Shown piece after piece: positions 1 to 41,837 of a DNA stretch of 41,837 bases. Numbering within the stretch: the first letter of the stretch is position 1; every line of letters starts with the position of its first letter. A program made the translations under genes and the position numbers. The notes under the pieces were generated by a model. It searched no databases. It was given only the letters and a program-made list of their open reading frames with translations, and had not been told where the DNA came from. This DNA is from Nitrosopumilaceae archaeon. GTDB lineage: Archaea; Thermoproteota; Nitrososphaeria; Nitrososphaerales; Nitrosopumilaceae. The stretch lies in the NCBI GenBank assembly GCA_021296175.1, contig JAGWAX010000002.1, positions 1 to 41,837 on the forward strand, read 5' to 3'.

Positions 1-1
1 A

Positions 2-460
2 CGCTGGTTTCTGTGCTACGAGGACGACGCGTCCAGGTTTGTAACGGGGTACGGAATCTTCGACAACGCCACTACCGAGAACGCCCTCAGGGTGCTTGAC
101 GAGGCCATCAGGAACCACGGCAGGCCGGCATCAATCATGACGGATCACGGCGTGCAGTTCTACGCAAACGAGAAAGAGGCCAAGAAGCGCGGCGAGAGCG
201 GGTTTGAGAAGAGACTGGTCGAGTTTGGCATACGCCAGATACTCGCAGGTGTGGGGCACCCGCAGACCAACGGCAAGATCGAGCGCCTGCACGGCGAGAT
301 ACAGCGCAAGCTGCACGAGTTTGAGGCCATAATGATGGGGAAGAGCGATCCGATGGACCTGTTCATGCAGTGGTATAACTACCGCCGGACGCACATGTCG
401 CTGAACGATGGCGAGACTCCTGCAGAGGCGTTTGAGAGAAAGATGGCGGATCATAGATGA
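2..460 (+). CDS. Integrase/transposase catalytic domain (rve family), 5'-truncated by window edge
   Basis: The reading frame is open from base 2 and ends with TGA at 458-460, so the N-terminus lies outside the window. The visible ~152 residues match an rve (IS3/retroviral-integrase-like) DDE core: an early acidic patch YEDDASR that probably holds the first Asp, then TDHGVQF holding the second Asp, then QTNGKIERLHG holding the catalytic Glu. A C-terminal RRTHMSLNDGETPAEAF segment is typical of these transposases. A GTG at 92 could be called as a start, but the homology clearly continues upstream of it. The role would be DNA strand transfer for an insertion sequence. No terminal inverted repeat could be identified to the right, and a second, decayed transposase follows directly. 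Whether this copy is active cannot be judged because its front end is missing. Confidence 0.85.
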   Translation, partial: RWFLCYEDDASRFVTGYGIFDNATTENALRVLDEAIRNHGRPASIMTDHGVQFYANEKEAKKRGESGFEKRLVEFGIRQILAGVGHPQTNGKIERLHGEIQRKLHEFEAIMMGKSDPMDLFMQWYNYRRTHMSLNDGETPAEAFERKMADHR

Positions 461-489
461 GCAGACGGGGGAGGAGTACGATGCCGGGT

Positions 490-1298
490 AGTGAGGGGGG
501 AACGACTTTTTGGATACCACAGCCCCGAACTGGTGCGCGTAAGACACAAAAGCGGCACGAACAGGTTGGGGGTGCGCCACTGCGCAGCGCGTCATCAACA
601 GAAAAAAGCTCGTGCTGGGCGTCATTCCGGTGCGCAAGCTAGAGTAAGCCCCGGATTTCATGCCCGAATTAATCCGTGTTTGCAGCGAGGCGGGAGTCGG
701 GGCGGAGCTCGTCCTGATGGACCGCGAGTTTTCAACACGCGGGTAATAAGATGCCGGAGTGAAAACAAGATACGATTCCATCCCGTGCAGGAACACCGAC
801 GCCGGGGCAGAGGCGCTGTGGCAGTATGCTAAAAGAATCCGGCCGTGCGTATCGCGCCCGGAAACTGCTGGGGGCGCAAGCAATCTTGCTGCCGGATACT
901 AGTCCGGGATAACAACAACAAGGCGCAAGAGAAAATGCGCGTCATACCCGGAGCCGCCTGTGGAAAAGTACATCGCATTTGCCACAAACGTGCCGGACGT
1001 GGATCCGAACCGGTGCAGGTGACGGTGGAGCGTCGAGGCCGGATACAGGATACTCGAGCACGGCAATGCAAAAACGCGGTACAGGGAGCCTCCACGGCCC
1101 GGATGTTCGCTTTATGTACACGTGCCTCTTTTGTGACTCCAGGATAATCGCAAAGTCCCTCATGTCCAAGGCGCATGCCTGGTGGGACTGGGAGTACCGG
1201 CCCTAAAGTGGGAGGAGTTCGCGGAGGCGCTGCACAACCTTCTCATGAATCCTACCCCGAAGCCGAAGCCCGCGCCAAACCTGCCGGAGTGCTTTTAG
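490..1298 (+). pseudogene. Decayed DDE transposase (ISH8/ISC1217-like), broken by frameshifts and stops
   Basis: No single frame spans this stretch, but transposase-like pieces follow each other in different frames. They are FGYHSPELVRVRHKSGTNRLG (about 505-570), VINRKKLVLGVIPVRKLE then a stop (about 583-642), AELVLMDREFSTRG then two stops (about 703-749), VEKYIAFATNVPDVDP (about 961-1010), WSVEAGYRILE followed by AKTRYREPPRPG (about 1025-1103), and WEEFAEALHNLLMN running to TAG at 1296-1298. LVLMDREF looks like the second Asp region and WSVEAGYRILE like the Glu region of an IS4-like DDE transposase. The order and spacing fit one ancestral gene of roughly 270 residues or more. The left boundary is approximate. 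With the neighbouring integrase it shows this edge is a site of repeated insertion. Confidence 0.72.
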
Positions 1299-1332
1299 AG
1301 TCACATCTGTATTGACTGCCGTTTTCAATAAG

Positions 1333-1376
1333 CTTTTATACAGACCCAACGAAGGGCCAGCATGATATTAAAGGAG
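1333..1376 (+). promoter_or_regulatory. dnaG promoter TATA box and Shine-Dalgarno
   Basis: CTTTTATA at 1333-1340 is a good archaeal TATA box. AAGGAG at 1371-1376 lies 11 nt before the ATG at 1388. Unlike most single genes in this window, dnaG therefore seems to have a short leader with an SD rather than a leaderless message. Confidence 0.6.
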
Positions 1377-1387
1377 ATGAGTGTTGT

Positions 1388-2530
1388 ATGCCTCAATCAG
1401 GAATTGTCAAGTATCATGTTAAGCTTTCCTTCGATGTTGACGGGCTCGTTGAACGGCCAGATATAATCGGCGCAATCTTCGGTCAGACCGAAGGCTTGAT
1501 GGGTCCCGAGATGAACCTAAACGAACTGCAGCGCGCCTCAAAGGTCGGCCGCATAGAAGTCAACATCAAGACCACGTCCAACGCTACCTCTGGCGAGGTC
1601 ATACTGCCAATGAGCACCGACATAGACGTCTGTGCCCTTATAGCCGCCGCAATCGAGAACATCGACAAGGTGGGTCCGTTTGACACCAAGTTCAAACTGA
1701 ACTCAATAGACGACATCAGGGCCGCCAAAAAGGACGAGATCGTAAAGCGTGCCAAGGAGATCAAGCAGCGCTGGGCCACTAAAACCATCAGCGAGGGGGA
1801 GAGCATGATAAACGACGTGCACCACGGCGACCAGGCGCGCCTGTCGACGTACGGCCCCTCAAACCTGACATGCAGTTCGGGACTCGCGTCCTCTGACTGG
1901 GTGATCCTGGTGGAAGGCAGGGCCGACGTCATCAACCTACTGCGCGCCGGATACGACAACGCGATTGCAATCGAGGGGGCCAAGATAGACGAGTCCATCA
2001 AGGAGCTGTGCGCCTCAAAGGACACCGTAGTGGCATTCCTTGACGGCGACCGTTCGGGCGGATTCATACTAAAGGAGCTAAAGTCGCTTGTGCGCGTCGA
2101 CTATGAACTGCGCGCGGACCGCGGCGTGGAAGTCGAGGAGATGACCCCGCAGCGCATAGACGACATTCTGAGGCCCATCGCCGACGAGATAAAGGCGGAA
2201 GGCCAGACGCCAACCCTCAAAAACGAGTCCGACAAGCCACTTGCCGATCTATCAGGGCGCATCCACAAGGAGATAAACGAGACCCTAGAGGCAGTTGCGC
2301 TAGACGCCAAGGAGGAGATAGTGTTCAGGGTGCCGATAAGCGAGATCGTAAACAAGATCTCAAACCAGTCTAATATCGCATATCTGCTGCTTGACGGAAT
2401 AATAACGCAGCGCCTTCTCAACGGCGCGCGCCAGGCCGGCGTAAAGTACGTGATTGGGCACCGCATTGCCAAGCTGACCGACTCCGAGGGGCTAGTACTG
2501 CGCACCTTTGGCGAGCTTGGGGTATCTTGA
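1388..2530 (+). CDS. dnaG: Archaeal DnaG-type primase (Toprim)
   Basis: The 380-residue product matches archaeal DnaG over its length. The N-terminal domain begins GIVKYHVKLSFDVDGLVERPDIIGAIFGQTEGLMG. A Toprim domain follows at about residues 175-250, with the acidic motif WVILVEGRADV (catalytic Glu) and the AFLDGDRSG motif (DxD). A helical C-terminal domain completes it. Archaeal DnaG is known from RNA processing/exosome association and also has primase activity; the sequence alone does not say which role dominates here. The start is ATG 1388, preceded by an SD. Its stop overlaps the TTG start of the riboflavin kinase gene by four bases (TTGA), so the two are probably translationally coupled. 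This conserved core gene directly abuts transposon debris on its left. Confidence 0.95.
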   Translation: MPQSGIVKYHVKLSFDVDGLVERPDIIGAIFGQTEGLMGPEMNLNELQRASKVGRIEVNIKTTSNATSGEVILPMSTDIDVCALIAAAIENIDKVGPFDTKFKLNSIDDIRAAKKDEIVKRAKEIKQRWATKTISEGESMINDVHHGDQARLSTYGPSNLTCSSGLASSDWVILVEGRADVINLLRAGYDNAIAIEGAKIDESIKELCASKDTVVAFLDGDRSGGFILKELKSLVRVDYELRADRGVEVEEMTPQRIDDILRPIADEIKAEGQTPTLKNESDKPLADLSGRIHKEINETLEAVALDAKEEIVFRVPISEIVNKISNQSNIAYLLLDGIITQRLLNGARQAGVKYVIGHRIAKLTDSEGLVLRTFGELGVS

Positions 2531-3432
2531 GCGCCGATAACAGAGACAAGAGAAGGGGCAGCGGCGCCAGCATCGACAAAAGACGGCGGCAGTCCCCTGG
2601 CGGCGGCAGGCATTCTGGAAGACCCGGCTCCAAAAACGGCGCCGGCGCGCGCGGTTCTCCCACGCTTGACACCGGCAGGCTGTACGTCCACCACATCACC
2701 ACGCTTGCATACCTCCTCTCGAGGGGTGCAAGGCACAACTACGTGGAGATGACCACCAAGGAGCTGGGGCGCAAAATCTCAAAGTCACAGCAGTCAGCCT
2801 CAAGGCACCTTGCGGATCTGGAGCGTGACGGCCTGATAGAGCGCGGGCCGCCTACCCCAACAGGCAGCGGCGGCGCCGCGGCCGGTCGCGGCGGCCACAC
2901 GTCCGTCCGCGTCACGCGGCGCGGGTTCGAGGAACTTGAAAGGCTCTCATCCGTGCTGAGAGACAGCATCGCGCCCGTTGATTCTGCAGATCCCACGCGG
3001 ATAACCCTGTCCGGCGTGCTGGTCTCCGGGATGGGCGAGGGCGCATACTATATGACGCTCGACGGATACACGCGACAGTTCCGCTCAAAGGTGGGGTACG
3101 TGCCCTTTCCGGGAACGCTCAATGTACGCCTGGGTGGCCGCAGGTACATGGAGGCCGTCAGGAGGCTAAAGTCCGAGCGCGCGGGCAGGATGATCGACAG
3201 CTTTTCTGACGGGCGGCGCACATACGGATGGGCAATATGCTATCCGGCCCTGCTCCGGGCAGGTCCCGGCGCGGCAGGCTCCAAGACAGCCGAGGTGCAG
3301 TGTGACTTGATCACCTTGGAGAGGACGCACCATGACGACTCAATAATCGAGCTGATATCTGCTGTCTGCATACGGGAGGCCACAAGGATCTCCGACGGGT
3401 CGGACGTTACGGTTGAAATACTGCCCGAATAA
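2527..3432 (+). CDS. ribK: CTP-dependent riboflavin kinase with N-terminal winged-helix domain
   Basis: The 301-residue protein has three parts. Residues 1-45 are a basic, Gly/Arg-rich, probably disordered extension. Residues about 50-150 form a winged helix-turn-helix, with TTKELGRKISKSQQSASRHLADLERDGLIER and the wing TSVRVTRRGFEELERL. Residues about 158-300 are the archaeal RibK (DUF120) domain, with LSGVLVSGMGEGAYYM and FPGTLNVRLGG, which bind CTP and flavin in this family. It phosphorylates riboflavin to FMN using CTP. The HTH fusion is known in several archaea, where it can act as a transcriptional regulator (RbkR type). Translation appears to start at TTG 2527, inside the dnaG stop codon. 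No riboflavin biosynthesis gene is adjacent. Confidence 0.9.
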   Translation: MSADNRDKRRGSGASIDKRRRQSPGGGRHSGRPGSKNGAGARGSPTLDTGRLYVHHITTLAYLLSRGARHNYVEMTTKELGRKISKSQQSASRHLADLERDGLIERGPPTPTGSGGAAAGRGGHTSVRVTRRGFEELERLSSVLRDSIAPVDSADPTRITLSGVLVSGMGEGAYYMTLDGYTRQFRSKVGYVPFPGTLNVRLGGRRYMEAVRRLKSERAGRMIDSFSDGRRTYGWAICYPALLRAGPGAAGSKTAEVQCDLITLERTHHDDSIIELISAVCIREATRISDGSDVTVEILPE

Positions 3433-3534
3433 GGGGGGGCTTACATGTCGGCGGGGGCAGCACCGCCGTTGTTGTCGCGGCCGCCATTGTCGTCGCTGCT
3501 AACACCGTCACTGCAATACGACCTGGCCCCGCTT
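3433..3534. other. Convergent spacer with GCC/GTT-type low complexity
   Basis: This short spacer lies between the convergent ribK and dphB genes. It holds a tract of CCG/TTG/TCG triplets (about 3462-3505) resembling other simple tracts in the window. I see no gene in it. Confidence 0.4.
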
Positions 3535-4773
3535 TCACAGTTCCGCCTTTGCCTCGTCGGCCCTGTCTCCGGTCTCAAGCCCCTTTAGCAGTCTGAGCGC
3601 ATCGGCCAGACCGTCGGCGTACCCTATGCTCAATATTGCCACGTCTCCGTGTCCCTCCTTTCTTATGAAATCTTCCGCGTCGTTCACGTACAGTCTGGCA
3701 TTCTCCAGAATCCCGTTCATTGCGCTGTCGCCTGCGCAACGCGCCGAGACCTCCTCTATCGATCTCCTTATCATCGGGGCGTACTTTGCAACCATCTGCT
3801 CTGCTATGCGGGCAGGGGCGTTGGGCCCGCCGCGCCACGGCGCATCCTCCCCCCCCTCCTGCGGCCGTACCGAATCACCGTCTGCACGGGGGGGTGGATC
3901 GATGCATTCGGCCAGCGTGGCCAGGGCATTGGTTTCCGTAAAGTGCAACCTTCCAGGGATGATCACGCTGTGGGGCGGGCTCCCGAACCCTTCCCTTGCA
4001 ACCAGACTTGATACCTTTCCGGCCACTATGCGCTGCTGCCGGTCCCCGAACCCCACCCTTGACGCCACTATGGCATACGTGTCGCCATACACCACGCCCC
4101 TTTGCTGGCCCTCCTCCGTATTCAGGAGCATTCTAAGCGCGTCGGCCGGCTCTAGAAAGAAGTTCCCGGGGCCGTCCAGCTCCGTGCCCTCGCGGTCGTA
4201 TTCGAGCAGGAGCATCGTATGGCACCGCTCCATCAGGTTCTTGTATATGGTATAGTAGGGAGTGGTCATCGACTTTGGGTCCCTCATTACGGTGGCCATC
4301 CTGCCCATCTTGTAGTGGTGCAGGCCGCACTGGCCCACAATCGAGAAGGGCGCCGAAGAGGCGTGTATGACACGTGTGCCGATGCCCTGCCTTGCGGCCC
4401 TGCAGAGCAGTTCTGCATGGGTGGTTGCGACCAGCGGATCTCCGTACGACAGCAAAACCACGTTCCTTGACTCTGCCTCCCTCAATATCTGGGCCCCGTC
4501 CTCAACCATCCACCTCTTCGCGTCCCTTATCTCGGCGCGGCTGCGGCTGCTACTGCCGCCGTCGCCGCCGCCGTCACCACCACCACGGCCGCTGCCCCCT
4601 ACAATGTCACGTGCGAGTGCGGTGAGGCCGCCCGTGGTGTCCGACGATGCTGTCTGTGGTGTCGGGCTTGTAAACTGCTCTGCATATATCACGTCTGCCC
4701 CGCGCAGTGCGGCGGCACCCCCCATCGGTATGGACTCCGTCCCCGATATGCCCGTCCCGACAAACCAGAGCAT
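3535..4773 (-). CDS. dphB: Diphthine synthase fused to a DUF357-like domain
   Basis: The 412-residue protein begins with the diphthine synthase (Dph5/DphB) hallmark MLWFVGTGISGTESIPMGGA and continues with LLSYGDPLVATTH (about 108-119), IHASSAPFSIVGQCGLHHYKMG and YDREGTELDGPGNFF. The enzyme methylates the diphthamide precursor on the translocation GTPase aEF-2 using S-adenosylmethionine. Archaeal DphB is usually about 265 residues. Two additions explain the extra length: a Gly/Asp/Ser-rich insert at about 58-80, and a C-terminal segment at about 318-405 that resembles the small archaeal DUF357 helical protein (YAPMIRRSIEE, ENARLYVNDAEDFIRKEGHGDVAILSIGYADGLADAL). Its ATG shares one base with the lysK TAA (TAATG), so it is the last gene of the lysW-lysX-lysK unit. 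No functional link to lysine synthesis is apparent beyond co-transcription. Confidence 0.9.
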   Translation of the reverse strand: MLWFVGTGISGTESIPMGGAAALRGADVIYAEQFTSPTPQTASSDTTGGLTALARDIVGGSGRGGGDGGGDGGSSSRSRAEIRDAKRWMVEDGAQILREAESRNVVLLSYGDPLVATTHAELLCRAARQGIGTRVIHASSAPFSIVGQCGLHHYKMGRMATVMRDPKSMTTPYYTIYKNLMERCHTMLLLEYDREGTELDGPGNFFLEPADALRMLLNTEEGQQRGVVYGDTYAIVASRVGFGDRQQRIVAGKVSSLVAREGFGSPPHSVIIPGRLHFTETNALATLAECIDPPPRADGDSVRPQEGGEDAPWRGGPNAPARIAEQMVAKYAPMIRRSIEEVSARCAGDSAMNGILENARLYVNDAEDFIRKEGHGDVAILSIGYADGLADALRLLKGLETGDRADEAKAEL

Positions 4774-5969
4774 TACCCCGACCTCGCCTCTCTTGCCACC
4801 TTTTTGTCGTGAAGAATCTTTAGCTTTTTGAGGGTCTCCTTTAGTATCTCGATCCCCCGGAGGTATTCAGATATCGACACCTTTTCGTCTCTCGTGTGTG
4901 ACTCGTGCGGATCACCGGGGCCGTACGTCACGACGGGTATCTTCCACTGGTATCCGAGAACGTTCATGTCGCCCGTCCCGGTCTTTCGGACAAGCAGCGG
5001 ACGCTCCTCTTCCATCTCCAGTATGCCCAGCGCAAAGGCCCTGACCAGGGGCGAGTTGTGCGGGGCCTCAAAGGGTTCGGTCTCGTCCAGTATGGAATAG
5101 AACGGGTCGACCCCGAGCTGCCGGCCGGCCTCACGGACCAGGGTCGCAACCCGCCGCTCGGTCTCCTTGCAGCTGCCGCCCACCGGTATCCGGATGTCAA
5201 ATATTGTCTCGCACTCAGAGGGTGTGACGTTGTGACTCGTGCCGCCCTTGATCATCGTTATGGTGGCAGTCAGCATGGCCCCCTTGCTCTTTCCCTCCTG
5301 GCCGCCCTCCAGCTCCTCCCTGAGCTTTGTCGCAAAGGCCATGGACTCGATGATGGCGTTCTTTGAGAGCCACGGCGCGCTTGCGTGCGAACTGTCCTTT
5401 GAGCGCACCCGGAGGTTTATGGCAAGCCTTCCCTTGTACGCTATCGTGACCTGCTTGATGCCGCTTGGCTCGCCGAATATGGCATAGTCGGCGTCCATCT
5501 TCTCCTGTACCAAATTCTTGATTCCAGTCGCGTTTCCCTCCTCGTCTATGGCGCCGACAAATGTTATGGTGCCGCTGCCCTCCGGCATTCCGGCGGCTGC
5601 AAAGAGCATTGCCATCAGAGGGGCCTTTGCGTCCGACGCCCCGCGTCCGTACATATAGTCGCCCTCTACTCGGACCGGCACCTTTCCGGGCACTACGTCC
5701 ATGTGTCCGCACAGTATGATGTTGGGCGAGCCGCTCCCCCTCTTGGCAATGACGTTTCCCACCTCGTCGATTCTGACGTCCTCGAATCCCAGCTCACCGC
5801 ATCTTGCGACCAGGAACTCTGCCATTGGTCCCTCGTGCTTGGAGAGCGTGTACAGATCGAGGGCCTCTTTGAGCATCCTAGTCTCGTATCTTTCTGCCGC
5901 CGATGCCGCCGATGCCGACGCGTCCCGCACTGTCGTCACATCCTCTGCTGCCGGCGAATCCACATGCAT
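4773..5969 (-). CDS. lysK: [LysW]-lysine / [LysW]-ornithine hydrolase (M20 peptidase family)
   Basis: The 398-residue product is an M20 metallohydrolase. Visible motifs are CGHMDVVPG (metal ligand His about 89, Asp about 91), YGRGASDAKAP (bridging Asp about 113) and GAIDEEGNATG (catalytic Glu pair about 143-144), followed by the dimerisation-domain stretch YKGRLAINLRVRSKDSSHAS. In LysW pathways LysK releases free lysine or ornithine from the carrier protein. The frame is open to 6029, but ATG at 5969 is preferred: a GAGG lies 5 nt upstream and its A is the last base of the lysX TGA (TGATG), a typical coupling arrangement. Only one lysK is visible beside two lysW genes, so it may serve both lysine and arginine routes. 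The general M20 family also includes ArgE/DapE, and context decides the call. Confidence 0.9.
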   Translation of the reverse strand: MHVDSPAAEDVTTVRDASASAASAAERYETRMLKEALDLYTLSKHEGPMAEFLVARCGELGFEDVRIDEVGNVIAKRGSGSPNIILCGHMDVVPGKVPVRVEGDYMYGRGASDAKAPLMAMLFAAAGMPEGSGTITFVGAIDEEGNATGIKNLVQEKMDADYAIFGEPSGIKQVTIAYKGRLAINLRVRSKDSSHASAPWLSKNAIIESMAFATKLREELEGGQEGKSKGAMLTATITMIKGGTSHNVTPSECETIFDIRIPVGGSCKETERRVATLVREAGRQLGVDPFYSILDETEPFEAPHNSPLVRAFALGILEMEEERPLLVRKTGTGDMNVLGYQWKIPVVTYGPGDPHESHTRDEKVSISEYLRGIEILKETLKKLKILHDKKVAREARSG

Positions 5970-6868
5970 CACTTCCTCTGCTCTCTTACCGCAAACTCTA
6001 GCATCATCCTTGGTATGTCCACGGCGCATACCCTTACGGTGTTCTTGTACTCTGTCGTGTTGTTTATCTCATGCACCACAAGCCCGCGCGACTCGTCCTC
6101 CATGAGGTCCACCCCGATTATGTCGCCGTGCACGGCCTCCTTGGCCTTTGCGCATATCTGCTCCATCTCCTGCGTCACCTTGCACGGGTCGGCCCTGCCG
6201 CCGAGCGCCGTATTGGTCTTCCAGTTGTCCCCCTCCGACGTCCTGTATATGGCCGCCACGACCTCGTCCCCGATTACGATGGCCCTGATGTCCCTGGGGG
6301 GCCTCTTGACGAACTCCTCCAGATAGTGGGTGTGGTGTATCGGATACATGGACTCCCTTCCCTCTATGATCCCTTCTGCCGCGTCCATGTCGGTCAGTTT
6401 TGAGACCAGCCTGCCCCAGCTGCCGACTGTCGGCTTTATCACGGCCGGAAGGCCGGTCTCCCTCAGGTGCGACATGGCCGCATCCTTTGAGAACGCCACC
6501 GTCGCGCGCGGCGTTCGCACGCCGGCCCTTGCAAGGAGCATGTGGGTGAAGAGCTTGTTTCCCGCCAAGATGCCGGTCTGCAGGCAGTTGACCACCCTGG
6601 CGCCCAGCCCCTCGAGGGCGGCAGTCGAGTGGAGGTTTCTGTAGTAGCTGACGCACCTCTGCAGTATGGTCCCGTACTCGGAGGCGGGATCCGCGTGCGG
6701 GGCGTCGCCGCCCCCGTGGCTGTTGTCGTCTCCTCCCGACCCGAGGTCCAGCGCTAGGCTTCTGCAGTCAAGCATGCGTACGTTGATGTCCGCCCTCCTA
6801 CCTGCCTCCAACAGGGCTTTTTCCTCCCATCGGATGGTATCATAAAGAACGGTAATGTCAGGATTCAC
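5969..6868 (-). CDS. lysX: Alpha-aminoadipate--LysW ligase (RimK-type ATP-grasp)
   Basis: The protein of about 299 residues is a RimK-like ATP-grasp ligase. It shows ITVLYDTIRWEEKAL at the start, GLPAVIKPTVGSWGRLVSKL (ATP-binding lid), FVKRPPRDIRAIVIGDEVVAAIYR and VVHEINNTTEYKNT at the end. It should join alpha-aminoadipate to the C-terminus of LysW with ATP. It is assigned LysX rather than ArgX because it lies between lysW and lysK, next to homocitrate synthase. Its tail also reads EYKN, resembling the FKN of Thermus LysX, whereas the paralogue at 13483 reads EFKG; this substrate inference is moderate. I choose GTG at 6868, which overlaps the lysW stop by four bases (GTGA), over TTG at 6877. 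A Gly/Asp/His-rich insert lies near residues 45-55. Confidence 0.88.
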   Translation of the reverse strand: MNPDITVLYDTIRWEEKALLEAGRRADINVRMLDCRSLALDLGSGGDDNSHGGGDAPHADPASEYGTILQRCVSYYRNLHSTAALEGLGARVVNCLQTGILAGNKLFTHMLLARAGVRTPRATVAFSKDAAMSHLRETGLPAVIKPTVGSWGRLVSKLTDMDAAEGIIEGRESMYPIHHTHYLEEFVKRPPRDIRAIVIGDEVVAAIYRTSEGDNWKTNTALGGRADPCKVTQEMEQICAKAKEAVHGDIIGVDLMEDESRGLVVHEINNTTEYKNTVRVCAVDIPRMMLEFAVREQRK

Positions 6869-7032
6869 TGCCCCCAATCCTCGCCGACCGTCTGGGCTGG
6901 CCTGAGATCAAAACCGTTCTCACCAGTCTTAAGCTCAAAGCTTGCGCCGCATTCGGGGCACGTAACAATCTCTCCCTCTAACGCATCGGCCGGAACGGGG
7001 ATCTCTGCATCGCATTCCTCGCAGTTTGACAT
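6865..7032 (-). CDS. lysW: LysW amino-group carrier protein, C-terminal Gln variant
   Basis: This 55-residue protein is too short for routine ORF calling. It has two CxxC knuckles (Cys 4, 7, 25, 28) forming the expected zinc site, an acidic body, and the family C-terminal signature GEDWG. In LysW the last residue is normally Glu, whose side-chain carboxyl is ligated to the amino group of the substrate. Here the final codon is CAG (Gln), followed by TGA. The paralogue at 14377 ends normally in Glu. The gene has its own TATA-like element (about 7053-7063) some 25 nt upstream of the ATG, suggesting a leaderless message, and it overlaps lysX by four bases. The Gln could be real or a one-base error (CAG for GAG). 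Confidence 0.9.
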   Translation of the reverse strand: MSNCEECDAEIPVPADALEGEIVTCPECGASFELKTGENGFDLRPAQTVGEDWGQ

Positions 7033-7050
7033 GCATCCAGTCTCCCATTA

Positions 7051-7064
7051 CGTGTTTATCATAG
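7051..7064 (-). promoter_or_regulatory. Probable lysW-lysX-lysK-dphB promoter
   Basis: Read on the minus strand, CTATGATAAACAC is an A/T-rich TATA-like element in a GC-rich spacer, centred about 25 nt before the lysW ATG at 7032. This spacing fits leaderless initiation. Confidence 0.45.
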
Positions 7065-7152
7065 TTGCGATCCGCCCGGAAGACGGCGCCACGCCGCGCG
7101 GCGGGTTTGCCGCATGCCATCCATGCTTTCTCTCCTCCTCCCCTGCCCCGAA

Positions 7153-8430
7153 CTACTTGTTCGTGCCTGTCATCTTCTTCTCAAGCCTGTCGTCGACGGG
7201 CAGGTCGATCAGGTCCCCCAGTCCGAGCCCCTTGAGCCCCGCCGCCACGGCCCTTGCCTGCTTGTCGTCTCCCGACGTCTCGAGTCCCAGCAGGGACATC
7301 AGGTACGCGGCGCCGGTCTTTCCGGCCAGTCCGCCGAACACTATCCTCCTCCTGTTGCCCACCGCCCTTGGTGGTATGGGCTCGTACGCGGCGGGGTTCC
7401 TCAGTATGGCGGCCAGGTGCGTGCCGGCCTTGTGCTTGTACGCCGACGATCCCACCACCGGCTTTGAGTCGTACGGGGGCATGCCGGTATAGTCCTCGAT
7501 CAGCCTTGAGAGGTCCTGCAGCATGTCGAGCCTAAAGTCGTTGCCCGAGCCGTACAGGTACGTGAGGGCCACTGCCACTTCTGCCAGCGGCGGTATGCCC
7601 GTCCTCTCGCCAATCCCGTCAATGGTAGTGTGTATCTGGTCGACCCCCGCGTCGCACGCGGACAGTGCGTTTGCCACTGCAAGCCCCATGTCGTTGTGGA
7701 CGTGGACGTCAAGCGGCACGCTGATCTCGCTTCTCACGTACTTTACAAACTCGTACATTCCGGCCGGATGCATTATCCCCACCGTGTCCGGCAGGCTGAT
7801 CCTGTCCACCTTTGCCTCCTCTATCTGTTTGCACAGCGATATGAGGAACTCTGGGTCGGCTCTGCTGCCGTCCTCCACGGTAAACCTGATGTTTAGCCCG
7901 TGCTTTTTTGCATACTCCACGGTGTCTACTGCGCGCCGCGCTGCCTCCTGGCGCGTTATGCGGAGCTTGTCGCGGAGGTGGATGTCGGATATCCCGAGGT
8001 ACGCGGCGCACCACTTTGCGTCGCATCCGATCGACACGTCGATGTCCTCCCTGATGGCCCTGCCGTGTGACACTATGTCGGCCTGCAGTCCCTGCTTTAT
8101 GATGGTCTTAGTGGCCTCCCTGTGGTCGTCGGATATCACGGGCGATATCTCTATCTGGTCCACTCCAAAGTAGTCCAGCATCCACGCGATCTGGATCCGC
8201 TGCTTGTTTGTAAACGAGACCCCGGGATGCTGCTCGCCCTCCCTCAGGGTGCTGTCAAGGACGCGTATCTTTCTGTCTCCGTCCCCGGCGGGCAGGCCCG
8301 CCCTCTCCTCCAGCCCCCGCGCATTGTAGAAGTACGCGTGGGCGTTGGGGTCGGCCGCCTGCGGCGCGGACTGTCCGGTCCTTGGCGGGATCCTCTTGCC
8401 TGCCGCGGGCTGCACCCTCTTCCTTGCCAT
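7153..8430 (-). CDS. Homocitrate synthase (LysS/NifV-like, HMGL family)
   Basis: The 425-residue protein belongs to the LeuA/homocitrate synthase family. It has IRVLDSTLREGEQHPG (about 56-70; catalytic Arg and metal Asp), PLDVHVHNDMGLAVANA (HxH metal pair), TTIDGIGERTGIPPL, and AYKHKAGTHLAAIL with YEPIPP, a pattern close to Thermus homocitrate synthase. It condenses 2-oxoglutarate with acetyl-CoA, the first step of the aminoadipate route to lysine. The first ~50 residues are an extra Pro/Ala-rich extension. The frame reaches 8490, but a TATA element lies at 8454-8462, so ATG 8430, about 27 nt downstream, is the likely leaderless start. Isopropylmalate or citramalate synthase are alternatives, but the lysine gene context supports homocitrate synthase. 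Confidence 0.85.
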   Translation of the reverse strand: MARKRVQPAAGKRIPPRTGQSAPQAADPNAHAYFYNARGLEERAGLPAGDGDRKIRVLDSTLREGEQHPGVSFTNKQRIQIAWMLDYFGVDQIEISPVISDDHREATKTIIKQGLQADIVSHGRAIREDIDVSIGCDAKWCAAYLGISDIHLRDKLRITRQEAARRAVDTVEYAKKHGLNIRFTVEDGSRADPEFLISLCKQIEEAKVDRISLPDTVGIMHPAGMYEFVKYVRSEISVPLDVHVHNDMGLAVANALSACDAGVDQIHTTIDGIGERTGIPPLAEVAVALTYLYGSGNDFRLDMLQDLSRLIEDYTGMPPYDSKPVVGSSAYKHKAGTHLAAILRNPAAYEPIPPRAVGNRRRIVFGGLAGKTGAAYLMSLLGLETSGDDKQARAVAAGLKGLGLGDLIDLPVDDRLEKKMTGTNK

Positions 8431-8453
8431 GTGTGACGCTGTCCGATCAAGGG

Positions 8454-8483
8454 AATATAAGCATAATCGTACATGATTCGCTG
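8454..8483 (-). promoter_or_regulatory. Homocitrate synthase promoter with adjacent imperfect palindrome
   Basis: On the minus strand a TATA box (GCTTATATT, about 8454-8462) lies about 27 nt before ATG 8430. Directly upstream is AATCATGTACGATT (about 8465-8478), an imperfect inverted repeat. It could be an operator for the Lrp-type regulator encoded next door; this is inference. Confidence 0.5.
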
Positions 8484-8499
8484 ATATCATATGACATTA

Positions 8500-8545
8500 A
8501 GACGATATTCGGCACACATGCAGATATCCAAGATGAATATCGTCT
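8500..8545. repeat. Perfect 11-bp inverted repeat between Lrp gene and homocitrate synthase
   Basis: AGACGATATTC at 8500-8510 is matched exactly by GAATATCGTCT at 8535-8545 with a 24-nt loop. The right arm overlaps the stop codon of the Lrp-family gene. It may be a transcript-end hairpin or a two-site regulator operator. There is no strong oligo-T run after it. Confidence 0.75.
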
Positions 8546-8972
8546 ATGTTATCTTGTTGAGTATTATCACGGTATTCGTGTCGGTCACGCCGCGTATCTT
8601 CCTGAGCGCGTCAATCGCCCCGTTGATGTCGGCCATGTTCGAAGCGCTGATTACTGCCGCAATGTCGTACTGGCCCGTGATCTCGTATACGATCTGCACC
8701 TCCTCCATCTTTGCCAGCCGGGCGGCCACCTTTGAGTTGTCCGTGGCAGAGTCAAGCGATGCAAGCACTATGGCGCTAGTCTGATTCGACTCCCCCATCT
8801 CGATGGTGAACCTCGAGATTACCTTTGCGTCAAGAAGGTTCCTGACCCGCCGGCGTATGGCCGACTCGGAGAGGCCCATCTTTTTTCCCAGATCTACAAA
8901 CGACTCGCGCGAGTTTGCCCTGAGCGCGCGTATTATGTCCCGGTCTATCTTGTCGCCTGGTGGTTGCGCCAT
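8544..8972 (-). CDS. Lrp/AsnC-family transcriptional regulator
   Basis: The 142-residue protein has an N-terminal helix-turn-helix (KIDRDIIRALRANSRESFVDLGKKMGLSESAIRRRVRNLLDAKVI, about residues 8-52) and a C-terminal RAM/ligand-binding domain with YEITGQYDIAAVISASNMADINGAIDALRKIRGVTDTNTVIIL. That is the standard Lrp/AsnC architecture and length. Its position downstream of lysZ-lysJ and just before homocitrate synthase suggests it may sense lysine, like LysM of Sulfolobus, but the ligand cannot be read from sequence. ATG 8972 is preferred over GTG 8981 because a GGAGG lies about 10 nt upstream of the ATG. It lies 43 nt after the lysJ stop, so it is probably in the same transcript. Confidence 0.9.
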   Translation of the reverse strand: MAQPPGDKIDRDIIRALRANSRESFVDLGKKMGLSESAIRRRVRNLLDAKVISRFTIEMGESNQTSAIVLASLDSATDNSKVAARLAKMEEVQIVYEITGQYDIAAVISASNMADINGAIDALRKIRGVTDTNTVIILNKIT

Positions 8973-9015
8973 CAGCAGCACGCCTCCCGCACGGTTCGCG
9001 TCGTTGCCATCATAG

Positions 9016-10299
9016 TCACGTCCTGTCCCTTTGCTCCTCGTCCAGTACGGCGTCGAGCCCGTCTAAAACCTTTGCCGCCTGGCCCTCCGATATGACAAGC
9101 GGCGGGAGTATCCTCAGTATGTTCCTGCCCGAGTACAGCATCAGTATGCCGCGGTCCATCAGCCTCTCCAGTATCCTCCTTACCTCGAGCTTTAGCTCCA
9201 CGCCTATCATGAGGCCCCTGCCGCGCACGTCCCTGATCATGCGGGGGTGCCTCTCCTTGAGGCCCAGGAGCCCGTCTGCAAATATCTTGCCTACCGCCGC
9301 AGAGTTCTCCACCAGGCCGTCCTGCGTCAGGGCGTCCAGCGTGGCGATGCCCGCCGCGCACGAGAGGGGGTTGCCGCCGAATGTCGAGGAGTGCTCCCCC
9401 TTTGACATTGCTCCGACTATCTCCGGTCTGGCAAGCGTGGCGCCCATCGGGACGCCGCCGGCTATGCCCTTTGCAAGGCACAGTATGTCCGGCGCCACGC
9501 CCCAGTGCTGGCAGGCCCACAGCTTTCCAGTCCTGCCGAGCCCGGCCTGTATCTCGTCAAATACCAGCAGGGCCCCGCGCTCGTCGCATATGCGCCTTGC
9601 CTCCTGCAGGAACCCGGGCGGCGCGACGTGTATGCCGCTCTCGCCTTGGATGGGTTCCATAATCACAAACGCGGTGTCGTCGTCCACCGCCTGGCGCAGG
9701 GCGTCGGCGTCCCCGAACGGCGTGAACTCCGCCCCCTCGATGAGGGGCTCGAACGGCCTGCGGTACTTTGGGCCGAACGTGATCGAGAGCGCGCCCAGCG
9801 ACTTTCCATGGTACGATCCCTTCATGGCTATCATTTTTTTGCGCCCCGTGTACTTTTTTGCAAACTTTATTGCGGCCTCGACTGCCTCGGCCCCGCTGTT
9901 GTTGAGGTGCACCTGCCCCAGTCCCTCCGGAGCCAGCCCCGTAAGCTTTTCGAGAAATTTTTCCCGGGTCGGGCTGTACAGGGAGCTGTGCACCGTGATT
10001 ATCTTGTTTGCCTGCTCGGTTATGGCGTCCATGACGCGCCTGTTGCGGTGTCCCAGCAGCGCCACCCCGTATCCTGCCATGCAGTCTATGTACTGGCGGC
10101 CGTCGGTATCCCACACGTCTGCCCCCTGGCCCCTCTCGATTGTGACTGGAAACCTCTGGTATAGCCCGCCCATGTATGCGTCCTCGGCGCGGATGCTGGC
10201 GGTGTTGCTGCTGCTGCTACCGCTGCTGCTACGGCCATTATCACCGCCGCCGCTGCCGCCGTTGCTGTTGCTGCCGCCGTTGCTGTTGCTGTCAATCAT
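9016..10299 (-). CDS. lysJ: [LysW]-aminoadipate/glutamate semialdehyde aminotransferase (class III, PLP)
   Basis: The 427-residue product is a class III aminotransferase of the ArgD/LysJ type. It carries HLNNSGAEAVEAAIKFAKKYTGR, MIAMKGSYHGKSLGALS, VIMEPIQGESG, LLVFDEIQAGLGRTG (PLP-ring Asp) and the Schiff-base Lys in CLAKGIAGGVPMGA. It transfers an amino group to LysW-bound semialdehyde, giving the lysine or ornithine precursor. Residues 1-36 are a Ser/Gly/Asn-rich low-complexity extension encoded by simple triplet repeats (about 10195-10295). The true folded protein starts near YMGGLYQRFPVTIERG. The ATG overlaps the lysZ stop by four bases (ATGA). Only one such aminotransferase is visible in the window. 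Confidence 0.9.
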   Translation of the reverse strand: MIDSNSNGGSNSNGGSGGGDNGRSSSGSSSSNTASIRAEDAYMGGLYQRFPVTIERGQGADVWDTDGRQYIDCMAGYGVALLGHRNRRVMDAITEQANKIITVHSSLYSPTREKFLEKLTGLAPEGLGQVHLNNSGAEAVEAAIKFAKKYTGRKKMIAMKGSYHGKSLGALSITFGPKYRRPFEPLIEGAEFTPFGDADALRQAVDDDTAFVIMEPIQGESGIHVAPPGFLQEARRICDERGALLVFDEIQAGLGRTGKLWACQHWGVAPDILCLAKGIAGGVPMGATLARPEIVGAMSKGEHSSTFGGNPLSCAAGIATLDALTQDGLVENSAAVGKIFADGLLGLKERHPRMIRDVRGRGLMIGVELKLEVRRILERLMDRGILMLYSGRNILRILPPLVISEGQAAKVLDGLDAVLDEEQRDRT

Positions 10300-11096
10300 T
10301 TCCTGATCACCGTGCAGCTCTCCTCTGCTATGGCCCTTGATATGGGGTTTTCGCGCCGTCCGCTTGCAATAAGCGCGGTGCGGACCCCCATGTCGATGGC
10401 CTCGGTGGACGCCAGTACCTTCTTCTCCATGCCCGGCCCTATCTTTGGCATTGCGTCTCGCGCCTCCTGCCTTGACATGCTTGTCACAAGCCTGTCGTCT
10501 AGCATCAGCCCGTCCACGTTGGTTATGAAAAGCACCTTGTCGGATCCGGTGGCGCCTGCCACGTTTGCCGCGGCCCTGTCGCCGTCGACGTTGAGCATCT
10601 CGTACTCCTCGCTTATGGCGACCGGCGATATCACCGGGACGATCCCCTGCCCGAGCAGGCCCTTGATGAACCCCGAGTTTATCTCCGATATCTTGCCCGT
10701 ATACCCGCCGTCGATCGCCTGCTTGCGCCCCTTTTCGTTTACTATTATGAGCCTCTTTTTGCGCTTCGCCCTTATGGTGCGGGCGTCGGCCCCGGAGAGC
10801 CCGACCGCGTTTATCCCGTTCTGCTGTAGCAGCCGGACTATCTCCTTGTTTACCATTCCGGACATTACCATCGTGAATATGCGCGCAGTCTCCCTGTCGG
10901 TGTACCTGCTCCTGATCCCGCTCGGGGAGGTCACAAACCTAGGCTCGTTTCCCATCTGCTCGCATACGCTTGTCACGGCCTTGCCGCCGCCGTGGACTAT
11001 AATGACGCTCTCGCAGTCGGCCACCTTCTTGATGTCCGATACGGCCGACGGATGCATCTCGTCGACCACGCTACCGCCAATCTTTATGGTGATCAT
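10296..11096 (-). CDS. lysZ: [LysW]-aminoadipate/glutamate kinase
   Basis: The 266-residue protein is an amino-acid kinase of the ArgB/LysZ family. It has MITIKIGGSVVDE (phosphate-binding Lys/Gly motif), VIIVHGGGKAVTSVCEQMG, GLSGADARTIRAKRKK, MLNVDGDRAAANVAGATGSDKVLFITNVDGLM and the ending KKVLASTEAIDMGVRTALIASGR. It phosphorylates the distal carboxyl of LysW-bound aminoadipate or glutamate. The frame is open to 11243, but ATG 11096 gives the normal family N-terminus, and an A/T-rich TTATTATTG on the minus strand (about 11124-11132) sits 25-30 nt upstream as a TATA-like element. It is the first gene of the lysZ-lysJ-Lrp unit. Confidence 0.9.
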   Translation of the reverse strand: MITIKIGGSVVDEMHPSAVSDIKKVADCESVIIVHGGGKAVTSVCEQMGNEPRFVTSPSGIRSRYTDRETARIFTMVMSGMVNKEIVRLLQQNGINAVGLSGADARTIRAKRKKRLIIVNEKGRKQAIDGGYTGKISEINSGFIKGLLGQGIVPVISPVAISEEYEMLNVDGDRAAANVAGATGSDKVLFITNVDGLMLDDRLVTSMSRQEARDAMPKIGPGMEKKVLASTEAIDMGVRTALIASGRRENPISRAIAEESCTVIRK

Positions 11097-11327
11097 CTTA
11101 TATGGTGCCCCCGCCGCGCCGTCAATAATAACGGTGCGTACGCCCTGGCGGCAGATACGGGGCACGTGATTACAACGTGAGCATGGCGGCTGCCTGTTCT
11201 GTGTATCGTGCTGCCAATGACAGCAGAGCCGTAGAAGACGCATCTACACGAGGGATCAATATCCTCCAATCAGTCAGGCAAGGGCGAGATCCGTAAGAAT
11301 TTTGTTGAAGCTTATTCAGTGGCCTGT

Positions 11328-11435
11328 ATGGCGGCCCTGCGGAACAAGCAACGTACGCACGCCCAGAAACCAGGCAAGAGCGCCACCAAGAACATGCAAA
11401 GTCTGGTATTTGGCTTCGGAGGCGGTATTCTTTGA
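11328..11435 (+). CDS. Possible 35-residue basic leader ORF before hepT
   Basis: ATG 11328 opens a 35-codon frame ending at TGA 11433-11435, which overlaps the TTG start of hepT by four bases (TTGA), the coupling geometry seen at other operon junctions here. The product is basic in its first half ([21 protein letters not shown]) with a short Gly-rich hydrophobic tail. An A/T-rich patch at about 11298-11318 could hold a promoter. I recognise no family. It may be chance, or a translated leader controlling the toxin-antitoxin pair. Confidence 0.3.
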
Positions 11436-11854
11436 AGCTAGATCTTACATCCCTGGAAAACGCGGTTGACCAATTAGGGGAGGCCCTGATATTTTATGAT
11501 CAAGAATCAGGCAAAAGTGACATGATGCAAAGGCAGCTGCGGGCCGCCACCATCCAGGCCTTTGAATTCACATACGAGATTACAGTCAAGATGCTCAGAA
11601 GGCACCTAGAGGCCGTGTCAGACAGCCCGGAAGCCGTAGACGGCATGAGCTTCAGCGACATCATACGCGAGGCGTACAGGCTGGGCCTTGTGCCCTCGGA
11701 CGTTACTGTTTGGCGCGAATACCGTAAAAACCGCACAATCACCAGTCACACGTACGATGTGACAAAAGCGCTGCAGGTGTTCGGGTCGATACCGGGTTTT
11801 CTGGAGGAAGCCCGATATGTTATGGGGAAGCTGAGGGAGAGGAACCGGTCGTGA
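11432..11854 (+). CDS. hepT: HepT-like HEPN toxin (HI0074 family)
   Basis: The 140-residue all-helical protein matches the nucleotidyltransferase-substrate-binding/HEPN family HI0074. Recognisable stretches are [23 protein letters not shown] and [12 protein letters not shown]. The HEPN ribonuclease motif RX4HXY is present exactly: Arg101, His106 and Tyr108 in RTITSHTYD. In characterised HepT/MntA pairs HepT is an RNase toxin and the Tyr of this motif is the target of AMPylation by MntA. The start is TTG 11432 with GGAGG at 11418-11422 at a normal distance. The stop overlaps the GTG of the next gene by four bases. A role in phage or plasmid defence, or stress response, is inferred from the family. 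Confidence 0.85.
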
Positions 11855-12204
11855 CCGGCCCAATCGACATATCGCCAGGCCATCTCAAAATAGTGCGCGA
11901 TATTATTCGGGAACACCTGCCGTCAGACGTGGACGTATGGGTGTTTGGGAGCAGGGCCAGCCACACAACAAAGAACTCGTCGGATCTGGATCTTGCCATA
12001 AGGGGGCCCGAACGCATCAGTCACAAAGTAATGACGGAGCTGGCATACGCATTTGAGGAGTCTGATCTTCCCTATACTGTTGACGTCGTGGATCTGATAA
12101 CAGCCCACAGTAGATTTAGGCAAATCGTGGACGGTGACAAAATACCATTGTTTCCGACCAAAAACGGACATCGCGGCAGAGGCCGCGCGCAACCGGCGCC
12201 ATAA
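11851..12204 (+). CDS. mntA: MntA-like minimal nucleotidyltransferase antitoxin
   Basis: The 117-residue protein is a minimal nucleotidyltransferase. It has the exact family signature GSX10DXD: Gly33-Ser34 in VWVFGSRAS and Asp45/Asp47 in SSDLDLAI, followed by the third acidic strand TVDVVDLITAH. MntA enzymes AMPylate the cognate HepT toxin on Tyr and so neutralise it. Translation starts at GTG 11851, overlapping the hepT stop (GTGA), so the toxin and antitoxin are coupled with toxin first. The last ~15 residues (KNGHRGRGRAQPAP) are basic and low-complexity. Its TAA lies inside an inverted repeat that may end the transcript. The pair is isolated between two minus-strand biosynthetic blocks, consistent with acquisition as a cassette. 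Confidence 0.87.
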   Translation: MTGPIDISPGHLKIVRDIIREHLPSDVDVWVFGSRASHTTKNSSDLDLAIRGPERISHKVMTELAYAFEESDLPYTVDVVDLITAHSRFRQIVDGDKIPLFPTKNGHRGRGRAQPAP

Positions 12205-12233
12205 TGGCCATATGTCCAAAAATTATGGCCGGA
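12192..12233. repeat. Inverted repeat overlapping the mntA stop codon
   Basis: GCCATAAT (12198-12205) and ATTATGGC (12222-12229) are exact inverted copies with a 16-nt loop. Flanking CCGG bases extend the match with a small bulge. It spans the end of mntA and could be a terminator-like hairpin or a cassette boundary. Confidence 0.55.
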
Positions 12234-12335
12234 GATTTTCAGGCCGGACAGAGTGTTACGTTGCGGGGTTGAGCATCACGCCTTCATACAAACGTGAAAC
12301 CGCAAGCGCAACAAAAGGCGCCTGCCTGTGGGCGG

Positions 12336-13385
12336 TCAGACCGGGGTCAGCGGCGTGTGGAGCAGTCCCTCGGACTCGTCAAAGCCGCACATGACGTTCA
12401 TGTTCTGTATGGCGGAGCCGGCAGCCCCCTTCATGAGGTTGTCGGACGCAGAGAGGGACACCAGCCTGCCGTTGTCCTCGTCTATGTCAAACCCGATGTC
12501 GCAAAAGTTCGAGCCCACCAGAAACTTTGGGTCGGGGAACTTGTAGAGCCCCTTCTTGTCGCGTATGAGCCTCACGAACCTTTCGTCGCCGTATTCTGAG
12601 CGGTACATCTTCCACAGATCCCTTTCGTTCACGTCCCTCGTCAGGAACGTGTGGTTGGTGCACAGTATGCCCCTGACGACGTCGACTGCGTGCGGGGACA
12701 TCGACACCCTGATCTTGCGCCCCGCAACCTCGCTGAGCTCCTGCTCGATCTCGCCGGTATGCCTGTGCTTTGCGGGTTTGTAGGGCCTGATGACGCCGGC
12801 CCTCATCGCATGGGCGGTTCCCGAGCCCGAACCGGCCCCCGACGAGCCTATCTTGGAGTCCACCACGATGTGGTCTGTGTCTATAATGTCGTTTTTGACC
12901 AGCGGCGCGAGCGCCAGCATCGAGGTGACTGCCATGCATCCGGGGCAGGACACCAGCTGCGCGTCCCTTATGGTGTCCCTGTGGAGCTCCGGCACGCCGT
13001 ATACGGACTTGGGGAGATAGTCCGGATGCGGGTGCTCCCACCCGTACCACTTGTCGTACCCCTCCTGGTCGTGCAGCCTATAGTCCGCGCTCAGGTCTAT
13101 TATCTTGATGCCGCGGTCGTACAGCGCCTTTACAATCTCAGTGGCCGTCCCGTGCGGGACCGCCGTGAATACCAGGTCGCACTTGTCGGCCACCCTGTCA
13201 TAGTCCATCTCGGAGAACACCAAGTCGGTGAACCCCTTGAGGCTCGGCTGCACCCTGTGCAGGTACTCGCCCACGTGCTGCCTGGACGTCACCATCGTGA
13301 TCTCCGCCTTTGGGTGCGTGACGAGCAGCCTGAGGGTCTCGCCGCCGACGTATCCTGACGCGCCCACGACACCGACCTTTACCAT
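12336..13385 (-). CDS. lysY: [LysW]-aminoadipyl/glutamyl phosphate reductase (ArgC/LysY family)
   Basis: The 349-residue protein is an ArgC-type semialdehyde dehydrogenase. It has MVKVGVVGASGYVGGETLRLL (NADP-binding loop), VFTAVPHGTA, the catalytic cysteine region LVSCPGCMAVTSMLALAPL, SKIGSSGAGSGSGTAHA and HRHTGEIEQEL. It reduces the LysW-bound acyl phosphate to the semialdehyde, the step between LysZ and LysJ. The frame is open to 13463, but ATG 13385 gives the canonical start, and a TATA element (ATAAATTA on the minus strand, about 13407-13414) lies about 25 nt upstream. It follows argX but has its own promoter. As the only ArgC-like gene in view it may act in both lysine and arginine synthesis. 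Confidence 0.92.
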   Translation of the reverse strand: MVKVGVVGASGYVGGETLRLLVTHPKAEITMVTSRQHVGEYLHRVQPSLKGFTDLVFSEMDYDRVADKCDLVFTAVPHGTATEIVKALYDRGIKIIDLSADYRLHDQEGYDKWYGWEHPHPDYLPKSVYGVPELHRDTIRDAQLVSCPGCMAVTSMLALAPLVKNDIIDTDHIVVDSKIGSSGAGSGSGTAHAMRAGVIRPYKPAKHRHTGEIEQELSEVAGRKIRVSMSPHAVDVVRGILCTNHTFLTRDVNERDLWKMYRSEYGDERFVRLIRDKKGLYKFPDPKFLVGSNFCDIGFDIDEDNGRLVSLSASDNLMKGAAGSAIQNMNVMCGFDESEGLLHTPLTPV

Positions 13386-13482
13386 GCAGGCGCGCTCCGC
13401 GCGGGATAATTTATGTCCTGCACCGTGGGGAATTCCCCGCGCGGTTCCTGCGCGCCGGCGCACGCGTTCGCGGCAGATATAA

Positions 13483-14370
13483 TCACTTTCTTGCGGTGTC
13501 TACGGCAAACTGCACCATGGCTTGGGGGATGTTTCTCTCGGAGACCTTTGAGATTCCCTTGAACTCCACGGTATTGTTCACCTCGTGGACCACCAGGCGG
13601 CCGTCCTCCCTTTCCATCAGGTCGATCCCCAGTATGCCGCCGCCCACCGCGTCTGACGCGGCCGATGCCAGCTCGGCCATCTCGGTCGTCATCTTGCAGG
13701 CGACCGGGTCGCCGCCCAGGGCCAGGTTGGCCCTAAAGCCCCCGCCTGCCGACATCCTGTACATGGCCGACACCGGCTCGCCGCCCACCGTAATGACCCG
13801 TATGTCGCGCGTCCGGCCCTCCGCATCCTCGGATCGCCGTATCACCTCCTGCAGGTAGAATATCCGGTCAAACGGGCCGTCGGTCACCGATCTTGCCTCC
13901 AGTATGGCGGCAAGCGTGTCGGGGCCCCTTATCGGGATGACGCCCCTCCCCCAGCTGCCCACCACCGGCTTTATCACGAGGGGGTATCCCGCATCCTTCA
14001 TGACGTTCTCCGCCGCCTCGGCCGAGAATGCAAAGTGCGTCTTGGGGGTGGGCACGCCGGCCCTCTTGAGCCGGAGGGTCATTACCATCTTGTTTCCGCA
14101 TGCGGCGGCCACCGCGTACGCGTTTATCACGCTCATGTCCAGCGACTCTAGCACGGACGTCATGTGCAGCCCCCTGAAATAGCTGACGCACCGCTCAAGT
14201 ACGACGTCGCACCTGCCGCCGGGAATGACGTCCCCCGGCGCAGAGTCGGTGGCCGATACGGCGGTCTTGGCATCCAGCATCTGGGTCTGGCAGCCGAGCG
14301 ACTCGGCCTCCGACTTTAGCATCTTTTCCTCGGCCCTCAGGCGGTCAAAGGCAATGCAGAGCCTCGTCAT
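13483..14370 (-). CDS. argX: Glutamate--LysW ligase (RimK-type ATP-grasp)
   Basis: The 295-residue protein is a paralogue of the ligase at 5969-6868. It shows MTRLCIAFDRLRAEEKML, YPLVIKPVVGSWGRGVIPI (ATP lid), TRDIRVITVGGEPVSAMYR, GGFRANLALGGDP and VVHEVNNTVEFKGI. It should attach glutamate to LysW2 for ornithine/arginine synthesis. This assignment rests mainly on context: it lies directly after argG and lysW2. The C-terminal EFKG differs from EYKN of the lysine-side paralogue and fits a different substrate, though I cannot verify specificity. The start is ATG 14370, six bases after the lysW2 TAG, with a purine-rich GGGGAGAG upstream inside lysW2. Confidence 0.85.
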   Translation of the reverse strand: MTRLCIAFDRLRAEEKMLKSEAESLGCQTQMLDAKTAVSATDSAPGDVIPGGRCDVVLERCVSYFRGLHMTSVLESLDMSVINAYAVAAACGNKMVMTLRLKRAGVPTPKTHFAFSAEAAENVMKDAGYPLVIKPVVGSWGRGVIPIRGPDTLAAILEARSVTDGPFDRIFYLQEVIRRSEDAEGRTRDIRVITVGGEPVSAMYRMSAGGGFRANLALGGDPVACKMTTEMAELASAASDAVGGGILGIDLMEREDGRLVVHEVNNTVEFKGISKVSERNIPQAMVQFAVDTARK

Positions 14371-14376
14371 CGCCTG

Positions 14377-14544
14377 CTACTCTCCCCAGTCTTCACCCAC
14401 TGTCTCTGCCTGCTTCAGCTTGATGCCAGAGCCGTCCCTGCCTGCAACCTCATAGTCGGCTCCGCAGTCGGGGCACGATACTATCTCGCCCACGTCGGCA
14501 TCATCGGGTATGCCGAGCCCTGCGTCGCATTCCTGACAGTTCAT
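14377..14544 (-). CDS. lysW: LysW-type amino-group carrier protein, canonical C-terminal Glu
   Basis: This second 55-residue carrier has CxxC pairs at Cys 3/6 and 24/27, an acidic middle, and the family C-terminus AETVGEDWGE. The terminal Glu is the residue whose side-chain carboxyl is linked to glutamate or aminoadipate in this family. Its ATG overlaps the argG stop by four bases (ATGA), and argX follows six bases after its TAG, so argG-lysW2-argX form one tightly coupled operon. Compared with the copy at 6865-7032 it differs in much of the middle but keeps the zinc ligands. Context suggests it is used mainly for arginine, possibly for both pathways given the Gln end of the other copy. Confidence 0.93.
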   Translation of the reverse strand: MNCQECDAGLGIPDDADVGEIVSCPDCGADYEVAGRDGSGIKLKQAETVGEDWGE

Positions 14545-15740
14545 GATTTTTCTGCCCTTGCCTCTTGTAATTTATTAGCTTCTGTAAGCTGCATGCCCCA
14601 TATCTCGACGAACCCCGCCGCCATCCTCTGGTCAAAGGTCGAGCCGGTCCCGTATGTGGACCTCCTCTGGTCGTACAGCGAGTTTCCGGACTTGCGCCCC
14701 ACCACCCGGAGGCTGCCCTTGTAGAGCCTGAGCCTGACGGTTCCCGTCACGGGCTCCTGCGACGCCTCGATGAACGCGTCCAGGCATCCCTTGAGGGGAT
14801 CCTGCCACAGTCCCGCATACGCCAGGTACGCCCACTCCGCGTCGACCGTCCTTTTGAACCTGCCCGTGCGGCCCGTATGCACCATCTTCTCGAGATCCGC
14901 GTGCGCCTCTATGAGACATGCCGCCGCAGGGGTCTCGTATATCTCGCGGGACTTTATGCCCACCGTGCGGTCCTCTATGTGGTCCACTATACCGACCCCC
15001 GCCCTGCCGGCCTTCTCGTTGAGGTGCTCTATAATCCTCCGCGGCTCCATCCTTCTTCCGTCTATCTTGGTGGGGACGCCGCGCTCAAACGATATCTCGA
15101 CGTACGCGGGGCTGTCCGGCATGTCCCTCGTGCTGACCCATGCAAACGCGCTGTCCGGCGGCTCCGCGTACGGATCCTCGATGTCCCCGCCCTCTATTGC
15201 GCGCCCCCACAGGTTCTGGTCTATGCTGTACCTCTTTGCGACGGTCTCTATCCTTATCCCGCGCTTGCGGGCAAACTCCAGCTCGGCCGCCCTGTCAAGG
15301 TTCTTTTCCCTGATCGGGGCGATGATGGGCAGGTCGGATCCCGATCGGAGCGCCAGGTCAAACCTGACCTGGTCGTTTCCCTTGCCGGTGCACCCGTGGG
15401 CGAGCGCCGAGACGTTCTCCTTTCTTGCAACTTCCAGCACCTTTTGCGCAATCAGCGGCCTCGCAAGCGCGGTTGCAAGGCAGTACTTGCCCTGGTACAG
15501 GGCGTTTGCCTTTATTGCGGGAAACACATAGTCCGTGACAAACTCCGACCTAGCGTCGATGCTGTAGTGCCTCCTGACCCCCAGGCTCTTTGCCTTTGCA
15601 GCTATGGCCCGCTTGTCGTCGTTCTGGCCCACGTCGACGGTCACCGTAACGACGTCAAGGCCGTGCTCCTCCTGCAGGTACTTTACCACCACCGACGTGT
15701 CGAGCCCCCCGGAGAACGCCAGTATTCCTTTTTCTGCCAT
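14541..15740 (-). CDS. argG: Argininosuccinate synthase
   Basis: The 399-residue product is full length for ArgG. It carries the N-type PP-loop ILAFSGGLDTSVVVKYL, LAHGCTGKGNDQVRFDLALR, and the C-terminal region with DHIEDRTVGIKSREIYETPAA and STYGTGSTFDQRMAAGFVEIWG. It joins citrulline and aspartate using ATP, the penultimate step of arginine synthesis. ATG 15740 is the only sensible start. A minus-strand TATA-like AAATTTATC (plus coordinates 15767-15775) lies about 30 nt upstream. It heads the operon with lysW2 and argX. No argH or argF homologue is visible in the window. Confidence 0.95.
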   Translation of the reverse strand: MAEKGILAFSGGLDTSVVVKYLQEEHGLDVVTVTVDVGQNDDKRAIAAKAKSLGVRRHYSIDARSEFVTDYVFPAIKANALYQGKYCLATALARPLIAQKVLEVARKENVSALAHGCTGKGNDQVRFDLALRSGSDLPIIAPIREKNLDRAAELEFARKRGIRIETVAKRYSIDQNLWGRAIEGGDIEDPYAEPPDSAFAWVSTRDMPDSPAYVEISFERGVPTKIDGRRMEPRRIIEHLNEKAGRAGVGIVDHIEDRTVGIKSREIYETPAAACLIEAHADLEKMVHTGRTGRFKRTVDAEWAYLAYAGLWQDPLKGCLDAFIEASQEPVTGTVRLRLYKGSLRVVGRKSGNSLYDQRRSTYGTGSTFDQRMAAGFVEIWGMQLTEANKLQEARAEKS

Positions 15741-15766
15741 GATGCCGATTCTGCCATTGGTGGTTG

Positions 15767-15775
15767 AAATTTATC
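15767..15775 (-). promoter_or_regulatory. argG-lysW2-argX promoter TATA element
   Basis: GATAAATTT on the minus strand is an A/T-rich element about 30 nt before the argG ATG at 15740. Confidence 0.5.
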
Positions 15776-15915
15776 TTTTGTGAACCGCCTTTTCGCGACG
15801 GCGGTGGTGGCAGCGGCGGCCGCGGCCCGTGCGCGCCGCCTGCGATAGCCCGACACGACGCTGAGCTTGAGCTAAAATACGCTCATTATTTAACCATCTT
15901 GTATAACGCCGTTTT

Positions 15916-17025
15916 ATGAAAATGAGCAGGATCCCTGCAGTCGCGGCAGCGTCTGCAGTCGCGGTCGCAGTAATCGCCATTGCCGTCGTAGTCGTCGTGG
16001 CCGCTGCGCCGGCGCCGGCCGCAGTCGGCGGCGGTGCGGCGCAGCCGGACCAGCGAGTCCTGCGGCTCGGATACTTTCCGGTTGTGGGGCACGCAATTCC
16101 GATCGTGGGAGTCGAGCAAGGCATATTCACAAGGTACCTGCCTGACGTGCGCATAGAGTCCAGGGTATTTGACAGCGGCCCGCAGGTGGTCGAGGCCATG
16201 TTTGCCGGCTCGATTGACGTTGCGTACGTGGGGCCGGGGCCCGCGATAAACGCATTCCTGAACTCTGACGAATCCGACATCATACGCATACTGTCGGGCG
16301 CCGCAAGCGGCGGGACGAGCTTTGTAATGCATCCGGATTCCGCGTCGCCCGAGTTTGACTTTGCCCACAAGAGGATTGCCGCCCCCCAGATTGGCAACAC
16401 GCAGGACGTGTCACTGCGCCATTACATGGAGCAGCGCGGACTGCAGGCCTCAGGCCGCGGGGGGAGCGTCGTCGTCTACAACATACCAAACCCGGACATA
16501 GTGACCCTGTTTGTAAAGGGCGAGATAGACGGCGCGTGGGTCTCTGAGCCGTGGGCCACCATCCTTGCGGAGGAACACGGCGGCGTCAGGCTGTTTTACG
16601 AGGAGGAGATGTGGCCCGGCGGCAAGTTTGCAACCGTTCTGCTGATTGCCGGCGAGTCGTACGTGCAGGAGAACCGCGACGTTGTGGACGGGTGGCTTTG
16701 GGCCCACGAGGAGGCGGCAAAAGTCATAAACGCTGACAGGGACGCGGCGGGTGTGATGTTCAATGATTTCCTGCTGGATCACTTTGGGCAGCAGCTTGAC
16801 CCCGGCGTGGTCCGGGAGGCCATATACAACACGGAGGTGACTGTAGACCCCCTGAGCGACACCGTGTACGAGTTCGCGGAGCGCGCCGATCGGCTGGGGT
16901 ACATGGGGCGCGGCAGCTACGACCTTTCGGGCCTGTTCTTTTCGTTTGACAGGGTGGACTATGAGGGCCCCGGCCATGGTGACGACATCGACGGCGGCGA
17001 CAGTAGCGACAGAGGGACAGGGTGA
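15916..17025 (+). CDS. ABC transporter substrate-binding protein (NrtA/SsuA/TauA-like)
   Basis: The 369-residue protein begins with a signal-like segment, MKMSRIPAV followed by a long Ala/Val stretch to about residue 37. It then shows the periplasmic-binding fold of the nitrate/sulfonate/taurine/thiamine-precursor group: LRLGYFPVVGHAIPIVGVEQGIF (about 48-70) and VEAMFAGSIDVAYVGPGPAINAFL (about 95-118). In an archaeon it would be tethered outside the membrane. The last ~20 residues are an Asp/Gly/Ser-rich tail. A TATA-like ATTATTTAA at 15885-15893 lies about 27 nt upstream of the ATG. The stop overlaps the GTG of the ATPase gene by four bases. The substrate cannot be read from sequence. Confidence 0.88.
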   Translation: MKMSRIPAVAAASAVAVAVIAIAVVVVVAAAPAPAAVGGGAAQPDQRVLRLGYFPVVGHAIPIVGVEQGIFTRYLPDVRIESRVFDSGPQVVEAMFAGSIDVAYVGPGPAINAFLNSDESDIIRILSGAASGGTSFVMHPDSASPEFDFAHKRIAAPQIGNTQDVSLRHYMEQRGLQASGRGGSVVVYNIPNPDIVTLFVKGEIDGAWVSEPWATILAEEHGGVRLFYEEEMWPGGKFATVLLIAGESYVQENRDVVDGWLWAHEEAAKVINADRDAAGVMFNDFLLDHFGQQLDPGVVREAIYNTEVTVDPLSDTVYEFAERADRLGYMGRGSYDLSGLFFSFDRVDYEGPGHGDDIDGGDSSDRGTG

Positions 17026-17930
17026 GCCACATGGCAAAATTGGAGGCAAGGGGCATCACAAAATACTTTGAGCACGAGTCGCACCGCCTGCAGGCGCTCG
17101 GGGGAGTGAACCTCAAGGTAGAGTCCGGCGACTTTGTGTGCTTGGTGGGGCCGTCCGGATGTGGCAAGTCCACGTTTCTGCGCATAGTGGCCGGGCTTGA
17201 AAAGCCAGACGGCGGGCAGATACTGTTTGACGGGCGCCCCGTGACGGAGACGGGCCCCACCCGAATCATGGTGTTCCAGGAGGGCGCGCTGTTCCCGTGG
17301 CTTACAGTCCGCGACAACGTCGAGTTCGGACTCAAGGTATCCGGAATACCGCGCGAAAAGAGGGCCGAGATATCGGAACGGTATCTGGACATGATGCAGC
17401 TTACAAAGTTTGCAGGCTCCTACACGCACCAGCTCTCCACGGGCATGAAGCAGAGGGTTGCAATTGCAAGGGCCCTCGTGATGGACCCCGACGTGCTGCT
17501 GATGGACGAGCCGTTTGCGGCGCTCGACGCCCAGACCAGGGACCTGTTGCTAGTGGAGACCCAGCTGATATGGGCCAGGACCAAAAAGACGATCATGTTC
17601 GTGACGCACAACGTGGCCGAGGCGGCGGTGCTCGGCACAAAGGTGGCGGTCTTTAGCAACCGCCCCTCAGTGGTCAAGCGGGAGATTCCAAACGACTTTC
17701 CGAGGCCCAGGGTTCCGGACGACAAGGAGCTGATCGACTTTCAGCACGAGATACTGCAGGAGCTGAGGCCCGAGGTAAGAAAGGGCGGTGGTGCAGGCGC
17801 AGCGGCGGCCCCGGCGGCCGCCGAAGAGGCTCCGGGTGAAGGCGCGTCAGGTGCGAACAAAGACGACACGGACGCAGAAGGAACGGTGGCAGTGGAGGAA
17901 GAGAAGAGGAGGGAGGGAGGGACGCGGTAG
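17022..17930 (+). CDS. ABC transporter ATP-binding protein (nitrate/sulfonate/taurine type)
   Basis: The 302-residue ATPase has Walker A GPSGCGKST (about 43-51), Q-loop VFQEGALFPWLTV, signature LSTGMKQRVAIARAL, Walker B VLLMDEPFAALD and the H-loop THNVAEA. The sequence closely resembles SsuB/TauB/NrtD-type subunits. It powers the importer with the flanking binding protein and permease. Translation can start at GTG 17022, overlapping the previous stop, or at ATG 17031. After about residue 245 the usual fold ends. An extra ~55-residue tail rich in Ala, Gly, Glu and Lys follows, another low-complexity addition like those in several neighbours. The permease starts two bases after the TAG. Confidence 0.93.
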   Translation: MSHMAKLEARGITKYFEHESHRLQALGGVNLKVESGDFVCLVGPSGCGKSTFLRIVAGLEKPDGGQILFDGRPVTETGPTRIMVFQEGALFPWLTVRDNVEFGLKVSGIPREKRAEISERYLDMMQLTKFAGSYTHQLSTGMKQRVAIARALVMDPDVLLMDEPFAALDAQTRDLLLVETQLIWARTKKTIMFVTHNVAEAAVLGTKVAVFSNRPSVVKREIPNDFPRPRVPDDKELIDFQHEILQELRPEVRKGGGAGAAAAPAAAEEAPGEGASGANKDDTDAEGTVAVEEEKRREGGTR

Positions 17931-17931
17931 G

Positions 17932-18717
17932 ATGTCGCCATCAGCATTGCCATCATCAAAAAAGCGCAGCTATGCGCCGCACAAGATAGCCTTCTACATA
18001 GGGCTGGTGGCAGTCTGGCAGCTTGTGGCGATGGCCGGCGTGTGGCCCAGCAACATATTCCCGTCCCCCTACGAGGTGGGCGAGGATCTGGCGTACGGGG
18101 CCCTGGACGGCAGCCTGCTGCACGGGTTTGCCACGAGCATGTGGAGGCTTGCGGTGGGCCTCTCCATATCGATAGCAGGCGGCATCGCTCTGGGAATAGT
18201 CATGGCACGCAGGGAGTCGTTCAACCAGACGGTGGGCTCCCTAGTACTCGGGCTGCAGTCCATCCCGTCCATCGCGTGGGTCCCACTAGGGATACTGTGG
18301 TTCGGGCTGACGGACGCCGGGATAATATTCGTGATTGCGATAGGAGCCGTGTTCGCAGTCACGATAAACACGTATACCGGCGTCAAGAACATACAGCCCC
18401 ACTATATCGAGGCCGCGCGCAACATGGGGGCCACGGGGGGCAGGCTGATAACCGACGTGCTCATACCCGCCGCGTTCCCATATATGATATCAGGGTTCAA
18501 GCAGGGCTGGGCGTTTGCATGGAGGGGCGTCATAGGCGCCGAGCTCCTCTTCTCGTACCTGGGACTGGGGTACATGCTGTACGTGGGCAGATCGCTCAAC
18601 GACATCTCACAGATAATAGCAGTCATGCTGGTGATTATGGCAACGGGGCTGGCCGTCGATGCCGTGCTGTTCAAAAAGCTAGAACTCAAGGTGATGTCCA
18701 GGTGGGGGCTCAGATGA
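17932..18717 (+). CDS. ABC transporter permease (nitrate/sulfonate/taurine type)
   Basis: The 261-residue integral membrane protein has about six hydrophobic helices. It carries the cytoplasmic EAA motif of binding-protein-dependent permeases at about residues 160-176 (EAARNMGATGGRLITDVLIP), plus WRLAVGLSISIAGGIALGIVM and SIAWVPLGILWFGLTDAGIIF, as in SsuC/TauC/NrtB. It forms the channel of the importer with the two preceding genes. The frame is open from 17788, but that upstream part is an Arg-rich artefact overlapping the ATPase. ATG 17932 with a GGAGGGAGGG run just upstream is the clear start. Confidence 0.92.
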   Translation: MSPSALPSSKKRSYAPHKIAFYIGLVAVWQLVAMAGVWPSNIFPSPYEVGEDLAYGALDGSLLHGFATSMWRLAVGLSISIAGGIALGIVMARRESFNQTVGSLVLGLQSIPSIAWVPLGILWFGLTDAGIIFVIAIGAVFAVTINTYTGVKNIQPHYIEAARNMGATGGRLITDVLIPAAFPYMISGFKQGWAFAWRGVIGAELLFSYLGLGYMLYVGRSLNDISQIIAVMLVIMATGLAVDAVLFKKLELKVMSRWGLR

Positions 18718-18916
18718 CCACAGGGTCGGCGCGCCGCCGTTGCCGTTGCCGTTGTTGATTGTGACGATTGTAGTGGTGGTGTTGGTGTTGGTGAGACACG
18801 CCGGCCGCATGATGATATGCGGGCCGAAAGCTCAGGCCATTGGCGTCCCGCCCGTTCGGCCCGCGGCGCCGCACGCGATCCCAAGAATTAAACCCGCGTG
18901 AGGCGCGCAGTCATGC
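18718..18916. other. Spacer with GCCGTT/GGTGTT low complexity and metH promoter
   Basis: A tract of GCCGTTGCCGTTGCC followed by GTGGTGGTGTTGGTGTTGG runs at about 18730-18795. A TATA-like AGAATTAAAC at 18884-18893 lies about 28 nt before the ATG at 18917. I see no gene and could not recognise a riboswitch. Confidence 0.45.
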
Positions 18917-19900
18917 ATGCCAGGCGATCCGCAAAAATTGTCCTTCCTTGATGCGCTCAGGGAGCGTGTGCTCCTGTTTGATGGTGCAATGGGAACCGAG
19001 ATTCAGAGATACGACCCGCAGCCGGAGGACTTTCCGGACTGCAGGGACGGGTTCAACGACGGGCTCGTGATGACGCATCCGGAGTGGATCGAGTCCATAC
19101 ACAGAAGGTACCTGGAGGCGGGGGCCGACTGCATCGAGACCAACTCGTTTGGATCCAACAGGATAAAGCTTGACGAGTACGGGTTCGGGGAGCAGACCGT
19201 GCGCCTCAACAAGGAGATCGCCGAGCTTGCGCGCGGCGCGTGCTCAAAGTACGGCGGCGGCAGGCCGCGGTACGTGGTCGGCTCGATGGGGCCCACGGGG
19301 TTCCTGCCAAGCTCAAACGATCCCGACTTGGGGCAGAAGCCGCTTGACGATATACGCGACGCGTTCGCGCTGCAGGCCGAGGGGCTGATCGATGGGGGCG
19401 TCGACGCCCTGCTGATCGAGACCAGCCAGGACATCCTGGAGGTAAAGCTTGCAGTCGAGGCGTGCCATGCGGCGGTGCGCGCCGCGGACGCCGCGATCCC
19501 GATAATTGCAAACGCAACGCTCGACCAGCACGGAAAGATGCTGCTTGGAACCAGCATACAGTCGGCGTACACGACGATATCGGGCATGGACGTGGACGTG
19601 TTTGGGATGAACTGCTCGACGGGCCCGCACGAGATGGCCCCCAGCGTGCGGTGGCTTGACGAGGAGTCCTCACACCATCTGCTGGTGGTGCCAAACGCCG
19701 GAATGCCGGAGAACGTGGACGGGGTGGCCGCGTACAAAATGACACCCGCACAGATGGGCGACGCAATGTCCGTGCTCCTCTCAAAGCACCGCCGCATCCG
19801 CATAATCGGGGGATGCTGCGGCACCACTCCGGAACACATTGCGGTGCTGCGCGGGATAATAGACGGGGACAAAGCGGCGTCAGGGGATGCCGGCAGCTGA
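18917..19900 (+). CDS. metH: Methionine synthase, homocysteine-binding (methyltransferase) half
   Basis: The 327-residue protein is the N-terminal homocysteine S-methyltransferase domain of cobalamin-dependent methionine synthase as a separate polypeptide. It has LLFDGAMGTEIQRYD, CIETNSFGSN, VVGSMGPTGFLPS, ALLIETSQDILEVKLA, FGMNCSTGP (first zinc Cys), VPNAGMPE and IIGGCCGTTPEHI (the paired zinc cysteines). The domain binds zinc and activates homocysteine. The ATG at 18917 follows a TATA box at 18884-18893, so it is probably leaderless. The second half of the enzyme is the next gene; the spacer between them is 88 nt and the downstream gene appears to have its own promoter. Confidence 0.93.
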   Translation: MPGDPQKLSFLDALRERVLLFDGAMGTEIQRYDPQPEDFPDCRDGFNDGLVMTHPEWIESIHRRYLEAGADCIETNSFGSNRIKLDEYGFGEQTVRLNKEIAELARGACSKYGGGRPRYVVGSMGPTGFLPSSNDPDLGQKPLDDIRDAFALQAEGLIDGGVDALLIETSQDILEVKLAVEACHAAVRAADAAIPIIANATLDQHGKMLLGTSIQSAYTTISGMDVDVFGMNCSTGPHEMAPSVRWLDEESSHHLLVVPNAGMPENVDGVAAYKMTPAQMGDAMSVLLSKHRRIRIIGGCCGTTPEHIAVLRGIIDGDKAASGDAGS

Positions 19901-19950
19901 CTGCAACGCAGGCCGCCGCTACGGGCAGGAGGAGGGCCCCGGCGGACATC

Positions 19951-19966
19951 TGTAAATGTTTACAAA
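19951..19966 (+). promoter_or_regulatory. Palindromic A/T-rich element before second metH gene
   Basis: TGTAAATGTTTACA (19951-19964) has perfect six-base inverted arms around a two-base centre and merges with TTTACAAA, a plausible TATA box, about 25 nt before ATG 19989. It could be both promoter and regulator site. Confidence 0.5.
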
Positions 19967-19988
19967 CATCGTGGATTTCCACTTCCAC

Positions 19989-22616
19989 ATGGCAGTACCA
20001 AGGGTAAGCTCGGCGCTGGTTGCTGTGGACCTCAGGCAGCTGCCACCCCCCATGATAATAGGCGAGCGGCTCAACACGCAGGGCTCCAGAAAGGCAAAGC
20101 AGATGGTGCTTGACGGGGACTATGACGGACTCGTAAGCCTAGGCCGCTCGCAGGCCGAGGAGGGGGCCCACTGCATCGACGTCTGCGTGGCCACTACGGA
20201 AAAGTCCGACGAGCTGGAGTTCATGGTAAACCTGGTAAAGAGGCTCAGCCTCGAGGTCGAGGCCCCGCTCGTAATAGACTCGACTGATCCCGACGTGATA
20301 CGGGCGGCAATACGGCAGGCTCCGGGCAGGCCCATAATCAACTCGATAAATCTGGAGGGGGACGGTTCGCGCTTTGCAAGCCTGGCCCCCGTAATGGCCG
20401 AGTACGGCACCCCGGCAATCGCGCTGTGCATAGGCCCCGGCGGCATGGCAAAGACGGCCAAGGAGAAGCTGGAGACGGCAAGGCTCCTGTTCGAGGAGGG
20501 GCGAAAGTACGGGCTGACGCAGGACCAGTACATATTCGACGTCCTGACGTTCACGCTTGCGACGGGCCAGGACGAGTTTCGCGGCGCGGGAGTCGAGACG
20601 CTGGAGGGCATCAGGCAGGTCAAAAAGGAGTTTCCCGACTCGTTTACCGCGCTGGGCCTGAGCAACATCAGCTTTGGCCTCACGCCCCCGGCGCGGCGCA
20701 TTCTCAATTCCGTGTTTCTGTACCATGCCATACGGGCCGGGCTTGACGCGGCCATCGTAAACGCCAGGGAGATAATACCGTACGGAGAGATTGACAAGAA
20801 GGAGAGCGGCCTTGCCGAGGACCTCATATTTGACTGCGGCCCGGACGCGCTCTCAAGATTCGTGTCATACTTTGAGGGCGGCGGGGGGGCAGGGAGTGGC
20901 AGTGGCGGCGGCGCCAGAAAGCGAAGGGGCCCCGAGATCGACGCGTCGTGGCCGCCTGCAAAACGGGCAAACTTTAGGATTGTAAACCGGCTTGCCGACG
21001 GCATCGCACAAGACGTGGTACACGCCATAGCCATGCAGGCGGGGCTCGAATCCCGCATAATCCCGGACAAGGGGAGGGATGGGGGAGATGCGGATGCCGT
21101 TACAATCGACGCGCCGCGGCCGAAGACCCATGGCGCCGCCATACACGTGCTCAACGAGAGCCTGCTGCCGGCCATGAAGGAGGTAGGCGACAGGTTCGGC
21201 GCCGGCGAGCTCATACTGCCGTTTGTTCTAAAGTCGGCAGAGTGCATGAAGGCGGCCGTCGGAGAGCTTGAGAGGTACCTGGTAAAGGAGGAGGGCGGTG
21301 CAAGCAAGGGCAAGCTGGTGCTCGGCACCGTATACGGAGACGTGCATGACATTGGCAAGAACCTGGTAAAGACCATATTCCAGAACAACGGGTATGCCGT
21401 ATACGATCTGGGCAAGCAGGTGCCGCTCCAGAAATTCCTCGACAAGATTGCAGAGGTGAGGCCGGACGCAGTCGGTCTGTCGGCCCTGCTCGTGTCTACC
21501 TCGAGGCAGATGCAGCTGTTCGTGGAGCATGCGCGCGAAAACAAGATGGACACGCCTGTCCTGTGCGGGGGCGCCGCCATCAACAGCAGCTACATCAACA
21601 GGATTGCGACGACAGACGGGGGCAGAAAGGACGCGCTGTACGAGCCGGGCGTCTTTTACTGCAATACGATGTTCGACGGGCTAAGGATAATGGACGCGCT
21701 CGTAGACGACGCGCGGAGAAAGGAGATGCTCGCGGACTGGAGGCAGGGCCTCTCAAAGTGGCAGGCAAGGCAGGAGTCGCTCTCCAAGGCCAGGGCGGCC
21801 GGGGCAGGGCCAGACGGCAAGTCGGGGAGCGCGTCTGCGGGGGAAAGGAGTCCCGAGAGGAGCGCAGTCGCGCCGGTGCGGCCGCCTGCCGTGCCCCGCT
21901 CCATGAGGCTGGGGATTCCGGCAAGGCTGCCGCCCGGCGACATTCCGATGGGGGACGTCTGGCCCCTTGTCGACACAAAGTCGCTTTACAGGCTGTCCTG
22001 GGGCGTGCGCGGCAGAGGGGCCGGCAGGGAGTCGCAAGAGGACCACGAGAGGCTGTTCTTGTCGTGGCAGCGGAGAATTGCATCTGAGCGCATGTTCGAG
22101 CCCCGGGTGGTGTACGGGTACTTTAGGTGCCACAACAGGGGTGGCGCCGTACTCGACGTGGAGGATGCAAAGGGCGACATCGTGTCGTTTGCCTTTCCGC
22201 GCTCGCAAAAGGCGGAGCGGCTGTGCCTTGCTGACTACTTTGGCAAAGACGACGTGGTGGCGCTCCAGTCGGTTACGGTAGGCTCAAGGGTCACCGACAC
22301 GATAGAGGAATGGAACAGGAAGGGCATGTATACGGACGCGTACTATCTGCACGGGCTTGCAGTCGAGGCGGCCGAGGCGCTGGCGGAGTGGACCAACCGG
22401 CGCATCAGGTCGGAGCTGAACCTCGACGGCGGATGCCTCCGGTACAGTTGGGGCTATCCAAGCTGCCCGGACCTGGCGCAGCATGCGCTGGTCTGGCGCC
22501 TGCTGGAGCCGCAGCACTCTGACATGACCCTGACGGAGTCAGGGCAGATCGTGCCCGAGCACTCCACAGCGGCCATAGTAGTGCACCACCCCGGATCCAA
22601 GTATTTCGTACTGTAG
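19989..22616 (+). CDS. metH: Methionine synthase, folate-, cobalamin- and SAM-binding part
   Basis: The 875-residue protein carries the remaining MetH modules in order. A pterin-binding domain (about 15-290) has MIIGERLNTQGSRKAKQMV and INSINLEGDG. A cobalamin cap follows (about 385-440). The Rossmann B12 domain (about 440-570) has GTVYGDVHDIGKN, whose His (about 453) is the cobalt ligand. The reactivation domain (about 640-875) has LRYSWGYPSCPD and HSTAAIVVHHPGSKYFVL. It moves the methyl group from methyl-tetrahydrofolate through cobalamin to homocysteine held by the upstream subunit. A Gly/Ser/Arg-rich linker at about 300-320 and a basic linker at about 598-630 are low-complexity insertions. 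The frame extends to 19956, but an A/T-rich promoter-like palindrome lies there, so ATG 19989 is preferred. Confidence 0.93.
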   Translation: MAVPRVSSALVAVDLRQLPPPMIIGERLNTQGSRKAKQMVLDGDYDGLVSLGRSQAEEGAHCIDVCVATTEKSDELEFMVNLVKRLSLEVEAPLVIDSTDPDVIRAAIRQAPGRPIINSINLEGDGSRFASLAPVMAEYGTPAIALCIGPGGMAKTAKEKLETARLLFEEGRKYGLTQDQYIFDVLTFTLATGQDEFRGAGVETLEGIRQVKKEFPDSFTALGLSNISFGLTPPARRILNSVFLYHAIRAGLDAAIVNAREIIPYGEIDKKESGLAEDLIFDCGPDALSRFVSYFEGGGGAGSGSGGGARKRRGPEIDASWPPAKRANFRIVNRLADGIAQDVVHAIAMQAGLESRIIPDKGRDGGDADAVTIDAPRPKTHGAAIHVLNESLLPAMKEVGDRFGAGELILPFVLKSAECMKAAVGELERYLVKEEGGASKGKLVLGTVYGDVHDIGKNLVKTIFQNNGYAVYDLGKQVPLQKFLDKIAEVRPDAVGLSALLVSTSRQMQLFVEHARENKMDTPVLCGGAAINSSYINRIATTDGGRKDALYEPGVFYCNTMFDGLRIMDALVDDARRKEMLADWRQGLSKWQARQESLSKARAAGAGPDGKSGSASAGERSPERSAVAPVRPPAVPRSMRLGIPARLPPGDIPMGDVWPLVDTKSLYRLSWGVRGRGAGRESQEDHERLFLSWQRRIASERMFEPRVVYGYFRCHNRGGAVLDVEDAKGDIVSFAFPRSQKAERLCLADYFGKDDVVALQSVTVGSRVTDTIEEWNRKGMYTDAYYLHGLAVEAAEALAEWTNRRIRSELNLDGGCLRYSWGYPSCPDLAQHALVWRLLEPQHSDMTLTESGQIVPEHSTAAIVVHHPGSKYFVL

Positions 22617-22853
22617 CGCGAGCGCGGGGTATCCTGTCGCGTGCCGCTCTCAACATGTCGTCGTCGCCGTCTTGCCGTCTGAGGCGTCGAGTCTCACGGG
22701 TGGCCCGCGCAATCCTGTCGGTTCTGTACGGCCGTGTCATGCCAAGTGTCAGCGGTACAGCTTGCAGATTCTGAACAAGCATTCCGCATTACGCGATCCA
22801 GTGTCATAACCGTCGTTGTCATGACCGTCGTCAGCATCTGCATGTGCGGAGCT
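22617..22853. other. Convergent spacer, no gene seen
   Basis: This region lies between the ends of metH and the MetF-like gene. It contains only short imperfect direct repeats of CATNACCGTCGT around 22805-22835. No RNA or protein gene was recognised. Confidence 0.4.
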
Positions 22854-23594
22854 TCAGATGTCCAGTCCGTCAAGGAACTCGTATGCGGCCGCAAAATCGT
22901 TTGGCGACGTGATCAGCAGATCGCCCGTTATGCGGTGCACGCCCCTTACGAACTCCTCGAACTTTTCAGAATAGGAGCCCAGATCCAGGTTCAGGAACTC
23001 GGCCGACTTTTGGTTCTTTGGCGACGGGTGCAGTAGCACCGGCACGACCCTGAACCCGTCAAGCCGCGACGCCATGCTTCTTACCTGCTGCACGCTGTGC
23101 ACCACTTGCGTGAAAAAGCCGACGGGGCGCGCCAGCATCTTCTGTTGCACCTGCGACGCGCTCAGTCCGTCTGAGACGGACATGTATAAGTCGATCTTGG
23201 AGCTTGTCACGGACTCCTTGAGCCTTTTTGCGACGGCGCTGGATTTTTGGCCCGTGTCGGGAATACCGTTGCGGGACGGATCGCCCATCAGAACCAGTAT
23301 TCCTTCGAATCCGGCGTCAATGCACTGGGATACGAACGCGTCAATCTCGGATCCGGTCTTGTCCCTGACCCTGAGGCTGACTGTTATGGGCATGTCCGGC
23401 AGGACCTGCTTGATGTTCCTACCGATCACAATGGGCGAGACGCGTTCGTTTCCAAGCACGTTCTCTGTGATGTGTATCGAGTCGCACTTTGGCGCTATTG
23501 CAAGCAGGCGCTCCATGCTCCTTGCGATTGCGTCAGCCTCATCCATGCCGGGCGACACCTTTGGCGGGTTGGACTCGTATCTGATGGTTCCCAT
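22854..23594 (-). CDS. Methylenetetrahydrofolate reductase-like protein (MetF family)
   Basis: The 246-residue protein resembles the TIM barrel of MetF. Visible features are YESNPPK near the start (family EhxPP-like), SIHITENVLGNERVSPIVIG, ITVSLRVRDKTGSEIDAFVSQCIDAGFEGILVLMGDPS (the LxxxGDPP-like strand), VGFFTQVVHSVQQV and DLLITSPNDFAAAYEFLDGL. Real MetF produces methyl-tetrahydrofolate, the methyl donor for the convergent methionine synthase, so context fits. It is shorter than the ~290-residue bacterial enzyme, and the role as a reductase is inferred. The frame reaches 23663, but ATG 23594 is about 20 nt downstream of a TATA box (ATAAAAG on the minus strand). Confidence 0.75.
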   Translation of the reverse strand: MGTIRYESNPPKVSPGMDEADAIARSMERLLAIAPKCDSIHITENVLGNERVSPIVIGRNIKQVLPDMPITVSLRVRDKTGSEIDAFVSQCIDAGFEGILVLMGDPSRNGIPDTGQKSSAVAKRLKESVTSSKIDLYMSVSDGLSASQVQQKMLARPVGFFTQVVHSVQQVRSMASRLDGFRVVPVLLHPSPKNQKSAEFLNLDLGSYSEKFEEFVRGVHRITGDLLITSPNDFAAAYEFLDGLDI

Positions 23595-23604
23595 TTTCAG
23601 TATG

Positions 23605-23617
23605 ACTCTTTTATTCC
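23605..23617. promoter_or_regulatory. Shared TATA element of a divergent promoter
   Basis: ACTCTTTTATTCC reads as CTTTTAT on the plus strand and ATAAAAG on the minus strand. It lies about 20 nt from the MetF-like ATG on one side and 20-26 nt from the Nudix start on the other. Both genes may use the same A/T core. Confidence 0.5.
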
Positions 23618-23635
23618 CCGTTAATATCCTTGAAT

Positions 23636-24277
23636 GTGGGATTGCTGGACGACACGCTGACACTTGACATGGTGCGCTCGGCCCTGTCCGGACGTTCCGC
23701 CCGTCCGGGCGGCCCTGGCACGAACGGCCCTCGCGATTGTGACACCTCTGCCGCCTGCGGCGAGGCGGGGCGGCGCGCCGCCGTCATGGTCATAGTGCAC
23801 GGTCCGCGGGAAATGCCAACAGTCGTAATGACCGTCAAGTCCGCGTACCTCCCCCTGCACGCCGGCGAGATCGCGTTTCCGGGGGGAAAGACGGAGGAGG
23901 GGGACGAGAGCCTGCTGCATACGGCGCTGCGCGAGACCTTCGAGGAGGTGGGGCTGCGCATCGGCTCCAAGCACGTGGTGGGGGGGCTCAGTCCGGTGTC
24001 CACGCTCAGCTCGGGGTTTGTAATCACGCCGTACCTGGCTGTACTGGACGGCACGCCCGCACTGAAGCCAAACTCCGAGGTTGCCGAGATACTAAGGATT
24101 CCGCTCGGGGCCCTGCTTGACTCTGTCGCGCCCGACGACGATCCCGGGCATGGCGCGATGCACGGCATGTACACGTTTGAGCATACGGTGACGGGGGGGC
24201 GGAAGGTGTGGGGGGCGTCCGCGCGAATCCTAAAGCAGATACACGACGAGTTCGCAGTACCGGGGCCGTGCGCGTGA
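23636..24277 (+). CDS. Nudix hydrolase, CoA-pyrophosphatase-like
   Basis: The 213-residue protein has a complete Nudix box, GGKTEEGDESLLHTALRETFEEVGL (GX5EX7REUXEEXGU; about residues 83-107). It is preceded by the PLHAGEIAFPGG motif that marks the CoA diphosphatase (NUDT7/YeaB) subgroup. It probably cleaves a nucleoside diphosphate-linked substrate such as CoA or its oxidised forms. Start options are TTG 23630 and GTG 23636; GTG is chosen because it is about 25 nt from the shared TATA box. It is transcribed divergently from the MetF-like gene. Residues about 20-50 are a Gly/Arg/Pro-rich, less conserved region. Confidence 0.85.
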   Translation: MGLLDDTLTLDMVRSALSGRSARPGGPGTNGPRDCDTSAACGEAGRRAAVMVIVHGPREMPTVVMTVKSAYLPLHAGEIAFPGGKTEEGDESLLHTALRETFEEVGLRIGSKHVVGGLSPVSTLSSGFVITPYLAVLDGTPALKPNSEVAEILRIPLGALLDSVAPDDDPGHGAMHGMYTFEHTVTGGRKVWGASARILKQIHDEFAVPGPCA

Positions 24278-24355
24278 CGTGCATGCCCGCCCGAATGCCC
24301 GCAAGGCGGCGTGCCGGCCGGGAAATTGGCAGCAGTACGCGCATGCGCCGCACGT

Positions 24356-24424
24356 CATCATCGTAATCATCATCGTAATCATCATCATAATCATCATCGT
24401 AATCATAATAATAATACGCATCAT
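24356..24424. repeat. CAT/AAT trinucleotide microsatellite
   Basis: A run of near-perfect ATC/ATA/GTA triplets (CATCATCGTAATCATCATCG and so on) occupies the spacer between the Nudix gene and the convergent methyltransferase and reaches the latter's stop codon. It is A/T-rich in a GC-rich region and may double as a terminator on either strand. A shorter similar run follows the tRNA at 39806-39826. Confidence 0.8.
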
Positions 24425-25344
24425 GTCCTTGCGCCGATCACCAGATCGACTTTGTAGTTTAGAACCGTGCGCGTGTTGATCTCAAGCCTCCATGGTATGT
24501 ACGAGGGTTCTGCGGTGTCCGCCGATATCTCGAATCCGTGCTCTACCAGTGCTGCACGCAGGAGGTGCTCGTCAATCCGCCTCGGCACCGGACCGGGACC
24601 GCGCTCAAAGTCATACGGGTCGGCCATTGCAACGGACGCCCCCTGCAGCGTCTGGCTTGACATGTGCCTTATGAGTTCAAGCGGCTCGATCAGCTCAAGC
24701 ACGTTCAGGGCCACCACCAGATCAAACCGGAGCCTACCCGTTATGCAGGATGTGGAGTCGCCGACTGCATAGCAGGCGCCTGTCCCGGCGCCCTTCGCCT
24801 GCGCGATTGCGTCATACGAGGAGTCGATTCCTACAACCACCTCGTATGCATGGCCCGAGTCTGGCGACGCAAGATGGTTGGACACGGTTCCAACCGAGCA
24901 GCCGTACTCCAGCGCTCGTCTTCCAGAAGGCAGCCGCGCCAGCCTCTCCTTTATGACGTGATAAAATTCAGAATCCCCGCTTCTGCGATAGATCTGTGAC
25001 CACCTGTTCTCAAGATTGGTCCTGTCGTATGCGGCAGCTGCCCCCTTTGCCGCCGATGCCCTCGCCGATGCCGCGGCAGACAACAGCGTCTTCTTTACAA
25101 ACACTCTCATTTTTGGGGACTGCACGATGCGATACAGGCGGCCGCCGAGCGCGACGCGGCGCGCAAAATATTCTGCGATATCATCCCAAACTATTGGTAT
25201 CCCATCGATGATTGGAAACTCAAGCCGGCATGCCGTGCAGGACAGGATTCCCTCCTGGATCTCATCGCCTTCCATGAACATGTCAAGTTCCAGGCCTCCG
25301 CCGCAACGCGGGCATCTGATGAACTCTTTGTCCCGTTCCCACAT
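24421..25344 (-). CDS. SAM-dependent methyltransferase with N-terminal zinc-ribbon (Trm112-like) domain
   Basis: The 307-residue protein starts with a zinc-ribbon/Trm112p-like segment, FIRCPRCGGGLELD ... ILSCTACRLEFPIIDGIPIVW (about 9-53), whose CxxC pairs should bind zinc. A class I methyltransferase domain follows: RRALEYGCSVGTVSNHLA (motif I, atypical Ser for the third Gly), VVVGIDSSYDAIAQA (motif II), DLVVALNVLELIEP (motif IV-like) and a C-terminal VEHGFEISADTAEPSYIPW. The substrate is unknown. The frame runs to 25461, but ATG 25344 is 25-30 nt downstream of an A/T-rich CCAAATATTGG and gives the zinc-ribbon start. It is a single-gene transcript. Confidence 0.75.
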   Translation of the reverse strand: MWERDKEFIRCPRCGGGLELDMFMEGDEIQEGILSCTACRLEFPIIDGIPIVWDDIAEYFARRVALGGRLYRIVQSPKMRVFVKKTLLSAAASARASAAKGAAAAYDRTNLENRWSQIYRRSGDSEFYHVIKERLARLPSGRRALEYGCSVGTVSNHLASPDSGHAYEVVVGIDSSYDAIAQAKGAGTGACYAVGDSTSCITGRLRFDLVVALNVLELIEPLELIRHMSSQTLQGASVAMADPYDFERGPGPVPRRIDEHLLRAALVEHGFEISADTAEPSYIPWRLEINTRTVLNYKVDLVIGART

Positions 25345-25895
25345 CCCAAATTCTGCACACGCCGTCCAATATTTGGATTGGGCAGAGAAGGAAGGGTGGG
25401 GCGAGGGCGAGGGTGGAGAAATGGCACAATCCCTCAGCCCTGTCTCAATTAGGAACCGCACATGCGGGGGGGAGGAAGATCAGAACGTGCCCAGAATCCC
25501 GTGACGAACGCCTGCTGTTCAGAGACGCGGGGCTGCGGATCGAGTTACGGGCAGGGCTGCGGACCGTCCGTCGACTCTCAGACTGGTCGGCGGCGCCCGC
25601 CCGACGGACTGCATGCGGGCCTCATGTGACGAAACCCAGACAGGCTGGCGCAGGCGGATTGTGGGGCAGGAGCGGTCCGTCATCAGGTGATAGGCCCTGT
25701 CCGGCCTGAAAGGCGTGCCGGCGCACTGTCTCATGGAGAGGCGCACGCACCGGACGGCGTCGTGGGGGGAGGAGGGGGTGAGACGTGACCCGCGAGTTTG
25801 AAATCGGGTTGGTAAAAGCAGGGGCGTCTCCCCCCCCCCAGCATTGCGGCGCGACTGCGATCACCACGCGCCCGAGCGCCATCAGTTTTAGATTA
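25345..25895. other. 550-nt GC-rich region without a convincing gene
   Basis: After the methyltransferase promoter the sequence is GC-rich with several short self-complementary stretches, for example around 25583-25606 and 25690-25735. No frame looks coding. I looked for tRNA, SRP RNA and RNase P RNA signatures and found none that convinced me. A structured RNA remains possible. Confidence 0.3.
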
Positions 25896-25904
25896 ATTTA
25901 AAAA
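25896..25904 (+). promoter_or_regulatory. rpl39e-rpl31e promoter TATA box
   Basis: AATTTAAAA lies about 28 nt before the L39e ATG at 25928, suggesting a leaderless ribosomal-protein message. Confidence 0.6.
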
Positions 25905-25927
25905 GAGCTCAGCGTGCCTGCTGACTC

Positions 25928-26086
25928 ATGGCCGCCAGAAAGTCCGCGCCGCGCAAAATCCGTCTGATTAAAAAGACAAAGCAGACCTCACCCGTGCCGG
26001 CATGGGTAATACTGAGGACCAAGCGGGGCGTCCGGACCAATCCAAAGCGCAGGCAGTGGCGCTCAACTGACGTAGAGGTGGGATGA
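25928..26086 (+). CDS. rpl39e: Ribosomal protein L39e
   Basis: The 52-residue, very basic protein is below usual ORF length limits. The sequence MAARKSAPRKIRLIKKTKQT, then VPAWVILRTKRGVRTNPKRR and QWRSTDVEVG, matches the archaeal/eukaryotic L39e pattern (KxKLxKxxKQNRxxPxWvxxKT...NxxRRxWRR). It lies in the peptide exit tunnel of the large subunit. It is followed four bases later by rpl31e, the usual archaeal order. The ATG is about 28 nt from a TATA box. Confidence 0.95.
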   Translation: MAARKSAPRKIRLIKKTKQTSPVPAWVILRTKRGVRTNPKRRQWRSTDVEVG

Positions 26087-26090
26087 GCAC

Positions 26091-26924
26091 ATGTCCGAAG
26101 AGCTCGAGCGCGTCCATACGATAAACTTGGGCAAGGTATTGCTGTCACAGCCGCAGCACAGGTCGGTGCGCGCGCTCAACATGATACGGGAGTTTGCTAG
26201 GCGCCACATGAAGACGCAGGACGTAAAGATTGACGAGGATCTGGCCCGCCAAGTGTGGTCCAGGGGCGCAAGGAGCCCGCCAAGAAGGATAAGGGTGCGA
26301 ATGCACCGGACGGACATGGGGCACATCCTGGTCTCCAGATATGACGGGCCTATAGAACCGGAGCCGGCAGCAGCAGGGGCTCCCGCAGTGGAGGATGCCG
26401 CGGTGACAACGGCAGCCCTCGAAGGGTCTGCTGCGCTGGGGCCCGCCAAAGAGGCGCCGTCGCTTCCAGAACCCGGGACGGACGTGGCAAGAGACAGCAA
26501 CAGTGACAGTGACTCCGCATCCGATACCAAAGCACCCGATACGGGGGAAGAAACCCGGGACGGTGCGGAGGCGCCGCCGAGCACCCCCACAGCAGCAGCA
26601 GCCACCGCCGAGAAGGATGATGCGGCCGAGCAGGGCAAAAGTGACGGGCTACAGGCAAAAGCCGCGGATCCGGCAAATGACGATAATGAGGCAAGCAAGC
26701 TCGACGACGCGGCAGACACTGAGACCAAAGCCGAATCCGGTGGCGGCTCTGATGACACCGACAGCACCGGTACCGTCACGCCTGCGCAAAGCTATACGGA
26801 TTCCGGCTCTGAAAAAACAGGCGAGAACCCTGACGCCTCGGACACCGGTTCCGAGCAGTCGGCATCCGACGAGTCCCAGCCGCCGCCTGCAGGCAAGGAT
26901 GATCCCGACGCTGCAAAGAAGTAA
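26091..26924 (+). CDS. rpl31e: Ribosomal protein L31e with a ~190-residue acidic C-terminal extension
   Basis: Residues 1-85 are a normal archaeal L31e: INLGKVLLSQPQHRSVRALNMIREFARRHMKTQDVKIDEDLARQVWSRGARSPPRRIRVRM. Archaeal L31e usually ends near residue 80-120, but here the frame continues without a break to residue 277. The tail is rich in Ala, Asp, Glu, Ser, Thr and Gly (for example DSNSDSDSASDTKAPDTGEE) and lacks aromatic residues almost entirely, so it should be disordered and strongly acidic. The ribosomal part sits on the 60S-like subunit near the tunnel exit. L31e is preceded by L39e by four bases. The tail's role is unknown. It could be a repeat-driven expansion. Confidence 0.92.
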   Translation: MSEELERVHTINLGKVLLSQPQHRSVRALNMIREFARRHMKTQDVKIDEDLARQVWSRGARSPPRRIRVRMHRTDMGHILVSRYDGPIEPEPAAAGAPAVEDAAVTTAALEGSAALGPAKEAPSLPEPGTDVARDSNSDSDSASDTKAPDTGEETRDGAEAPPSTPTAAAATAEKDDAAEQGKSDGLQAKAADPANDDNEASKLDDAADTETKAESGGGSDDTDSTGTVTPAQSYTDSGSEKTGENPDASDTGSEQSASDESQPPPAGKDDPDAAKK

Positions 26925-27238
26925 CCCCTGCCAACATCGGAATCTTCCGGTATTCGCAGCTGCATCATAGGCATCGCTACAACTACACCCCGCCTGCCAG
27001 ATGCAATGAACGCGGCATCCTGCATGCCATGTGGTAGCAGTGGCCGCAATCACATTGCCGCTGCAGGCTGCAGGCTACGGCAGCCACCACGCGCTTGCAG
27101 ACAGACGCGCCGAGGATGCCCCAAGGATGCAAGAATATTCAGAACCCATGAACATACCGGGCAGGATCATAACCATGCCCACGCCGGCATCATTCCTCAA
27201 ACCTGGGCAAGCCGGCGGATGCCCGCGTTGGCATAAGA
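26925..27238. other. Convergent spacer, no gene seen
   Basis: This 314-nt region separates rpl31e from the convergent FtsZ-like gene. Open frames crossing it show no recognisable motif and have poor composition. I see no hairpin or RNA gene. Confidence 0.4.
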
Positions 27239-28264
27239 TCACTCCAGCTGGTACATGTCGGGCATCTTGCAGTCTATGCTGCATTCGGGGGTGGACCAGT
27301 CAAGCATCTTGTCGGTGGGTATGGCCCCAAGCGGATCATACTTTTCAAACTTTGCCATTCCCTGGACGGTGGACATCATAATCACCCTTGACTCGTCAGG
27401 GGAGGCCGCCTGTATGGACGCCGTCTCGGCAGTTGTAATCTGCGCATCCGGGACGGAATTGCCGCCGCCGCCCCCAAGTACGCCTTCCGCAAGGGCCGCG
27501 ACAGAACGCAGCAGCCCCACAGGCACGTCCTCGCCTCCTGCCACATACAGCACGGAGTGCCTTATGGCGCCCGTACTCGTGCTGCCATACACGGTCTTGA
27601 GCGCGTCCCGAAGCGACTCCTCTAGACTGTCACGGTTCCGTCCCGCCGCAAGCAGGCTCTCCGTCCCCGTCTCAAGTTCGGATCGGGTTACAAAGTCCAC
27701 CGCATACATGACTGCCGCCTCTGCCACGTCGTAGCACTCTCTTGGCGACAGGTCAGGATTGCTCTCAGATATTGAATCATTGTCCACCACGGTAACGCAC
27801 GCCGACGTCTCCCTGAGCCGCCTGAGCGCCACGCCTGCAGAGAAGAGCCTGGACTTTTCGTGCCCGAACGGCATGACTGCAAACGATACGAGTTTCGCAT
27901 CCTCTGCGGCGCACGCCTCTGATACGGCCGGACATATGGCGCACCCCGACTTGCCTGCCAGGTTTCCCATCAGTATGACAGTCGGGTGGCCTGATATGGC
28001 CTCCCTTATCGCGTCGATCCGCTCATAGGCGGCCGCCCGTACCAAGCCGACAGTCGGGTTTATCACGGCGCCGGTGCCGACTGCCATTGTACGGATGCTG
28101 CGGCTGCTCTGTGGCGTGTCGCCGTCCGGCGATTCGAGATCGCCCTTGTCGTTGCTTATCAAAAGTCTGTCGCATTCCAGTATGTCTGATGCCCTTCTTG
28201 CCAGTTTCGAACCCGCTCCGCCTATTCCAACGACTAGCATGGGACTCTGCATCTGAAAAGACAT
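27239..28264 (-). CDS. FtsZ/tubulin-superfamily protein with degenerate signature
   Basis: The 341-residue protein starts MSFQMQSPMLVVGIGGAGSK, the N-terminal nucleotide-binding strand and loop of FtsZ. It continues with a long middle that follows FtsZ order: ILMGNLAGKSGCAICPAVSEA (about 97-117) where FtsZ has the GGGTGTG tubulin signature, then VSFAVMPFGHEKSRLFSAGVALRRLRE and VVDNDSISE, equivalent to the FtsZ NDxL region. The Gly-rich signature is thus strongly altered, as reported for thaumarchaeal FtsZ homologues, so GTPase activity is doubtful. Thaumarchaea divide mainly with Cdv proteins. A minus-strand TATA-like TTTTTTAAC lies about 29 nt before the ATG. Confidence 0.75.
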   Translation of the reverse strand: MSFQMQSPMLVVGIGGAGSKLARRASDILECDRLLISNDKGDLESPDGDTPQSSRSIRTMAVGTGAVINPTVGLVRAAAYERIDAIREAISGHPTVILMGNLAGKSGCAICPAVSEACAAEDAKLVSFAVMPFGHEKSRLFSAGVALRRLRETSACVTVVDNDSISESNPDLSPRECYDVAEAAVMYAVDFVTRSELETGTESLLAAGRNRDSLEESLRDALKTVYGSTSTGAIRHSVLYVAGGEDVPVGLLRSVAALAEGVLGGGGGNSVPDAQITTAETASIQAASPDESRVIMMSTVQGMAKFEKYDPLGAIPTDKMLDWSTPECSIDCKMPDMYQLE

Positions 28265-28405
28265 CTCTCAAATGGTTATGGACGCTTTGTTAAAAAAGAT
28301 CAGTACTTGACGCCAGCTGTTCTTTTGATCGAAAAAAATTAACAAGCGATCACCATATACGACATGTTACAGGCGTGACATGCCAAGGGTCAGGCATAAC
28401 CACAA
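28265..28405. promoter_or_regulatory. FtsZ-like promoter and T-rich terminator of methylthiotransferase gene
   Basis: On the minus strand, GTTAATTTTTTTCG (about 28327-28343) is a T-rich terminator candidate for the upstream radical-SAM gene. TTTTTTAACAAAG (about 28286-28298) is a TATA candidate for the FtsZ-like gene at 28264. Confidence 0.45.
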
Positions 28406-29707
28406 TTAGGCTGCGATCAGTCCTGACAGGTAGTTTCTGCCAGAGCCGGTGATCCGTACCGTCCGCCACTGTCCCAGCAGGTGCGCCTGATCGCCACTGC
28501 CGGCGCCGTCCGCCAGGTATATGGGCTTGTATGCGTGGTTCCTTCCCCTGATGCCGGACTCTGTCAGCTCGTCGAACAGCACGGGTCCCCTCCATCCGAT
28601 CCACCTGCGGTTCGACTCCTCAGATATGCTCGCGACGTGCCCGGTCATGACGCGGCTGCGCCGCTTTATCTCCGACGGGTCGACGCGGTCGGGCCTCTCG
28701 GCCGCATCCGTCCCGGGGCGGGCGCTGTATTTGGAGAGGTTTACTATGTCGGGCATGGTCTGCCAGAGCAGCCTTGCGGTGTCCTCAAACTCCGACTCGG
28801 TCTCCGACGGGAATCCCACTATCACGTCAGTCGATATCGTAATGTCCGGAAATGTGCGGCGGGCCTCGTCTACAACCCTGCGGAACGTGTCGGCGGTGTG
28901 CCCCCTCGCCATCTCGTGCAGCACGCGGTCGCTTCCGCTCTGCACCGGCACGTGTAGAAATTTGAAGACCTTGCCTGATTTGAGCGACTCCAGCAGCCTG
29001 CCTCTGATTCGGGGCATGTACATGGGGTTCATCATCCCGACCCTTATCATGCAGCCGTCCGGTATGGAGTCCGATACGGCATCGACAAGCTCGGGCAGGT
29101 CGGTCCCAATGTCAAGCCCGTAGCATCCGTTGTCGGTGGACGTCAGCCAGATCTCTTTGCAGCCGTCGGCAACCTCGCTCTTGGCCTGCCTTACTATCTG
29201 TCCCGGCCTGTAGCTTGTCAGCCCGCCCTTTGCAAGCTTTGTCTGGCAGAACGTGCACTCGCTCATGCACCCGCTTGCGATCTCTATTATGCCGACGGCG
29301 GGGTTGAGCCTGACCTTTGGCAACCCCACCTTTGGCTCCTGCCTGTCGGCTATGTCGATGGTTTTGATCCCGCCAAGCGCGGACTGCACTATGCGGAGCG
29401 TCTGGCCTATGGCGCCGGGCCCCATCATGCTTGCCGCCCCTGCTGCCCTCTGTACGGTGCGCGGCTCGGCCTTTGGCAGGCAGCCTGCCACTACCAGCGG
29501 CTCGTCTGCCGCGCCAAGCGACTTGATGCGGTGGAGCATCCTCTTTGCGGTGGCGTCCTTTACAGAGCACGTCACTATGAGGTTCAGGTCAGACTGCGAC
29601 GGGTCCTCGGCCAGGGTGTGCCCGCCGTTGCGTATGATTCCAGATATCATCTCAGAGTCCGCAAAGCTTGCAGAGCACCCGTACGCCTCTACGAATATAC
29701 GCGCCAT
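28406..29707 (-). CDS. Radical-SAM tRNA t6A methylthiotransferase (MtaB/CDKAL1 type)
   Basis: The 433-residue protein has the three expected domains. The N-terminal UPF0004/MTTase domain starts MARIFVEAYGCSASFADSEMI and holds Cys ligands in EAYGC, IVTCSVKDATAKRM and VAGCLPK. The radical-SAM core has the cluster motif CMSECTFC (CxxxCxxC) and HVPVQSGSDRVLHEMARG. A C-terminal TRAM-like domain (about 370-433) ends it. It thiomethylates t6A37 to ms2t6A in tRNA. The frame is open to 29914, but the first ~69 residues are Gly/Asn-rich simple sequence, and ATG 29707 gives the family N-terminus. Confidence 0.9.
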   Translation of the reverse strand: MARIFVEAYGCSASFADSEMISGIIRNGGHTLAEDPSQSDLNLIVTCSVKDATAKRMLHRIKSLGAADEPLVVAGCLPKAEPRTVQRAAGAASMMGPGAIGQTLRIVQSALGGIKTIDIADRQEPKVGLPKVRLNPAVGIIEIASGCMSECTFCQTKLAKGGLTSYRPGQIVRQAKSEVADGCKEIWLTSTDNGCYGLDIGTDLPELVDAVSDSIPDGCMIRVGMMNPMYMPRIRGRLLESLKSGKVFKFLHVPVQSGSDRVLHEMARGHTADTFRRVVDEARRTFPDITISTDVIVGFPSETESEFEDTARLLWQTMPDIVNLSKYSARPGTDAAERPDRVDPSEIKRRSRVMTGHVASISEESNRRWIGWRGPVLFDELTESGIRGRNHAYKPIYLADGAGSGDQAHLLGQWRTVRITGSGRNYLSGLIAA

Positions 29708-29894
29708 TACGGACACCGCCCGGTCCGCGCCGTCGCACAACCAGGATGCCGGGCGCCTGCCTCCGCCGCCGTTGCAGGTGCCGTTGCCGCTACCGTTGCG
29801 GTTGCAGTCGGCAATGGCAGCGATGCCATAATTGCAGTTTTGCGTACCAGTAGTGCCGCGGCCAACAGTTATCGTCCCCTTCTTGCCGCCGCCA
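29708..29894. repeat. GCCGTTGCC-type low-complexity spacer
   Basis: About 29757-29818 is a tract of degenerate GCCGTTGC(C/A)GTT units between the fumarase-like gene and the methylthiotransferase gene. It stays open in the methylthiotransferase frame, so part of it could be translated as a Gly/Asn-rich leader if an upstream start were used. Confidence 0.55.
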
Positions 29895-31259
29895 CTATTT
29901 GAGCAGCGCGTCAAACTCGCGCTCTGTTATCATGTTCTCTGATACGGCGAGATCCCTTATGGTCCTGCCGGTCTTTATGGACTTTTTGAAGAGATCAGCC
30001 GCGCGCAGGTATCCTATCTTTGGGGCAAGCAGCGTCACTATAACTGGACTCTCCTCTATATACTGCTGCAGTTTTTCCCCGTTTGCCCCTAGCCCGTCTA
30101 TCAGGTTCGCTGCAAATATCGGAACGAATCTCTTTATCATGTCAGTCGACTCTAGCACGGAGTTGAGCATTACGGGCAGCATCACGTTCAGCTCAAACTG
30201 TCCCGCGTGGACGGCATACGCGACCGTGGCGTCGTTTCCTATAATCTCAAAGCATACCATGTTCATGCATTCTGCAAGCGAGGGGTTCACCTTGCCGGGC
30301 ATTATAGAAGAGCCGGCGTGGACTGCGGGTATCCCTATCTCGGCGAGGCCCGCTACGGGGCCTGACGCCATCAGCCTGATGTCGTTTGCAAGGCGCCCCA
30401 TCTCGAGCGCCAGGTTGCGCAGGGCTCCCGACGTTGCCGCCACCGCTGCCCTGCTCTGAAGCCCGTACTGCATGTCCCTCTCCGGCTTTAGTCCGAGCCC
30501 GGATATCCTTGCAAGCTCCGCTACTGCCACCGAGCGGTATCCCCTTGGCGTGTTTGCGCCGGTTCCTACCGCGGTGCCGCCGAGTGCCACGAAGCGCAGG
30601 GCCTTCTTCGTATACTCAACCGCGTCGACCGCGTTTGATATGGCAGTCGCATGGGCCGCAAACTCGCCGCCGAGCGTGACCGGCAGCGCGTCCATAAGGT
30701 GCGTCCTTCCTATCTTCTTGAATCCCGCAAACTCGGCCGCCTTTGCATTCAGGGACCCTACCAGCGTCCTGAGCGCGGGCACGGCCTCGTTCAGGCTCAT
30801 CAGTATCGACATGTGCATCGCGGTGGGATACGTGTCGTTGCTTGACTGGGACATGTTGACGTGGTCGTTTGGATGCAGGTGCTCGTACCGGCCCCTTCTC
30901 TTTTTGAGGATGCGGTGCAGGGCCACGTTTGCAATCACCTCGTTGGCGTTCATGTTAAACGCGGTGCCGGCGCCGGAGTTTATCATGTCCACTGCAAACT
31001 GATCCCTGTACCTTCCCGCCAGTATGAGGTCGCACGCGGATATTATCGCGTCCGCCCTGTGGGCGTCAATGGCCCCCGCCCTTTTGTTTGCGGCCGCGGC
31101 AGAGCGCTTTATCATGACAAAGGAGCTTATCAGGTGCTCGTGCGCCGTCCGGCCCGTGACGTAATACTGCTTGAGGGCCCTGCCCGTAAAGGCCCCGTAG
31201 TACGCGTCGGCGGGTACCTTCACGTCGCCAAGTGAGTCCCGGTCGGTTCTGTATTTCAC
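29895..31259 (-). CDS. Class II fumarase / aspartate ammonia-lyase family enzyme
   Basis: The 454-residue protein belongs to the fumarase/aspartase superfamily. It shows RDSLGDVKVPADAYYGAFTGRAL, INSGAGTAFNMNANEVIANVA, HLHPNDHVNMSQSSNDTYPTAMH, the signature GSSIMPGKVNPSLAECMNM and AGQFELNVMLPVM. Fumarase hydrates fumarate to malate; aspartase releases ammonia from aspartate. GSSIMPGKVNP and SQSSNDTYPTAMH favour fumarase, whereas VCFEIIGND and AGQFELNVM are aspartase-like, so substrate is left open. A fumarase is needed in the thaumarchaeal carbon fixation cycle. The frame is open to GTG 31292, but GTG 31259 gives MKYRTDRDSLG, the family start, about 27 nt after a minus-strand TATA (GAATATA). 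Confidence 0.85.
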   Translation of the reverse strand: MKYRTDRDSLGDVKVPADAYYGAFTGRALKQYYVTGRTAHEHLISSFVMIKRSAAAANKRAGAIDAHRADAIISACDLILAGRYRDQFAVDMINSGAGTAFNMNANEVIANVALHRILKKRRGRYEHLHPNDHVNMSQSSNDTYPTAMHMSILMSLNEAVPALRTLVGSLNAKAAEFAGFKKIGRTHLMDALPVTLGGEFAAHATAISNAVDAVEYTKKALRFVALGGTAVGTGANTPRGYRSVAVAELARISGLGLKPERDMQYGLQSRAAVAATSGALRNLALEMGRLANDIRLMASGPVAGLAEIGIPAVHAGSSIMPGKVNPSLAECMNMVCFEIIGNDATVAYAVHAGQFELNVMLPVMLNSVLESTDMIKRFVPIFAANLIDGLGANGEKLQQYIEESPVIVTLLAPKIGYLRAADLFKKSIKTGRTIRDLAVSENMITEREFDALLK

Positions 31260-31292
31260 ACGTGGCCTGCGGACAGGCCCCGCTATATTCAC

Positions 31293-31626
31293 TTCTCTTT
31301 ACGCGCCAGGGCCGTGCAGAGGCCCGCAGGAAGCGGCGGGCCGTTCCCCCCGCATCATGCCACCCGAACAGTACCCTCGCATACTGCAGCCAGTCGTCTG
31401 CAGGCTTGCCGCGCGTATGCCAATGCAACCAGACTCGCGCAATCTCCGCCTCTGCCGGCCGCGCGCATGCCCGGCCCCGCCATCCTCGAATGCCAAGCCG
31501 TGCAGGCCCGAGCCCCCCGAAGATTAGCGCCAGTCAGCCTGCACTTTCAAATTTTACAGTCAGAATACCCGGAGCCATGCCATTATTTACATTTAATATA
31601 TATTCTAGCTAATAGGCGAAACGACA
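31293..31626. other. Divergent intergenic region with nirK-like promoter
   Basis: This region lies between the fumarase-like gene and the multicopper oxidase gene. It is GC-rich on the left and turns A/T-rich after about 31545. Only the promoter at its right end was recognised. No small gene is convincing. Confidence 0.4.
31592..31604 (+). promoter_or_regulatory. Strong TATA box of NirK-like gene
   Basis: TTTAATATATATT lies about 28 nt before ATG 31627 in an unusually A/T-rich stretch. It is one of the strongest TATA boxes in the window. Confidence 0.7.
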
Positions 31627-33039
31627 ATGAATAAGCGTATCAGCATGCTCTTTACTGTCGCGGCAGTGGCAGTGATGGGCGCAACCTTATTCGGAAGTAC
31701 ATACACGCAGACCCAAATCTCTGGACAGTCTTTGGATCTCACGCAGATGGACGCCGATGTGATGGAGCAGATTCATCAGATGGGCGGACTGAAGCTGATG
31801 ATGCCAGAGGCCTTTGCAGAGACTGACTGTGGTGTACTGGAGACATCAGGAAGGACAGTCCACAACTTTGATCTGACCGCCGAGAGCGTCGAGCTCCCGA
31901 TAATGGGAGGCAAGACGTTCAACGCCATGACGTTCAACGGCATGGTGCCTGGACCCACAATCAGGGTCATGCAGGGCGACGTGATCAAGATGACGCTGAC
32001 CATTCCCGACGACGAGCCGGTTGCACACGGCAACGACATGCACGCGTCTCAGATAACTGCTGGAGCCTTTGAATCCGTAAACCCAGGTGAGACAAGCCAG
32101 TACTGCTTTATTGCAGAATCAGCAGGTATGTTCAAGTACCACTGCTCTGGCGTCAAGCTTGCGGCCATGGACCAGCACGTGCTCTCAGGCATGTATGGGA
32201 TTGCAATCGTCGATCCTGCAAACGGCTACAAAAAGCTGATGGTCGAGAAGACCAGCGGCAGCGGTGAGCTAAAGCGCATGTTCTATGACGCAGACGCGCT
32301 AGAGTTCCAGCTCCAGTACAACCAGCTCTACCTGACCCCGGAAGGCAACTTTGATCAGGCCGCAATGTTCAAGCACCAGAACACAGGAACGGTTGTAAAC
32401 GGGTACCAGTTTGGATATGTTCCGAACATGGCCCACAACCTGCTCGTCAACGGTGACACAAACAAGAACATCTTTGTTGCACAGCCTTGGAACGGCATCG
32501 AGCTAAAGCAGCACCAGTCGCAGCTTCTCTTTGTAGAGAACGATCAGCACGTAAGACTGTTCATAGAGAATCAGGGCAACGAGCCGCTCTTCTTCCACAT
32601 AGTGGGAGAGATCCTCGACAGGGTGACACAGGGCAACAGGGTCCAGTCCGCAGCAACCGAAACATGGCTGCTTGGCGGTTCTCAGGGCATGATTGTTGAC
32701 CTCGTGTTTGACGAGCCGGGCGTATATGCAGCAGTCAACCACGACTATGCGGCAATCTTTTCAGGAGCCGCCACAGTATTCGTGGCCGGCGACCCGTTCA
32801 ACCTGAACCCAGTTCTGGTTGAGAAGGGAGTCCTAGAGGCGCCTGTTGCATCATATGCGTACGCGCTGGGCAACCCGAGTGACGCTGTTCCCCCAATGGG
32901 AATGAACAGCATTGCGCACCCCGCCGTCAACATACACGGTCTGTACACCGACGAAGTGACTGCAGCGATGCAGGAGTCCGGTGACTATGTCGCACTCTGG
33001 GAGGTAATCCCGGTAGTGGCAGAGATGCTTACTTCCTAA
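31627..33039 (+). CDS. nirK: NirK-like multicopper oxidase (thaumarchaeal type)
   Basis: The 470-residue exported protein has a signal segment (about 1-25) and two cupredoxin domains. In domain 1, MTFNGMVPGPTIRV and HGNDMHAS supply type-1 His134, Asp137 and type-2 His139. YHCSG supplies type-2 His172 and type-1 Cys173. MDQHVLSGM supplies type-1 His184 and Met189. In domain 2, AAVNHDYAAIF supplies the third type-2 His (about 372). The segment PLFFHIVGEILDRV replaces the bacterial HLIGGHGDYV, so the second catalytic His appears absent. Family members are abundant in ammonia-oxidising archaea and are proposed to process nitrite or nitric oxide in ammonia oxidation. Codon use is more A/T-rich than in neighbours, and the promoter is strong, suggesting high expression. 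A ~75-residue C-terminal extension follows the core. Confidence 0.88.
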   Translation: MNKRISMLFTVAAVAVMGATLFGSTYTQTQISGQSLDLTQMDADVMEQIHQMGGLKLMMPEAFAETDCGVLETSGRTVHNFDLTAESVELPIMGGKTFNAMTFNGMVPGPTIRVMQGDVIKMTLTIPDDEPVAHGNDMHASQITAGAFESVNPGETSQYCFIAESAGMFKYHCSGVKLAAMDQHVLSGMYGIAIVDPANGYKKLMVEKTSGSGELKRMFYDADALEFQLQYNQLYLTPEGNFDQAAMFKHQNTGTVVNGYQFGYVPNMAHNLLVNGDTNKNIFVAQPWNGIELKQHQSQLLFVENDQHVRLFIENQGNEPLFFHIVGEILDRVTQGNRVQSAATETWLLGGSQGMIVDLVFDEPGVYAAVNHDYAAIFSGAATVFVAGDPFNLNPVLVEKGVLEAPVASYAYALGNPSDAVPPMGMNSIAHPAVNIHGLYTDEVTAAMQESGDYVALWEVIPVVAEMLTS

Positions 33040-33042
33040 ACC

Positions 33043-33070
33043 GCACTCTATTTTATTTTTTTATTTTTCA
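33043..33070 (+). terminator. T-rich terminator after NirK-like gene
   Basis: TCTATTTTATTTTTTTATTTTTC follows the TAA within 10 nt, a typical archaeal oligo-T terminator. Confidence 0.7.
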
Positions 33071-33195
33071 GCGACGGCGCGCGCCGCATCTGGCGCCGTG
33101 GCCGTCCGTCACGCCTCCCTTGTGGTGTGATCCTGCATGCGTCGCTGACCCGCAGCCCGCATACAAGTTATATTTTGCAGATGCTCAGCGCCGGC

Positions 33196-34128
33196 ATGGA
33201 ACCAGACAGAAAGGCGCTGATATGCGACGAGGTTGATCCCATACTGCAAAAGATACTTGGAGATAACGGCGTGCGCGTCTCGTATGAGCCCGAGATAAAG
33301 CCGGACCAGATTCTGGAGCGCATACAGGACTTTGAGATTGTCGTGGTCAGGAGCCGCACCACAATAACGCGGCAGATGATAGAGCGGGCGTCACAATGCA
33401 AGATAATAGCGCGGGTGGGGGTCGGACTGGACAACATAGATCAGGACGCGGCAAGGGAGCGTGGCATACGCGTGATAAACGCGGTGGAGGGCGCCATGAA
33501 CGCAGTTGCCGAACTGGTGCTCGGCATGATGTTCTCACTCGCGCGCCATACGGCCCGTGCGGACAGGGCCATCAGGGACGGAAAGTGGCTCAAAAAGGAG
33601 CTAAAGGGCACCGAGCTGCGCGGCAAGTACCTGGGGATAGTGGGGCTGGGCAACATTGGGAAGAGGCTAGGAAGGCTTGCCCGGGCCCTAAACATGAATA
33701 TAATAGGGTACGACGTGATCCCGATAGACGAGGAGTTTGCAAAGGAGGTCGGGCTGATAAAGACCGATCTTGACACGCTCTTGAAGAGTTCTGACTATGT
33801 GTCGCTGCACGTGCCGCTGCTCGACTCTACGCGCCACATGATTAACGCGCAAAAGCTGTCGACTATGAAGAATACCGCAGTTCTGATCAATGCGTCCAGG
33901 GGCGGCGTAGTAGACGAGGACGCGCTGTACGAGGCGCTGTCCTCCGGGACGCTTGGCGGGGCCGGGCTGGACGTCTTTGAAGAGGAGCCCGCGGTAGGAA
34001 GCCGCCTTGCCGAACTTGACAACGTGGTCATGACCCCACACATAGGCGCCCAGACAAAAGAGGCCCAGTCGATCGCGGCCAACGTCACAGGCGAGAAGAT
34101 AGTCCAGATATTGCGCGGCGTCATATGA
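33196..34128 (+). CDS. serA: D-3-phosphoglycerate dehydrogenase (short form) or related 2-hydroxyacid dehydrogenase
   Basis: The 310-residue protein is a D-isomer 2-hydroxyacid dehydrogenase. It has IVVVRSRTTITRQMIERA, ARVGVGLDNIDQDAARERGIRVINA, MNAVAELVLGMMFSLAR, the NAD-binding LGIVGLGNIGKRLGRLA, NASRGGVVDEDALYEAL with the catalytic Arg/Glu context, and MTPHIGAQTKEAQ with the catalytic His. It most resembles SerA without the C-terminal ACT domain, oxidising 3-phosphoglycerate in serine synthesis. Other 2-hydroxyacid substrates cannot be excluded. The frame is open from 33127, but a TATA box at 33167-33176 places the likely leaderless start at ATG 33196. Confidence 0.87.
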   Translation: MEPDRKALICDEVDPILQKILGDNGVRVSYEPEIKPDQILERIQDFEIVVVRSRTTITRQMIERASQCKIIARVGVGLDNIDQDAARERGIRVINAVEGAMNAVAELVLGMMFSLARHTARADRAIRDGKWLKKELKGTELRGKYLGIVGLGNIGKRLGRLARALNMNIIGYDVIPIDEEFAKEVGLIKTDLDTLLKSSDYVSLHVPLLDSTRHMINAQKLSTMKNTAVLINASRGGVVDEDALYEALSSGTLGGAGLDVFEEEPAVGSRLAELDNVVMTPHIGAQTKEAQSIAANVTGEKIVQILRGVI

Positions 34129-34254
34129 CGGCACAGTTGTGGCCGCGTCAATGCCCACACAGATGCAGACGCGCGCCTCGGGCCGCTTGAGGCACGGCGC
34201 GCCATCTTTCATGCAATCAATACTTTTAACAATAACTTTGCCACCTCACCGCTA

Positions 34255-35301
34255 TTGGGCCATGCGGATTGTCGTGCACGTGCGCTTCCTTGCAGGCTGC
34301 CACCACTGCACGCGCGTGTTCTGCCTGCCGTCATGCTGGCGTGCGCTGCCGTGTTGATACTGGCCGCCTCCCCTTACGCATACGCACAGGCCGTGGACCT
34401 GGCCGATGCCCGTTCGGACACGTCCGACGGGGGCCCCGGGGTGCTCGAGTACGAATCATCCGGACTGAACGTCACGGGCGCCGAGCTGTTGGATTTCCCG
34501 TTCCTTTCCATATCGATAGAGTTTACGGATGACGCGGGGGATCGTGCGCTGACTGTATTCCTTGCAGACCCCCTGTTTGATCCGGTGTTTGATACCGACG
34601 GCTACCAGCTTGACGTAATCACGGACGTAGGACTGCACGACTCTTTTGAGACGTCGGGGAGAAATATGACGATAACGAACCTGCCTGTCGGGATTGAGAC
34701 TATTGACATCTACCTCTCGGCCCGCGACGTGGCCGGGGATGCAGTCCCAGACGGTGACTCGTCGACGGCCCAGGATCCTAATCTGGACGGGGCCGATGCA
34801 GACGCGTCCGGCGACGAGGCTGCAGACGACGACGGCACCGCGCAGGACCAGGTGACGGACGCGCCGGAGGACGTGGCAGGCGAGGAACAGTCCGCGCCGG
34901 AGGACGTCACAGGTGACGTTGCCGTAGATGATGGCAGTGACGACAGTGACGTGGCAGGCGGCATGCCATCCGAGGCAGGCGAACCGCCGGACGGGGCCGA
35001 TACGCCAGGCGAGGTGCCGCCGCAACCGGCAGGGGACGGGCCGGCATCTGGCGAGCCTTCCACAGGGTGCGGGCCCGGGACCGTGTTGGTGGACGGCGTG
35101 TGCGTGCTTGAGGAGCAGCCAGAGTCAGACATGGAGCAGGAGGCGGAATCTTACACCGCGCCTGCGCCCCAGAACGGCGGCAGTGACGCGCGTGCAGACG
35201 CCAGAGGCCTGATATTCGGCGCGGCCGGCGGATTTCTGGCAGCAGGAATCATCGCGGTGATACTGGCCCTCATATACCGGGCAGACAGGCGCAAGCACTA
35301 G
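34255..35301 (+). CDS. Exported, membrane-anchored acidic protein of unknown function
   Basis: The 348-residue protein has a basic N-region and a hydrophobic signal stretch (MLACAAVLILAASPYAYA, about 27-44). A conserved-looking beta-rich domain follows to about residue 155. Next comes a long Asp/Glu/Pro/Gly-rich, low-complexity region (about 158-265), then a two-Cys segment CGPGTVLVDGVCVLEE, and a C-terminal helix GLIFGAAGGFLAAGIIAVILALIY with a basic stop-transfer end. It should sit outside the cell, tethered by its C-terminus. I recognise no family. TTG 34255 is about 28 nt from a TATA-like CTTTTAAC (34222-34229); ATG 34333 is an alternative that would remove the charged N-region. Confidence 0.7.
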   Translation: MGHADCRARALPCRLPPLHARVLPAVMLACAAVLILAASPYAYAQAVDLADARSDTSDGGPGVLEYESSGLNVTGAELLDFPFLSISIEFTDDAGDRALTVFLADPLFDPVFDTDGYQLDVITDVGLHDSFETSGRNMTITNLPVGIETIDIYLSARDVAGDAVPDGDSSTAQDPNLDGADADASGDEAADDDGTAQDQVTDAPEDVAGEEQSAPEDVTGDVAVDDGSDDSDVAGGMPSEAGEPPDGADTPGEVPPQPAGDGPASGEPSTGCGPGTVLVDGVCVLEEQPESDMEQEAESYTAPAPQNGGSDARADARGLIFGAAGGFLAAGIIAVILALIYRADRRKH

Positions 35302-35813
35302 TCGCAGGCCAGATCGGCCGCCCTCATGGCACGGTCAAACTCGAGAGCCGACATCTGCGAGGTGGCGTGGTACGGAATCAGTCCCAGTATGGGCGTATAT
35401 GTCTGGGTTGTGAGCACAATCTGCCCGGGGTCGACCCTAAACTCCCCGTTACTGATCCCAAAGTCGACTGTCATGAACAACTGGTGCGAGCTGGCCACCT
35501 GCTCTGATCTGAACGTGCCCTCGTACACGTCTGGCGCAAGCGGGTCCATACTGATGGGCCCCACGGTGTATGTACCGATGTCCTTCCCCTGGTAGTATGC
35601 CGTAACCTCGAACCTTTCAATGCTTGTCCAAAACGGCATAGTATTGCAGAACTCTAGGCTCCCGCTAGTCGCCATCTTGAAAAACGAGAACATTCCTGGC
35701 GAGCCCCACCGGTACTGCATCTGTTCTGCACCTACAATGTTTGCAGCTGACACTGCAAACGGCGCCGCAATGACGGCGATCGCCACCGCGGTGATTATGG
35801 TATGCTTGTCCAT
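35298..35813 (-). CDS. Small exported protein of unknown function
   Basis: The 171-residue product begins MDKHTIITAVAIAVIAAPFAVSAA, a clear signal-type segment, and continues with a soluble domain containing FSFFKMATSGSLEFCN, FEVTAYYQGKDIGTYTVGPI and HQLFMTVDFGISNGEFRVDPGQIVLTTQTY. The pattern of alternating strands suggests a beta-sandwich. Two Cys (in EFCN and the last LACD) could pair. I recognise it only as of a type common in thaumarchaeal secretomes, without a known role. ATG 35813 is preferred to GTG 35822. It lies 11 nt after the stop of the preceding minus-strand gene, so the two are probably co-transcribed. Its end overlaps the convergent gene by a few bases. Confidence 0.7.
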   Translation of the reverse strand: MDKHTIITAVAIAVIAAPFAVSAANIVGAEQMQYRWGSPGMFSFFKMATSGSLEFCNTMPFWTSIERFEVTAYYQGKDIGTYTVGPISMDPLAPDVYEGTFRSEQVASSHQLFMTVDFGISNGEFRVDPGQIVLTTQTYTPILGLIPYHATSQMSALEFDRAMRAADLACD

Positions 35814-35824
35814 TGCACCCACCG

Positions 35825-36643
35825 TCAGGTCTCGCTGCCCCCGTGCTCAGACTGGCCTTCGTCTGACACCCCTCTTCCATCATCATCATCATCATCCTCT
35901 GCCTGCATGGATATGGTACCGGATTCTAGCAGATAGTCCAGCATTCCTGCCATTGCATCGTCGGATATCTCGCCAGTCACCCACCAGTACGCCGCCGTCT
36001 TTACCCACTCAGGTATCATGATGCGGTATATGGTGTCGCGCCCGATCTCAAATGGTACGTTGATTACGCTACTGTCCACGGATTTTTTTATCGAGTCGAT
36101 CAGAAATCCGCCATGGAACGTTCCGGACAGCCATGCGGCGGTGATCTGCCGGAGCTGGCTTGGAAGGCAGGTGATCTCCGATTCCACCAGCTCAAAGTCA
36201 GCTGACGCGCGGGCGCCCGAGTACTCTATGCTTACGGTGTATGTGCCGGCTGGAAATATCGCCCTCTCAAACGGGAACGGCGCCCTTATCTCGGTTTCCT
36301 GCATGTTTATGGAGATCGGGATCGCCTGGCTGCTCTTCCCATCCTCGTCGATTATGTACGACGTGGCCGCCTGGCCCGTGACCTCTGAGACCGATATGAC
36401 ATACGAGAGCATATCGCAGTACTGGTATGCCGGCTTTCCCATGGATATGTCGATGTCGGGCCTCTCCTCTGCGGGGATTGTCTGCGCAAACGAGGCCGGC
36501 ATAGTTCCAATCACGACTGCCGCGGCCACTGCCATTACAATAACGGCGACGGCCCGCGCGCTTGCAGGATGTGACGCTGCCCGTACGCGGGCGATACTAT
36601 GATTGCGGGTTCTTGCGCCCGCGTGCGCTGCGCCCGGTTTCAT
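35825..36643 (-). CDS. Exported protein with thaumarchaeal WVK-WW helical motif
   Basis: The 272-residue protein has a basic N-region and a hydrophobic segment (about 31-50) ending SFAQT, then a beta-rich domain (about 60-160). Residues about 210-244 read IPEWVKTAAYWWVTGEISDDAMAGMLDYLLESGTI, the IPxWVKxxAxWWxxGxIsDxeFxxgIqYLIexGII motif common in secreted thaumarchaeal proteins. An acidic Asp run and Gly/Ser/Glu tail end the protein. The function is unknown. A minus-strand TATA-like GTTTAATTG (about 36666-36674) lies about 25 nt before the ATG, so the gene heads a two-gene operon with the small exported protein at 35298. Confidence 0.75.
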   Translation of the reverse strand: MKPGAAHAGARTRNHSIARVRAASHPASARAVAVIVMAVAAAVVIGTMPASFAQTIPAEERPDIDISMGKPAYQYCDMLSYVISVSEVTGQAATSYIIDEDGKSSQAIPISINMQETEIRAPFPFERAIFPAGTYTVSIEYSGARASADFELVESEITCLPSQLRQITAAWLSGTFHGGFLIDSIKKSVDSSVINVPFEIGRDTIYRIMIPEWVKTAAYWWVTGEISDDAMAGMLDYLLESGTISMQAEDDDDDDGRGVSDEGQSEHGGSET

Positions 36644-36674
36644 GTGGTGGGCCCGCCTGAAACCTCAATTAAAC

Positions 36675-37080
36675 CTGATTGAGGCCGGCTCTGACCTGAG
36701 CGGCGCGCACGCCCATCGTCCCGGCCGCTCACACCCCCTCTCGACCAACGCGGACAGATTGGGAGCGGGCGCTCCACATACATGGCGGCGGCGCTCACAA
36801 GCCTGCGCCCGCAGCGCCTTCCAGCGCAGCACCTTCCAACCCAGCCCTGTTCGAACTCTCCTTTGGACACCAAGACAGCAGCGTGCGAATTGGCGCGATC
36901 AACGGGGGTCGTCTAGGACGCTTGCCCCCAAACCTTTGCCCCCGACTTCACACACGGGAGGCGGACTTGCCTAGCAACGGCATCCGTCCATGGACCCGTC
37001 CATTTAACGCCATCCCGCCACACCGCATACTCAGACTTTGCAGGCAGGAGACCCGAGTCCACACGCCTGCCTCTGAGATC
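36675..37080. other. 400-nt intergenic region with no assigned gene
   Basis: This region lies between divergent promoters. It has several short complementary segments, for example CTAGG near 36911 with CCTAG near 36969, and open frames with poor composition. I tested it mentally for RNase P and SRP RNA hallmarks without success. Confidence 0.3.
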
Positions 37081-37090
37081 AATTATTAAA
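37081..37090 (+). promoter_or_regulatory. rpl15e promoter TATA box
   Basis: AATTATTAAA is centred about 27 nt before ATG 37112. This argues against the upstream ATG 37094, which lies almost inside the promoter. Confidence 0.65.
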
Positions 37091-37111
37091 GGGATGTCTG
37101 GCACGCACGAC

Positions 37112-37567
37112 ATGCCCTCATACCAGGATAGAACATGGATACGCCTCTGGCGTGAGAACGCGCCGGAGCTTCGCCAGCGCATCGTGCTGTGGCGCAAGCA
37201 GAACGCAATCACGCGCATTGAAAAACCCAGTCGCCCCGAGAGGGCGCGGAGGCTCGGATACAAGGCAAAACAGGGCATTATTACGGTGCGCATGAGGGTC
37301 GGGACGGGCGGCATGCGCAAGCAGAGGCCGAGGGGCGGCCGAAGGCCAAAGCACCTTGGCGTGACACGGATAAAGGCAGACGACAGCATGAAGACCGTGG
37401 CCGAGCGCAGGGTGCTTGAGCGTTATCCGAACATGAGCCTTCTCGGTTCGTACTTCATCTACAAGGACGGCATGCACTATTGGTTCGAGATGATCCTGGC
37501 CGATCCCATGCACCCGCGGATCATGGGTGACAAAGAGTTAAACCGGAGAGTACCGGCAGCCGCATGA
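37112..37567 (+). CDS. rpl15e: Ribosomal protein L15e
   Basis: The 151-residue protein matches archaeal L15e: ELRQRIVLWRKQNAITRIEKPSRPERARRLGYKAKQGIITVRMRV, KQRPRGGRRPKHLGVTRIK, RVLERYPNMSLLGSYFIYKDGMHYWFEMILADPMHP. It is an RNA-binding large-subunit protein. The frame also has ATG 37094, but TATA spacing points to ATG 37112 (MPSYQDRTW). Its stop overlaps the ATG of the following exported-protein gene by four bases (ATGA), an odd pairing of a ribosomal protein with a surface protein. Confidence 0.95.
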   Translation: MPSYQDRTWIRLWRENAPELRQRIVLWRKQNAITRIEKPSRPERARRLGYKAKQGIITVRMRVGTGGMRKQRPRGGRRPKHLGVTRIKADDSMKTVAERRVLERYPNMSLLGSYFIYKDGMHYWFEMILADPMHPRIMGDKELNRRVPAAA

Positions 37568-38658
37568 TTGGCATGCGGACATCCAATCTGGGTTTTTTGC
37601 GCTTGTCACCGGCCGCCGTGTGCGCGAAGGCCCGTCCTTCCGGCGGGACTCGCCGGCATGCCTGCGGCACGTTTGTGCGGATGCTTCTGCCCGTGCTGCT
37701 TGCGGCGGCACTTGTTCTGAGCGCCCCCGGCGTGTCTGACGCGCAGCTGCTCTCAGACAAGACGGGGCTGGTGAACCGCATTGATATTGCCGCCGCGGGG
37801 GGCCAGACCTTTGAGGTCGTCATAACGTCAAACTTTGACATTGTAGGCTATGAGTTTGCCGCGGCCGACAAGAAGCTGGTGTTGCAGACAGGGGCTGTAC
37901 TCTCTGAAAACATTGCGGAGATCGTAATGCCCGCGGGGCTTTTGTCCGGACGTCTCGGGGCAAGCGTAGATGGCCTGCCAGTCGATATTCAAGTCAGGTC
38001 AACTGATACAATCTCGTTCCTAGTATTGATGTTTGAAGGAGGCGGCGCCGATGTCAAGGACGGCCCTGACAGGGTGGGACACATGATCGAGATTACGGGC
38101 ACCAAGACATCGGTGTCAGAGACTGCCGGCGTTCTGCCGCCAGACGGGCAGGGTGGCGGGAACGGCGGCGTGAGTGATGGCAGTGGTGGTGGTGGCGACG
38201 GTATCGGGATCGTCAGTCGCGACAATGGAGGGGGCTGCCTCGTTGCAACCGCGGCCTTTGGTTCTGAACTTGACCATCAGGTGCAGCTTTTACGGGAGGT
38301 TAGAGACTCTAAGGTCTCCAGTACCGGATCCGGCCGCGCATTTATGGACGCCTTTAACTCTGCGTACTATTCGTTCAGCCCGCACGTTGCAGACTACATG
38401 CGCGAGAACCCGTCCTTTACTGATACGGCGAGGGCGCTTCTAACCCCCATGCTACTCTCACTTGAGATCATGAGTCATGCCGAGGCGGGCTCCGAGGTGC
38501 AGATACTGGCATACGGTTCGCTCCTGATACTGCTCAACATCGGCATCTATGTGGCCGTTCCTGCCGCCGTCCTCGCACGCTTGCAGTCTTGCTTGTCATC
38601 CCGCACATCCTCGCGCGCGGCCACCCTTGCCGTACGCCGGACACGCGGCGCCGAGTAG
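37564..38658 (+). CDS. Exported CFI-box-like C-terminal domain protein
   Basis: The 364-residue protein has a signal-type helix at about 40-58 (MLLPVLLAAALVLSAPG, with cleavage possible near DAQ) and a beta-rich domain (about 65-180). A Gly/Ser/Asp-rich linker (about 193-222) follows. The C-terminal module starts GGGCLVATAAFGSELDHQVQ (Cys225), followed by LREVRDSKV and FMDAFNSAYYSFSPHVADYMRENP. A final membrane helix lies at about 314-338. The CLVATAAFGS segment and following domain resemble the CFI-box module seen in many archaeal and some bacterial exported proteins. Its role is unknown. ATG 37564 overlaps the rpl15e stop; ATG 37681, directly before the hydrophobic helix, is an alternative start. 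Confidence 0.78.
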   Translation: MIGMRTSNLGFLRLSPAAVCAKARPSGGTRRHACGTFVRMLLPVLLAAALVLSAPGVSDAQLLSDKTGLVNRIDIAAAGGQTFEVVITSNFDIVGYEFAAADKKLVLQTGAVLSENIAEIVMPAGLLSGRLGASVDGLPVDIQVRSTDTISFLVLMFEGGGADVKDGPDRVGHMIEITGTKTSVSETAGVLPPDGQGGGNGGVSDGSGGGGDGIGIVSRDNGGGCLVATAAFGSELDHQVQLLREVRDSKVSSTGSGRAFMDAFNSAYYSFSPHVADYMRENPSFTDTARALLTPMLLSLEIMSHAEAGSEVQILAYGSLLILLNIGIYVAVPAAVLARLQSCLSSRTSSRAATLAVRRTRGAE

Positions 38659-38697
38659 AGGTGTTTTATTGGACTGCGTGCATGCAGGTGATGGATA

Positions 38698-38781
38698 ATG
38701 GATCCTGCCAAGATTGCGCTGATTGGGGGGTTTGCAATAGTGGCGGCCCTGTCCGTCTTCCTCTTTCTAATTGCGGCCTAG
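38698..38781 (+). CDS. 27-residue single-span membrane peptide
   Basis: ATG 38698 opens a 27-codon frame to TAG 38779-38781. The product has a short polar head, MDPAK, and one uninterrupted hydrophobic span, IALIGGFAIVAALSVFLFLIAA. GGTGAT lies just upstream as a weak SD, and GTTTTATT at 38662-38669 is a TATA candidate about 30 nt away. The next gene on the minus strand ends across its stop codon. Size and composition resemble small subunits of membrane complexes, but no family could be assigned. Confidence 0.5.
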   Translation: MDPAKIALIGGFAIVAALSVFLFLIAA

Positions 38782-39443
38782 TCCTTGTCAAGCAGTCCCC
38801 TGATCAGTCCGTCGAGGTGTCCTGACTGCCCAAATGAGACGTGACGGAGTACTCCTTCCCGGTCCACCAGTATGGTCGACGGCGTCCCGCGCAGTCCGAA
38901 CTTTTCAAACGTCTCTGCAGAATACTCCTTTGTCTTTAGATAGTCCCTGACCCTCTGTATGATCTGCTGCCGGTACTCTGGTAGCTGCGACTCAAAGTCT
39001 GGGACCTGCGGGCGGATGATCTGCATGATCTGATCCTGTCCCGCCTCGCCCTCCATCCTTGTGAGCCTGTCCATGGCAAGCGGGAAGGGTATCTTGTGCC
39101 TGTACAGGGAGCCTTCTGCAAGCTGCCCATATGCTGCAAGCATCCTTTTGGTCTCGCCCACCACCTCCCCTGTCTCGGCAAGCATCCTCAGGTTCTCCAC
39201 CGTGTTCAACTCAAAGTCCTCAAAGGCCGTTGCAAGTCCTATGACCCTGACCCCCTCGTCGGCATACTTGTGATATACCTGAATCGCCTCAGGTATGGCG
39301 TGCATAAAGCACCCCGGGCAGTTCACTTGGAAGACCTCGAGCAGTACGATGTGGTCATGTTCCTGGTCAAAGTTGGTGGGTATACCCTGCACCCATTCAG
39401 AGACCCCAAAGTTTGGGGCCCTCTGGCCTATTACGACGCTCAC
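38778..39443 (-). CDS. Thioredoxin-fold redoxin (TlpA/AhpC-TSA type)
   Basis: The 221-residue protein has a thioredoxin fold: VVIGQRAPNFGVSEWVQG, then IVLLEVFQVNCPGCFMHAIPE with the CxxC pair Cys42/Cys45, VRVIGLATAFEDFELNTVEN, and the cis-Pro strand GLRGTPSTILVDREGVLRHVSFG. It probably catalyses thiol-disulfide exchange or peroxide reduction in the cytoplasm, as no signal is seen. It is longer than plain TlpA because of a helical insert at about 100-165. The frame runs to 39656, but GTG 39443 follows a TATA element (minus-strand GCTATTTAACAC, about 39462-39473) at 20-30 nt and gives the family N-terminus. Confidence 0.8.
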   Translation of the reverse strand: MSVVIGQRAPNFGVSEWVQGIPTNFDQEHDHIVLLEVFQVNCPGCFMHAIPEAIQVYHKYADEGVRVIGLATAFEDFELNTVENLRMLAETGEVVGETKRMLAAYGQLAEGSLYRHKIPFPLAMDRLTRMEGEAGQDQIMQIIRPQVPDFESQLPEYRQQIIQRVRDYLKTKEYSAETFEKFGLRGTPSTILVDREGVLRHVSFGQSGHLDGLIRGLLDKD

Positions 39444-39698
39444 GCGGCAACTCCGCCCCTTTGTGTTAAATAGCTTGGCCCATGGAAGGCGGCACGGAAC
39501 TTCTATACTGCGTGCGTTTGCTGTGATCTGCCAAGAGAACGAAGTGGCCACGCATGAAGTTACGCAGCCAGCCATCGCAAGGCGGCTAGACTCCAGAGGG
39601 AACCGCGGGTGTATGATCGGTTCCATGGCACAAAAGCCGGCCTTCCCCTGGGGCATGCTCCAGACACCGCGCGATTCGCGGCCGCGGGTATCAGAATA

Positions 39699-39708
39699 GA
39701 ATTATAAG
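39699..39708 (+). promoter_or_regulatory. tRNA-Thr promoter
   Basis: GAATTATAAG forms a box A/TATA element about 27 nt upstream of the mature tRNA 5' end. Confidence 0.6.
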
Positions 39709-39731
39709 GATTTAGACCACGCATGAGACGT

Positions 39732-39808
39732 GCTTCGATAGCTCAGCCTGGTAGAGCGTTACCTTGGTAAGGTAAAGGTCGCGGGTTCGGATCCCGTTCG
39801 AAGCTCCA
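39732..39808 (+). tRNA. tRNA-Thr (anticodon GGT) with encoded CCA
   Basis: A full cloverleaf can be drawn. The acceptor is GCTTCGA/TCGAAGC. The D arm is GCTC-AGCCTGGTAGA-GAGC. The anticodon stem TTACC/GGTAA has loop TTGGTAA, giving anticodon GGT (reads ACC/ACT, Thr). The T arm is GCGGG-TTCGGAT-CCCGT. The discriminator base is T, as expected for archaeal tRNA-Thr, followed by genomically encoded CCA (39806-39808). No intron is present. Confidence 0.93.
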
Positions 39809-39930
39809 TCATCATTATCATAATCACAGTAGCACCGCGTCATGCTCCGGTCGCGGCAGATTGCAGCAGCTGCCATTCGGAAAACCGCACGCGGGCAGCC
39901 GGATGGCATGGCGGATGGCCCGCCAAGACG

Positions 39931-40860
39931 TCAATAGTTTCTAATCAGCAGCTCGGTATGCCCGAGGCGCCTACCAGGATCCGAGCTGATGCAACGGTTT
40001 GCGCTGACACGCTCGACTGTCCACGCGTCCCTTGCAAACATCTCGCTTATGACGCCAGAATCCGAGTTTGACAGCAGCACGTGGCATCCCATCTCATCAA
40101 GCGTGACGCACAGATCGGCCAGCCTCCTTTGGTCCTCAATCCCAAAGTCACCGCACGTGTACCTGGTAAAGCTGGCAGTCCTGCTGACCGGCATGTACGG
40201 CGGATCAAAGTACACAAAGTCCCCCCTGCGCGCCTTGCGCGCCACGGCCCCAAAGTCCTCGCATGACACATGGACGTTGTTCAAGTTCAGTATTCCGCTT
40301 ACGGCAAGTACGTTCTGCTCGTCGGCTATGGTCGGGTTTGCATACCGACCAAGCGGCACGTTGAATTTCCCGCGGCTGTTGACGCGGTACAGTCCGTTAA
40401 AGCACGTCTTGTTCAAAAATATCAGCCGGGATGCAGTATCTATATCGCCGGCGCTGCCAGGGTCATGGCCGTCACGTACGCTGTAATAGTACGACTCAGG
40501 GTCCGCCCTGTAGCCGGCCTCGTGGTCATGCAGCGCGCGCAGGAGATCCTCAGGACGGTCGCGGATCATCTGATATGCCAAGACAAGCTCCCGATTCAGG
40601 TCGGATATGTGAAAGGTGGGCGCACCATCGCGGCCGTTCTTGCCGCCCTTTGAGCCTGCCGGCGCAACATGAAAGAACAGGGCGCCTCCCCCCAGGAAGG
40701 GCTCAAAGTACCTGCCAAACGACTCCGGCATGCCGCCACTCACCACGGGCAACATTTGGCGCTTGCCGCCGGCCCACTTTACAAACGGCCTCGGACGGTA
40801 TCCCGACGACGCAACCTGTCTGCGCATCAACGGGCCATCAGGACACTGGTAATTACACAT
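39931..40860 (-). CDS. D12-class DNA adenine-N6 methyltransferase (Dam-like)
   Basis: The 309-residue protein has the Dam/D12 hallmarks: RPFVKWAGGKRQMLPVV (SAM-binding motif I), YFEPFLGGGALFFHV, ISDLNRELVLAYQMI, RLIFLNKTCFNGLYRVN, and the catalytic DPPY motif in DFVYFDPPYMPVS. It methylates adenine N6 in DNA, with GATC the commonest target of this class. No restriction endonuclease gene lies next to it. It sits between a tRNA gene and amoA, which hints at acquisition. The frame continues to 41136, but ATG 40860 follows an A/T-rich element (about 40877-40887) at TATA distance; ATG 40827 is an alternative. It is convergent with the tRNA. Confidence 0.9.
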   Translation of the reverse strand: MCNYQCPDGPLMRRQVASSGYRPRPFVKWAGGKRQMLPVVSGGMPESFGRYFEPFLGGGALFFHVAPAGSKGGKNGRDGAPTFHISDLNRELVLAYQMIRDRPEDLLRALHDHEAGYRADPESYYYSVRDGHDPGSAGDIDTASRLIFLNKTCFNGLYRVNSRGKFNVPLGRYANPTIADEQNVLAVSGILNLNNVHVSCEDFGAVARKARRGDFVYFDPPYMPVSRTASFTRYTCGDFGIEDQRRLADLCVTLDEMGCHVLLSNSDSGVISEMFARDAWTVERVSANRCISSDPGRRLGHTELLIRNY

Positions 40861-41017
40861 TGAAAATAAAACAGTTGAGTTATTGGTAAAAAAAAACGAA
40901 TCATGTACGGCGCGAACGTATACCCAAGTCGACAGCAGACTCACGGCCAGAATGACTCTGGATCCGGGCTTTACGCGCGCGGCTTCAATCGGCCCGAGCA
41001 CGCACGGCGCGATAGCA

Positions 41018-41044
41018 CAAGAAAAATATAGAAAATGAAAATGG
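41018..41044 (-). terminator. T-rich terminator after amoA
   Basis: On the minus strand CCATTTTCATTTTCTATATTTTTC follows the amoA stop by 14-40 nt, a T-rich archaeal terminator. Confidence 0.6.
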
Positions 41045-41057
41045 GGTGGGATTTCTC

Positions 41058-41708
41058 CTAGTCCCACTTGGACCAAGCGGCCATCCATCTGTACGTCCAC
41101 GTGTTGAGCTTGCAGCCCAACGCGGCAAACGTACAAGCCAGCACCGCACCAGCACCGGCACCCAACGCGACCGGACTATTGTAGAACTTGCCTACTTGCG
41201 GTTCTATCGGCGTCATGTATGGCGGTAATGTCGGTCTCGGATACTTGAATGCCGTTTCCAACGGATCGGCCACCGTTATCAGGTTCACCATGTTAAACAG
41301 TGGTAACGACATTCCAACCAGTACGCCGCCAAACAGGATCAGCGAGTGCTTGTTCTTCTTTGTCGCCCAGTATACCAAGTCAAGCAACATTGCCGACGGC
41401 AACCAGACTGGCGTCACTATGAAGTCGTACGGGTAGCCGAGCGCAAACCATGCCCCCTTGGCGACCCATGTATACACGGTCATGATTAACGCATAATACG
41501 TGGCCGTACCTGGAACGCCTGTAAAGGTAAGATAGTAGGTAGCACCAACTACAAGCATCAGCGTCTGCGATATTGAGAATACCGTATACGATGTCCAAGC
41601 CCAGTCAGTATAGAAGATGTAATCTCCCGCATTAATCGTCAGCAGCGTAGAGTTAACTGCAACCACTACTATGAACAAGTAGTGTGTACATCGTCTTAAC
41701 CAGACCAT
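41058..41708 (-). CDS. amoA: Archaeal ammonia monooxygenase subunit A
   Basis: The 216-residue membrane protein is recognisably archaeal AmoA: NAGDYIFYTDWAWTSYTVFSISQTLMLVVGATYYLTFTGVPGTATYYALIMTVYTWVAKGAWFALGYPYDFIVTPVWLPSAMLLDLVYWATKK, and the ending NTWTYRWMAAWSKWD. It belongs to the copper membrane monooxygenase family that oxidises ammonia to hydroxylamine, and has about six hydrophobic spans. It is full length. amoB and amoC are not in the window; they could lie beyond the right edge. Codon use is A/T-richer than in neighbouring genes. The marker identifies the organism as an ammonia-oxidising archaeon. Confidence 0.98.
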   Translation of the reverse strand: MVWLRRCTHYLFIVVVAVNSTLLTINAGDYIFYTDWAWTSYTVFSISQTLMLVVGATYYLTFTGVPGTATYYALIMTVYTWVAKGAWFALGYPYDFIVTPVWLPSAMLLDLVYWATKKNKHSLILFGGVLVGMSLPLFNMVNLITVADPLETAFKYPRPTLPPYMTPIEPQVGKFYNSPVALGAGAGAVLACTFAALGCKLNTWTYRWMAAWSKWD

Positions 41709-41727
41709 TGATTTATTGAATTAAGGA

Positions 41728-41743
41728 TAGGTATATAAAATTT
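41728..41743 (-). promoter_or_regulatory. amoA promoter TATA box
   Basis: AAATTTTATATACC on the minus strand (about 41729-41742) is a strong TATA box about 28 nt before the ATG at 41708. The window ends 129 nt upstream of amoA; no further gene is visible in that stretch. Confidence 0.7.
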
Positions 41744-41837
41744 TAGAATCAGGAGCGCACTTCTATTGTGCGGAAATTAGTTCGCCCTAACTTTAGGCGA
41801 TCAGCCAAAGACTATTTTGCGTTACACCGATCACGCA

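Follow-up and report, generated by a model that had tools for sequence, protein, structure and literature searches.

A C-terminal glutamine conserved in the lysine-side LysW carrier of ammonia-oxidising archaea, probably a capped glutamate

Amino-group carrier proteins of the LysW/ArgW type that have been studied bear their substrate on a C-terminal glutamate. In the window, i.e., the whole 41,837-nucleotide stretch of DNA analyzed here, the lysine-side lysW gene ends in GAG GAT TGG GGG CAG TGA, and the last encoded residue is glutamine (EDWGQ), in contrast to a second copy, which is encoded with EDWGE. Both codon readings, made in the initial annotation, were confirmed. The locus thus raises the question of how a carrier with glutamine at its cargo position can be loaded.

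The features concerned are listed in Table 1. Their order on the minus strand is argG, lysW/argW, argX, argC, argB/lysZ, argD/lysJ, a gene for an Lrp-type regulator, the homocitrate-synthase-like gene, lysW, lysX and lysK. The assignment of the EDWGQ copy to the lysine side, also made initially, was borne out: the adjoining ligase passes the LysX model, and it lies between the homocitrate-synthase-like gene and the gene for the [LysW]-lysine hydrolase. The arginine-side ligase, located between argG and argC, reached 252.4 bits against TIGR02144, under the cut-off of 275.6. LysK also matched the [LysW]-lysine hydrolase model PRK04443 (276.1 bits, under its cut-off of 363), and its best solved relative is 5xoy, a [LysW]-lysine hydrolase. 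An archaeal amoA (PF12942) is present at window positions 41115-41663 (-), which identifies the source as an ammonia oxidiser. Judged from isolate names alone, its closest named relatives (L033-L035) seem to be sponge-associated bins.

Table 1. Coordinates of the lysine- and arginine-biosynthesis features in the window, with the supporting model matches.
Feature	Position	Strand	Evidence
lysW (lysine side), zinc-ribbon carrier	6865..7032	-	55-aa ORF, encoded C-terminus EDWGQ
terminal lysW codon CAG (Gln)	6868..6870	-	third base = G of lysX GTG start
lysX, RimK/ATP-grasp ligase (alpha-aminoadipate type)	5969..6868	-	TIGR02144 302.5 bits (cut-off 275.6); GSWGR intact
lysK, M20 [LysW]-lysine/ornithine hydrolase	4773..6029	-	TIGR01902 267.7 bits (cut-off 163.1)
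lysW/argW (arginine side)	14377..14544	-	55 aa, encoded C-terminus EDWGE; NF041070 82.5 bits
argX, RimK/ATP-grasp ligase, arginine side	13483..14370	-	rimK_fam 225.7 bits (cut-off 143.4)
argC/lysY reductase	12336..13463	-	TIGR01850 409.1 bits (cut-off 233.6)
argB/lysZ, [LysW]-aminoadipate/glutamate kinase	10296..11243	-	NF010662 287.4 bits (cut-off 194)
argD/lysJ aminotransferase	9016..10299	-	TIGR00707 419.7 bits (cut-off 410.05)
homocitrate/isopropylmalate-synthase-like enzyme, upstream of lysW	7153..8490	-	best PRK00915 402.8, LysS_fung_arch 369.4 bits, both below cut-offs
argG, argininosuccinate synthase	14541..15740	-	PF20979, PF00764

The EDWGQ protein carries the zinc-binding cysteine pairs (CEEC...CPEC) and the EDWG tail, and it matched NF041070, the NCBIfam model for archaeal LysW/ArgW carriers, at 82.1 bits (cut-off 75) and PF21344 at 45.7 bits (cut-off 27). 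It has the zinc-ribbon fold, length and EDWG tail in common with the carriers of Thermus, Sulfolobus, Thermococcus and Natrinema, as well as a paired gene for an ATP-grasp ligase (LysX/ArgX) that reads the tail through its GSWGR motif, and the kinase, reductase, aminotransferase and hydrolase genes alongside. It departs from such carriers in the encoded C-terminal glutamate, since CAG specifies glutamine. The older LysW equivalog TIGR01206 (cut-off 53.2) was reached neither by this protein (28.3 bits) nor by the Glu-ended copy of the window (38.3 bits), so this model is unsuited to the group. Five other Gln-ended LysW proteins, two from one family of ammonia-oxidising archaea and three from other lineages, passed NF041070. 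At the final residue this model hardly separates Gln from Glu (82.1 and 82.3 bits, with 81.1 bits for Ala), so its seed probably holds Gln-ended sequences. A sensitive protein search of the window's genome returned these two LysW copies only, one with each end.

The last codon had been thought to be constrained by two genes. The GTG start of lysX (6868-6866) overlaps lysW by GTGA, and of the CAG codon lysX takes in just the third base. Whether Gln or Glu is encoded depends on the first base, outside lysX, and this decisive position is thus free of the proposed double-coding constraint. GAG-ended lysW copies with the identical GTGA overlap also exist.

A pattern search for EDWGQ followed by a stop codon gave matches in 219 of 250 genomes of the family, covering all 22 genera, and in 126 of the 131 family genomes of good quality; the reversed control pattern gave zero matches in the same 250 genomes. 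Comparison of the last codon with that of relatives, as proposed initially, was made on 80 named relatives forming a collection separate from the 250. CAG TGA was found in 76 of them, including Nitrosopumilus sp. Nsub, Ca. N. salaria BD31 and Marine Group I strain L19a, and GAG TGA in four, GAG being limited to a handful of species. Many of the genomes analyzed are metagenome bins, and cultured isolates are also among those with a Gln-ended LysW. The last codon is almost always CAG (CAA in 8 of 108 distinct genes), the preceding glycine codon varies freely (GGA, GGG, GGC, GGT), and the median pN/pS of Gln-ended lysW is 0.13, corresponding to purifying selection.

Sequencing error, one of the four explanations originally offered, is refuted by these counts, as an end conserved in hundreds of independent genomes is not an artifact of sequencing or assembly. 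A related proposal is programmed misreading of CAG as glutamate by uncorrected Glu-tRNA(Gln). Archaea make Gln-tRNA by amidating Glu-tRNA(Gln), and some misreading is conceivable; however, CAG is an ordinary codon, so every protein would be hit. Error and misreading together were given practically no weight.

The distribution of the two ends was followed by side, lysine or arginine, as judged from gene neighbors, ligase sequence and tree position. Families f1, f2 and f3 are probably Nitrosopumilaceae, Nitrosocaldaceae and Nitrososphaeraceae, an assignment based on amoA among other evidence. In f1, glutamine is found on the lysine side, where nearly all of the 219 pattern genomes have it; five lysine-side Glu exceptions were seen (G114, G147, G148, G161, G169). 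The arginine-side copy of f1 mostly ends in Glu, with Gln in G018 and, judged by sequence, in G244. Genus g23 of f2 has Gln on the lysine-side copy and Glu on the arginine-side copy. In f3, both copies end in Gln in many genomes, and genera g30 and g36 reverse the arrangement of f1, with Glu on the lysine side and Gln on the arginine side. The dominance of Gln on the lysine side of f1 and of Glu on its arginine side indicates that the two residues are not fully equivalent. A small Nitrosopumilus subclade (L045, L051, L074, L096, with one Lake Hoare bin) is back to Glu on the lysine side, and its lysX is one codon shorter just past the overlap. Within the class Nitrososphaeria, the sampled lineages without amoA end in Glu, and every sampled Gln case is in an amoA-bearing family.

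Gln ends were also found outside Nitrososphaeria. In genus g89 of f31 a Gln-ended LysW was the only end-motif match in six of six genomes, and in g115 it was present in two of five. Gln likewise occurs in f36 g95 and g143, with Glu in g119; G540 is Gln-ended as opposed to its Glu-ended congener G505, and G516 is Gln-ended as well. An exclusive link of the Gln end to ammonia oxidation was rejected on this basis, the tie to amoA not being exclusive. A match in G456, also obtained in the phylum search, was due to chance, with no zinc ribbon upstream. Trees of the adjacent ligase, computed by FastTree (238 rows) and by IQ-TREE under a site-mixture model (135 rows), both require at least 14 changes between Glu and Gln, a count that is approximate because some branches are weakly supported; several of the changes fall between members of one genus. 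In much of the sampled phylum only Glu was seen, though LysK occurs there too, so some factor may still restrict the lineages that tolerate a Gln end.

Genomes encoding no other LysW end were of particular weight. Three single-contig genomes of 99% completeness (G304, G297, G303) have exactly two LysW each, both EDWGQ; further matches in the sensitive protein search were weak (E above 0.06) and lacked the tail. That search covered 15 genomes in addition to the window's own, and pattern searches miss any LysW without EDWG. Two more single contigs of 99% completeness (G288, G296) have exactly one LysW each, Gln-ended, beside two ligases, LysX and ArgX, so this one carrier must serve both. In G296, G293 and G288 (L288, L289, L290; genus g24) argG adjoins argX directly: argW, which would lie between the two, is lost, and the lysine-side LysW is the sole carrier for two ligases. 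The arrangement is like that of Sulfolobus, where a single LysW serves LysX and ArgX in lysine and arginine synthesis, with the difference that the single carrier of g24 (G288, G296) ends in Gln. In G005 (L144, L240), a single 3.2 Mb contig that is 96% complete, only an arginine-side LysW was found, and its lysine-side copy seems to have been lost.

The initial annotation had also suggested that the Glu-ended copy might be used for both pathways, or that the Gln-ended LysW is specialised or regulatory. The window genome, with one copy of each end, would permit an inactive or regulatory Gln-ended LysW whose Glu-ended partner carries the substrates of both pathways. Such rescue is impossible in the complete Gln-only genomes, among them those with one LysW for two ligases, and reliance of both pathways on the Glu-ended copy cannot be a general solution. 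In the six genomes of another lineage the Gln-ended LysW is the only end-motif match, and the Gln copy is kept beside lysX under purifying selection. As a general explanation the inactive or regulatory reading is refuted, and as an account of the Gln-ended LysW it appears scarcely credible. The existence of Gln-only genomes makes a specialised or regulatory LysW unlikely, and in the Gln-only organisms themselves it is very unlikely that the protein is dead or serves regulation alone. There, the Gln-ended LysW must be able to bear substrate in both pathways, whether it is first deamidated or used through the amide. The Gln end is real, conserved, evolutionarily interchangeable with Glu and, in some complete genomes, the sole LysW end.

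The end residue itself matters, since the argW(E54A) mutant of Natrinema is an arginine auxotroph (PMC10433800). The GSWGR motif of LysX/ArgX reads EDWGE (PMC10433800), and a gamma linkage is established for the LysW of Thermus, Sulfolobus and Thermococcus (cited in PMC10433800). A scan of 232 genomes for other LysW end residues, which took last codons starting with A or T, gave 12 matches; ten were fetched, and none was a LysW. These results bear on the proposal that the terminal residue takes its substrate on the alpha-carboxyl, for which Gln and Glu would be equally good. Although their free interchange would then be explained without a deamidase, other end residues would be expected, and none was seen among last codons starting with A or T. 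Both the gamma linkage and the auxotrophy of E54A also speak against alpha-carboxyl loading, which was considered very improbable.

Deamidation is the best supported of the four possibilities originally raised. The terminal glutamine is probably a capped glutamate on a working amino-group carrier that is deamidated before loading; this reading is favored because the end residue matters, GSWGR is intact, only Gln and Glu alternate, which differ by an amide, and the pattern resembles that of Pup. The side-chain amide of the terminal Gln would be hydrolysed to Glu after translation, LysX would activate the freed gamma-carboxyl with ATP and then attach alpha-aminoadipate, and ArgX would likewise attach glutamate on the arginine side. 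After loading, the pathway would proceed as in Thermus and Sulfolobus.

The likeness is to PupQ of actinobacteria, a small protein ligated via the side-chain carboxyl of its last residue. Pup ends in Gln or Glu depending on the species, and Dop, which converts PupQ to PupE, also removes Pup from its targets (PMC8599861). In that system the tag-removing enzyme is also the deamidase, whereas for LysW we infer both the deamidation and the enzyme. Homology is not proposed: Pup has no zinc-ribbon fold, and the enzyme that ligates it is a relative of glutamine synthetase, that of LysW a relative of RimK.

Under deamidation, attention falls on LysK, whose family hydrolyses the gamma-glutamyl amide of LysW-lysine. 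LysW-Gln would present the same gamma-amide that LysK normally cleaves, with ammonia replacing lysine or ornithine, and LysK, encoded immediately downstream of lysX, could remove the terminal amide. All 20 genomes tested encode a LysK scoring over the family cut-off, most of them a single one. Encoded after lysX, present in 20/20 genomes and a relative of [LysW]-lysine hydrolase, it is the simplest and the favored candidate for the deamidase. The leaving group that LysK binds is an amino acid, which counts against this role, and overall LysK is proposed tentatively, as a candidate that may or may not prove correct. LysK has columns specific to ammonia-oxidising archaea, but these are inseparable from common descent.

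Alternatively, deamidation of LysW-Gln could be due to a separate amidase. Archaea hold many amidases, and LysK is general whereas the Gln-ended LysW has a patchy distribution. On the other hand, no such gene stands out in the window operon, and CheD, the known archaeal protein-glutamine deamidase, was absent from 16 of the 20 genomes tested, including the Gln-only G288 and G296. CheD was rejected as the deamidase on account of its absence from most genomes, and a separate amidase, as one form of deamidation, is judged unlikely. A third RimK-type ligase that might append Glu was found in none of nine genomes, each having two ligases.

With regard to the ligase, the EDWGE-reading GSWGR motif was intact in 140 of 140 ligases beside a Gln-ended LysW, and 45 of the 55 columns that are near-invariant in ligases of Glu-only lineages were equally kept there. 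In the Glu-reverted Nitrosopumilus subclade, LysX differs only within the overlap and at its far end, and a single conservative change is seen in LysK. The ligase might also use glutamine directly: with ADP and phosphate, LysX would phosphorolyse the side-chain amide to the acyl-phosphate that it normally makes with ATP, release ammonia and pass the acyl group to alpha-aminoadipate, a reaction likened to the gamma-glutamyl transferase reaction of glutamine synthetase. Such amide exchange would require no further enzyme, Pup provides a known case of Dop-type catalysis on a terminal Gln with ADP/phosphate, and GSWGR is intact in every ligase concerned. However, no ATP-grasp ligase is known to carry out amide exchange, LysX showed no clear change tied to Gln, and recycled LysW would be Glu in any case. 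Direct use of Gln was regarded as improbable. It is quite improbable that Gln is a pre-activated acyl donor, never hydrolysed beforehand, with LysX/ArgX loading fresh LysW by amide exchange; were this so, an ammonia-oxidising archaeon would need no ATP for loading its first substrate.

Most members of an abundant ammonia-oxidising archaeal family encode Gln at the cargo position, and some species encode nothing else. Deamidation of this Gln would make a maturation step not yet described a requirement for their lysine and arginine synthesis, and would mean that a capped tail like that of PupQ evolved twice, the second time in a carrier unrelated to Pup. Neither EDWGQ nor deamidation of LysW-Gln was found in the literature searched, which was that available without subscription. 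A Nitrosopumilus metabolic model adds the LysW pathway, apparently with no discussion of the end residue (PMC6038301). There was no sign that the consequence of a Gln-ended LysW had already been drawn, and removal of the cap seems to be a step that nobody has reported for the LysW pathway.

Two further features of the window were noted. Low-complexity stretches rich in Gly, Ser, Asp and Asn occur within housekeeping enzymes (5969-6868, the N-terminus of 9016-10299, 3535-4773 and 19956-22616). The stretch in LysX, at residues about 47-66, varies in length and sequence among L033, L034, L035 and the window, and the Nitrosopumilus LysX copies compared (L036, L054) are without it. At the window edge, an ORF at 92-460 (+) resembles, by eye only, the end of an integrase-type transposase.
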